This document shows positions 1 through 42,639 of a stretch of 42,639 nucleotides of DNA, one piece after another. Where the stretch lies: assembly GCA_944322685.1 (NCBI GenBank), contig CALUPP010000077.1:1-42639 (forward strand). Direction: 5' to 3'. The DNA is from Candidatus Gastranaerophilales bacterium. GTDB taxonomy: Bacteria; Cyanobacteriota; Vampirovibrionia; Gastranaerophilales; Gastranaerophilaceae. The notes beneath the pieces are model-generated. The model was not told where the DNA came from. It saw only the letters and a program-made list of their open reading frames with translations, and ran no database searches. A program made the translations under genes and the position numbers. Position 1 is the stretch's first letter, and each line of letters opens with the position of its first letter.

Positions 1-2
1 TT

Positions 3-239
3 TATATAGGAGTTACAGGTAATTTACAAAAAAGAGTTTGGGAGCATAAAAATAAAGTAGTTGATGGTTTTACGAAAAAATATAATGTTGACAGATTGGT
101 ATATTATGAATTAACTGACTCTGTTGATGCAGCCCTAAATCGCGAAAAACAATTAAAGCGTTGGCATAGGGAGTGGAAGATAAACTTGATTAAGGAAATG
201 AATCCGGAATTTAAAGATTTATCTCTGGATTGGAAATAA
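3..239 (+). CDS. GIY-YIG superfamily endonuclease-like protein (5' truncated by window edge)
   Basis: The open frame enters at base 3 and ends at the TAA at 237-239. It begins YIGVTGNLQKRVWEHK, which is the YIG half of the GIY-YIG signature followed by the helix carrying the conserved Arg and His. A later RxxQLKRWHREWK stretch and a short Lys-rich tail follow, as in the small (about 85-100 aa) UPF0213-type single-domain GIY-YIG proteins. The GIY strand and start codon lie upstream of the window. The family fold is that of metal-dependent nucleases, but the cellular role of the stand-alone members is poorly known. Two palindromic repeat elements begin six bases after the stop. Family assignment is firm; specific function is not. 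Confidence 0.88.
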   Translation, partial: YIGVTGNLQKRVWEHKNKVVDGFTKKYNVDRLVYYELTDSVDAALNREKQLKRWHREWKINLIKEMNPEFKDLSLDWK

Positions 240-244
240 ATATT

Positions 245-424
245 GTTATTCTGAATTTATTTCAGAATCTTACCAGTTTATCGTCATAACATCTATTTGG
301 TAAGACCCTGAAACAAGTTCAGGGTGACAACAATATAAATGTCATCCCGAATTTATTTCGGGATCTTACCGGTTGTAAACAGAAGCTTCAAGTTGGTAAG
401 ATGCTGAAACAAGTTCAGCATGAC
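245..424. repeat. Two tandem 84-nt inverted-pair palindromic elements (REP/BIME-like)
   Basis: Four 30-nt units lie at 245-274 (forward), 299-328 (reverse), 341-370 (forward) and 395-424 (reverse). Forward units run GT(C/T)AT, palindrome, CTTACC; reverse units are their complement. Each unit holds a perfect hairpin: 249-267, 305-325, 344-364 and 401-421. Arms are 7-8 bp around a 5-nt loop (TTTAT in forward units, ACAAG in reverse units). Arm bases differ between units (TTC, CCC, TCC, TGC at the outer end) but always with the compensating change on the other arm. Both forward-reverse pairs have exactly 24 nt between units, and the two pairs are 12 nt apart. Each 84-nt pair could also fold as one long imperfect hairpin. 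Confidence 0.93.
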
Positions 425-541
425 AGCTAGCTGATTGTTTAAATACTTGGTAATTTCCTAAGGACAAAGAACTGTCCGGCTTTTTAAGTTCTTCAATAAG
501 TTATTTCTTGATAATTTTGCGCTTGTTCGTAAAAACTTTGT
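425..541. other. Gene-free spacer after the repeat array
   Basis: AT-rich sequence between the repeat array and the 3' end of the MFS transporter gene. I see no convincing hairpin terminator, promoter or gene in it. Confidence 0.5.
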
Positions 542-2086
542 TCAATATTTAACTTTTTTAAACAAAAATACAAACGGAACCAGCAAAAAAATAACGGCAG
601 CGTAAATTTTGAAACAATCCATGAACGCAAGCAAATTCGCTTGCTGCTGAAGCTGTGTGTAAACCATAAAATTTGCTTTTTCCTGAGCGACGAACTGACC
701 CGTGTGAACGGCGATTCCGCTTTGAATTGCGGCGAGTTTTTCGACAAAACCGGGGTTCGAATAGGTCAAATTTCTGACAAGATGCGTCTGATGAACCTGC
801 CCCATGCGCTGAATGAGCGTGGAAACGACAGAAGTCCCGATTGCACCGCCAACGCTTTTTGCTAGGTTGAAAATTCCCGATGCATTCGTCATCTGACTGT
901 TTTTGAGGGTTACAAATGTGATTGTCATCAACGGAATCATCAAAAGGCTGAATGCAAACCCGCAAATTACGTTGGGAAGAATAATTGAACCCATGCCGAT
1001 GTTTAAATTCATGGAACCGAACATTATGTTGGAAAACGCAAGCAAAAACATGCCCGCAATCACAACATATCGCTGATCAATCCTGTTTGAAAGCACCGCA
1101 ACCGCAACCAGTCCGGCAAGCGACCCGAAACCCCTTGGACTGATGGCAAGCCCGCTCAAAGTTGCGGTATAGCCCATTAAATGCTGCAAAAACAGCGGTA
1201 AAATTGCAAGGGTGGAGTATAAAACCGCGCCGACAACGGCATTTAGGGATGTTCCGACAATAAAATTGCGGTCAAGAAAGACTTTTAAATCAACAATGGG
1301 CGCTTTTGTGCTCAGCTCACGCCAGATAAACCCGATAAAACAGCTCAACGACAGCGCCGTTGTCCAGCGAACCCATCTTGAGCCGAACCAGTCGGATTTT
1401 TGACCGTTGTCGAGAACAATTTGCAGCGAAAACAGCCAAATAATAAGCAAAATAAAGCCTATGTAATCGACTTTTGGAATTTTGCCTTTTTTTGCGTAGG
1501 GCGGGTCTTCAATGAACAAATTTCCGAGAATAACGGCGATTATGCCCACGGGAACGTTGATTAGAAAAATCCAGTGCCACGAATATGTGTCGGTAATCCA
1601 TCCTCCGAGCGTCGGGCCGATAATCGGAGCAAAAATCACCCCGAAACCGAATACGGACATCGCCACGCCCCGTTCTTCAACGGGAAATTCTTCCATCATG
1701 ACCGCCTGCCCGATTGGCATAATCGCACCGCCGCCCAAACCTTGAATTACGCGTGCAAAAATCAACATCCCCATGCTCGTCGCAAGCCCGCAAAGCGCTG
1801 ATGAGGCGGTAAAAAGGATTGTGGAAAGCAAAAGAAAGTTTTTGCGTCCGAAAAGGGTCGAAAACCACGCTGTTGACGGGATTATCACGCCGTTTGCCAC
1901 AAGATAACTCGTCAAAACCCATGTGGATTCGTCCTGCGTTGCGGAAAAACTGCCTGCAATGTTCGGAAGCGCAACATTTGCAATCGATGAATCCAAAACA
2001 ACCATAAAAATCGTAAGCATTACCGCGCTTGCGCTGTACCACGGGTTTTTTGAGGGTTTCCAGGCTTCTTGGGCGGCTGCGGTCAT
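542..2086 (-). CDS. emrB: EmrB/QacA-type MFS drug efflux transporter (DHA2, 14 TM)
   Basis: Predicted 514-aa inner-membrane proton/drug antiporter of the 14-helix DHA2 family. The first helix carries the family motif around VVLDSSIANVALPNIAGSF (residues about 29-47). The helix 2-3 loop has a motif A-like WFSTLFGRKNFL (about 74-85). Helix after helix continues to the C-terminus, with an IFAPIIGPTLGGWITD stretch typical of motif C. The start overlaps the stop of the upstream membrane fusion protein gene by 4 nt (ATGA), so translation is coupled. It would pump hydrophobic drugs through EmrA and an outer-membrane TolC-like channel encoded divergently here. By eye this locus is somewhat richer in GC than its neighbours. 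Substrate cannot be told from sequence. Confidence 0.93.
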   Translation of the reverse strand: MTAAAQEAWKPSKNPWYSASAVMLTIFMVVLDSSIANVALPNIAGSFSATQDESTWVLTSYLVANGVIIPSTAWFSTLFGRKNFLLLSTILFTASSALCGLATSMGMLIFARVIQGLGGGAIMPIGQAVMMEEFPVEERGVAMSVFGFGVIFAPIIGPTLGGWITDTYSWHWIFLINVPVGIIAVILGNLFIEDPPYAKKGKIPKVDYIGFILLIIWLFSLQIVLDNGQKSDWFGSRWVRWTTALSLSCFIGFIWRELSTKAPIVDLKVFLDRNFIVGTSLNAVVGAVLYSTLAILPLFLQHLMGYTATLSGLAISPRGFGSLAGLVAVAVLSNRIDQRYVVIAGMFLLAFSNIMFGSMNLNIGMGSIILPNVICGFAFSLLMIPLMTITFVTLKNSQMTNASGIFNLAKSVGGAIGTSVVSTLIQRMGQVHQTHLVRNLTYSNPGFVEKLAAIQSGIAVHTGQFVAQEKANFMVYTQLQQQANLLAFMDCFKIYAAVIFLLVPFVFLFKKVKY

Positions 2087-3105
2087 TTTACAAATACCTT
2101 TGGAATCACGGACATGCCGGGCTCGATGTTGTATTTCGGGTCAATCGGCTCTGTAAAAACTATTTTCACCGGAACGCGCTGAACGACCTTGACATAGCTT
2201 CCTACGGCGTTTTCGGGCGGAAACATGCTCATTTTTGCGCCCGTGCTTGACTGAATTGAATCAACTTTGCCCTTGAATTTCACGCCGGGGTAGGCATCGA
2301 CCTTTATTTCGACGTTTTGGCCCGGTTTTATGTGCTCAAGCTGCGTTTCTTTGTAATTCGCCACGACCCAGCGCTTGTCCGGCACGAGCGAGAACATTGG
2401 CGAGCCCGTATGGATGTATGCGCCCTCTTCGGCAGAGCGGTTTGTGATTTTTCCGTCCTCCGTTGCGTAAATTTTTGTGTAAGAAAGGTCAAGTTTGGCC
2501 TGTTCCATGGCGGCTTTGAGCTTTTGGAGCTCGGCGTCGGCGACTTTGTTCTTTCTTTTTGAAAAAACGTTCTCCTGCGCGCCTGTGAGGCTTGCGCGTG
2601 CCTGTTCGTATTTTGAGCGGGCCCGGTCAAGCTCCTGCTGTGACACAGCGCCCTTTTTAAACAGCCCCTCGTACCTCTCTAAATCCTGTTTTGCAAGCTC
2701 AAGGTCAATATCTGCGGCATTTTCGGTTGCTTTTGCCGATTTTTGGCGGTAAAGCGCCATGTCGTAGGACGCTTTTGCCTGTTCGTAGCGCACTTTGAAG
2801 TCCCTGTCGTCGATTTCAATCAAAAGCGCGCCTTTTTTGACATGTTCGTTGTCGTCAATGTGTAGTTTTGAGATTATGCCGGAGATTTTCGGGCTCACGC
2901 GGATGATGTGCCCCTCAACAAACGCGTCGTCCGTCGAAACAAAGGAAGAAAAATACCGCCATCCGACCCAAAAAAGCGCTGCGGCAATGATTAGAAGCAA
3001 AAAAATGTATCTTTTTTTGAAAAATCTTTTTGTTTTAGCACGCTTACGCCCCCGTTTTTGCGGTTTTTCGCCGGATTTCGGGGTTGTGTTGTCTTCGTCT
3101 GCCAT
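2083..3105 (-). CDS. emrA: HlyD/EmrA-family membrane fusion protein
   Basis: Predicted 340-aa periplasmic adaptor linking the MFS pump to an outer-membrane channel. It has a basic cytoplasmic N-terminus rich in Lys and Arg (about 1-28), one membrane anchor (about 29-50, RYIFLLLIIAAALFWVGWRY), and a first half lipoyl-like domain (ISGIISKLHIDDNEHVKKG). A long coiled-coil hairpin follows (about 95-205), then the second lipoyl half and a beta-barrel domain (GAYIHTGSPMFSLVPDKRWV and beyond). Length is normal for EmrA. It lies 9 nt downstream of marR and overlaps emrB by 4 nt, so the three form one operon. Confidence 0.93.
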   Translation of the reverse strand: MADEDNTTPKSGEKPQKRGRKRAKTKRFFKKRYIFLLLIIAAALFWVGWRYFSSFVSTDDAFVEGHIIRVSPKISGIISKLHIDDNEHVKKGALLIEIDDRDFKVRYEQAKASYDMALYRQKSAKATENAADIDLELAKQDLERYEGLFKKGAVSQQELDRARSKYEQARASLTGAQENVFSKRKNKVADAELQKLKAAMEQAKLDLSYTKIYATEDGKITNRSAEEGAYIHTGSPMFSLVPDKRWVVANYKETQLEHIKPGQNVEIKVDAYPGVKFKGKVDSIQSSTGAKMSMFPPENAVGSYVKVVQRVPVKIVFTEPIDPKYNIEPGMSVIPKVFVK

Positions 3106-3114
3106 TTTTTGTCC

Positions 3115-3597
3115 TTATATCTGCTGGGAACAGGAATCCTCCAGATTATCCCTTATTTGCTTCAATACCGAACGGCAGATTTCCAAATCCTTATCAGAAA
3201 TGCTTTTTTGAATCCTATCCTGAAACTCCTGCTTAAAAGGCGCCATTAATTCTACTTTTTCAAGCCCCGGCGGAGTTATATGGATTTTTGAGATTCGTTT
3301 GTTTCCGGGGTCTTTTTCCCTTTTTACATAACCTTTCTTTTCAAGAATATCAAGCATTCTGGTAATATTCGGACGGTCTTTGTTCAGCAAAAAAGCAAGC
3401 TGCCTCTGGTATAATCCGTCTTGAACAGATAATACAAACAAAATGCCGAACTGTTCATAGGTTATGTCGGTTACTCCGACCGATTTTAAAAGTTTTGAGA
3501 CTGCTATCTTAATGTACGAGTCGGTCTGGGCAAGCTCGTAGCAAACATTGTCCGTTATTTGGCTAATTTCAATCGTTATGTCGTCTAATTGTTTCAA
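3115..3597 (-). CDS. MarR-family transcriptional regulator of the efflux operon
   Basis: A winged-helix MarR protein. The recognition region is LYQRQLAFLLNKDRPNITRM, followed by LDILEKKGYVKREKDPGNKR, which is the helix-wing signature with the conserved D-x-x-x-(K/R)-R wing. The frame is open up to an ATG at 3687, which would give 190 aa and overlap the divergent gene's start. I choose the TTG at 3597 (160 aa, nearer the family's 140-155 aa), because the upstream extension is low-complexity and crosses a palindromic operator-like site at 3633-3648. The true start is uncertain. It heads marR-emrA-emrB and probably represses this operon and the divergent tolC-like gene until a ligand binds. Confidence 0.82.
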   Translation of the reverse strand: MKQLDDITIEISQITDNVCYELAQTDSYIKIAVSKLLKSVGVTDITYEQFGILFVLSVQDGLYQRQLAFLLNKDRPNITRMLDILEKKGYVKREKDPGNKRISKIHITPPGLEKVELMAPFKQEFQDRIQKSISDKDLEICRSVLKQIRDNLEDSCSQQI

Positions 3598-3632
3598 TTT
3601 AAATTTACTATTATAAATATTAATATTCCAAC

Positions 3633-3648
3633 TGTTATAATGATAACA
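3633..3648. promoter_or_regulatory. Palindromic MarR-operator-like site overlapping a TATAAT box
   Basis: Perfect inverted repeat TGTTAT-AATG-ATAACA in the region between the divergent marR and tolC-like genes. Bases 3636-3641 read TATAAT on the plus strand, so a bound repressor would cover a likely -10 box for the tolC-like gene. A second TATAAT on the minus strand (3611-3616) could serve marR. No good -35 element is seen for either. Operator function is inferred from position and symmetry. Confidence 0.55.
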
Positions 3649-3686
3649 TTTTTCTGAAAATGTGGCAAGAAAGGCGTGCGTTAGCA

Positions 3687-5093
3687 ATGAAGACGGTCAG
3701 TAAGAGGTTTTTTGCTTGTTTTATTTGCGTTTTGCTTGCTTTTTTGCCCCTGTCCGGTTGCGCAAAGCCTCAAAAAATCAGCGCGGGCGTAAGTGATTAC
3801 CGGCTTGATTATGTAAATATCGACTGGTGGGGGAATTTCAGCGATCCATACATAAAAGAGTACGTTTTTAAAACCGTTTCCAACAATCATGACCTCAAAA
3901 TCGCGACGCTGAGGACAAAAGAATTTTATCAGAACATGAAAATTACTTTTGCAAAGGAATTGCCAACGGTAAATTTTCTGGCGAATTATGTGAGAATCCG
4001 AACGCCCGGTTTTGATTTTAACGGCCTGATTCTTGATAATACGAGCTCAAATATTTTCTCAATCCCTTTGATGGCGCAATATGAAGCGGATATTTTTCTC
4101 AAAAACCATGATAAAACAAAATCCGCAAAAAAGGAGCTCGAAGCCGTGCGTTTTCAGGAAAAAAGCTCCTATATTTCGCTTGCGGCAGCCGCCGGAACCG
4201 CATATATAAACATTTTGCGGCTTGATAAAACCATAAAACTCCAGGAAGAAATCGTAAAAGTGCGAAAACGGGTCTGGGAGCTGACAGAGGATAGATATAA
4301 ACTGGGCCTTGCATCGACTTTTGACACGACGGCACGCAATCAGCAGCACACTATGGCAATAGTTGTTCTGAATGACCTGAAAAAACAGCGTGCAGAGCTA
4401 TTGCATGAGCTTTCGGTGCTTATCGGCGAATCCCCGACATGTGCGGACGGGCTTGTGCGCGGGAATTTGGACGATTTCGAATACAAAAAAGAAATCCCCG
4501 CCGAAATCAGCTCAAAAATCGTTTTCAGCCGGCCGGATCTTATGGAAACAGAAGCAAAACTCCAAAAAGCCAAAATTGATATTCGCGTCGCAAGAAAAGA
4601 GTTCCTGCCGACGATTTCAATCGCAGGAATAGCCGGATTTACTGCGCTGGATTTGAGCAAACTTTTTGATTGGGATCAATTTCTTGCACTTGTCGCGGCA
4701 GGTGCCGTTCAGAAGCTTTTTACGGGTGGCAGGCTTGTTTCAGGGTTGAAAAAGCAAAAAATTCTTTATCAGGAGCTTTTTGAGGAGTACAAACAACGCG
4801 ATTTGCAGGCCATTCAGGAGATTAACGACAGCCTTTGTGCGATAAAATACGATACGAAGACGGACAAGGCGAACGAAGAAAAGGTAAAGCTCGAAAAATA
4901 CAACTACGGGCTGATAAATCTGCGTTACGAAAGCGGGATTACGTCGGATTTTGACCGGATTCAGTTCCTCGAAAACCTTATTGTGCTTGAAAAAGAAAAA
5001 GCGGATAGCAAAACGCGCAGGCTGATTGATTATTTGAGTTTGTACAAGGCTGCGGGCGGGGTTTTGGAAATTCCTGCCCAAAAATCGCCGTAA
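3687..5093 (+). CDS. TolC/NodT-family outer-membrane efflux lipoprotein
   Basis: Predicted 468-aa outer-membrane factor. From the ATG at 3687 the protein has a lipoprotein signal peptide ending in the lipobox LSGC (Cys25). An ATG at 3660 in the same frame would add nine charged residues in front of it, so it is less likely. The body has the two-fold repeat of helical hairpins and strands of the family: LRTKEFYQNMKITFAKELPT, then EEIVKVRKRVWELTEDRYKL for the first half; SRPDLMETEAKLQKAKIDIR and the TGGRLVSGLKKQKILYQELF region for the second. It is divergent from marR-emrA-emrB and supplies the missing outer-membrane part of a complete tripartite pump. Confidence 0.92.
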   Translation: MKTVSKRFFACFICVLLAFLPLSGCAKPQKISAGVSDYRLDYVNIDWWGNFSDPYIKEYVFKTVSNNHDLKIATLRTKEFYQNMKITFAKELPTVNFLANYVRIRTPGFDFNGLILDNTSSNIFSIPLMAQYEADIFLKNHDKTKSAKKELEAVRFQEKSSYISLAAAAGTAYINILRLDKTIKLQEEIVKVRKRVWELTEDRYKLGLASTFDTTARNQQHTMAIVVLNDLKKQRAELLHELSVLIGESPTCADGLVRGNLDDFEYKKEIPAEISSKIVFSRPDLMETEAKLQKAKIDIRVARKEFLPTISIAGIAGFTALDLSKLFDWDQFLALVAAGAVQKLFTGGRLVSGLKKQKILYQELFEEYKQRDLQAIQEINDSLCAIKYDTKTDKANEEKVKLEKYNYGLINLRYESGITSDFDRIQFLENLIVLEKEKADSKTRRLIDYLSLYKAAGGVLEIPAQKSP

Positions 5094-5158
5094 ATCTCAA
5101 ATTTTAAAGCATTTTTCCGCAAAAAACGTTATTAAGGAAAATAAATGCGCTTTTGGTG

Positions 5159-5198
5159 GGCAAATTATGATTTTTAGGTACGAATCGTAAAATTTGCC
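5159..5198 (+). repeat. Stem-loop downstream of the tolC-like gene
   Basis: Arms GGCAAATT (5159-5166) and AATTTGCC (5191-5198) enclose a smaller palindrome TACGAATCGTA (5179-5189). It lies 65 nt after the tolC-like stop. There is no clear T-run, so terminator function is uncertain. A similar GGCAATTTG/CAAATTGCC pair follows kdsB. Confidence 0.4.
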
Positions 5199-5231
5199 GA
5201 TTTTTGCGCTAAAACGCCATTATAAAATGAA

Positions 5232-5266
5232 AAATCCCGCTTTATAGCAAAAAATCAGGCGGATTT
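5232..5266 (-). terminator. Possible terminator of the FlaG-like gene
   Basis: On the minus strand AAATCCGC pairs with GCGGGATTT (one bulged base) across an 18-nt loop, followed by the T-rich stretch TTCATTTTATA. It begins 30 nt after the FlaG-like stop codon. The stem is short and imperfect. Confidence 0.4.
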
Positions 5267-5295
5267 ACCCGGCCGGCCGCTGTTTTTATGAAGAA

Positions 5296-5736
5296 TTACG
5301 CCTTTTTATTAACAATAACGCCCGGAACATCGGCGAGATTGGTGAAAACTTTCATTACGTCCTCGGGAGAAATCACCCTTAAAATTTTCCCGGTTTCGGA
5401 GTCATAGATTTCTATCATTTGTTCCCTGTTCAGCCTGAAATGATATCTGGAAACATCCGGAGCCGGTCTCGGGTTTTTTTTACGGCCTTTTGGGGATTGT
5501 TGCTGGTTTTCGTCCTGCTCATTTTCGTTTTCATCTCCGGGAAGGTATGCCATCCCTCCGTATCCGGCATCGCGGTCTTTTCTGGCGGTTTTAGCTTTTT
5601 TCGTTACGCCGTCAACGTCCCTTATTTGAACATCGTTGCCCTGACGCGCCAGAGCTTCTGCCTCTGAGGACATCGCGGAGGATGTTTTGTTTATATTTAA
5701 GCCCGTATTTGCGATTGAAAATCCGTCAACGCCCAT
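5296..5736 (-). CDS. FlaG-domain-like protein with a disordered linker
   Basis: Predicted 146-aa protein. The ATG at 5736 is chosen because GGGGGT lies 5-10 nt upstream; an upstream ATG at 5763 has no ribosome-binding site. Residues about 1-35 (MGVDGFSIANTGLNINKTSS) resemble the start of flagellar axial proteins. Residues about 50-90 are polar and probably disordered (Asn/Glu/Gln-rich, then Lys/Arg/Pro). The C-terminal 45 residues (IEIYDSETGKILRVISPEDV) match the FlaG pattern of a hydrophobic strand, D-x-x-T-G and an I-x-P-E-(E/D) helix. FlaG proteins influence filament length in some bacteria. No flagellin is in the window; flagellar genes occur about 35 kb away. Assignment rests on the C-terminal pattern only. 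Confidence 0.6.
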   Translation of the reverse strand: MGVDGFSIANTGLNINKTSSAMSSEAEALARQGNDVQIRDVDGVTKKAKTARKDRDAGYGGMAYLPGDENENEQDENQQQSPKGRKKNPRPAPDVSRYHFRLNREQMIEIYDSETGKILRVISPEDVMKVFTNLADVPGVIVNKKA

Positions 5737-5818
5737 TTTACCCCCTATAATGTATTGGCACAAGCTCTATATATGTTATAATAACATATATTAGCAATTT
5801 TTACAGTTAGGAAAATTA

Positions 5819-6562
5819 ATGACCAATAATCTGGAAGCACTTATAAACACAATTTTAAATGCGCCTGCTTGGGTAAAAGAAGTTATCTATTCCGATTTGA
5901 AAAAACACTTGGAAACCAGCTTTGGCAAAGAAGCTGTTAACCAGGAAGAAAATTTTTACACGATTTATGCACCGGAAATCACATATAAGGGCAAAAAAGA
6001 GCTCGAAACTCATGAACACGGGCACGAAATGAATATTTATAAGTATCTTGCGGGTGCAAATAACGGCCAAAGGGTTGTAGATATTACTTTGAACAACTTT
6101 TGGACGCTCGAAGAATCCTCCAGATACCTTGCTTATTGCCTGAAAAATGAATATATACACGAACCCAAAAATCCGGTGGTGTCCGCTTCAATATATTACC
6201 TCGGAAGCGAAATCAGGCTCGGCGAATACGTTAAAAGGATTAATCTTATTGACATAAATCAGCTTGATGATGCGCTGAGAAAGCAAAAAGAGCTGAATGC
6301 CGGCTCCTCTTACCACAAACTCGGCGAAGTCCTTATTGAAATGGGGCTTATTGTTAATGAAGATATCGTGAAAATTCTGCAAATCAAGGACGAAAGCAAA
6401 AAAAGATTCATGCTTTCCATGGATTTGACAAAATCTCAAGGCACTGCGCAGGTCAATTTTAAGGAATTGCAAGAAAAAATCGACAAACTCGCGAAAGAAA
6501 ACTCAATTCTTAAAGAAAAACTGCGCGCAATATTCAATATTCAAAATAAATCCTCAAAATAA
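5819..6562 (+). CDS. Hypothetical protein with a GspE/PilB N-terminal-like (MshEN) domain and C-terminal coiled coil
   Basis: 247 aa with AGGA 8-11 nt upstream of the ATG. Residues about 1-125 are unrecognised. Residues about 128-195 (IRLGEYVKRINLIDINQLDD, then KLGEVLIEMGLIVNEDIVKI) show the LGE(Y/V)L-x-x-x-(G/N)-L-I-x-x-x-x-L pattern repeated twice. This is typical of the N-terminal domain of type II secretion/type IV pilus ATPases, which in MshE binds c-di-GMP. There is no ATPase domain. The last 35 residues form a heptad-like coiled coil. The stop shares one base with the asparaginase start (TAATG), so the two are translationally coupled. Function unknown; a sensory or adaptor role is inference. 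Confidence 0.7.
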   Translation: MTNNLEALINTILNAPAWVKEVIYSDLKKHLETSFGKEAVNQEENFYTIYAPEITYKGKKELETHEHGHEMNIYKYLAGANNGQRVVDITLNNFWTLEESSRYLAYCLKNEYIHEPKNPVVSASIYYLGSEIRLGEYVKRINLIDINQLDDALRKQKELNAGSSYHKLGEVLIEMGLIVNEDIVKILQIKDESKKRFMLSMDLTKSQGTAQVNFKELQEKIDKLAKENSILKEKLRAIFNIQNKSSK

Positions 6563-7530
6563 TGAACAAACCGGCCCTTTTATTAAGACAAACCCGTGAA
6601 AATCTTGTGGAAACCGAGTTTTACGGATATATTGTTTTTTCTGACGAAAATAAGCAGATTTTTGCCTATGGTGATGCCGGGGATTATCCGTTTTTTCATC
6701 GCTCCTGCGCAAAACCCCTCCAGGCCGCTTTTGCGGATGAATTGGGCGTTTTTGAATATTTTGAGATGACAGAAGAAGAAATTTCCGTCTGCTGCGGCTC
6801 GCATACGGGCGAAAAATTGCATATTGATATATTAAAAGGGCTGCTTGAAAAAGGGGGCTTGAGCGAAAATGACCTGAAATGCCCGATTATCCCTCCGTTG
6901 AACAATTTTGACGGAATTACCGAATTTTCACCCCTGCATAATAACTGTTCGGGCAAACATACGCTGATGCTCCTCACATGCCGCAAAATGGGCTGGAAAA
7001 TCGAAAATTATTTGGATTTTGAGCACCCGCTCCAGGCCGGAATGTATGAAAAAATTAAATCGCTGTGCGAAATAACAACAGAATTGCCAAAAACCCTCGA
7101 CGGCTGCACTGCACCGAATTTTGCGACGCCGATTTTGGCGTTGAACAGGGCGTTTTTGAATTTACATCGCTTTCATCCGTCAATAACTTCGGCCATGATG
7201 GCTCATCCGTATATTTGCGGCGGAAAAAACCGGCTCGACACCCACCTGATGCAAATTTCGCCCTATATTTGCGCAAAAGTCGGCGCAGGCGGGCTTTGTA
7301 CCGTGCTAAATACGAAAATTTCACAAGTTTTCACGATAAAAATCATTGACGCCAACATGAAAGCCAGAACACTCATTGCGCTGGAAATATTGAGGCAGAA
7401 AAAATGGATTGACGAAAGCTCCATAGATAAAAATCTCCTTAATGAATTTTTTGATTACGGCGTTTATACCGAAACCGGCGTTCGCACGGGAAAATATGAG
7501 CCGCAATTCAATTTTTCGGCCCATATTTGA
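6562..7530 (+). CDS. L-asparaginase, Rhizobium-type (asparaginase II family)
   Basis: Predicted 322-aa enzyme hydrolysing L-asparagine to aspartate and ammonia. It belongs to the thermolabile asparaginase II family typified by Rhizobium etli ReAV, unrelated to the E. coli AnsA/AnsB fold. Residues matching the family's active site are visible: Ser48 and Lys51 in HRSCAKPLQA, Ser80 in CCGSHTG, Cys130 and Lys133 in NNCSGKH, and Cys183 in LDGCTAP (the probable metal-site Cys-Lys-Cys set). Lys240 lies in AKVGAGGL. No signal peptide, so cytoplasmic. Its start overlaps the preceding gene's stop by one base, and it ends 4 nt from the convergent next gene. Confidence 0.9.
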   Translation: MNKPALLLRQTRENLVETEFYGYIVFSDENKQIFAYGDAGDYPFFHRSCAKPLQAAFADELGVFEYFEMTEEEISVCCGSHTGEKLHIDILKGLLEKGGLSENDLKCPIIPPLNNFDGITEFSPLHNNCSGKHTLMLLTCRKMGWKIENYLDFEHPLQAGMYEKIKSLCEITTELPKTLDGCTAPNFATPILALNRAFLNLHRFHPSITSAMMAHPYICGGKNRLDTHLMQISPYICAKVGAGGLCTVLNTKISQVFTIKIIDANMKARTLIALEILRQKKWIDESSIDKNLLNEFFDYGVYTETGVRTGKYEPQFNFSAHI

Positions 7531-7534
7531 TTTT

Positions 7535-8215
7535 TTAACCGAATGTTTTGAATGTTTCCTCGATGTTTTTGTCGATAACCTTTTTGACGGAATCCATTTC
7601 GGTTTCGATTGCTTTTTGTTCGTTGGTAAGCTGTTGAATCTGCATATCGTAGCGTTTTTCGATGTTTTCCAGCCTTTCAACCGTCAAACTGTAATCATTT
7701 TCAGCAACAGCGTAGTCTTTTGAGTCGACGCCTTGATAAATATTTGCACATCCCTCAAGCGTGACGTTCTGCCAGCCGGTTTCGTTTTGCTTGCTGGGCT
7801 GCTGAAGACGCCAGTTGCCGTTCAGGAGGTTCTTTTCAAAATAATCTGCCTGAGTGCAGTTCTTTTCTATTACATAATCGCCGACTTCTTTGCCCTCGGG
7901 AAGCGGATCCGGAAGCTCTGAAACAACAATTCGGCCGTATTTGTCCAAAACGCGCATATTCAGCCCGCCATCCTGTGCGGAAGCAGTACAAATCTGATAA
8001 GACAAACGCGGCAGGTCATCACTGATAGAGCCTGTTCCGTCAGCAGAATAATAAAGGTGCTGAATGTTCATCCCGTTGCTCCAAAGGTAAGCTTCGGTGT
8101 CCTGCTGCTCGGCGAGTTGCAATTTTGCCTGCGTGAGCTGCTGAACCTGAAATTCTATGTTATTTTTTCTGGCTGTCAGTGTTAAAAATCTGCCTTGTGA
8201 TGCGCTAAGTCCCAT
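7535..8215 (-). CDS. Uncharacterised MGLSASQ-type coiled-coil protein
   Basis: 226 aa; AAGGAG precedes the ATG by about 10 nt. It begins MGLSASQGRFLTLTARKNNI and continues as an amphipathic helix rich in Gln (EFQVQQLTQAKLQLAEQQ). This looks like the N-terminal helix of flagellar axial or secreted filament proteins. The middle is mixed alpha/beta with three cysteines. The C-terminal 60 residues are a charged coiled coil (LENIEKRYDMQIQQLTNEQK). I recall similar N-termini on multiple hypothetical proteins in gut Melainabacteria, but I cannot check this. No signal peptide or membrane helix. It may be an export substrate or structural protein; no function can be assigned. Confidence 0.75.
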   Translation of the reverse strand: MGLSASQGRFLTLTARKNNIEFQVQQLTQAKLQLAEQQDTEAYLWSNGMNIQHLYYSADGTGSISDDLPRLSYQICTASAQDGGLNMRVLDKYGRIVVSELPDPLPEGKEVGDYVIEKNCTQADYFEKNLLNGNWRLQQPSKQNETGWQNVTLEGCANIYQGVDSKDYAVAENDYSLTVERLENIEKRYDMQIQQLTNEQKAIETEMDSVKKVIDKNIEETFKTFG

Positions 8216-8684
8216 TTTTTTCTAAATACTCCTTTTGTATTATCTATATCGGCATTTTTAGCGCCAAACTTTAGCTTTTGAGACGAAACCTTTACAAATG
8301 TTTACATAATGAAAATTTCTGCAAAATCAAGATAATAATTCCCAAAAATCATCCCCGAATTCTCCGGATTTTTGCGATAATCGGCCTTTGTAAGCTATTT
8401 GTTGATATTTTCGGCTGAAAATTGTTTAAAAGTGATAATTGTCGCAAATATCCGGTAAATTTTTCGGCTTTTTGTCCAGGTTTTTAAAAAAGGTGCGATT
8501 AGTATGCATTTTGGATGTAAAACCGGCTATTTTATCAAGTAAAAATTGGCGGCATTTAAAACATTAAGAAATGTTACAAAAATTCTGATTCATCTAAAGA
8601 AAAAAGGCAATTTTTTTGAACAAAAATTGTTTATATAAATACAGGGATTAAAAAAGGGAATCAAAATTAAAGGGAGAATTTATT
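8216..8684. other. Long AT-rich intergenic region between divergent genes
   Basis: About 470 nt without a gene between the MGLSASQ-type protein (minus) and the 79-aa protein (plus). It contains a short inverted repeat AACATT-AAGA-AATGTT at 8560-8575 and A/T-rich stretches near 8616-8640 that could hold the plus-strand promoter. No -35/-10 pair has a convincing spacing. No tRNA or riboswitch-like structure was recognised. Confidence 0.5.
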
Positions 8685-8924
8685 ATGGCAGTAGGACCTA
8701 GAGATTACATCGATCAGTTGTTAGTTAAAAAATATGCAGATGAAAAAGTTGACAATGCGGATATCGCTCATCTTGTTGAACCTGAAAAAATGCTCAACGC
8801 AATGGCTGATTTTTCGGATATGCACAAAAATATGATGATTTTGCAGAACAAACTCCAGAATTTCTGCGCAGCTCTTAATTCGAAATCTGTTTATTACAGA
8901 GGTTCAAGATTCGCTACCGCATAA
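8685..8924 (+). CDS. Small hypothetical protein (79 aa)
   Basis: Starts at an ATG preceded by AAGGGAG at good spacing. The product (MAVGPRDYIDQLLVKKYADE...) is mostly helical and charged, with a Met-rich middle (LNAMADFSDMHKNMMILQNK). It ends YYRGSRFATA. No signal peptide, membrane span or cysteine cluster (one Cys). The reading frame is complete and its codon use matches its neighbours, so it is probably a real gene. I do not recognise the family. It lies 43 nt upstream of maf with no terminator between, so they may be co-transcribed. Confidence 0.75.
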   Translation: MAVGPRDYIDQLLVKKYADEKVDNADIAHLVEPEKMLNAMADFSDMHKNMMILQNKLQNFCAALNSKSVYYRGSRFATA

Positions 8925-8967
8925 TCTGAATAAATTTTTTAAAGCCTGTTTGTTATAAAATAGCTTT

Positions 8968-9555
8968 ATGAAAAAAATCATTCTCGCATCACAATCGCCA
9001 AGACGGCGTGAACTGCTGAAAAAAGTCTGTCCCGACTTTGATTCTCTTTGCCCTTGTTACGACGAAAAAATCGATACGGACTCATTCAGCGAAGAAATTA
9101 TTGAAACTATCGCTTTTAACAAAGCTCTCTCCCTAAAAAAGACCGTACCCGGCGATTCCCTTGTCCTGAGTGCGGATACGGTCGTTGTTCTGGAGGGGAA
9201 AATCCTTGGAAAACCGAAAGATGAAGACGATGCCGTTAAAATGCTCGAAAAATTGAGCGGAAAAACCCACAAAGTCGTAACTTCGGTCAGCCTTTTTGAT
9301 GTAAAAACCGGAAAACACATGACGCGCTCTACCACGAGCTTTGTGACGTTTAACGATTTAAGCGCTGAGCAAATAAAAAACTATGTAAAAACCAAAAAAC
9401 CGCTTGACAAGGCCGGTTCTTACGGCATTCAGGAGCTTGATGAGAGCTTTGTGAAACAAGTTGAGGGTTCGTTTAGCAATATTGTCGGGCTTCCTTTGGA
9501 AACTGTGTCAGAAATGCTAAAATCGTTCTTGCCCGCTGAAAACCGGCTCAAGTAA
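8968..9555 (+). CDS. maf: Maf-like nucleoside triphosphate pyrophosphatase
   Basis: Predicted 195-aa cytosolic house-cleaning NTPase that hydrolyses non-canonical or methylated nucleotides to the monophosphate and pyrophosphate. The N-terminal LASQSPRRRELL is the family's substrate-binding signature. The catalytic SADTVVVLEGKILGKPKD block follows, with the conserved Asp in ADTVV, then LSGKTHKVVTSV and the GSYGIQ motif near the C-terminus. No Shine-Dalgarno is visible; TATAAA lies at 8954-8959, only 9 nt from the ATG, so a leaderless message is possible. Its last 39 nt overlap the convergent solute-binding protein gene. Confidence 0.93.
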   Translation: MKKIILASQSPRRRELLKKVCPDFDSLCPCYDEKIDTDSFSEEIIETIAFNKALSLKKTVPGDSLVLSADTVVVLEGKILGKPKDEDDAVKMLEKLSGKTHKVVTSVSLFDVKTGKHMTRSTTSFVTFNDLSAEQIKNYVKTKKPLDKAGSYGIQELDESFVKQVEGSFSNIVGLPLETVSEMLKSFLPAENRLK

Positions 9556-10689
9556 AAGGTTCAATTTGTCCGTAATTTTCTGGTAATTTTCGTTTACCGG
9601 CGTCGGTTTTCCGGTTTCTGCGGCTTTCAGGTAGGCTTTTGCGTTTTTTGGCCTTTTTTGCGGGTCTAAAAATGCGCCGGAATAGGCAATATCCCGCCTG
9701 GCCGGTACAATAAGGCCGCATTCGGTCAATTTTGCGACAGATTCCGCTGAATTAAGGTATTTTATCAACTTTACCGCCTCGGATTTGTGGTTTGACGCGG
9801 CCGAAACCGCATATCCCGATGAATCTACATTGCTGATTGAGCCTTTTGCGCCGGAGGGGACGGTTACAATGTCCCAGTCAAAATCCGCATCTGACCTGAA
9901 CTTCGGAACAAGCCATCTGCCGCTGATTATCATCCCCAGGCGCTTTTGCAAAAACATTTGGGCCATTGTCAGGCTCGCGCTGTCGGATTTTTTGGGGGCA
10001 ACTGCGAATTTATTGGGTAAATCAGCGTAAAATTGAATGGCTTTTTTCGCTGCAACGTCCAATTCAGGCTCGTTTTGCCCCAAAATATTTCCCCCGTCAG
10101 AAAATACAAACGGCAGCCAAAAAACGGCTTCGCGCTCGAAACCTACGCCCCAAACCCCATTTCCGCTGAGCTTTTGGGCTGTTTTTAAAAATTCCGCCCT
10201 TGTCCACCCGTCTTTTGGATAGGGAATACCGTGTTTTTTGAAAATATCCTTGTTGTAATAAACAACCATCTGTGAAACATCCCGCGGAACAACATAAAGC
10301 CGCCCTTTGTATGATGAAGCCTCGCGAGCTTTGTCAAAAAACACGTTTTGAACAATTTCTTGCGAAAAATAGGGGGTCAAATCCTCCAGCAGCCCGGCTT
10401 TTATGTATTTTTGCGAATAAAAATTGTTCATAAAAACAACGTCAGGAGCCAGTTTTGACGCAAAAAGCAGGTGAATTTTCTGGAAGTAATTTTGCGGTAT
10501 GTGCAAAAATTCGACATGAATATCCGGGTTTTCTTTTTCAAATTCGTCAATTAGCGGCCTTAAAACTGAAATTTCGCTCTGAGAACCCCATGCGCTGAAT
10601 TTTATCACCGTACGATTGTCGGATTTTCTTGCGCAGCCGCAGAAAATCAGCATTATAAAACAAAAAACTAAAACTTTTTTATAATTCAA
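9517..10689 (-). CDS. Extracellular solute-binding lipoprotein (sugar ABC transporter, family 1)
   Basis: 390-aa lipoprotein with signal peptide and lipobox (IFCGCARK, Cys at about 19). The mature part has the family 1 periplasmic binding protein pattern: TVIKFSAWGSQSEI, then LIDEFEKENPDIHVEFLHIP, LAPDVVFMNNFYSQKYIKAG and LMIISGRW-like segments (GMIISGRWLVPKFR). Such proteins capture sugars or glycerol-phosphates for an ABC importer. The start is a TTG overlapping the upstream gene's stop by 11 nt. No permease or ATPase gene is adjacent, so its partner must lie elsewhere, or it acts as an orphan. The 3' end overlaps maf convergently by 39 nt. Confidence 0.9.
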   Translation of the reverse strand: MNYKKVLVFCFIMLIFCGCARKSDNRTVIKFSAWGSQSEISVLRPLIDEFEKENPDIHVEFLHIPQNYFQKIHLLFASKLAPDVVFMNNFYSQKYIKAGLLEDLTPYFSQEIVQNVFFDKAREASSYKGRLYVVPRDVSQMVVYYNKDIFKKHGIPYPKDGWTRAEFLKTAQKLSGNGVWGVGFEREAVFWLPFVFSDGGNILGQNEPELDVAAKKAIQFYADLPNKFAVAPKKSDSASLTMAQMFLQKRLGMIISGRWLVPKFRSDADFDWDIVTVPSGAKGSISNVDSSGYAVSAASNHKSEAVKLIKYLNSAESVAKLTECGLIVPARRDIAYSGAFLDPQKRPKNAKAYLKAAETGKPTPVNENYQKITDKLNLLLEPVFSGQERF

Positions 10690-11503
10690 GCAGCAATTCC
10701 ATCTTTTTGTCGCTTACTTCCACCAGTGCCTTGTAATCTCCGAGCCGCACGATGTAGCGGTCTTTGTTGTCGACGGTTTCGGACAATCTTGAGCGGATTT
10801 CCGAGGTTTTTAGCGAATCAAACTTGTTCAGCATAAAAATTTCGTCGTTTATGTAGCCGATGAGCGAATATTTTTTCTTAAACTCAACAAGGCATAAACC
10901 CTTGTTATTTGCGAGTTTTGCGTTTGTGATGAGCAGCGGATTTTTCATTTTGTTCATCACGGTTTTTGTAACTTTGTCCTGAATTTTTGCTTTCGGGGCT
11001 GGAGCAGGCTGTTTAATTGTCTGCGTTATGGGCACTGTTGTTGCTTTTACGCGTTCGAGCCGCTCTGCGAGAACTTTGTCGTCAACTTTTGTCTTTACGA
11101 CGTTGAGTTTCTGTTTAACCGTTCCTGCCGTGCTTTTTAGCGTGTTGTTCAGCTTTTTAAATTTATCCAGCGCAAAAATTTCATTTTTTACGTCAAAATT
11201 CGCGTTGTCATCAGCCTGTTCAGCCTTTTGGAACACCCTGACAATACGATAAATGCCCAAAATCGGCAGCCCGATGAACAAAATTGCCAGAGCAGCTTTT
11301 CTCAGCGGGTGAGAATCTTGTTTTGGCGCTTTTTCTACCAGAACATTGTTAATTTCGTCGTATTCGTAGTTTTCAATTGAGCTGTTGTACTGAGGATCAA
11401 GAATTTTGTATTTGTAATCCGACGCATTTGCAGCCGAAAATGCACCAAACACGGCAACAGCGAAAAAAACCAGAACAAATATTTTTACTTTTTCATAATT
11501 CAT
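10679..11503 (-). CDS. Membrane protein with signal sequence, possibly FliO-like
   Basis: 274 aa: N-terminal hydrophobic signal (about 7-27), short periplasmic segment, a second membrane span (about 68-87, KAALAILFIGLPILGIYRIV), then a long Lys-rich cytoplasmic linker. The C-terminal domain begins NNKGLCLVEFKKKYSLIGYI and ends in MELLLEL. The pattern of one span followed by a small domain with LxLVE...K...LIG...I..L resembles FliO of the flagellar export apparatus. Similarity is weak and no other export gene is adjacent, so treat FliO as a hypothesis. The gene is translationally coupled to the downstream solute-binding lipoprotein. Confidence 0.7.
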   Translation of the reverse strand: MNYEKVKIFVLVFFAVAVFGAFSAANASDYKYKILDPQYNSSIENYEYDEINNVLVEKAPKQDSHPLRKAALAILFIGLPILGIYRIVRVFQKAEQADDNANFDVKNEIFALDKFKKLNNTLKSTAGTVKQKLNVVKTKVDDKVLAERLERVKATTVPITQTIKQPAPAPKAKIQDKVTKTVMNKMKNPLLITNAKLANNKGLCLVEFKKKYSLIGYINDEIFMLNKFDSLKTSEIRSRLSETVDNKDRYIVRLGDYKALVEVSDKKMELLLEL

Positions 11504-11626
11504 CGGACGGCAATTCCATTAGATACCATTATTGTAGCAGAAAAATTTCTTTTTCCAATATCTTTTTTATATATTCCGGTAACATTTAACAATTCTAAAT
11601 AAAATATCGCTTTTTCTAATAAAAAA

Positions 11627-12364
11627 CTAATATTTTTTATGAATCAGCCCGTTATGGGTTTTTTCTTCGATTTCGTCGTTCAGCGGTGCAAGCTCAATTT
11701 TTTCTTTGTATCGTTTTTCAAGCGCAAGCGATATCAAATAGTCGGCAAAGTGCACATTTTTAGGCAAAAACGAGCCATGAAGATACGTTCCGAAAACATT
11801 GCAAAATCTGGCGCCTTCTGTTTTGTCTTTTCCGTTGTTTCCGTTGCCGACGACGATTTTTGCGATGGGAACGGTTTCGTTTTCAAGATATGTAAGCCCG
11901 CTGTGATTTTCAAACCCCACAAGAGTTTCAGGCGTAACAAAATCGCATTTTGCAGTTACATTTCCGATAAATCTTGTGTTTCCGGCGACCGTATATGCGT
12001 CGAGCAGGCTGATTCCGTTGAGTTTTGGGGCGTTATGCGGCTGATAATAGTGCCCTAGCAGCTGATACCCCCCGCAAATCGCTAAAAAAACCGCTTTTTC
12101 GTCCCGCGCCTCAAGCAGCGAGGTTTTGTGTTTCTGCAATTCCTCGGCCACGGCAATCTGCTGCTTGTCCTGCCCCCCGCCGATGAAATAAAAATCGTAT
12201 TTTTTTATGTCAATAGGGTCATTCAGCCCTATCGAATCAATACTGACGCTGATTCCGCGCCATTCGCAGCGGTTTTTTATCGTCAGAATGTTCCCCCTGT
12301 CGCCGTATATGTTCAACAGCTCGGGATATAAGTGGGCGATATTGATTTTTAAGCCTGAATTCAT
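11627..12364 (-). CDS. gatD: GatD-like glutamine amidotransferase (lipid II amidation)
   Basis: 245-aa CobB/CobQ-type class I glutamine amidotransferase. N-terminal IAHLYPELLNIYGDRGNILT is the GatD signature. The nucleophile Cys97 sits in LAICGGYQLLG, and the His is in GTYLHGSFLPKN. GGGQDKQ at 62-68 is also typical. GatD releases ammonia from glutamine for MurT, and together they amidate the D-Glu of lipid II. MurT is normally the adjacent gene but is not in this window: the upstream gene is an XRE regulator. It is followed by a 120-nt gap before the next minus-strand gene. High confidence in family, moderate in pathway because the partner is missing. Confidence 0.88.
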   Translation of the reverse strand: MNSGLKINIAHLYPELLNIYGDRGNILTIKNRCEWRGISVSIDSIGLNDPIDIKKYDFYFIGGGQDKQQIAVAEELQKHKTSLLEARDEKAVFLAICGGYQLLGHYYQPHNAPKLNGISLLDAYTVAGNTRFIGNVTAKCDFVTPETLVGFENHSGLTYLENETVPIAKIVVGNGNNGKDKTEGARFCNVFGTYLHGSFLPKNVHFADYLISLALEKRYKEKIELAPLNDEIEEKTHNGLIHKKY

Positions 12365-12486
12365 CCGTTATTTCCCATAATTACCGTTGTGAACCCGTTT
12401 CAGAGCTTTTTTCGGGCAAAAATGACCCCTCTTTAAAGAACTGAAATAATTTACCTAAATATTATGTCAGAAATCCGTTTTCTTGG

Positions 12487-13119
12487 CTATTTTTTTCTTG
12501 AAAGTTTCATTCCCTCAATCAAATAAGAAAGCTGCTCGAGCGATTGCGGGTTTTCAAGCGCAAGAAGCGCTGTTTTGATAAAATTTGAATATTCTCTGTC
12601 GTGCGCGTATTTTCTGCATTTTTCCATCATAAAATTCATGTTTTCGCCGTACTCGTTGTCCGAAAAATCCTTTACCGTTTCAAATGAGCCGTCCGGCTTG
12701 TAAACAACCGTGCGCAAAAGCTTGTTATTTTCATAGTGGTTTATGGTTATGGGCGTTCCGAACTTTTTTGCCACAGAACAGTAGTCAATATCTTCCACCG
12801 TGAACTTTTCAATGGTTTTGTCCGACACATTTTGAAGAAAAATTACGTTTCCCGAGTGAATAGCCTTGTAACATCCGTCTGTTCCGGTCATATACATTTC
12901 CGTGTCGTAATAAAAATCAAACAAAACCCTCGGCGGCGTGTCCAGAGCCTGGCACAATTTTTCAATAGTTTTGCAAGACGGAAAATGGCTTCCTGTTTCT
13001 ATCTTGGAAAGCTGCCTAGGGTGCAGTTCTATCATTTCTGAGAGCTGTTCCTGCGTGATATTTTTATTTTTTCTGATTAATTTTAAGTTAAACCCGAATG
13101 CTTGTTTAAATGTAGCCAT
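12487..13119 (-). CDS. XRE-family transcriptional regulator
   Basis: 210 aa from the ATG at 13119 (MATFKQAFGFNLKLIRKNKN). An in-frame start at 13176 would add 19 residues without a ribosome-binding site. Residues about 8-64 are a Cro/CI-type helix-turn-helix: TQEQLSEMIELHPRQLSKIE, then SCKTIEKLCQALDTPPRVLF. The remaining 145 residues are an unrecognised domain with aromatic/charged strands (KTIEKFTVEDIDYCSVAKKF) and a helical tail. There is no known ligand domain and no obvious target beside it apart from gatD downstream, 120 nt away. Confidence 0.87.
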   Translation of the reverse strand: MATFKQAFGFNLKLIRKNKNITQEQLSEMIELHPRQLSKIETGSHFPSCKTIEKLCQALDTPPRVLFDFYYDTEMYMTGTDGCYKAIHSGNVIFLQNVSDKTIEKFTVEDIDYCSVAKKFGTPITINHYENNKLLRTVVYKPDGSFETVKDFSDNEYGENMNFMMEKCRKYAHDREYSNFIKTALLALENPQSLEQLSYLIEGMKLSRKK

Positions 13120-13176
13120 ATAACTCTGCTTATTCCTGTCAACAAAATTATAAATTGCCGTACAAGCGCTTGCCAC

Positions 13177-13316
13177 GTTCCGGAACGCCTTAGAACTTGC
13201 AAATTTTGCAAAAACTACGCGTTTTATATTGAATTTATAGTATTTTAAAGTGAATTATGATAAATAACAAAGATATTCAGGATGTTAAAAACAACAAAAA
13301 CAACATCCTTAAGATG
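13177..13316. other. Short spacer upstream of the XRE gene
   Basis: It holds an inverted repeat AGGATGTT (13279-13286) / AACATCCT (13302-13309) just past the 3' end of the zincin-like gene. No strong T-run follows the stem on the minus strand; it could be a weak terminator. Confidence 0.35.
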
Positions 13317-14036
13317 TTAAAGAGCTTTTTTGTCTTTTACGCGAAAAGCCAGCGGTGACGGCGGATGGAGCATGTCTCCGACCGGAAGATATCCGTATTT
13401 TGAGCGTATTCTGCGTACAAGCTCTTTTTTGTCCGGATCGGGGTCAAAAAACAGCGTGGAATATACGCTTACGCCGTCTTTTATGATTAAGGCGTCGGAT
13501 TCTTTGAAAATATCGCCGTATTTTCTTAAAAATGCCCTGTGCGCAACCGCGTTCATCCCGAGATTGCAGATTTCTTCCTGAATTGAGCTGTCGCCGTCAT
13601 TGTCTTTTGCATGTCCGCATTCATGCAGTATTGCCTCGGCAATTGCCAATATAACCGGAAAATCCTGGTTGTTTTTGTACATATCATTAATCATTACCAG
13701 GTTTTTTCCGTAATCGTACTGGGCATGGATGTGTTTTGACGATGTTTTTTCAAAAGAAATCCTTATATTTGAGTTTTTTATGAACTCAAACGCCTCTTTT
13801 CCCGATTTGAACGGCAAAATCACAGCGATATTGTTTAAATATTTCACATCTTTAGGGTCAAACTCCAGATGCGCGAGCTCATTTATTGCCAAAGAAAGCG
13901 TAGAATCATCCAGCCACAAAAGCTGGGACGAATCGGGCGGTATCACGGCTTTTTGTGAATTTGTGTGTTTCCATTTCATCTCTTTCAACGGAAAACTGCT
14001 ATAAATTGTTGAAAATACGGGTGCAACGGGTGCCAT
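13317..14036 (-). CDS. Zincin-like HExxH protein, function unknown
   Basis: 239 aa from the ATG at 14036, 17 nt after the tetra-GntR stop. The longer frame to 14090 would overlap that gene. No signal peptide. The centre has the pattern of a metallopeptidase: a strand NLVMINDMY, a helix ILAIAEAILHECGHAKD containing HECGH (138-142), and a downstream helix with Glu154/Glu155 (SIQEEICNLGMNAVAHRAFL) that could give the third zinc ligand. No known peptidase family is recognised. The C-terminus includes FDPDPDKKELVRRIRSKYGY. Tight spacing behind a DNA-binding regulator recalls ImmR-ImmA and DdrO-IrrE pairs, but that is inference. Confidence 0.7.
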   Translation of the reverse strand: MAPVAPVFSTIYSSFPLKEMKWKHTNSQKAVIPPDSSQLLWLDDSTLSLAINELAHLEFDPKDVKYLNNIAVILPFKSGKEAFEFIKNSNIRISFEKTSSKHIHAQYDYGKNLVMINDMYKNNQDFPVILAIAEAILHECGHAKDNDGDSSIQEEICNLGMNAVAHRAFLRKYGDIFKESDALIIKDGVSVYSTLFFDPDPDKKELVRRIRSKYGYLPVGDMLHPPSPLAFRVKDKKAL

Positions 14037-14053
14037 TAGTTTTCTTGTTCGTT

Positions 14054-15217
14054 TTAGGTAACAGTATAATCGGGGCTTACGGCCAGCCATCTGAAAGCCT
14101 GTCCGTCTTCAGCCTCGGGAATGTCGCTCACGAAAGTACCGCCGTATCTGCCCCTCGAAAACTGAACAATGCCTTGTTTTGAGAGATTTTGGAGCGCTTT
14201 TCTTATTGTGTTGCTGCTCACGTCGAATTTTTGCGCAAGATTTTCCATTGACGGCAGTTTTTCGCCGATTTCGTAATTGTTTTTGATGAAAGATTTTATT
14301 TCATTCTCGATTTTTTGATAGCTGTAATATTGCGCGTCTTCAGCACGGGCAAAAATCGAGATTTCTTTTTCTGGCTGGAGAATATTTTCGCCGGGCATTC
14401 TTATGATTGTCGTGCCGTATCTTCCGCGGCGTGCGAGCAGAATTCGTTCTTCAATAAGCCCTTTCATCGCGTCATGAACGGTTTTTATGCTCACTTTGAG
14501 AATTTCTGAAAGCTCAAAATGCGCAGGAAGTCTGTCGCCGACCTTGTAGTTTGCGCAAATGTAATCTTTCAGGTCTTTTTCAACTTTTTTGACAAGAGTT
14601 TCGGAAGAAAGCGAATCCTCGGCATTTTTCGGGTTGATTTCAGGGATTTCTTTAATTATCCAGTTCGCATCGTTCGTACGGAACATTTTTGCTTCAATAA
14701 TTCCGTTTGAACAAAGGTTTTCGAGCGCAAGTCTTACCGTATTTGTTGAATGGCCGGTGATTGCGGAAAGCTGGCGGGCCGAGGGGAGCGAATCGTTGAT
14801 TTTCAGGTTGTTTTCGACGATATATTTTTTGATTTCAGTGATGACTTTTTCGCGTTTTGAGGTCGATTTTCTGATAATCGGGTTTTGTGTCGACGCATTG
14901 CGGATGATTGTGCCGATTCTTTGTTTTGATTCAACAAGTCCGCTGTCCTCAACGCATCTTATCGCGTTTTGTACGGTTCCGACGCTTACACCGAGATAAT
15001 ATGCAAGATCAGCCTTTTTGGGAAGGAGCGAATTTTCTTTAAGCAAGCCTTTTTTAAATCCTGAGATTATCCAATCGCTCAGCCATTTTTTGATTATTGA
15101 ATCTTTTGATTCAAACGAATTTTTAAAATTCGGGATTTCTTTGGGCAGTTCATTTATATCAATACGTTTTAAATCAGCTTTTTCAAGTTTTGTATAACTT
15201 TCCTGAAAATTCGACAT
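14054..15217 (-). CDS. Regulator with four tandem GntR-type winged-helix domains
   Basis: 387 aa; GGAGGGA precedes the ATG. Four GntR winged helices follow one another at about 41-106, 123-188, 208-272 and 300-363. Each has a positioning helix, a (L)P segment and a recognition helix: SVGTVQNAIRCVEDSGLV, STNTVRLALENLCSNGII, SIKTVHDAMKGLIEERIL and SSNTIRKALQNLSKQGIV. Each ends in a wing (for example RRGRYGTTII and SRGRYGGTFV). There is no FCD, UTRA or aminotransferase effector domain. Normal GntR proteins have one such domain. A TATAAT on the minus strand at 15237-15242 may be its -10. The zincin-like gene lies 17 nt downstream and is probably co-transcribed. Confidence 0.88.
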   Translation of the reverse strand: MSNFQESYTKLEKADLKRIDINELPKEIPNFKNSFESKDSIIKKWLSDWIISGFKKGLLKENSLLPKKADLAYYLGVSVGTVQNAIRCVEDSGLVESKQRIGTIIRNASTQNPIIRKSTSKREKVITEIKKYIVENNLKINDSLPSARQLSAITGHSTNTVRLALENLCSNGIIEAKMFRTNDANWIIKEIPEINPKNAEDSLSSETLVKKVEKDLKDYICANYKVGDRLPAHFELSEILKVSIKTVHDAMKGLIEERILLARRGRYGTTIIRMPGENILQPEKEISIFARAEDAQYYSYQKIENEIKSFIKNNYEIGEKLPSMENLAQKFDVSSNTIRKALQNLSKQGIVQFSRGRYGGTFVSDIPEAEDGQAFRWLAVSPDYTVT

Positions 15218-15564
15218 TTTCCCTCCATGTAGATTTATTATATTTTATAACAATAAAAAAACACGCACATTTTTTTTGCTAATTTTTTACAAAAAAATTT
15301 AAAAATTGTTACTTAATTTTAATTAAAACGTGATTTTAATATCAAAAAACGGGCATGCCGTTGTTTTGGAAAAAATTGGTCGTTTTTGTTTTGTAAATTT
15401 CTTATTAATCCTTAAAACGGCTGATTTTCAATGATTCTCAAAAGGCCAAAACCATGCCGGTGATAAATTTTTTTCATGAATATGGATTTATTCAAAAATC
15501 CTCGGCATAAAATTATAAAAAAAAGACCGGAATGCCGGTCTTTGTAAAAAGTTATGACAATTTT
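15218..15564. other. AT-rich intergenic region between GntR and coiled-coil genes
   Basis: About 350 nt without a gene. It holds the likely promoter of the tetra-GntR gene at its left end and the terminator of the coiled-coil gene at its right end. It also has a wide imperfect inverted repeat (GGCATG at 15352-15357 with CATGCC at 15453-15458, flanking TTTTGG/CCAAAA). No RNA gene was recognised. Confidence 0.5.
15522..15543 (-). terminator. Rho-independent terminator of the coaD operon
   Basis: Perfect 9-bp stem AAAGACCGG / CCGGTCTTT with loop AATG (CATT on the minus strand), followed on the minus strand by a run of T residues. It lies 22 nt after the stop of the coiled-coil gene. Confidence 0.83.
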
Positions 15565-16164
15565 TTACTGGATGTATTCCGATTCATAGCTTTGCGGTTG
15601 CGAATCGGCATAATCCATTGCGTTTTGCGGATAATTTGTTTTTGCTTGTTTAAGTTTGCCCAGATACATTTTTCCGTTTTGAACAATCTGCTGAAGCTGC
15701 GACAAATCAGTATCAATGTTGTTCAAAATCTGCTCTGCGTAATTTTCTGCGCCTTCTTTTGTTCTGAGGGCTTCGTCTTCGGCCTGGATTTTGATTGCTT
15801 TTGCTTCGTCAATCGTTTTTTCGCGCAAATCCTGGCATTCGGCCAAAACCTGTTCCTTAATTTTTTCAGCTTCTTTGTGAACCTGGTTCAAAAGCTCGGA
15901 TTCGGAAAGAATTTTTTCCGCTTCGTTTCTTGCGTCGATAATTATGCGTTCAGCGCGCTGCTGAGCTTCGATTTGGATTTCTTCGCGGCGGCGAAGAATT
16001 GATTCTGCTTCTTTTATGTCCTCGGGGATGGATGCGTCGATTCTGTCGAGCAATGTTTCCATATCAGAGCTTTTTATGAGGACAAATCCCGGAAGCAGGT
16101 GCAAACCTTTGTCCAATACGAAGTTTGCGCGTCCTAAAAGGTCTTTGATTCTTAACTGTGTCAT
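15565..16164 (-). CDS. Coiled-coil protein (DivIVA / ATP-synthase-b-like), partner of coaD
   Basis: 199 aa; AAAGG upstream of the ATG. A globular N-terminus (about 1-50, LLGRANFVLDKGLHLLPGFV) precedes a long continuous helix of Glu/Ala/Ile heptads (about 55-165, for example RREEIQIEAQQRAERIIIDA). The tail is polar (Gln/Ser/Tyr). Coiled coils with this EA-rich texture are often annotated as DivIVA-like or V-ATPase subunit E-like, but the sequence does not show the DivIVA N-terminal lipid-binding motif. It is 15 nt downstream of coaD in one transcription unit. Function unknown; a scaffold or cell-envelope role is possible. Confidence 0.78.
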   Translation of the reverse strand: MTQLRIKDLLGRANFVLDKGLHLLPGFVLIKSSDMETLLDRIDASIPEDIKEAESILRRREEIQIEAQQRAERIIIDARNEAEKILSESELLNQVHKEAEKIKEQVLAECQDLREKTIDEAKAIKIQAEDEALRTKEGAENYAEQILNNIDTDLSQLQQIVQNGKMYLGKLKQAKTNYPQNAMDYADSQPQSYESEYIQ

Positions 16165-16179
16165 AACTTTTTACCTTTC

Positions 16180-16650
16180 TTATATTTTATGAAAATATTC
16201 TACCACACATGGGGGCACAAATTTAGAAATATCGCCGTTATTTTTTGCAATTTCTTTAACCGTGCTTGAGGAAATGAAGTTGTATTTTGGTTTTGTAATC
16301 AAAAATACAGTGGTAATCTCCGGCGCAAGGGCGTTGTTTGTTTGTGAAAGCTGCATTTCGTATTCAAAGTCCGAAACAGCCCTCAAACCTCTGATGAGGA
16401 CATTTGAGCCCTTTGCTTTTGCGTATTCGATTGTCAATCCGTCAAAACTGTCAACTTCGACGTTGTTGTAGTCTTTTACCGATTCTTTTATCAGCGCGAC
16501 CCGGTCAGCAGTTGGCAAAAAGCCCTTTTTTGCATCATTTTTGAGCACAGCAATTATTACTTTGTCAAAAAGCAGGCTCGCTTTATGAAGAACATCCAGA
16601 TGACCTTTTGTTATAGGGTCAAAACTACCCGGATAAATAGCAATTCTCAT
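16180..16650 (-). CDS. coaD: Phosphopantetheine adenylyltransferase
   Basis: 156-aa enzyme, normal length, transferring AMP from ATP to 4'-phosphopantetheine in coenzyme A synthesis. The nucleotidyltransferase motif TKGHLD (T/HxGH) is at about 14-19 after YPGSFDP. The conserved RGLRAVSDFEYEMQLSQTN segment and the C-terminal ISSSTVKEIA (ISSTxxR/K-like) motif are present. The protein is a cytosolic hexamer in other bacteria. First gene of a two-gene unit with the coiled-coil gene. Confidence 0.96.
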   Translation of the reverse strand: MRIAIYPGSFDPITKGHLDVLHKASLLFDKVIIAVLKNDAKKGFLPTADRVALIKESVKDYNNVEVDSFDGLTIEYAKAKGSNVLIRGLRAVSDFEYEMQLSQTNNALAPEITTVFLITKPKYNFISSSTVKEIAKNNGDISKFVPPCVVEYFHKI

Positions 16651-16862
16651 CTAATACGCGGTTTCCTTTCTTGAAAAAACAATTTGTTTTTACATAGTCT
16701 TAATTAATTATATATAGTAAAAAAAAAATATTAAGCCGTATTTGAAAAAGTTTTATTATTGTAACAATTATGTTCTGTTTTTTTAAAATATTCTTAAAAA
16801 ATATTACGCAAGGGGCAAAAAAATTTATTTTCAGGTTATAATTCAACTAAACGGAAAAAATT
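16651..16862. other. Divergent promoter region between coaD and a membrane protein gene
   Basis: About 210 very AT-rich nucleotides with long A runs. An odd-centred palindrome ATTGT-A-ACAAT occupies 16758-16768. No clear promoter pair can be fixed by eye. Confidence 0.4.
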
Positions 16863-17573
16863 ATGCTAGTTGCCGCAAATAACCAAACAAATAACAAACC
16901 ATTTGTATTCAAATCGTTCCAGGATAAAGCAAGGACAAAAAGTTTTATCCATGATTTCAGAACGCGCAGAAGAAAGGTCACGGATGAGCCTGAACCGGCA
17001 GCAAAAGTGAAAATTGCGCTCGGTTCAACAATCGGGACTGCAATTCCGCTTGTTCTTTTTGCGAAAAAACAAAATCTTAACGTAAAAAAAATATCAGAGA
17101 TTTTTAAACTCCAATTCGGCCTGAAAGAAATGGTGGGAATCACAACAGGAGCCATTTTGGGCGGTGTTGTGTCAGGCATGATGTTTGATAAGAAAAATGC
17201 CAAAAAAGAAAAAACTGATGAGGGCGTTTTTCAGTTCTTAAATTCAACTGTTCCGCTTCTTTTTGTGAGCGGATATCAGCAAATCGCTAAAAAATATCCG
17301 TTTTTGAAGAAAAAACCGGTCGAAATCGGAGCAATCGGCTCGGGAATTTTTGCGAGCATGCATTGTGCCGCAAAACTGTCAAACCTTATTAATGATCCGC
17401 AAAACAAAGTCCCTGACAGAAAACTCACCATGCTTGATGCGGTTGTAAATATTGATGAACTGGCCGGTGCGTTTGTTCTTGCCGGTTTTCCGATTGTGAA
17501 AAAACTCCAAATTGAAAAAATTCTTCCGTTTATCAGCGCCTGGAGCGGTTATCGGGCAGGCGAAAGCAACTAA
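16863..17573 (+). CDS. Hypothetical membrane protein, paralogue of the 19293-20003 protein
   Basis: 236 aa. The N-terminal 50 residues are polar and basic with a short motif (NNKPFVFKSF). Two or more Gly/Ala-rich membrane-like helices follow: KIALGSTIGTAIPLVLFAKK, and EMVGITTGAILGGVVSGMMF. The latter is followed by a charged DKKNAKKEKTDEGVFQFLN segment, then further hydrophobic stretches. It ends ISAWSGYRAGESN. Gene order of segments matches the 19293 gene: GMMFDKKNAKK and DEGVFQFL correspond there to GMIADTKDTRK and KEGIHQFL, and GYRAGES to GYEAGTC. I do not recognise any characterised homologue. It lies 80 nt upstream of the SLH gene but has its own start region. Confidence 0.75.
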   Translation: MLVAANNQTNNKPFVFKSFQDKARTKSFIHDFRTRRRKVTDEPEPAAKVKIALGSTIGTAIPLVLFAKKQNLNVKKISEIFKLQFGLKEMVGITTGAILGGVVSGMMFDKKNAKKEKTDEGVFQFLNSTVPLLFVSGYQQIAKKYPFLKKKPVEIGAIGSGIFASMHCAAKLSNLINDPQNKVPDRKLTMLDAVVNIDELAGAFVLAGFPIVKKLQIEKILPFISAWSGYRAGESN

Positions 17574-17593
17574 ATTCAAATCCCTCTTCAAAT

Positions 17594-17622
17594 TTGACGA
17601 TGTTGGCTAATTAATATATAAT
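17594..17622 (+). promoter_or_regulatory. Sigma-70-type promoter of the SLH protein gene
   Basis: TTGACG (17594-17599), 17-nt spacer, TATAAT (17617-17622). This is the best consensus promoter in the window. The expected 5' leader is about 25 nt and includes AAGGAGA just before the start codon, so the gene is probably highly expressed. Confidence 0.85.
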
Positions 17623-17654
17623 TATTAGGCAAACAAATCATAAGGAGAGATTAT

Positions 17655-19070
17655 ATGAAGAAGATTTATGGAGTTTTTATCCTTTTTGCGGCTCTCTGTT
17701 TAGGTGTAACATCAGCTTTTGCTAATGACGAAAAAATGGTAGAAAGCTATGCGCACCCGACTATGTTTGGTTCAGCAGAACAAGCTACTGTTTCCGCTGA
17801 TGCATCATACATCGTCGGCGGAAAGATGTACCGCACAGAAAATCAAATCGGTATTAGCGGCAAGGACAGCGTAATGGTTGATTCTTGGGTAAAAGACATC
17901 CTTGCAACATTAAAAAACAATACTGATCAAAAAGTTTTCAATCCTAAAATGCCCGTTCTTCGTTCAGAATTGGCGGTTATCCTTGCAGAAGGACTTGCGC
18001 TGAAAGACGCAAAATCAAGCAATTACACTGATATTTGCCCAAAATATTGGGCAAAACCATGGATTGACAAAGCTACAAAAGCAAAAGTCATGATCGGCTA
18101 CCCGAACAAAACATTCCGTCCTGACCAGCCTGTAACAAAAGCTGAAGTTTTTGCAACAATCGCTACTTTGATTCAGGTTCCGACGGACAGAAGCCTTGTT
18201 GTTCCTGAATTTAAGGGACACAAAATGCAATATATCCCCAGATGGGCTATTGCTCCGACAAAAGAAGTTTTGGCTTCACAATTGTTAGATTCTGTACCTG
18301 ATCCTGCAAAAGCAGCATCCGCAGAATACCTTTCAAAAGAACAAGTTGCTTATTTGGTCGGCACACTCAGACAACAGTACATTTACAACTACCAAAATAG
18401 CGCATCAGGTGCTAAACTTTCAAAATATACACCCACCTGCATTTCAATCAGACTTGATGAAAGATTGAGCGCAAAAGTTTCTAACGTAAATGACAAATTT
18501 ACGGCTAAAACAACAAAAGCAGTTACACTTTCAGGCAAAAACTTCCCTGAAAACTCAACTGTAAAAGGTGTTGTAACAGAAGTACAAAGACCCGGATTCA
18601 AAAACCCCGGTTATATTAAAGTTAAATTCACAGAAATTGTTAACGGTGACCAGTGCCTCGAATTTCCGAAAAATATCTCTGAAGCTCAGGCATCAAAAAT
18701 CAAAAACCCGAACTTCGTAGCAAGACTTTTCGGCGCTCCGCTTTCAGCAGCCGGCAGAGTTGTTGGTGTTGTTGGAAGAACAGGCGGTTCAATGGTTAAT
18801 GTTGCAGGAAACGGCCTCGAAAACTACGGTGACAACCTTTCCAACACATTCGTTAACACTCTTACACTTCACCCCGGTGAAGGCTTAAAAAGCTTCGGTA
18901 CAAGCTTCATTACCCTTTTCAAAGGCGTATTTGATGAAGTGAAATTGCTTGCAAGCGGTGTTTTCGGTGTAGTTTACGAGCTCGGCGACGAAATCGTTTA
19001 CCTCATCGTACCTCACTGCTCAAACAATTCAAGCTTGAACCCGGGCGAAGAGTTGATTATTGTTTACTAA
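17655..19070 (+). CDS. SLH-domain secreted/outer-envelope protein
   Basis: 471 aa with a clear signal peptide (about 1-23, cleaved after AFA). Residues about 75-215 hold S-layer homology repeats: a partial one, a full one (YTDICPKYWAKPWIDKATKA, then MIGYPNKTFRPDQPVTKAEV), and a degenerate third (PRWAIAPTKEVLAS...). SLH domains bind peptidoglycan-linked polymers and in didermic relatives tether the outer membrane. No porin barrel follows. Instead come a beta-rich middle (260-340) and a Gly/Val-rich C-terminus with amphipathic helices (VVGVVGRTGGSMVNVAGNGL), ending in a CSNNSSLNPGEELIIVY tail. Consensus promoter, strong ribosome-binding site and strong terminator suggest abundance. Flanked by two paralogous membrane protein genes. 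Confidence 0.88.
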   Translation: MKKIYGVFILFAALCLGVTSAFANDEKMVESYAHPTMFGSAEQATVSADASYIVGGKMYRTENQIGISGKDSVMVDSWVKDILATLKNNTDQKVFNPKMPVLRSELAVILAEGLALKDAKSSNYTDICPKYWAKPWIDKATKAKVMIGYPNKTFRPDQPVTKAEVFATIATLIQVPTDRSLVVPEFKGHKMQYIPRWAIAPTKEVLASQLLDSVPDPAKAASAEYLSKEQVAYLVGTLRQQYIYNYQNSASGAKLSKYTPTCISIRLDERLSAKVSNVNDKFTAKTTKAVTLSGKNFPENSTVKGVVTEVQRPGFKNPGYIKVKFTEIVNGDQCLEFPKNISEAQASKIKNPNFVARLFGAPLSAAGRVVGVVGRTGGSMVNVAGNGLENYGDNLSNTFVNTLTLHPGEGLKSFGTSFITLFKGVFDEVKLLASGVFGVVYELGDEIVYLIVPHCSNNSSLNPGEELIIVY

Positions 19071-19089
19071 TTACAGTAATTAAAATACC

Positions 19090-19119
19090 AAAAGGAGAAT
19101 CTTTCGATTCTCCTTTTTT
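19090..19119 (+). terminator. Strong terminator of the SLH gene
   Basis: 12-bp perfect stem AAAAGGAGAATC / GATTCTCCTTTT with loop TTTC, continuing into a T-run. It begins 20 nt after the stop codon. Confidence 0.92.
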
Positions 19120-19292
19120 ATGCTTGTTTGCCTTTTGCTCTTATTTGAATTAGTCACGATTGATATGGAAAATTTATTTTCTTATCGTTTGTTTTTTGCT
19201 AAAATGAATATGTAAAAATTATTTTACATACCTGCTGAAACTAACAAAAATTTTTATTTAGGTATTTAATACCGATGTGAAACGTGATTGCC
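19120..19292. other. Intergenic region before the second paralogue
   Basis: About 170 AT-rich nucleotides. No convincing promoter pair or structure can be fixed by eye. Confidence 0.35.
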
Positions 19293-20003
19293 ATGATACA
19301 AAATATAAGCTTTAAATCGAATAATCAATACAACGCTGCCCGCAAAAAAGCGGAAGATGAACCTCAAAAAAGGGGGTTTGTCAGAAAAAATATCGTGAAA
19401 GCCGCAGCCATTACCGGAAGTGCGCTTGCGTCGGCAGGATATTTGGCTTTGCTTTCAAAAAAGCAATTTAAGGGGCCATTGCAGCTAAAAAATCTTTTTA
19501 AAGTTGATTTTTCAAAAGCAATAAATGCAATCGGGCTTGCTACGTCCGCAACTGTCGGCGGATTGGCCGGCGGGATGATTGCTGATACAAAAGATACCCG
19601 AAAAGCAAAGCTTAAAGAGGGAATCCACCAGTTTTTGGGCAATATTATTACTCCGATAAGCATTGTCGGGGTTGCTACTCATTTGATTGAAAAAAGAAAC
19701 CTCCCCAGAACAAAAGAGCTTTTATATAGCGGATTGGCGGCTATTGGCGGCGTCGGAGTGGGCGTTACGGCAGGAAACAAGGTCGCATCCAAGGTAAATG
19801 AAGCTATTTTTAAAGAAGATGACACGAGAAAGGTCAAAGCAAAGGATTTTGGCATACATATCGATGATGTTATGACCTGGCTGGCTTTGACGGCGAAAAC
19901 TGATGTTGTCAAAAACTTTATAAGCAAGGCTTTGCCCGTTGTTTACCTGATTTGCGGTTATGAGGCCGGAACCTGCGACGGACAAAGTAAAAAGGAAGCT
20001 TAA
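19293..20003 (+). CDS. Hypothetical membrane protein, paralogue of the 16863-17573 protein
   Basis: 236 aa from the ATG at 19293; an in-frame GTG at 19284 would add three residues. N-terminal MIQNISFKSNNQYNAARKKA carries the short ISFK motif. Then come a basic stretch and Gly/Ala-rich hydrophobic helices: VKAAAITGSALASAGYLALL, INAIGLATSATVGGLAGGMI and LLYSGLAAIGGVGVGVTAG. The segment ADTKDTRKAKLKEGIHQFLG aligns with the paralogue. It ends VYLICGYEAGTCDGQSKKEA. Same length as the paralogue, which suggests a duplicated gene now separated by the SLH gene. Function unknown; probably an inner-membrane protein without a cleaved signal. Confidence 0.77.
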   Translation: MIQNISFKSNNQYNAARKKAEDEPQKRGFVRKNIVKAAAITGSALASAGYLALLSKKQFKGPLQLKNLFKVDFSKAINAIGLATSATVGGLAGGMIADTKDTRKAKLKEGIHQFLGNIITPISIVGVATHLIEKRNLPRTKELLYSGLAAIGGVGVGVTAGNKVASKVNEAIFKEDDTRKVKAKDFGIHIDDVMTWLALTAKTDVVKNFISKALPVVYLICGYEAGTCDGQSKKEA

Positions 20004-20209
20004 TATCTAAATTTTATACGAGAGCCGGCGTTTTTAATATGCTGTTTGCAAAGATTTTTAATGAAATTAAAAATTAAGTATTATTGCAAATCTTATTTTG
20101 ATATAATCAGATTTGTGCGGTGTTCTGCTGCGTTAAAATTCGTGTGAATCAACTATTTTCGCAAAAATTGCGGCAATTGGAAACACAAAATCAAAAAAAG
20201 AGGTAAAAA

Positions 20210-20944
20210 ATGGGAAAAACAGCAATAATCATACCATCTCGCTATGCATCAACAAGGCTTCATGCAAAACCGCTGATAGAAGTGGGCGGAAAACCCATTA
20301 TTCAGTGGGTTTATGAAAAAGCATCGAAATCAAAACTCGCTGATACGGTGATTATTGCGACGGATCATGAGAAAATCTATAATTGCGCAAAATCTTTCGG
20401 CGCAAACGTCGAAATGACCGACACAGAGCACAAATGCGGCTCGGACAGAATCGCTGAAGTCGCAAAAAGACATGAAGAATTTGAATTTATTGTTAATTTG
20501 CAGGGCGACGAGCCGATGATTACGCCGGAGAGCATTGATGAGATAATTTCCGCGCTGCATAACAATTCAAACGCCGATATTGCAACACTTTTGAGAGAAA
20601 TTAAAGACCCGAAAGAAGCTGAAAACCCCAATCTCGTAAAATGCGTCAAAGATGACAACGGTTTTGCGCTTTATTTTTCGCGCTCAAAAATTCCCTACGA
20701 AAGAAACGAAAATCAGGCTGTTTTTTACGGCCACATCGGTCTTTACGGGTACAGACGCGATTCTTTGTTCAAAATGACCTCGCTCCCGCAGAGCATGCTG
20801 GAAAAAACGGAAAGCCTTGAACAGCTCAGGGCGCTTCAGGCGGGCATGAAGATAATTACTGCGGTTGTTGATTTTATTCCGGTCGGAATTGACACAAAAG
20901 AGGATGTTGAGCGCTTCAAAGCAGCATTGGCGGCTAGTTTGTAG
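20210..20944 (+). CDS. kdsB: 3-deoxy-manno-octulosonate cytidylyltransferase
   Basis: 244-aa cytosolic enzyme activating Kdo as CMP-Kdo for lipopolysaccharide inner-core assembly. N-terminal IIPSRYASTRLHAKPL is the nucleotide-binding signature. IATDHEKIYNCAKSFG, the CGSDRIAE motif, VNLQGDEPMI with the Mg-binding Asp, and GHIGLYGYRRDSL follow in the family's order. AAGAGG lies upstream of the ATG. Length is normal. Its presence implies an LPS-bearing outer membrane. Confidence 0.95.
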   Translation: MGKTAIIIPSRYASTRLHAKPLIEVGGKPIIQWVYEKASKSKLADTVIIATDHEKIYNCAKSFGANVEMTDTEHKCGSDRIAEVAKRHEEFEFIVNLQGDEPMITPESIDEIISALHNNSNADIATLLREIKDPKEAENPNLVKCVKDDNGFALYFSRSKIPYERNENQAVFYGHIGLYGYRRDSLFKMTSLPQSMLEKTESLEQLRALQAGMKIITAVVDFIPVGIDTKEDVERFKAALAASL

Positions 20945-21016
20945 GCAATTTGCCGCTGAATTATTTAAAAATCGGCCAAAAATCATTTTAAAACCCGATT
21001 TTGGCACCAAATTGCC
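20944..21016 (+). repeat. Nested inverted repeat after kdsB
   Basis: Outer arms GGCAATTTG (20944-20952) and CAAATTGCC (21008-21016), inner arms AAAATCGG (20967-20974) and CCGATTTT (20995-21002). The left outer arm begins at the last base of the kdsB stop. No T-run follows. It could be a 3' UTR structure or a degenerate repeat. Confidence 0.4.
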
Positions 21017-21116
21017 CGCAGAATGAAGAAAAAACAGCCCCCAATCTCAATATTTATACGTAATCTGTTTTTTTCGGTTATAATTTTATCATTGATAAAC
21101 ATTAGAGGATGAAAAA

Positions 21117-23603
21117 GTGATAAAAGAACAGTATTTTCCGCAGGAAATTGAAAAAAAATGGCAAAAAGAATGGGAAGAAACGAAATTCGGCAAAACTTAC
21201 GACGATTCTGAAAAACCTAAGTACTATGCGCTTTCGATGTTCCCGTATCCGTCGGGAAAACTCCACATGGGGCATGTCAGAAACTACACAATCACCGATG
21301 TAATCGCAAGATTCAAGAAAATGCACGGTTTTAACGTTCTTCACCCCATAGGATGGGACAGTTTCGGGCTTCCTGCGGAAAATGCTGCAATTCAACACGG
21401 CGAAAGCCCCGAAAAATGGACAGATGAGAACATTTCTTACATGAAAATGCAGCTCAAAAGGCTCGGGTTGATGTACGATTGGGACAGAGAGGTCGCAACC
21501 TGCAAGCCTGACTACTACAAATGGACGCAGTGGCTGTTTTTGCAGTTATATAAAAAAGGTTTGGCCTACAAAAAGGAAGCTGCGGTTAATTGGTGCGACA
21601 AATGCGCCACGGTTCTCGCTAATGAACAGGTAATCGACGGAAAATGCTGGAGATGCGACAGCGTTGTCGAGAAAAAATACCTTTCACAGTGGTTTTTGAA
21701 AATCACCGACTACGCAGAGCAGCTTTTGGCAGACATTGACAAGCTCGAGGGCTGGCCTGACAGCGTAAAAATCATGCAGAAAAACTGGATTGGTAAATCT
21801 CATGGCGCAATCCTAAAATTTAAGGTCAAAGAAATCGACGGAATGGAAATTCCCGTTTATACAACCCGCCCCGACACAGTTTACGGCATAACTTACCTTG
21901 TTGTTGCGCCCGAATACAAGGATATTGAAAAACTTACGACCCCTGAACAAAAACAGGCGGTTGAAGAATACAGGGCAAACGCAAGAAAAATGACGGAAAT
22001 CGAAAGATTGTCCACCGAGCGCGTAAAAACCGGCGTTCCGCTGGGCACGCATGCGATTAACCCGTTCAATGGCGAAGAATTTCCGCTCTGGACTGCGGAT
22101 TATGCGCTTGTCGAATACGGAACGGGCGCTGTAATGGCTGTTCCAACGCACGACGAAAGGGATTTTGACTTTGCGAAAAAATACAATTTACCATTAAAAG
22201 TTGTAATTCAAAACCCTGAAAACCCCTCTGAATGTAAGGATTCTGCATACACGGAACCGGGAATTCTCGTAAATTCCGGCGAATTCAACGGTATGGACAA
22301 CGAATCGGCCAAAAAAGCAATCACTGAAAAGGCCGTAAAAGAGGGATATGGCGAATTTAAGACCCAGTATAGGCTCCGCGACTGGCTGATTTCCCGCCAG
22401 AGATACTGGGGTGCACCGATTCCGATAGTTTATTGCGAAAAATGCGGCCCGCAGCCCGTTCCTGAAGATCAGCTTCCCGTAAAGCTGCCGGAAGATGTTG
22501 ATTTTAAAGTTACCGGCAAATCACCGATTTTGACCTCAAAAACGTTCCTTGAAACAACCTGTCCGGTATGCGGCGGAAAAGCAACCAGAGAAACCGATAC
22601 AATGGACACATTTATCTGCTCAAGCTGGTATTATTTGAGATATTCGGATGCAAAAAACGCAAATGCGCCGTTTTCAAAGGAACTTGTGAACAAATGGCTG
22701 CCCGTTGACCAATATGTCGGCGGAATTGAGCATGCGATTTTGCATTTGCTTTATTCAAGGTTCTTTACAAAGGCTTTGAAAGATTTAGGGCTGCTTGATT
22801 TTGACGAACCGTTCAAAAACCTCCTTACGCAGGGAATGGTGCTCAAAGACGGCTCAAAAATGTCAAAATCCAAAGGAAATACGGTTGATCCGGACGAAAT
22901 CTTTGAAAATTACGGCGCTGATACGGCCAGATTGTTTATTTTGTCGGATTCACCGCCGGCGAGAGATTTTGACTGGTCTGATGCGGGCGTTGAGGGCTGC
23001 TACAAATTTTTGAACCGCGTTTGGCGCTTATATGCGTCTATGCAGGAAAATATCGTGTTTGATTACAAATTGCCCGATGTTTCCGCGCTTTCAAAGGAAA
23101 ATAACGCGCTTTTGCGCCAAACTCACATTTCAATAAAGGGAATTACGTCCGATATTTCCAACGAATTCCAATTTAACACTGTTATTTCAAAATATCGCGA
23201 ATTTACAAACGCGATTTATGAATATATCGGCAAAAAGGACTCGTTCAGCGATGAGGACAAAAATGTATTGAGTTTTGCGCTGATAACGCTGCTAAAATTG
23301 ATGGCGCCGACAACTGTTCACATGTCCGAGGCTCTCTGGCATGAAATTGGCGGCCGGGGCTCGATTCACGAAACTCAATGGCCCCAATATGACGAAAAAC
23401 TCGCTAAAACCGCTGATATTACCCTTGTTGTTCAGGTAAACGGCAAGGTTAAGGACAAAATCGAGGTGGATGCCGAATCTTCAAAAGAAGATTTGGAAAA
23501 ACATGCGCTTGCGAGCGAAAAAATCAAGCAGTTTACGGCCGGAAAAGAGATTGTAAAAATAATCGTCGTTCCCGGCAGGCTGGTCAACATTGTTGTAAAA
23601 TAA
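21117..23603 (+). CDS. leuS: Leucyl-tRNA synthetase
   Basis: 828-aa class I synthetase. GTG start with GAGG 9 nt upstream; TATAAT at 21079-21084 is a possible -10. Seen in order: the ATP-binding HIGH-type motif in PYPSGKLHMGHVRN; a zinc-binding CP1 region with CDKCATVLANEQ...CWRCD; the editing domain with TTRPDTVYGITYLVVAPEYK; a second zinc-finger-like cluster CEKCGPQP...CPVCGGKA; WYYLRYSDAKN; the KMSKS motif in GSKMSKSKGNTVDPDE; and the C-terminal domain ending VPGRLVNIVVK. Complete and of typical bacterial length. Confidence 0.97.
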   Translation: MIKEQYFPQEIEKKWQKEWEETKFGKTYDDSEKPKYYALSMFPYPSGKLHMGHVRNYTITDVIARFKKMHGFNVLHPIGWDSFGLPAENAAIQHGESPEKWTDENISYMKMQLKRLGLMYDWDREVATCKPDYYKWTQWLFLQLYKKGLAYKKEAAVNWCDKCATVLANEQVIDGKCWRCDSVVEKKYLSQWFLKITDYAEQLLADIDKLEGWPDSVKIMQKNWIGKSHGAILKFKVKEIDGMEIPVYTTRPDTVYGITYLVVAPEYKDIEKLTTPEQKQAVEEYRANARKMTEIERLSTERVKTGVPLGTHAINPFNGEEFPLWTADYALVEYGTGAVMAVPTHDERDFDFAKKYNLPLKVVIQNPENPSECKDSAYTEPGILVNSGEFNGMDNESAKKAITEKAVKEGYGEFKTQYRLRDWLISRQRYWGAPIPIVYCEKCGPQPVPEDQLPVKLPEDVDFKVTGKSPILTSKTFLETTCPVCGGKATRETDTMDTFICSSWYYLRYSDAKNANAPFSKELVNKWLPVDQYVGGIEHAILHLLYSRFFTKALKDLGLLDFDEPFKNLLTQGMVLKDGSKMSKSKGNTVDPDEIFENYGADTARLFILSDSPPARDFDWSDAGVEGCYKFLNRVWRLYASMQENIVFDYKLPDVSALSKENNALLRQTHISIKGITSDISNEFQFNTVISKYREFTNAIYEYIGKKDSFSDEDKNVLSFALITLLKLMAPTTVHMSEALWHEIGGRGSIHETQWPQYDEKLAKTADITLVVQVNGKVKDKIEVDAESSKEDLEKHALASEKIKQFTAGKEIVKIIVVPGRLVNIVVK

Positions 23604-23619
23604 TGATATTAATATTTTC

Positions 23620-23653
23620 AAAATCCCCCGTCCTTTAGTGCACGGGGGATTTT
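23620..23653 (+). terminator. Probable terminator after leuS
   Basis: 11-bp perfect stem AAAATCCCCCG / CGGGGGATTTT with a 12-nt loop, 16 nt after the leuS stop. T-run is short (TTTT), so termination may be partial; the A/T flanks also allow function on the other strand for the convergent regulator gene. Confidence 0.62.
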
Positions 23654-23692
23654 AAATGTAAAATCTTTGAATTTGCAGGCTTTTGGCCGGTA

Positions 23693-24067
23693 TTATTGCG
23701 ATTGTTTGCAAAATTTTTCTATTTTTTTGATTATTTCTTTGGATAATAACGCAGCCGTGTCCGATGCGGCTTTTGCTGCTTCTTCCGGTGTGATATCAGG
23801 GATTTTTAAGAAAAATTCTTCCGCAATTTTGTTGATTTTTAAAGTTTCAAGCGCGGCGTTTTCCCCTTTTTGCGTAAGTGAAATCAACCCGTATGGTTCG
23901 TAGTTCAAAAAACCTTTTGAAGCGAGATTTTTCACGGATTCCGAAACCGCCGCAGCCCCGAGCGATAATAATTGTGCAATATCTTTTATTCTCGCTGCTT
24001 TTTTCTCATTTTCAACAGCAAGCACTGCACAGAGATATTTTCTCTGATTAACAGTTAATTCTGTCAT
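23693..24067 (-). CDS. DtxR/MntR-fold regulator apparently lacking metal ligands
   Basis: 124 aa from the ATG at 24067, chosen for AAGGA upstream; a longer frame to 24148 lacks this. The wHTH is DtxR-like: ARIKDIAQLLSLGAAAVSES, then LASKGFLNYEPYGLISLTQK. The following dimerisation region (LETLKINKIAEEFFLKIPDI, then KAASDTAALLSKEI) aligns in spacing with MntR. There, however, the Glu/Glu/His ligands of its E-x-x-E-H block fall on Ser, Ala and Ala here, and the His of the YRHELLEQF segment is also absent. It is shorter than MntR (about 142 aa) and has no SH3-like domain. Divergent from the 24257 gene. It may sense something other than Mn or Fe. Confidence 0.8.
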   Translation of the reverse strand: MTELTVNQRKYLCAVLAVENEKKAARIKDIAQLLSLGAAAVSESVKNLASKGFLNYEPYGLISLTQKGENAALETLKINKIAEEFFLKIPDITPEEAAKAASDTAALLSKEIIKKIEKFCKQSQ

Positions 24068-24219
24068 TTCACGATCCTTAAAAAGTTCAATTTCTATTGT
24101 AACATATTTTTTGCAGGATAATTTGTGTATTTTTATTAAGAAATTCAATGTTTAATGCGCTATTTTGGCACACCAGTTGACTAGATTTTGAGTATATGCA
24201 TTAATATATATAATTTATG

Positions 24220-24244
24220 GCATGCCGAACATTTTTCGGTATGC
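24220..24244 (+). promoter_or_regulatory. Leader hairpin immediately upstream of a ribosome-binding site
   Basis: GCATGCCGAA (24220-24229) pairs with TTCGGTATGC (24235-24244) around a 5-nt loop; one of ten pairs is G-U in RNA. It ends 2 nt before the AGGAG at 24247-24251. It may stabilise or regulate the message, or in DNA form an operator. Confidence 0.5.
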
Positions 24245-24256
24245 ATAGGAGTAACT

Positions 24257-24610
24257 ATGGATATAAACGACAAACCGCCGGAGCGGACAGACTGGGTAAG
24301 CAAAAGCCGAAATTTGGTCTCAGAGTTAAAAGATAAAAATATTAAGAAGATTGCGCTTGTTGGTATTAGGGATTACACTTTTGAAACTTTTCTTTCCGAA
24401 ACATTTTTAAACGCCGGAATCGCAACAATAACTCCGGAATTTAAAGCAAGAACCGAAATTGAGGAATGCACTTCCGCTGAGAATCTCCAATCAATTTTAA
24501 CAAAATACTCAAAACTCGGGGCGCAGGCCGTTATTTGTGAAAATCTTATTGTTCATGACGCTGCATGTAGGTGCGGAATTTGTGCGCAGCGTATAAATAT
24601 GGAAAAATAA
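24257..24610 (+). CDS. Small hypothetical protein with a C-terminal CxCxxC cluster
   Basis: 117 aa from the ATG at 24257, preceded by AGGAG; the open frame extends upstream to 24188 but that part covers the leader hairpin. Contents suggest a Rossmann-like alpha/beta unit: helix, strand IKKIALVGI, helix ETFLSETFLNAG, strand IATITPEF, helix ENLQSILTKYSKLG, strand AQAVICENLIV. It ends HDAACRCGICAQRINMEK, with the Cys-x-Cys-x-x-Cys cluster that could bind a metal. Not recognised. Divergent from the DtxR-fold regulator, so a regulatory link is possible. Confidence 0.72.
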   Translation: MDINDKPPERTDWVSKSRNLVSELKDKNIKKIALVGIRDYTFETFLSETFLNAGIATITPEFKARTEIEECTSAENLQSILTKYSKLGAQAVICENLIVHDAACRCGICAQRINMEK

Positions 24611-24636
24611 AAAAGGAACATTAAAATGTTCCCTTT
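24611..24636. terminator. Bidirectional terminator between convergent small genes
   Basis: Stem GGAACATT (24615-24622) / AATGTTCC (24625-24632) flanked by an A-run on the left and CTTTT on the right. It starts right after the 24257 gene and 28 nt beyond the HEAT gene's stop on the other strand. Confidence 0.7.
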
Positions 24637-24663
24637 TACTTTTATAATTCAGTATGCGTTCAA

Positions 24664-24960
24664 TTAAGCAGCGAATTTGTTGTCGCCTTTGATTTCTGAT
24701 ATGAGGTATTTTGCTACCCATTCAAAATTTTTGTTGTTTTCGGCTACTTTTTTCAAAGACGGAATCGAAGCTTCGCCGATTCTGATTAAACTCATTGCAA
24801 CAACGCCTCTTACTGCGCCTTTAACGGTTTGGAGCTGTTCTACGAGAACCGGTACCGCTGCTGAGCCGATATTTACCAGCATATTTTCTATTTCAGATTT
24901 GCTTTTGTTGTCTGCGGTTTCGAGTTGAGTTAAAAAATACTTAATTGAATCAGCGTGCAT
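24664..24960 (-). CDS. HEAT-repeat mini-protein
   Basis: 98 aa; GGAG precedes the ATG. Helical throughout with two to three HEAT/PBS-lyase-type repeats: LVNIGSAAVPVLVEQLQTVK, then AVRGVVAMSLIRIGEASIPS, each showing the helix A-Pro-helix B pattern with Asp/Ile/Gly positions. Such scaffolds mediate protein-protein contacts. No catalytic residues and no signal peptide. Partner unknown. Confidence 0.82.
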   Translation of the reverse strand: MHADSIKYFLTQLETADNKSKSEIENMLVNIGSAAVPVLVEQLQTVKGAVRGVVAMSLIRIGEASIPSLKKVAENNKNFEWVAKYLISEIKGDNKFAA

Positions 24961-25244
24961 GATAAATCTCCATTACTTTTCTTATCTTGTTCACATTATA
25001 AAGCAAATTTTTATCAAAACCCGATTTCCTTATAAAATCTTTATATCGATGTAAAGATAAAGAGAAATATCTGTTTTATAAGGGTTTTGGGCTTGTTTTA
25101 AAAAGAGAAGAAAGATTTTTATTAAAAATATGCAAAATTATCCGTTTGGTTTTGGGGGTGACGGTTTGTTGGTTAAAATTAATATAAATTTGCACTTTTC
25201 GCGTGCAAATTGTGCTAAAAATACATTTTGTTGTTTTGTTTTAA
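24961..25244. other. AT-rich intergenic region between HEAT gene and cdd
   Basis: About 280 nt without a gene, containing the HEAT gene's promoter region and the probable cdd terminator hairpin. No RNA gene recognised. Confidence 0.45.
25187..25211 (-). terminator. Possible terminator of cdd
   Basis: 9-bp perfect stem AATTTGCAC / GTGCAAATT with a 7-nt loop (TTTTCGC on plus), 34 nt after the cdd stop. The following minus-strand sequence is T-rich but interrupted. Confidence 0.5.
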
Positions 25245-25637
25245 TTAAAGATTGAACCCATGAGGCAAAAGCTGGTCAATCGTGAAGATTGCACAATGAG
25301 AATCTTCGCTTTCCATGATTACCTCTACATCCACGCCGTTTTTAAATTCCGCAATCCATTGCCTGCAAGCGCCGCAGGGCATACACATTTTTGCATCTTC
25401 GCTGTAAATCGCTATTTTTAAGAGCTGACCTTTTTCTCCGGCAGCTATTGCCGTTGAAAGAGCGTTTCTTTCTGCGCAAAGAGTGAGCCCGTAGCTGGAA
25501 TTTTCCACATTGCAGCCTAAATAAGTGTTTCCGCTGTCAAAAAGCGCGCATGCGCCTACATGAAACTTTGAATACGGAACATAGGCTCTGTGCGAAACTT
25601 CTTTTGCCATTTCCAGTAGTTGAGCGTTGTCTGTCAT
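25245..25637 (-). CDS. cdd: Cytidine deaminase
   Basis: 130-aa homotetrameric-type enzyme converting cytidine or deoxycytidine to uridine in pyrimidine salvage. Zinc and catalytic residues are present: CAERNAL (Cys and catalytic Glu) and PCGACRQW (two Cys ligands). The substrate-binding FHVGACA and NVENSSYGLTLCAERN segments are also present. AGGG precedes the ATG. Single-gene unit. Confidence 0.95.
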   Translation of the reverse strand: MTDNAQLLEMAKEVSHRAYVPYSKFHVGACALFDSGNTYLGCNVENSSYGLTLCAERNALSTAIAAGEKGQLLKIAIYSEDAKMCMPCGACRQWIAEFKNGVDVEVIMESEDSHCAIFTIDQLLPHGFNL

Positions 25638-25772
25638 ATATCCCTCTGATTATAATCTGTCCATTATATTATTTTAACTGATTTAATTTAATAAAAATCA
25701 TTTATATAGCGGATATGAGATTGTAAAAAATCGATGATAATGTTTTATAAATGGGGATTAAAGAGGGATATG

Positions 25773-27023
25773 ATGAAGAATTTTATAAAACTGTTGATTT
25801 TATGCGCAATATTCGTGTTTTGCGGCGTGAGTGAGGCGTTTTCCGATGAATTGAAGCCCACAGTCGCCGTTATAACGGACATAAACCACCGCGCAGGCAC
25901 GATTTACCTTGTCACGGGCGCATCAACGGACATAATTGCTGCTGATATTATCAGCAAACTCAATGAATCCAACCTTGTTTATGCGCCGGTTTTGGGCGAC
26001 TCCATGCAAAAAATCACCCGCCACCTCAACATGTACACCCAGACTTTCTTTGATGAATACAAATATAACTACAATGTCGATTTTGTGAACCTGAAAAGAA
26101 TCACCCAAGAGCTCCATGCGGATTATATTTTGATGATTACGAGCGGACTTGATGTTCAGAGCAATTTTTTGAAAGATACGCTGCTCGGAAAGCTCGGAAT
26201 TTCGGGATTTGAGCCGGTAAAACCCACATACAGGCTCACAACGCTCCTGACGCTGATTGACACAAAAAATGAGTCGATTCTCTGGCAGGAATTGTACAAA
26301 AAAGACATTTCCGGCCAAAATTATGACATCGGAAACGTTCAGTTTGCGCCCAGTTATGCGCAGCTTTCAAAAATCAAAGACTATTCAAGGCGCGTTGCAG
26401 AACATGTTACCCCGATTATTAACATGAAAATTCATCCGGAACTTGAGCCCAAAAAAGAAACAGGCGCAATTGAAATAAAGAAAAAAGACGTCACAGAAGA
26501 CCGCAGAATCTACTATCCGGTTATTCATAAGGACAAAATTCATGCTCCGCAGTTTATGCAGAACATTGAAATGCCAAAATTTGAGCGTCCTAAGTTCCAG
26601 CGCCAGAAAAAGGAAAAATATATCGAAAATGTAAATAATATTACGCCCAAAACACCGGCTTTTGAGCCTGACAAGGAATTTGCGCCCGCACGCCAATATG
26701 CGGCACCCCAAGAAACCGCGCAACCCGCAGAAATTCCGGCAGAAAAGCCCGAAACTGAATATATTCAGAATACTTCACCCGTAAATGAGGAGATTCAAGA
26801 GGAAAAACCGCGCCTTAAACCGGCCGTGCACATAACTCCGGCCTCAGAAACCGTTGAAGAAACGCCGGTGAACAACATTACGCCGAAAAACGACGAAAAC
26901 GAGCTTCCGCAGTACAACTGGAACCTGAAAAATATCTACGAAAACCAGCCGGGAAGCGTGCAAAAGTCTTTTTGGCTTTTCAAAAAGAATAAATCGCCGA
27001 AAATCAAAACAGTAGTTTTATAA
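25773..27023 (+). CDS. Secreted protein with CsgG/LpoB-like N-terminal half and Pro/Glu-rich tail
   Basis: 416 aa from the second ATG of an ATGATG pair (AAGAGGG 5 nt upstream); longer forms are possible. Signal peptide at about 1-23 (cleaved near SEA-FSD). Residues about 30-200 alternate strands and helices: PTVAVITDINHRAGT, AADIISKLNESNLVYAPVLG, ITQELHADYILMITSGLDVQ, and YRLTTLLTLIDTKNESILWQ. This recalls the CsgG/LpoB/TolB-N fold of periplasmic accessory lipoproteins, though there is no lipobox. Residues about 230-400 are low complexity, rich in Pro, Glu, Lys and Ala, probably disordered and spanning the envelope. The C-terminus is basic. Function unknown; fold call is tentative. Confidence 0.75.
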   Translation: MKNFIKLLILCAIFVFCGVSEAFSDELKPTVAVITDINHRAGTIYLVTGASTDIIAADIISKLNESNLVYAPVLGDSMQKITRHLNMYTQTFFDEYKYNYNVDFVNLKRITQELHADYILMITSGLDVQSNFLKDTLLGKLGISGFEPVKPTYRLTTLLTLIDTKNESILWQELYKKDISGQNYDIGNVQFAPSYAQLSKIKDYSRRVAEHVTPIINMKIHPELEPKKETGAIEIKKKDVTEDRRIYYPVIHKDKIHAPQFMQNIEMPKFERPKFQRQKKEKYIENVNNITPKTPAFEPDKEFAPARQYAAPQETAQPAEIPAEKPETEYIQNTSPVNEEIQEEKPRLKPAVHITPASETVEETPVNNITPKNDENELPQYNWNLKNIYENQPGSVQKSFWLFKKNKSPKIKTVVL

Positions 27024-27170
27024 AAACGCCCGATTTCATATTTTGGCGCAAAATGGCCGAAAATTAAGCAAAAAGCGAAGGCTAAATCCCTTAAAAAGTG
27101 CTATTTGTCCGGATAAGAAACTTTATCTCAAAAACGGGCCGTTTTGTGTTCACTAAGAAATTATTCGGGG

Positions 27171-27176
27171 TATAAT
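27171..27176 (+). promoter_or_regulatory. Possible -10 box for the radical SAM cluster
   Basis: TATAAT 41 nt before the start codon, with GTTCAC at 17-nt spacing as a poor -35 element. It sits just after a short palindrome AAACGGGCCGTTT. Offered as a candidate only. Confidence 0.4.
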
Positions 27177-27216
27177 ATTAATTGAGCGATGCCGATGCAT
27201 TAAAAAGAGGTGGATT

Positions 27217-27840
27217 ATGAGTAAAAATAATTATGTTTATCTTCTCGACGGGAAAATTTATATAAATCTTACAAACCTTTGCACAAATGAATGCGTTTTT
27301 TGTATAAGGGATATAAAAGATGACGTTGTTGGCGCAAATCTGCGTCTGGACGGAGAAATTTGCGATGTTGAAGAAGTCAAAAGGCAGCTCGACGGGTTTA
27401 AACCCGAAAATTACCACGAAATCGTGTTCTGCGGCTACGGGGAACCCACTTTAAAGCTCGAAGAACTAAAAGAAGTCGCAAAATACATAAAAGAAAAATA
27501 TCCGCACATAAAAACCCGCATAAACACTAACGGTCAGGCAAATCTCGTGCACAAACGCAACGTGGTTCCCGAACTCGTCGGGATAATTGACAGAATTTCG
27601 GTCAGTTTTAACGCCGAAAACGAAGAACTCTACGACCGCATTTCTCAGCCCAAAATGAGGGGCGCATATTCCGCAATGCAGGATTTTATCGTTGATTGCG
27701 TTGAAAACGGCATCGAAACTACGGCGACAATCGTTACCGGCTACAAAAATTACGACGTCAACAAAGATAAATGCAAACAGCTCATTGAAACGCTGGGCGC
27801 AAAATTCCGCGAACGCCCGTGGATAGAAAACGGATACTAA
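27217..27840 (+). CDS. Radical SAM protein (TatD-associated type)
   Basis: 207 aa; GAGGTGG precedes the ATG. The N-terminal INLTNLCTNECVFCIRDIKD gives the Cys-x3-Cys-x2-Cys site for the [4Fe-4S] cluster that cleaves S-adenosylmethionine. FCGYGEPTLKLEELK is the GGE-like SAM-binding motif. IKTRINTNGQANLVHKRN is the next strand-helix, and ISVSFNAENEELYDRI follows. The short length and C-terminus fit the family often found next to or fused with TatD nucleases. Here no TatD follows; instead a TIM-barrel epimerase-like gene begins after one base. Substrate unknown. Confidence 0.88.
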   Translation: MSKNNYVYLLDGKIYINLTNLCTNECVFCIRDIKDDVVGANLRLDGEICDVEEVKRQLDGFKPENYHEIVFCGYGEPTLKLEELKEVAKYIKEKYPHIKTRINTNGQANLVHKRNVVPELVGIIDRISVSFNAENEELYDRISQPKMRGAYSAMQDFIVDCVENGIETTATIVTGYKNYDVNKDKCKQLIETLGAKFRERPWIENGY

Positions 27841-27841
27841 A

Positions 27842-28669
27842 ATGCAAAAATTTATCTCATCATCTGTATGTAAAAACTTTGAAGATTCGGTAAAATTCGC
27901 AAAAGAACTCGGTACAAACATCGAAATCAGTCGTTTTGCAAGAGATTTGGCCGATATTGACGAAACTTTTGATTCCCGCGTTCAGGCGATGAAAAAAGCG
28001 CTTGAAAATTTCGACGGAGAGGTCAGCTTGCACGGATTTTTGTTTGATTTGTGCGTTGTGAGCCTTGATCCGCTGATTAGAAAGGTTTCTCGCCAAAGAT
28101 TTATGCAAACCTATGAGGCGGCAAAAATTCTCGGAGCAAAAACCGTACTTTTTCATACGGGTTTTAATGCTCCTTTGAAATGCGAGGATTACAGGCGGTC
28201 GTTTCGAAAGAATTTTATAGCATATTTAAAAGATTTTGTGAAGATTTTTGAGGAATCGGGCATGGTTATGGTGCTCGAAAACGTTCAGGAGACCGGCCCC
28301 GAATTTATACTTGATATAATCGAAAATGTCGGTTCAAACAACCTGAAAGCCAGCCTTGATATCGGCCATGCGAACATTCACTCGGAAATCCCTGTCACAG
28401 AATGGATAAAAACCTACGGCGAAAACCTTTATCACATGCATATTCACAACAACTACGGCGATGACGACTCGCATTTTTCGCTTTTGGACGGAAATATCGA
28501 CGCAAAAACGGTTTTTCGCACGGTTTTGGAGTGCGGATTGAATCCGAAAATTATTTTTGAAATTTTTGAGAAAAAAGCCGTTATTGAAAGCATTGCGATT
28601 TTGGATGAGGTTTTGAACACCTCAAACGTCATCCAGGCTAGGCCAAAACAACTTGAAAAAGCGGGCTGA
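27842..28669 (+). CDS. Sugar phosphate isomerase/epimerase-type TIM-barrel protein
   Basis: 275 aa, one base downstream of the radical SAM gene, so co-translated. The pattern is AP-endonuclease-2/xylose-isomerase-like: NIEISRFARDL, GEVSLHGFLFDLCVVSLDPL, LGAKTVLFHTGFNAPL, MVMVLENVQETGPEFILDII, ASLDIGHANIHSE and LYHMHIHNNYGDDDSHFSLL. The Glu (LEN), Asp/His (DIGH), His-x-His (HMHIHNN) and final Glu (IIFEIFE) are the expected metal ligands. No signal peptide. Substrate cannot be inferred. It may replace TatD functionally as the metal-dependent partner of the radical SAM protein. Confidence 0.88.
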   Translation: MQKFISSSVCKNFEDSVKFAKELGTNIEISRFARDLADIDETFDSRVQAMKKALENFDGEVSLHGFLFDLCVVSLDPLIRKVSRQRFMQTYEAAKILGAKTVLFHTGFNAPLKCEDYRRSFRKNFIAYLKDFVKIFEESGMVMVLENVQETGPEFILDIIENVGSNNLKASLDIGHANIHSEIPVTEWIKTYGENLYHMHIHNNYGDDDSHFSLLDGNIDAKTVFRTVLECGLNPKIIFEIFEKKAVIESIAILDEVLNTSNVIQARPKQLEKAG

Positions 28670-28713
28670 AACCTGTTATAATCGGGCAGAAACCAATCGG
28701 GAGAAATAAAAAC

Positions 28714-29247
28714 ATGATTAACGAACAGAATTCACTTTTTTTGTTTATAGATGTGCAAGAAAAGCTCACAGCAATGCTCACCAAGGACAAAGCAAAGAAA
28801 AAAGCCTCAATTCTTGCGCAGGCTGCTACGCTGATGGGGATTGAGTGCGTCGTTACCGAGCAGTATCCCGCAGGACTGGGCTCAACCGTTGATGAGGTCA
28901 AATTCAACCTGCCCGACAGCACAAAATACTTTGAAAAAACGGCTTTTAATGCGCTGGAGAACCCCGAAGTCGCCGCAGCCGTGAAAAATAAAGAAAATAT
29001 CTTTATTTTCGGCATCGAAACCCATATCTGCGTGCTCCAGACCGCGATTGCGCTTTTGAACGCCGGACATAAGGTTTTTGTGGTAAAAGATGCCTGCGCA
29101 TCGCGCGACAGCGATGAATTTAAGGCGGGAATTGCTTACATGAAAGATGCCGGAGCGAAAATCGTGACCACGGAAATCGCGTTGTTTGAACTTTTGAAAT
29201 CTTCAAAACATCCCATGTTCAAACCGGTGCAAAACCTTATAAAATAA
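28714..29247 (+). CDS. Isochorismatase-family cysteine hydrolase
   Basis: 177 aa; GGGAG upstream of the ATG. Catalytic triad of the family visible: Asp in LFIDVQEKL, Lys in FEKTAFNAL, Cys in GIETHICVLQTAIAL with the preceding cis-peptide region. VTEQYPAGLGSTVDEVKF and VVKDACASRDSDEF are also typical. Members include nicotinamidase-like and ISOC1-like hydrolases; the length and motifs resemble the YcaC/ISOC1 branch, whose substrates are mostly unknown. It lies 44 nt after the TIM-barrel gene, so possibly the same operon. Confidence 0.9.
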   Translation: MINEQNSLFLFIDVQEKLTAMLTKDKAKKKASILAQAATLMGIECVVTEQYPAGLGSTVDEVKFNLPDSTKYFEKTAFNALENPEVAAAVKNKENIFIFGIETHICVLQTAIALLNAGHKVFVVKDACASRDSDEFKAGIAYMKDAGAKIVTTEIALFELLKSSKHPMFKPVQNLIK

Positions 29248-29470
29248 AAGAAATTGCGCCCATTTTACCGCTAATTTTGATTAAAAAATTACGCTTGCCA
29301 TGCTTGTGCAGGCGGACGGTCATTTTTGCGCTTAAAACATAATTTGTACGAAAATCCGGTAAAATCGAACGGAAATTTAAGGTTTTTTGCCGGAGCAGGA
29401 AAATATTATCGGAAAAATCCTGCAAAGTAAGCCTTTCTGACCCGCAGGCCAACCAAAAAAGCCAAAAGAA
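29248..29470. other. Gene-free region between isochorismatase-like gene and rpmE terminator
   Basis: About 220 nt without a supportable gene. A weak inverted repeat GCAGGA (29395-29400) / TCCTGC (29417-29422) is present; no T-run follows. Confidence 0.4.
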
Positions 29471-29499
29471 AAAGCGGCCGATAAATAAAGGGCCGCTTT
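29471..29499 (-). terminator. Terminator of rpmE
   Basis: 9-bp GC-rich perfect stem AAAGCGGCC / GGCCGCTTT with an 11-nt loop, followed on the minus strand by TTCTTTT. It starts 28 nt after the rpmE stop. Confidence 0.87.
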
Positions 29500-29527
29500 C
29501 TGGTGAAGTATTTGAATTTTATCAAAA

Positions 29528-29731
29528 TTATTTTTTCTGTTCGTATCTTTTTTTGAATCTTTCTACGCGGCCTTCCGTATCCATGATTTTTTGTGTTCCG
29601 GTGAAGAACGGATGGCAGTTGTTGCAGATTTCAACGGTGATATCTTCGCAAACGGAGCCCGTTTCGATTTCGTTGCCGCAAACGCATTTGATTTTCATTT
29701 TTTTGTATTCCGGATGGATATCTTTTTTCAT
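29528..29731 (-). CDS. rpmE: 50S ribosomal protein L31, zinc-binding type
   Basis: 67 aa: [20 protein letters not shown], then a third Cys (VCED), [20 protein letters not shown] and a basic tail. The cysteines at 16, 18, 28 and in CNNC mark the zinc-containing (C+) form, as opposed to the zinc-free YkgM type. L31 bridges the 50S and 30S subunits near protein S13/L5. AAGGGA lies upstream of the ATG; its leader has a GC-rich hairpin. Confidence 0.96.
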
Positions 29732-29763
29732 TTTTAGTTCCCTTCTTTGTGTTCAGGAGGTTT

Positions 29764-29777
29764 CCCGCGCTGCCGGG
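29764..29777 (-). promoter_or_regulatory. GC-rich hairpin in the rpmE leader
   Basis: On the minus strand CCCG-GCAGCG-CGGG, within a GC-rich patch in an AT-rich genome, 33 nt upstream of the rpmE start codon. Ribosomal protein leaders often hold autoregulatory structures; whether this one does is inference. Confidence 0.35.
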
Positions 29778-29910
29778 TGTTCCCCTAATTAAATCTTGCT
29801 ATTGTATTGTAGTTTGCTGAAAGATTATTATCAAGTTTTTTTGTGATAATATGAATTTGTATTAAAATGCACGGTTATTTGCACGATAAATAAGAGGATT
29901 TAATAATATC

Positions 29911-31680
29911 ATGAGAATGTCAAAAATGTTTGTACAAACTTTGCGCGATTTTCCCTCGGACGCCGAAGTTATGAGCCACAAACTGCTTGTGAGAGCAGGT
30001 TTTATAAGAAAACTCACATCAGGCGTTTACAATTATCTGCCTTTGATGTGGAGAGTTTTGAAAAAAGTCGAAAATATCGTACGGGAAGAAATGGACGCTT
30101 CCGGCGCACAGGAAATGCTTATGCCGTTTGTGCAACCCGAAGAACTCTGGAAAGAATCGGGCAGATGGGACGTTTACGGGAAAGAACTCATGCGTCTGAA
30201 AGACCGTCACGACCGCGGAATGTGCCTGGGGCCTACGCATGAAGAAGTTATCACTTTTGTTGCGCGTGAGGGCATAAAATCTTACAAACAGCTCCCTGTA
30301 AACCTTTATCAGATTCAATCCAAATTCCGTGACGAAGTTCGCCCCAGATACGGGCTTTTGAGAGGCCGCGAATTCATCATGAAAGACGCTTACAGCTTTG
30401 ATACAACGCAAGAGGGGCTCGAAAAATCGTACAAAATCATGGCTGACGCTTATTATCGTATTTTTGAGCGCTGCGGGCTCGAAACAAAAGCCGTTCAGTC
30501 CGACTCCGGCGCAATCGGCGGCGCTGTTTCGCATGAATATATGGTTTTAATCGACGATACGGAAAATAATGCGGGCGAAAACGACGTATTTTTCTGCAAA
30601 AACAAAAACTGCGGCTATGCGGCAAACGCAAACCATGCGGTTTCTGTTCTTGAAAGCGCGGAGGTTGACGGTGCAAAATTCGGCTTTAATGAGCTGAAAA
30701 AAGTCGATACGCCTGACACAACGACCATTGAAGAACTCGAAAAATTCTTAAACGTGCCCTCAACGGTCATTTTGAAGTCAATGATTTACATTGCGGACAA
30801 AAAACCGGTCATGGCGTTGATTAGAGCGGACAAAACCTTTGAAGAAACCAAAGTTATGAACGCAGTCGGCGCAAATGAAATCAGAAGCGCAGCTCCGGCC
30901 GAACTTGAGGACATTTTTGGCGCAAGCAAAGGCTTTGTCGGGCCGATTGGCATTGAAAATGTCAAAATTCCCGAAGGCTATGACGGTGAAAAAATCCAAG
31001 TCGTTGCTGATTTGACGGCAAAAGAGATGAAAAACTTCGTAATCGGCGCAAACGAAACCGACAAGCACTTTGTCGGGGTGAATTTGAGCGATTTGGGCAG
31101 TGATATTATTTTTGCGGACATCAGGCTAGTTGAAAAAGGCGAAAAATGCCCGGATTGCGGCGAACCGCTCTTTGTTACGAAAGGAATCGAGGTAGGAAAC
31201 ATTTTTCAGCTCGGAACCAAGTATTCGGCAAAAATGAACGCTGTTTTCACCGATGAAAACGGGAAAGAACGCCCGTTCATCATGGGATGCTACGGAATCG
31301 GAATCTCAAGAACCGCAGCAGCCGCGGTTGAGCGCCACCATGACGAGTATGGAATCAAATGGCCGCTTGCGATTGCGCCGTATCACGTTATTGTTGTTCC
31401 GGTAAACGTCGGCGAAGAAAAACAGATGAAAATCGCCGAAGAAATCTACAAAAAGCTCCTTGAAAAAGGCGTTGAGGCGGTTATTGACGACCGCGACGAA
31501 CGTGCCGGGGTAAAATTCAAAGATTCTGAGCTTATCGGGTTCCCGTTCAGAATTACGGCCGGAAAAACCGTTGATGAGGGGCTGGTTGAATTCAAAATCA
31601 GAGAAACCGGAGAAGTTTTGAAAATTACGCCTGATGAAGCAGTGGAAAAAGTTGTTTCGGCAGTGCAAAATATTAAATAA
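29911..31680 (+). CDS. proS: Prolyl-tRNA synthetase, bacterial type with editing insertion
   Basis: 589-aa class II synthetase. N-terminal motif 1 region (VMSHKLLVRAGFIRKLTSGV ... YNYLPLMWRVLKK); motif 2 (FRDEVRPRYGLLRGREFIMK); the YbaK/INS editing insertion at about 235-385 (FLNVPSTVILKSMIYIADKK, then GANEIRSAAPAELEDIFGAS). The zinc-like CPDCGEPLFVTKGIEVGNIF segment follows, then motif 3 (FIMGCYGIGISRTAAAAVER) and an anticodon-binding domain (VIVVPVNVGEEKQMKIAEEI). AGAGG lies upstream. Complete. Confidence 0.97.
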   Translation: MRMSKMFVQTLRDFPSDAEVMSHKLLVRAGFIRKLTSGVYNYLPLMWRVLKKVENIVREEMDASGAQEMLMPFVQPEELWKESGRWDVYGKELMRLKDRHDRGMCLGPTHEEVITFVAREGIKSYKQLPVNLYQIQSKFRDEVRPRYGLLRGREFIMKDAYSFDTTQEGLEKSYKIMADAYYRIFERCGLETKAVQSDSGAIGGAVSHEYMVLIDDTENNAGENDVFFCKNKNCGYAANANHAVSVLESAEVDGAKFGFNELKKVDTPDTTTIEELEKFLNVPSTVILKSMIYIADKKPVMALIRADKTFEETKVMNAVGANEIRSAAPAELEDIFGASKGFVGPIGIENVKIPEGYDGEKIQVVADLTAKEMKNFVIGANETDKHFVGVNLSDLGSDIIFADIRLVEKGEKCPDCGEPLFVTKGIEVGNIFQLGTKYSAKMNAVFTDENGKERPFIMGCYGIGISRTAAAAVERHHDEYGIKWPLAIAPYHVIVVPVNVGEEKQMKIAEEIYKKLLEKGVEAVIDDRDERAGVKFKDSELIGFPFRITAGKTVDEGLVEFKIRETGEVLKITPDEAVEKVVSAVQNIK

Positions 31681-31685
31681 AAAAA

Positions 31686-31724
31686 ATATTTTTCCGGAGC
31701 CGGCAAAAAGCTCCGGAAAAATAT
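31686..31724 (+). terminator. 15-bp inverted repeat after proS (probable terminator)
   Basis: Perfect 15-bp stem ATATTTTTCCGGAGC / GCTCCGGAAAAATAT around a 9-nt loop, 6 nt after the proS stop. On the plus strand no T-run follows, so it may only partly terminate and instead protect the 3' end. The AsmA-like gene starts 25 nt later. Confidence 0.5.
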
Positions 31725-31749
31725 AATTATGAATAACGGATGAGGAATT

Positions 31750-34557
31750 ATGTCGGAAAATACGTTGAAAGCATTGAAAATAGCAGCGGTGTTGGCTTCA
31801 ATAGCGGCGGTTTTGGCTGCAATTTTGCTGTTTGTTTATTTAAAAGTTCTACCGTGGGCTGTTCAGAACCCCAAATTAATAAGTTTTATAAAAGATGCGG
31901 CTAAAAAAGAGGCCGGAATCGAGCTGAATATTGAAAAACCGGTTTTGAAAACCTCGCTTTCGCCCGAAATTGAGGCTTCAGCCGATGATATTTCAATCAA
32001 AAAAGGCGGCAAGGAGCTGTTTGCAATCAAAAAAGCCGAGCTGGCCGTTTCTTTTGAAAAGATTTTTAATAAAACCATTGTCCTTAAAAAGGCCGGAACC
32101 GATTATTTGTTCGTTGACGTAAACGGGCTCGTGGCTTTGATGCCCAAACAGCCCCAAAAAGAGCAGAAAAAAAGCGATTTCAGGGTTCAGTGGTTTGACG
32201 GGCTGTTTTATCTTAAAAAATGCCACATTGTTTACAAATATCAGGATATTTCCGCGGATATTCAGGCCGGGCATATACTTGTGTCGGATAAAAGAGAGCC
32301 TAAAAAGGTCAAACTGAGCATGCTCACAAATATCACCAAAGGAAAAGAAAATGTCCGAATTTCTTTCACGGACAAAGACAGAATTTACATAAAAGACCGC
32401 AAACTGCACCTGGACAACGCACTTTTAACGGTAAATCGTTCAAAAATCTATATTGACGCGGAATCAGACCAGCAAAATAATTTCGATTTAACGGTAAAAT
32501 CACGTGAATTCAACGTAAAAAGTGCTGCCAACCTTTTAAAATCAAATCTTGTCATTCCCAACGGAAGCGATATGCTTGCTTTCTTTGAGGATATGAACGG
32601 AGCTTTCCGTTTTTACGTAAATATCACGAACAATGACATCAACGGCAGGGTTGATTTGGACAAAATGAACCTCAAAATTGTTCCACTCAACAATATGCCC
32701 GTAAAAATCGAAAACGGCAGCATAAAAATCACAAAAAACGAGATTTTTATAAATGATTTTGAAGGCTGGTACGGAAAAAGCAAACGGAATCATATTGCTG
32801 CATTCGGCACCATAAAAGATTACATGAAAACGTGCGATACGTACATTGAAGCAACGGGAAACACCACAAAAGAATTCACTACCGCATATCTTTCAAAAAC
32901 TGTGGGTTATCCGCTTGAATTGACCGGAGATGCGCCGGCAAAAATGATTATCAAGTCAAAAAACAACAAAATCGACATAAGCTGGATGACAAAAATCGCA
33001 AAAGGCAAAGATATCCTTATCGGTGGCGCTTCAATCAGCCCGGTTAATTATGACAGGGCCGTAAAAGCGGATATGTTCCTCGACGGCACAAATTTGGATA
33101 TAAAATCCATAAATTACTATATTGCAAAAGATATTAACAAAAATTCCAAAATAAAACCGATTCTTACCGTAAAAGGCAATGTTGAAATCGCCCAAATACC
33201 GGTTGTGAAAACTCTTGGTTTTGAAATCCCAAATCCGCTGCCGAGCGAGTTTTTAAACGTGCTTATCGGGCAAAGAATGTTTAGAAAAGGGAAAATTGCC
33301 GGCAATTTGACCTTTGTAAACACAGGAAAAGTTCCGGTTCTCGACGGAGATTTGCGCGCTGAAGGCGTGAGGATTCCATCTCAGCGTTTGTCGCTCAAAA
33401 AAGGCAGCTTTGTCGCAAAAGGCGGAAATTTAACCATGAACGCCGAGGGCAAATTCAAGAAATCGAACTATACTTTTAGCGGAACAATCAAAAATGAGAT
33501 GGTTTTCCCGATTATAATCCGCGATATCAATTTAACAGTTGATAATGTCGATATTGACCGCATTTTGAACTCGTTTAACCAGCAAAACACAAGCGCGGTA
33601 TCTCCTGCGCCGACACAAAAGCAAGCACAGACAGAAACTCTCGTCAGTGCTGTTGACGAAGACAGTGAAAGCGAAGAAAACGACGACGCTTACACGTTCA
33701 ATACGGGTCTTTTGATTATTGAAAAGGGGTCTTTAAACGTTGTCAAAGGTTTTTATAAGGATATCAAGTTCGGCAACCTGAATGCGCGCATGTCGCTCGA
33801 CAAAAACGGCATTTTTCAGGTGCATTCGAACAGATTTGATTTTGCAGAGGGGCATTCTTCCTGCAAAGTTCATTGCGACCTTAAAAATCACAAGTACAGC
33901 ATAAAACTCGGCATTAAAGATATAAATTCTGACCTTATTGCAACAACGCTTTTGGCCTTAAAAAGAGAAATTTCGGGCAAAGCAAGCGGTATAATGGAGT
34001 TGAACACCGATGATTCTTTAAAATTGAACGGTTCAATAAAATTCACCGTGCAAAACGGCACAATCGCAAAAGTCGGGCTTGTTGAATACGTATTAAAATT
34101 TGCTGCGCTGTTCAGAAACCCGATGGCTATGATCAGCCCGTCATCAATCGTTGATATGGTGAACATTCCCGAGGGCAATTTTGACCGGATTATAGGCGAT
34201 TTGGCAATAAAAGACAATGTTGTTGAAAAAATAATGATAAAATCCTCCGCTCCGCAGCTGAGTTCGTTCATAATCGGGCGTTTTGACCTTGAAAGCAGAG
34301 ATGCATCGCTTCGTATTTATACAAAATTCAGCAGTCATAACAAAGGATTTGCAGGATTTTTAAGAAACATCTCACTCAATAGCCTTGCGAACAGGGTTTC
34401 GTTAGGAAGCGGCAACGACAGCAACTACTATGCCGCAGAACTCGCCCAAATTCCGCCTCTTGAGGCCGACGAAAAAGACTGCCAGGTCTTTTTGACAAAA
34501 GTCGACGGCGATGTTGAGCATTTTAACTTTATTTCATCATTGAAAAAAATCAAATAA
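31750..34557 (+). CDS. AsmA-like (AsmA/TamB/YhdP superfamily) envelope protein
   Basis: 935 aa with one N-terminal membrane helix (about 11-32, AAVLASIAAVLAAILLFVYL) and the rest predicted in the periplasm. Long stretches of alternating strands (LNIEKPVLKTSLSPEIEASA, ISIKKGGKELFAIKKAELAV) are typical of the N-terminal AsmA repeating beta-groove. A Gln/Ser/Asp-rich break occurs near 600-640. The C-terminal AsmA_2-like block follows (INSDLIATTLLALKREISGK, then GIMELNTDDSLKLNGSIKFT, then FDRIIGDLAIKDNVVEKIMI). Family members form bridges that carry phospholipid or LPS to the outer membrane or support its assembly. It sits downstream of proS, 69 nt away. Specific client unknown. Confidence 0.87.
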   Translation: MSENTLKALKIAAVLASIAAVLAAILLFVYLKVLPWAVQNPKLISFIKDAAKKEAGIELNIEKPVLKTSLSPEIEASADDISIKKGGKELFAIKKAELAVSFEKIFNKTIVLKKAGTDYLFVDVNGLVALMPKQPQKEQKKSDFRVQWFDGLFYLKKCHIVYKYQDISADIQAGHILVSDKREPKKVKLSMLTNITKGKENVRISFTDKDRIYIKDRKLHLDNALLTVNRSKIYIDAESDQQNNFDLTVKSREFNVKSAANLLKSNLVIPNGSDMLAFFEDMNGAFRFYVNITNNDINGRVDLDKMNLKIVPLNNMPVKIENGSIKITKNEIFINDFEGWYGKSKRNHIAAFGTIKDYMKTCDTYIEATGNTTKEFTTAYLSKTVGYPLELTGDAPAKMIIKSKNNKIDISWMTKIAKGKDILIGGASISPVNYDRAVKADMFLDGTNLDIKSINYYIAKDINKNSKIKPILTVKGNVEIAQIPVVKTLGFEIPNPLPSEFLNVLIGQRMFRKGKIAGNLTFVNTGKVPVLDGDLRAEGVRIPSQRLSLKKGSFVAKGGNLTMNAEGKFKKSNYTFSGTIKNEMVFPIIIRDINLTVDNVDIDRILNSFNQQNTSAVSPAPTQKQAQTETLVSAVDEDSESEENDDAYTFNTGLLIIEKGSLNVVKGFYKDIKFGNLNARMSLDKNGIFQVHSNRFDFAEGHSSCKVHCDLKNHKYSIKLGIKDINSDLIATTLLALKREISGKASGIMELNTDDSLKLNGSIKFTVQNGTIAKVGLVEYVLKFAALFRNPMAMISPSSIVDMVNIPEGNFDRIIGDLAIKDNVVEKIMIKSSAPQLSSFIIGRFDLESRDASLRIYTKFSSHNKGFAGFLRNISLNSLANRVSLGSGNDSNYYAAELAQIPPLEADEKDCQVFLTKVDGDVEHFNFISSLKKIK

Positions 34558-34569
34558 GCTGAAATTTGT

Positions 34570-34615
34570 AAAACCAAAACCGGCAGGCTTAAAAAAACTG
34601 GCCGGTTTTGGTTTT
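34570..34615. terminator. Bidirectional terminator between convergent genes
   Basis: 15-bp perfect stem AAAACCAAAACCGGC / GCCGGTTTTGGTTTT with a 16-nt loop, ending in T residues on the plus strand. It lies 12 nt after the AsmA-like stop and 61 nt past the YraN-type stop. Confidence 0.82.
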
Positions 34616-34676
34616 TGTAAATTATTGGCCGCCCAAAAGCGATATTTTTAACAAAACTCCGTATTTTTCGTGCAAA

Positions 34677-35039
34677 TTAAAGCGAAATGTCTTTCAAATG
34701 CTCAATTTTGGGGTCTTTCATGCCGATAACTGAAACAACATCAATCCGAAACCTTTTGTATTTTTCTTTCGTGTTCTGCATGTAGAACTGGGCGGCTTTG
34801 AATATATTTTCGAGTTTTTTTCGGCTGATTGATTCAAATGGATGCCCAAAATCGGTCGTGGAGCGGGTTTTTACTTCGACAAAAACCAGCTCATCCTTTT
34901 CTTTTGCGATTATATCGATTTCTGAATATTTTGAATAATGAAAATTTCTTTCAAGCACCTGAAATCCGGAATTTTCAAGATATTTTGCGGCAATTTCCTC
35001 GCCAAATCGCCCCTTTTCCCTGTTCGACAGCCTAATCAT
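34677..35039 (-). CDS. YraN-family (UPF0102) putative endonuclease-like protein
   Basis: 120 aa from the ATG at 35039 (MIRLSNREKGRFGEEIAAKY). It overlaps the upstream WYL gene by 8 nt, so it is translationally coupled. The restriction-endonuclease-like fold signature is present: GRFGEEIAAKYLE helix, SEIDIIAKEKDELVFVEVKT with Asp and Glu-x-Lys (the D-(x)n-ExK catalytic set), then RKKLENIFKAAQFYMQ. The family is widespread and often associated with ribonuclease HII or DNA-repair loci, but its activity is not established. Confidence 0.92.
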   Translation of the reverse strand: MIRLSNREKGRFGEEIAAKYLENSGFQVLERNFHYSKYSEIDIIAKEKDELVFVEVKTRSTTDFGHPFESISRKKLENIFKAAQFYMQNTKEKYKRFRIDVVSVIGMKDPKIEHLKDISL

Positions 35040-35934
35040 ATTTTGCCGCCATTTCATCAAGAAGTTTTACAAAATATTGCCTGAATTCCTGCGGGCTGAG
35101 CACTTCGCACTCTTTTCCGTATCTCAAAAGTCTTCTGGCAAGAAGTTCTCTGTCCTCCGCATAATTTAATATGACTTTTTTGTGCTTATGTGTTTCCGAA
35201 ATCTGCTCGCCCTCGCGCAGGTCGTAAACTTTGGCCAATCCGCCCTTAACACGGAACATCACAGGGTTTAAAAAGTTGTTGTCCAGCGCTCTTTGAGGCT
35301 GGCGCGTTACTTCTTCGATATCTTCAAGAAAAAACTCCTTAAACTCTCTTTTTTGCAAATTATATCCGAGCAAAAACGCTTTTTCCTGCTTAAAAATTAT
35401 ATCTTTTGGTTCAATCGAAAAATTTCGGCCGTCTTTTAGCTTGATTTTTAGTCTGCGTCGGTCTTTGCAGTATTCTTCAAAAGTTCTTATCATCAGTGCC
35501 GAAGAATCCGAAACCCGCCGCCCCAAACGCAATCCGCCAAGATGAGCCTGTTCTTTTATTGTTTCGTCGTCAAAACTGTTTTCAATAAGCCTGAAAAGTT
35601 CGGTGATTTTTATGCTCCCCTCTTTTCTGTGAACGCCCAAAGCGTAATTTTTCAGAAAATTCAAGGTCTCAAGCTTCTTTTTATCCAGATTTATTTTGTT
35701 AAAATTCGTTCTGAGGTAAAATTTGTCGCCGATTTTCTCAATATCTATGCCCAAAAGCTTAAACGTGTTCAAATATTTTGAAACGGTTTCTTTTGAGTAA
35801 ATATTTTTTGTTGACGAGTTGTCCTCTATAAGTTTTATTATTTCGTCCTTAGAAAGCGGCTTTTCAACAAGTTTTTTAAGAATTTCCAAAACACGTATGC
35901 CGGAATTGGCCATTTTTTGTTCTTTAGTCGTCAT
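35032..35934 (-). CDS. WYL-domain transcriptional regulator (second of a tandem pair)
   Basis: 300 aa. An N-terminal winged helix (about 10-75: GIRVLEILKKLVEKPLSKDE, then TVSKYLNTFKLLGIDIEKIG) and a C-terminal WYL domain (about 160-235: LKIKLKDGRNFSIEPKDIIF, then KAFLLGYNLQKREFKEFFLE) with the conserved FxLxxIxxV-like end. WYL domains bind nucleic acids or other ligands and occur in regulators of phage defence and DNA-damage response. It overlaps the preceding WYL gene by 11 nt and the following YraN-type gene by 8 nt. Confidence 0.9.
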   Translation of the reverse strand: MTTKEQKMANSGIRVLEILKKLVEKPLSKDEIIKLIEDNSSTKNIYSKETVSKYLNTFKLLGIDIEKIGDKFYLRTNFNKINLDKKKLETLNFLKNYALGVHRKEGSIKITELFRLIENSFDDETIKEQAHLGGLRLGRRVSDSSALMIRTFEEYCKDRRRLKIKLKDGRNFSIEPKDIIFKQEKAFLLGYNLQKREFKEFFLEDIEEVTRQPQRALDNNFLNPVMFRVKGGLAKVYDLREGEQISETHKHKKVILNYAEDRELLARRLLRYGKECEVLSPQEFRQYFVKLLDEMAAKYD

Positions 35935-36895
35935 AGCATGCCCTCGTTTGTTGAATATGCTCTTTTAACTTATTTTTGAAATAAACGGGCGAAATAACTT
36001 CGCAATCGGCAGCAAAATTCATGAGTTTTTGCAAAAAATTGAACTCGTTGTACACAACGGTTTCCACAACAACGCTGTTTTCGTCGCGAAAAATTACCCT
36101 GTCGTCCACACCCTCAAAAAACATATGCGCACTGTACCCCGTAAGGCGGTATCTTACGGAAAGGCAGCTTTTTTTGAATTCTTCGCATTCAGACGGGCCG
36201 ATATTTGCCGGTTCTGTCTTGGCGGAAATGTTTAAAATTTTGTCCGCGCGCAAATAACCGATATTTTTGTAACTATATGAAAATCCCCACAAATATAATT
36301 TGTTGCTCTCAAATCTCAAAAACAACGGAAGAAAATCGATATGTTCTTTGCCGTTTCGCGGTGAAACATAAAAAATATCAGCAATTTCGCGGGTTTTTAT
36401 AAATTTTTTGAGCTGATTCAGCACGCCGGAAGAAATATTTTTTAAAGGACGGTTGTTCAGCATTGCCGAGCGCATTTTTTCATCCGCAGCAAATTCGGAA
36501 AGTGAGGCATAAAGCTCGTTTATTTCGTCGATAAGCTTCCAATCGCCGTATGTAACAAGGCTTTTTCTCAGTTCTTGCAAATATTGAAATTGCACCTTGT
36601 TTATTCCGAACGAAAAAGGATGCGAAACAAGCTCATATTTGAACCCGTTCTTTGAATTGGGACGCTTGATTTCACAACCGCAGGCTTTTAGCGTGTTTAT
36701 TGTGTTTGTAACCGTATCTTTTGAGAGCTTTTTGTCCTTTGCCATGACAAAATCTTTCTCAAACGCTTCAAGAATCTCCTCTCTCGTTCGCGGAGAAGCA
36801 ATCAACAGCCGCAGCAAATACAAAGCGCGGTATCCTGTTTTGCTTATTGCGGTTTTATTTGTTTTTTGGTTTATCAGTAACTTCTCCGCACCCAC
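35924..36895 (-). CDS. WYL-domain-like transcriptional regulator (first of a tandem pair)
   Basis: 323 aa from a GTG at 36895 with GGAG 9 nt upstream. Winged helix at about 20-90 (GYRALYLLRLLIASPRTREE, then DTVTNTINTLKACGCEIKRP). A WYL-type beta-rich region lies at about 165-230 (IADIFYVSPRNGKEHIDFLP, then SNKLYLWGFSYSYKNIGYLR). The C-terminal extension ends HIQQTRACYDD, as its partner ends in DEMAAKYD. Divergent from its partner, so probably heteromeric rather than a recent duplicate. It lies 43 nt after the DUF2229-type gene. Confidence 0.82.
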   Translation of the reverse strand: MGAEKLLINQKTNKTAISKTGYRALYLLRLLIASPRTREEILEAFEKDFVMAKDKKLSKDTVTNTINTLKACGCEIKRPNSKNGFKYELVSHPFSFGINKVQFQYLQELRKSLVTYGDWKLIDEINELYASLSEFAADEKMRSAMLNNRPLKNISSGVLNQLKKFIKTREIADIFYVSPRNGKEHIDFLPLFLRFESNKLYLWGFSYSYKNIGYLRADKILNISAKTEPANIGPSECEEFKKSCLSVRYRLTGYSAHMFFEGVDDRVIFRDENSVVVETVVYNEFNFLQKLMNFAADCEVISPVYFKNKLKEHIQQTRACYDD

Positions 36896-36938
36896 GGCAA
36901 ATCTCCGTCCTGCGGCCTTTTTGGCTTTTTGGATTATT

Positions 36939-37997
36939 TTATTTGTTTATTCTGATATTTTCGTCAGAAGACGATTGAACGATATTTTGTTCTTCTTTAA
37001 TATTAATTTTGTTGATAATTTTTGCACGTTTTTTGCGGAAAAGCATGTCTGTGAACGCCTCAATTCTCGTAACAAAACCAGCCTCGCCCGTATGCTCGTC
37101 AAGGGACAAATGCAGGCATGGTTTGTTGAATTTTTTCGCATAGCGCTGAATTCTTTCAATCATTATAGAATCAGGCCCGCATCCGAAAGCGTTAAGTGTG
37201 ATTATGCCGTCAATTTTGTTATCCTGAAGATAATGACCGGCCGCACCCGTCATTTCGAGCTCATTTGCCCAATAAAGTTTCGAATCAAGCGCATTTACGC
37301 CCTCCATGAGCTGTTCTTCTGACGCCATGTTCGCAGTGAAAGCTTTTACATCGAGTTTTTCGAGTTTATCGAATATTTTCATGTTTATGCGCTCGTCGTA
37401 AAGGTTGTAACCATGCGCAATCAGCGCCACGTTTATCGGATATTCTTTCTGGTTGTTTACGATAACGACTTTGCCCTCTTTAGCAAATTTCAAAGCCTTT
37501 TCAAAAGGAATTCCGGAGGTCATCATGATTTTAAAATTATTAAAAACTTTCCAGCCGGCTTTTGAAGCCTCTTTTATTCTTTTTTCGTCGGTTATGCCGA
37601 AAGATTTAACAGCTTCTTTCAAAAACTGGTAAAGCCCTTGATTTTTTTCGGATTTATCAAGCGTTGCGTCGATAATCGTAAAATCCTTTTTAACAACATT
37701 CCTAATCAAATCGGGAAGTCCTCTGATTTTTGAGCAGTTGTATATTTTGTGGTCAATTGACTGCAAAGACGGAACAAAAATCTTGTCTATGCCCTTTTCC
37801 AAAAGGTTCAAAACATGACCCACATAAACTTTAACAGGGAGGCATGTTTCCGTGACAACGAGAGCCGAACCTTTTGACATGGTTTCTTTCGTGGTTTTGT
37901 CGGACAAAACAACTTTTATTCCCAAATCCTCAAAAAATCCGAACCAAAACGGGAAAAAATTGTAATACGACATTGCTCTAGGTATTCCGATTTGCAT
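36939..37997 (-). CDS. Stand-alone DUF2229 (acyl-CoA dehydratase activase-related) protein
   Basis: 352 aa; AAAGGA upstream of the ATG. N-terminal IGIPRAMSYYNFFPFWFGFF, then the conserved cysteine TETCLPVKVYVGH, a further Cys (IYNCSKIRGLPDLIR) and ITLNAFGCGPDSIM near the C-terminus. These features match the DUF2229/HgdB-like half of the large activase-related proteins that usually also carry a BcrAD/BadFG ATPase domain. That ATPase domain is absent, as in the two-gene versions. The Cys residues may hold a [4Fe-4S] cluster. The substrate is unknown and no dehydratase subunits are adjacent. Leads the minus-strand unit that includes the WYL pair. Confidence 0.83.
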   Translation of the reverse strand: MQIGIPRAMSYYNFFPFWFGFFEDLGIKVVLSDKTTKETMSKGSALVVTETCLPVKVYVGHVLNLLEKGIDKIFVPSLQSIDHKIYNCSKIRGLPDLIRNVVKKDFTIIDATLDKSEKNQGLYQFLKEAVKSFGITDEKRIKEASKAGWKVFNNFKIMMTSGIPFEKALKFAKEGKVVIVNNQKEYPINVALIAHGYNLYDERINMKIFDKLEKLDVKAFTANMASEEQLMEGVNALDSKLYWANELEMTGAAGHYLQDNKIDGIITLNAFGCGPDSIMIERIQRYAKKFNKPCLHLSLDEHTGEAGFVTRIEAFTDMLFRKKRAKIINKINIKEEQNIVQSSSDENIRINK

Positions 37998-37999
37998 TT

Positions 38000-38396
38000 A
38001 ACAGTCCTTTTTAACTTTTATACACTTATTAATAATAATTTTTCTACTTAATTATAAAGCAAACAAAAATTTTTTTGTTAACATTACGACGATTATAATA
38101 TTTTTTAAAAAGAAAAACGCATTTCTGATTTTCAGCAACAAAAACAAAAATCAAACAACCTAACTAGCCGGTTGTGCATTGTTTTTTGCCGAATTTATAT
38201 TTAACATAATTCCATCATCTGACCGATAATTTTGAATAAAATTAAGTTTACAATACTTATTTAAACTTAACAAAACTTGAGATTAAGTATAAAAAATACA
38301 CTTATTGTGTAAAATTATGTTAAAATATTCAATACAAATAGCAATTTCTCACTTTGATATTCATTATAAATGCAGGTAGATGTTGTTAGGAAACAA
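38000..38396. other. AT-rich divergent intergenic region
   Basis: About 400 nt without a gene between the DUF2229-type gene (minus) and the 38397 gene (plus). Several T/A-rich runs and TATAAT-like hexamers are visible on both strands (for example ATTATA at 38051-38056), but none has a good -35 partner. No RNA gene was recognised. Confidence 0.45.
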
Positions 38397-39338
38397 ATGA
38401 AAGTTCAACCAAGTTACACTAGACAATATACGGAAGTAAGTCAGCACCAAAATAACAAACAAAAGAGGCAAAACCCTGCTTTTGGTAATTTTGTAGTCGC
38501 AACAATGGACGCGATTGAAAAAGGCGGTCTTTTTGCTTCATTCGCCGCACAAGACGTGCTCGGCTCTTGCGTTCCGCGTACTGCTACCGCTTTTTACAGA
38601 AATAAAGATATCACCGGGAAATGGAACTACGCTGAAGCTTCTGAAGTTTCTATCAGAGAGTTCGTTTCCTCGATTACAATGTTTTTAATCCCCATGGTAA
38701 TGATGGCCGGTATAAAAAAGGCTGTCGGCAAGGCATGCGACGTTCCTGTCAACTTTATCAAAGGGCTCGGCGAAAGCATGAAAGCCGTTGCGGGCAAAGA
38801 TACGAAAGAACTCAAAAAATCGTTCTACAACGATACATTTGCAAGAATGTTTAAAGATTCCGGCATAAAAGACGGTAAAGAAAAAGCTTCTGAATTCGCT
38901 CAGAAACTTGTTGACCTTGAAGCGGTCAGAAAAACGGACAAAAAAGCTTATAAAAAAGGCATGGGCGAACTTTCTGAAGAATTTGCACTTTTGAGAAAGT
39001 CTAATTCCGCAAACCATGCTGAAAATTACTATACAACAACGTTTAAATACGCAGAAAATAAAACCGCGAATGCATCGTTCTCAAGATTTGTAAAACATAT
39101 TCAAAATTACGCTCATGACGCTATTGCGCACATTGAAAAACATAAATCTGAAAATGTGGGCGAATATCTTGAAAAATTCAACACAAAACGCATTGGCGCA
39201 AGATTTTTATCCAACGCTGCAATGGCAGCAGCTGTTGTAGGGTTCTATATGTATATTCCGAAACTCTACACACTGCACAAAACCAACCCCGCGCTGGCAG
39301 GACTTGAACCGGAAACGAAAGGCACGCAGAAAGCATAA
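38397..39338 (+). CDS. Hypothetical membrane protein with PAFG N-terminal motif
   Basis: 313 aa from the ATG at 38397, chosen for AGGA 5-6 nt upstream; an ATG at 38370 in frame has none. The N-terminus (MKVQPSYTRQYTEVSQHQNN) is polar and Gln/Asn-rich, ending in NPAFGNFVVA. It then has a conserved-looking GGLFASFAAQDVLGSCVPRT, a hydrophobic helix SSITMFLIPMVMMAGIKKAV, and a long charged helical region. A second hydrophobic helix near the end (FLSNAAMAAAVVGFYMYIPK) follows, with a Lys-rich tail. No signal peptide. The stop shares a base with the next gene's start (TAATG). Not recognised beyond a lineage-type hypothetical. Confidence 0.75.
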   Translation: MKVQPSYTRQYTEVSQHQNNKQKRQNPAFGNFVVATMDAIEKGGLFASFAAQDVLGSCVPRTATAFYRNKDITGKWNYAEASEVSIREFVSSITMFLIPMVMMAGIKKAVGKACDVPVNFIKGLGESMKAVAGKDTKELKKSFYNDTFARMFKDSGIKDGKEKASEFAQKLVDLEAVRKTDKKAYKKGMGELSEEFALLRKSNSANHAENYYTTTFKYAENKTANASFSRFVKHIQNYAHDAIAHIEKHKSENVGEYLEKFNTKRIGARFLSNAAMAAAVVGFYMYIPKLYTLHKTNPALAGLEPETKGTQKA

Positions 39339-40327
39339 TGAAAGTATCAAATTCAACACAATTTAATAATTCAATGCTCGCTGCGCAGAACAAAAAAGTT
39401 TCTTTCGGCGCCGGCAGAGCCTCTGTTGCGGAAGCAATCGGAAATGCTGTTAAAAATGACGGATTTCTTTCAAGATTCAACAAACATGTTGAATTCAATG
39501 ACGGTTATGACCTGCCTTACAGCGTATTTTTGACTGTTCTTTTCGGCGCGGTGCTCGGATGCAGAGCGATTTTTGCAAGAGACAAGGACGAAAGACGCGA
39601 AATCCTTACTCGTGACTCGATTACGGTCGGTACATTGATTTTTGCCCGTCCGCCGCTGAAAAAAGTATTTGCTGCGCTTTCTAAGAATAAAACCGGCCTT
39701 GCTTTGGCAATAAAACCGGCCGGACACAAAGATGCCAGCATTTTCAGCAAAGTTTTTGATTACCTGAAACCAAATTCAGGCATAAAAGTTATGACCTCAG
39801 CTGATATCGTTTCAAAATACAACGTTAACGGCTATAAAAACGGATTTGCGGATGTTATTAACTTTATCCAAAAAGAAGACGGTAATTTTGAAAAAATTCT
39901 TAAAAAGAACCCCAAATTTAAAGAATCAGTGAAAAAAGCTTATGATTCTTTGAATCCCAAAGTTAAATTTGAAGATGCAAAAGCCGCAGATTTCATTGAA
40001 ACGTTTACAAACGGCCATAAAGCAACTCATACAAAAGAACTCGACGAGTTTTACAAATTGATGAACGGAAAGGACAATCCGCTCGTTAAAAAAGCCAAAA
40101 CCATCAACAGCTCATTCGATTTTGTGACAACGCTCATAATTGTTCCTGTGCTGCTTGGTGTTGCTCTTCCAAAATTGCTTGAAAAACAGATGAAAGACAG
40201 CAGAAAAGCAGCTGCCGCACAAGAAGCACAGGATGCAATGCAGGCTGTAAAAATAGCTAATCCGTCACTTTTTATGGGACTTTCAAATTCTCAGGCATTC
40301 AAAAGCTTTGAAACTATTGCAAAATAA
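39338..40327 (+). CDS. Hypothetical membrane protein with VSFG N-terminal motif
   Basis: 329 aa, coupled by TAATG to the previous gene. N-terminus MKVSNSTQFNNSMLAAQNKK followed by VSFGAGRAS. A hydrophobic segment YSVFLTVLFGAVLGCRAIFA is followed by a charged D-(K/E)-R-rich helix (RDKDERREILTRDSITVGTL), like the DKKNAKK segment of the 16863 and 19293 proteins. The C-terminal part has another membrane-like helix (FVTTLIIVPVLLGVALPKLL) and an Ala/Gln-rich tail. The two genes probably form one unit and a complex. Function unknown. Confidence 0.75.
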   Translation: MKVSNSTQFNNSMLAAQNKKVSFGAGRASVAEAIGNAVKNDGFLSRFNKHVEFNDGYDLPYSVFLTVLFGAVLGCRAIFARDKDERREILTRDSITVGTLIFARPPLKKVFAALSKNKTGLALAIKPAGHKDASIFSKVFDYLKPNSGIKVMTSADIVSKYNVNGYKNGFADVINFIQKEDGNFEKILKKNPKFKESVKKAYDSLNPKVKFEDAKAADFIETFTNGHKATHTKELDEFYKLMNGKDNPLVKKAKTINSSFDFVTTLIIVPVLLGVALPKLLEKQMKDSRKAAAAQEAQDAMQAVKIANPSLFMGLSNSQAFKSFETIAK

Positions 40328-40627
40328 CCGCCGGTTTGTTAATTAGAGCGCTTGATTACATATTTTTTATGTGTTTAGTTGAAAGTACGGGATTGTTTTA
40401 TTTTTAGCGGTCTTGGAAAGGGCCCAAAAGGCTTAAAATGCTGACTTTTAAGGCATGACCGGAAGAATCGGAACGCAAAATAAAACATTCCCGAATTTTT
40501 TGCTCCAAATTCTGCACAAAATTGACTTTTTTGAGTTTGTCCTTAAATTATAATCATACAAACGGATGAGGCGAAAAGAACGCCAAAACTCCATAATTAA
40601 AAAGTACAAATGTAATCTGGAACAGCT
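40328..40627. other. Intergenic region before the flagellar operon
   Basis: 300 nt without a gene. TATAAT at 40549-40554 is preceded by TTGACT (21-nt spacing) and TTGAGT (12-nt spacing), neither ideal. I see no sigma-28 or sigma-54 consensus. A hairpin-like GGGCCC stretch and a CTTTTAAGGCA-type repeat lie near 40418-40455. Confidence 0.4.
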
Positions 40628-41140
40628 ATGCCCTTTCGTTACCGCCTCCAAAAAATCCTTGATGTACGTATAAGAGATAAAGAAAAACAACTCCAGGAGG
40701 TCAGAAAGGCACAAGCGGCCGTAGTCAAGATAGAAGGGCTGATAGAAAGGAATAACAAGGAAATTGCCCAAACCCGCATAAATATGCGTCAGGCGGATTT
40801 CATGATGTACGAGTCTTATGACAATTTTCTTAAACATCTATACGAAAAAGGCGAAAACCTTGAAATCGACCGCCAAAACGCGCAAGCAATCCTCGATGAA
40901 GAAAAAGAAAAGCTAAAAAAACTCGAGCAGGCAGTAAAAGTTCTCGAAAAACATAAGGAGCATGCAAAAGAGGCTTACATTGAAGAAGAAAAAGCCGCAG
41001 AACTCAAAAGACTCTCCGAAGTCGCCGTCCAGAGGCACTTTGCAAGAACAAGAGAAATCTCCGAAGAAGATGCAGAACAGGAAAAACGAATTCTTGAACA
41101 GTTAAAACAGATTGAAAACGGAAATTTTTATGAATATTAG
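40628..41140 (+). CDS. fliJ: Flagellar export chaperone FliJ
   Basis: 170 aa, nearly all coiled coil. Starts MPFRYRLQKILDVRIRDKEK, the typical F-(R/K)-F-x-L-x-x-(I/L)-L opening of FliJ, then a long antiparallel two-helix hairpin (LIERNNKEIAQTRINMRQAD; LDEEKEKLKKLEQAVKVLEK) and a C-terminal charged helix with a Tyr end. FliJ sits in the FliI ATPase ring of the flagellar type III export apparatus. First gene of a flagellar unit; overlaps the next gene by 11 nt. Confidence 0.87.
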   Translation: MPFRYRLQKILDVRIRDKEKQLQEVRKAQAAVVKIEGLIERNNKEIAQTRINMRQADFMMYESYDNFLKHLYEKGENLEIDRQNAQAILDEEKEKLKKLEQAVKVLEKHKEHAKEAYIEEEKAAELKRLSEVAVQRHFARTREISEEDAEQEKRILEQLKQIENGNFYEY

Positions 41141-41909
41141 CGCAACGTCAACAAAAACTAAAGAAACAACCCAGCAGGCTGAAACGGCCAAAGCCGAAAC
41201 GGTCAAAAAAACCGAAGAAACCAAAGCGGCCCAGGCGCAGAAAGAAACTGCCGCAAAAAAAGAAGAAGCAAAAAACGAAGAAAGCGATTTTCAAAAAGTT
41301 TTGGAAACGCAAAACAAAGAAAAAGAAAAAAACGAAGAAAAACTCCAGCTTCAGCAGCAGCAAGACCCAAACAACCTGATGAATTATGCAAATATCGACG
41401 CAAGCTACATAAGCAAGTTCGGTTTTGACGTGGCAGCTTCAAGCGCAAAATATTCATTGTCCATGAACTTTGACACAGCAACAATAAGCAAAGATGATGC
41501 AAAATTTTTCGCGGATTTGGTCGAAAATAAGCAGTTTGCAGTGCAAGAAAACGGTTCAAAAACCGGACTTATCAAATTTGCGGATGAAATCGGCCCGACC
41601 TACAAATCCCAGCAAACCTCAAAGGTTTTGACAAATCTTATTGACAAAGCCTACAAAACCGGGCAGCCGGTAAGGCTTGATTTTGACAATAACGTTTCAA
41701 TCATTATGAAAATAGATAAAAAAGGCAAAATTTCAGCGGAATTTATCCCCGGAGACAAGGCCGTTGAAGAATATTTAAGAAACAACATCCGCTCTTTAAA
41801 ACAAAGATTCGACGATGAAAGCATCCAATACAACGATATTTTCTACCGTCAGTCAAGAAATCCCCACCAGCAAAATCAGCAAAGAAATAAAGGAAAGTAC
41901 AATGAATGA
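41130..41909 (+). CDS. FliK-like hook-length control protein
   Basis: 259 aa from the ATG at 41130. N-terminal third is low complexity (Thr/Glu/Lys/Ala-rich, then Gln), as expected for the flexible ruler region of FliK. The C-terminal part (about 155-245: KTGQPVRLDFDNNVSIIMKI, then KKGKISAEFIPGDKAVEEYL, then NNIRSLKQRFDDESIQYNDI) follows the FliK C-terminal pattern: strand, strand, F-x-(P/A)-(G), helix, L-x-x-x-L-x-x-x-I. Location between fliJ and a hook/rod gene supports this. Sequence similarity is low, and it is short for FliK. Confidence 0.68.
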   Translation: MNISATSTKTKETTQQAETAKAETVKKTEETKAAQAQKETAAKKEEAKNEESDFQKVLETQNKEKEKNEEKLQLQQQQDPNNLMNYANIDASYISKFGFDVAASSAKYSLSMNFDTATISKDDAKFFADLVENKQFAVQENGSKTGLIKFADEIGPTYKSQQTSKVLTNLIDKAYKTGQPVRLDFDNNVSIIMKIDKKGKISAEFIPGDKAVEEYLRNNIRSLKQRFDDESIQYNDIFYRQSRNPHQQNQQRNKGKYNE

Positions 41910-42639
41910 TTCATTCGTAAACGCACTAAACACCCAAAAATCCACGTCAGATTGGATTGATGCAGTTTCAGAGAACCTGATGAACATCTACACGCCCGGT
42001 TATCGCGAAACGCAGGCGTCTTTTCAGACGTTTTTGGATTCGGCAATCATCGACGGGTTCAACAAAAAAACCGGACAGGGTAAATCTATCCCCGGTACGT
42101 CAAACGAAAACGTATTCCTTGAGGGCGAAGGGTTTTTCACGTTAAGACGCGACGACGGAAAGCTCGTTTATTCAAGGCTCGGTGAATTTACCTTTGATAA
42201 AGAAGGTGTTTACAGAAACCGCGATGGCATGGCCGTTCAGGGTTACATCCTCAACGACAAAGGCGAAATTATGCAGGGTACAAAGCCCATTGATGCTGAT
42301 ATTTACGCAGAAACCGGAATTAAAGGCGGCGCAGTGAACATTCCGACCACAAATATCAAGCTTTGGATTGATCCGAACAACGGAAAATACCTCGGAAAAT
42401 ACGATGAATTCGAAATCAAAGGCGAAGGCATTTTATACGGCAAAGCCGACGGCGGAAAAGTTGTTGTTCCTCTATACAAACTCGCTGTTATGAACTTCCA
42501 CAACCCAGAAGGCCTCTACGAAATTAAGCAGGGTCAGTTTATTCAAACAGAAGACTCCGGTTCTCCCGTTATCGGCAGAGGTGAGGTACGCGGAGGGCTT
42601 CTTGAGATGTCAAACTGCGATTTTAAAGCAAATATCACC
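41902..42639 (+). CDS. Flagellar hook/basal-body rod protein (FlgG/FlgE/FlgF type), cut by the window edge
   Basis: The frame is open for 246 codons to the last base, so the stop is beyond the window. ATG at 41902 overlaps the FliK-like stop (ATGA-type overlap); AAGGAAA precedes it. The N-terminal helix DAVSENLMNIYTPGYRETQA matches the axial-protein motif (I-x-N-N-x-A-N-x-x-T-P-G-Y). Then comes the FlgE/F/G central core: VFLEGEGFFTLRRDDGKLVY, SRLGEFTFDKEGVYRNRDGM. Near the edge GEVRGGLLEMSNCDFKANI matches the C-terminal G-x-L-E-x-S-N-V-D motif. The order with fliK suggests a hook (FlgE-like) rather than a distal rod protein; I cannot decide because the end is missing. Confidence 0.86.
   Translation, partial: MNDSFVNALNTQKSTSDWIDAVSENLMNIYTPGYRETQASFQTFLDSAIIDGFNKKTGQGKSIPGTSNENVFLEGEGFFTLRRDDGKLVYSRLGEFTFDKEGVYRNRDGMAVQGYILNDKGEIMQGTKPIDADIYAETGIKGGAVNIPTTNIKLWIDPNNGKYLGKYDEFEIKGEGILYGKADGGKVVVPLYKLAVMNFHNPEGLYEIKQGQFIQTEDSGSPVIGRGEVRGGLLEMSNCDFKANIT

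Follow-up and report, generated by a model that had tools for sequence, protein, structure and literature searches.

A GIY-YIG gene fragment and two hairpin pairs at a contig edge

The analysed DNA, referred to here as the window, is the whole stretch of 42,639 nucleotides of contig C77 from a Candidatus Gastranaerophilales MAG (1.91 Mb, 117 contigs). At its left edge, the 3' part of a GIY-YIG nuclease gene is followed by four hairpin units, which are arranged in two pairs. The features are as follows:

3-239, forward strand: 3' part of a GIY-YIG nuclease ORF, 78 codons plus stop, start beyond the contig edge (PF01541, 4.1e-11)
245-274, forward strand: hairpin unit 1, tag GTTA, directly behind the GIY-YIG ORF
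299-328, reverse strand: hairpin unit 2, tag GTCA
341-370, forward strand: hairpin unit 3, tag GTCA
395-424, reverse strand: hairpin unit 4, tag GTCA
245-328, no strand assigned: pair 1, 84 nt, which matches at 81/84 positions the pair located after the GIY-YIG gene in two relatives (L092, L094)
341-424, no strand assigned: pair 2, 84 nt, readable as the left end (341-372) plus the right end (373-424) of a GIY-YIG element, the rest being deleted
425-506, no strand assigned: flank, common to contig C66, which starts within another copy of the ORF and continues with the same two pairs
542-2086, reverse strand: EmrB-like MFS transporter
2083-3105, reverse strand: membrane-fusion protein
3115-3687, reverse strand: MarR-like regulator
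3660-5093, forward strand: TolC-like outer-membrane factor

The last four genes were assigned from their translations and form an apparent efflux cluster (542-5093) adjoining the element.

Folding and abundance of the hairpin units

The preliminary description of this DNA had reported four 30-nt units of alternating orientation, forming two inverted 84-nt pairs with internal gaps of 24 nt, and exactly this arrangement was recovered at positions 245-424. The GIY-YIG ORF stops 5 nt upstream of unit 1. Each unit consists of a TGTCA tag (TGTTA in unit 1), a stem, a loop and a CTTACC tail, and all four contain a perfect 8-bp stem, counted from the A of the tag, and a loop of 5 nt. Folded as single-stranded DNA, each of the two 84-mers formed two hairpins joined by a tail stem (CTTACC/GGTAAG). 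The energies were -15.8 and -17.3 kcal/mol (z scores of -5.4 and -5.3), and none of 200 shuffled sequences was as good.

Pattern searches of the 1.9-Mb MAG yielded 114 matches to the unit with at most two mismatches, and none to the reversed pattern, which served as a control. Both strands were used equally (51 forward, 52 reverse), and two classes of tails were found, TCTTACC and TCGCAAG. At the 100 places among the matches listed that were used for pair spacing, tail-to-tail spans were 83 nt in 12 and 84 nt in 4 of 22 cases, and head-to-head spans were 59-60 nt in 16 of 20; therefore, arrays such as those on contig C34 consist of this 83-84 nt pair repeated in series. Many units lie close to a contig end, at a distance of at most a few hundred bases (C2, C11, C58, C64, C66, C77, C107, C110, C115). 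The repeats probably broke the assembly at these ends, so that the copy numbers are likely underestimates. At the start of contig C115 (L053, positions 40-95), a sequence similar to an Illumina adapter, ACCGAGATCTACACTCTTTCCCTACACG..GCTCTCCCGATCT, represents assembly contamination. A comparison with Rfam gave sub-threshold matches to miRNA hairpin families only, which were dismissed as chance for a palindrome.

The arms of the hairpins had been described as varying in sequence while remaining paired, and selection on folding had been suggested. Both claims gained support. For 38 distinct units, 94.4% of the cells were paired, and changes on both sides of the stem were found 37 times versus 13.6 times in shuffled sets (0/500 reached this value), with a search pattern that fixed some stem positions and left the three covarying pairs free to break. 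The signal was destroyed when the partner was slid. The first stem pair is A-T, and the second is T-A in 28/38 and C-G in 9/38 units. The idea would have failed if the units were absent elsewhere, randomly spaced or no longer paired, and the genome-wide search found none of the three.

REPs have roles as terminators, stabilisers or topology elements in other bacteria. The covarying stems, and the location of the window units in intergenic DNA downstream of genes, would also suit elements that the host retains for RNA or topology functions (terminators, mRNA stabilisers, BIME-type gyrase/IHF sites) and that have no mobility of their own. We consider this improbable, since the number of repeats ranges from 0 to 335 among the genomes of a single family, the strands are used equally, a U-tract is lacking behind the stem, and the linkage described below is specific to one gene family. 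The equal strand use and the element boundaries lead us to favour folding at the level of DNA rather than RNA.

The GIY-YIG protein

Full-length relatives of the window protein have about 96 amino acids, and most homologues are single-domain proteins of 94-112 amino acids. The closest relatives in named collections are encoded in Candidatus Gastranaerophilales MAGs. The predicted fold (model pLDDT 91.6) was nearest to UPF0213, Slx1 and UvrC, with 1zg2 among the matches, and the catalytic-type residues Y19, G21, R29, H33, E66 and N85 are invariant in the clade. The window protein family thus has the fold with the conserved Tyr, Arg and Glu that defines the GIY-YIG superfamily. The C-terminal NUMOD or other DNA-binding domain of an orthodox homing endonuclease is absent, as the protein comprises one short domain.

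The source genome contains two additional copies of the gene. The last codons of the second copy open contig C66 and are followed by the same two pairs as in the window, and the third copy, on contig C9, is 66% identical and has units of the other tail class nearby. No homologue was found in the phages that were searched.

Linkage of the GIY-YIG gene and the hairpins

The linkage was quantified for 98 GIY-YIG loci from the Gastranaerophilales family, Moraniibacteriota, Parcubacteria, Bacteroidetes and other groups. A hairpin unit was present within 300 nt at 85 loci and on both sides at 62, and 13 loci lacked the family hairpins according to the strict pattern. In the relatives, the ORF typically lies between hairpins with outward-pointing tags, and the spans are commonly 345-440 bp. 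The tag pointed outward in 52 of 73 nearest upstream and 46 of 74 nearest downstream units, so that the orientation was mixed in part, and at 27/65 loci a distance of 83-85 nt separated the upstream unit from the matched protein segment. At six loci (L149, L153, L160, L162, L165, L168), the ORF extends into the right hairpin, so that the protein ends in hairpin-encoded residues (DPETSSG and similar).

Two types of genes served as controls. Only 1-2 of 30 housekeeping GIY-YIG loci (YhbQ/UvrC) of the same family had hairpins nearby, and at loci of RAYT-type Y1_Tnp genes units within 500 nt were found in 2/31 cases, as one or two units at a distance of at least 272 nt. The source genome's own Y1 gene had no hairpin unit nearby.

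Among 60 family genomes, the GIY-YIG gene was present in 21, and its ORFs were mostly intact. The median number of repeats was 47 in genomes with the gene versus 4 in genomes lacking it (p 7e-6, uncorrected for phylogeny), and none of the 12 repeat-free genomes carried the gene. Four repeat-rich genomes (G003, G011, G013 and G041, with 53-126 repeats) had no copy of this gene in their assemblies; repeats of this type break assemblies, as happened at the start of the window, and this may have hidden the gene.

The Y1 genes also allowed us to evaluate whether Y1 tyrosine transposases (RAYTs) mobilise the repeats as they do GTAG REPs, with the GIY-YIG gene as a passenger. Y1_Tnp was present in 22 of the 60 genomes, and genomes lacking the GIY-YIG gene had more repeats when they contained it (median 15 versus 2, p 0.002), as expected for Y1-driven mobility. 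However, Y1 had no effect in genomes with the GIY-YIG gene (p 0.95), and the GIY-YIG gene did matter in Y1-negative genomes (p 1e-5); these three comparisons are likewise uncorrected for phylogeny. Together with the scarcity of units at Y1 loci and the absence of RAYT genes flanked by CGTC REPs in an earlier analysis (PMC3733652), this gives the Y1 explanation only a small probability. A link of RAYTs to the repeats was rejected on the basis of the 2/31 loci and of the tag, which is TGTC and not GTAG.

Loci with similar GIY-YIG proteins also had similar tails (Mantel r 0.64, p<=0.0005). Within a locus, the tails of the two sides agreed at 3.90/6 positions, versus 2.86/6 when they were swapped; both measures partly reflect shared ancestry.

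Element ends and gene-less pairs

The ends of the element could be defined by comparing copies. In one Moraniibacteriota genome, two copies (L132, L137) are alignable over 430 bp, the alignment ends exactly at TGTCATCC and GGATGACA, and the flanks are unrelated. For the C9 copy, several cross-genome alignments stop at base 1832 of locus L010, which is the outer base of a hairpin tag.

When pair 2 of the window was aligned with a complete element (L091), 30/32 positions agreed with the left end and 48/52 with the right end, and the right part of pair 2 continues past the stop codon into coding sequence, where it includes the last codons of the ORF. The alignment suggests that pair 2 is an internal-deletion, MITE-like derivative of the GIY-YIG element. 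The preliminary description had likened the 84-nt pair to BIMEs or small non-autonomous elements, and the reading as a BIME- or REPIN-like non-autonomous unit is strengthened by the composition of pair 2 from element ends and by the pair length, which is kept throughout the genome. That description did not include the putative autonomous partner, the GIY-YIG ORF that stops at 239, or the resemblance to CGTC-tagged REPs. A target-site duplication or a clean empty site could not be resolved because the flanks of the compared sites had diverged, and no empty site was found at dnaG, a site with a second GIY-YIG copy, because the gene order there is not conserved across genera.

Foreign segments were detected within some hairpins. 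At L093 (1735-1850) and L124 (1100-1410), a foreign repeat of about 55 nt ending in CTACAAA..TATTTACCCC is located in the hairpin loop, and on C66 (139-264, L047) a 42-nt foreign segment, CACTTCGTAAGGACAGGCTCACAC.., lies inside a hairpin. The hairpins may be hot spots of insertion or recombination. Such insertions, and the position of the gene between complete pairs at some loci (L133, L134 and in Azospirillum lipoferum), would also be expected if the gene were a free-standing nuclease gene of the homing type with REP hairpins as its insertion sites, while the REPs spread by other means. Several results argue against this possibility, which we regard as rather unlikely: the left unit is at a fixed distance of 83-85 nt at 27/65 loci, the tails match the protein type, the homology of paralogues begins and ends at the hairpin tags, and 3' sequence of the ORF is contained in pair 2. 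The protein also lacks the extra DNA-binding domains that homing GIY-YIG enzymes usually carry, according to a 2006 survey (PMC1564403).

A common downstream flank follows several copies (L091-L096, L106); it reads as an ORF 3' end (..NFLRYIKELIEELKKSDTVLLLERY..), of which window positions 425-540 hold a decayed remnant. The shared flank may be a preferred neighbour or a part of a larger duplicated segment. The fact that several loci adjoin the same neighbour-gene remnant, and that C66 and C77 have the same flank after the element, would also fit old, inactive remnants whose linkage stems from shared neighbourhoods and segmental duplication. This is very improbable in our judgement, because copies in one genome have unrelated flanks (L132/L137), the gene is distributed patchily (21/60 genomes), the ORFs are mostly intact, and the catalytic-type residues are invariant.

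Loci in named genomes

Outside of the family, 13 of 16 GIY-YIG loci in named genomes (Azospirillum, Sinorhizobium, Shinella, Aeromonas and Neisseria, where the hairpins are dRS3) lie between CGTC, TGTC or CCTC hairpins, and the hairpins near these genes number 41, whereas 0.14 would be expected from shuffled sequences. In Azospirillum lipoferum, sufB-sufC is interrupted by the gene together with two pairs, which relatives of about 96% identity lack. The Sphingobium plasmids TomTYG64 and TomTYG74 (L252 and L253, positions ~520-560) are gene-less and contain, at the site where others have the whole GIY-YIG element, a single chimeric CGTC hairpin composed of the outer arms. This looks like a scar of element loss, and the same hairpin could have arisen by slippage between short direct repeats. 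No polymorphic REPIN insertions were found in 100 kb of two Sphingobium plasmids.

Discussion

The explanation that we consider rather probable is that a minimal GIY-YIG mobile element has the TGTC hairpins as its two ends, that the 84-nt pairs are its non-autonomous copies, and that the nuclease recognises and cuts the hairpins, acting in trans on gene-less pairs. The element, commonly about 345-440 bp long, would consist of a TGTCA tag, hairpin and tail, a GIY-YIG gene of about 96 codons, and an inverted tail and hairpin. The nuclease would recognise hairpin and tail in single-stranded DNA or in an extruded cruciform, with the tail providing specificity, and would cut at or beside the GTC end. 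Host replication and repair would then copy the element, or a pair, into a new site. A gene-less pair keeps both ends and could thus be moved by the nuclease in trans. By analogy, Slx1-Slx4 processes branched DNA, which is consistent with the recognition of hairpins or cruciforms by a GIY-YIG protein. To our knowledge, no biochemical activity has been described for this GIY-YIG clade, which counts against the explanation, and we know of no GIY-YIG protein that acts as a stand-alone bacterial transposase. Further points against it are the lack of a target-site duplication or clean empty site at the compared sites, the four repeat-rich genomes with no copy of the gene in their assemblies, the 13 loci lacking the family hairpins under the strict pattern, the partly mixed orientation, the higher repeat numbers of Y1-positive genomes among those lacking the gene, and the use of family-level statistics uncorrected for phylogeny.

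CGTC REPs are widespread, and their original description did not settle how they are moved: a dedicated transposase was not found, and no RAYT gene was flanked by them (PMC3733652). A small and specific candidate nuclease is now at hand, and on the basis of its linkage to the hairpins we propose that the GIY-YIG protein is the missing enzyme of CGTC REPs, for which we infer cleavage and transposition. The chances appear evenly balanced that one unrecognised class of transposable elements, with a lone GIY-YIG structure-specific nuclease as transposase, has left the CGTC REPs of several phyla, including Neisseria dRS3, as its ends and internal-deletion remnants. If so, their spread would be driven by a catalytic type not known from stand-alone bacterial transposases. 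The preference of CGTC REPs for heterodimers, i.e. two different stems per pair, had no obvious explanation in 2013 (PMC3733652); it would follow from different stems at the two ends of the parent element.

Comparison with known systems

CGTC-tagged REPs were defined by Di Nocera 2013 by an unpaired CGTC tag at one end (often TGTC or CCTC), a stem of 8-9 bp, a loop of 4-5 nt and inverted dimers with a conserved spacer; AT residues occupy the first two stem positions almost invariably, the short unpaired tail is mostly CCA, and the superfamily also takes in Neisseria dRS3 and Rickettsia RPE-4 and RPE-6 (PMC3733652). The window units share the TGTCA tag (TGTTA in unit 1), the 8-bp stem and the 5-nt loop. 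They likewise form inverted dimers with conserved spacers, often heterodimers, without linkage to RAYTs, and most of the 38 units have the AT start of the stem. In contrast, the tail is CTTACC or CGCAAG and not CCA, which is found in alphaproteobacterial loci, the host belongs to the Gastranaerophilales, and a GIY-YIG gene is part of the element. On these features, the units fit the CGTC REP superfamily, as members with a TGTC tag, and not the GTAG REPs that are linked to RAYTs.

With the REPIN/RAYT system of GTAG REPs, the element shares a non-autonomous hairpin pair, one nuclease gene between the same hairpins, and the possibility of hundreds of copies. However, the tag is TGTC instead of GTAG, the nuclease is of the GIY-YIG type instead of an HUH Y1 tyrosine enzyme, and the Y1 genes of the genomes studied here are not flanked by units (2/31 loci within 500 nt). 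As in MITEs, both ends of the autonomous element are retained in pair 2 and the gene is deleted, but the ends are hairpins and not simple inverted repeats, and no target-site duplication was seen at the compared sites with their diverged flanks.

Small GIY-YIG nucleases (UPF0213/YhbQ, the UvrC N-domain, Slx1 and homing enzymes) have the same nuclease fold and conserved residues, whereas the protein described here is a single short domain without NUMOD or another extra domain and is encoded between hairpin repeats. Housekeeping GIY-YIG copies in related genomes are distinct in sequence from the element protein. The accessible part of the 2006 survey of GIY-YIG proteins reports no link to REPs (PMC1564403), and none was found in our literature search, the scope of which excluded bioRxiv and most subscription papers. 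The REP superfamily is therefore known, and the specific nuclease gene as a part of the element is new.
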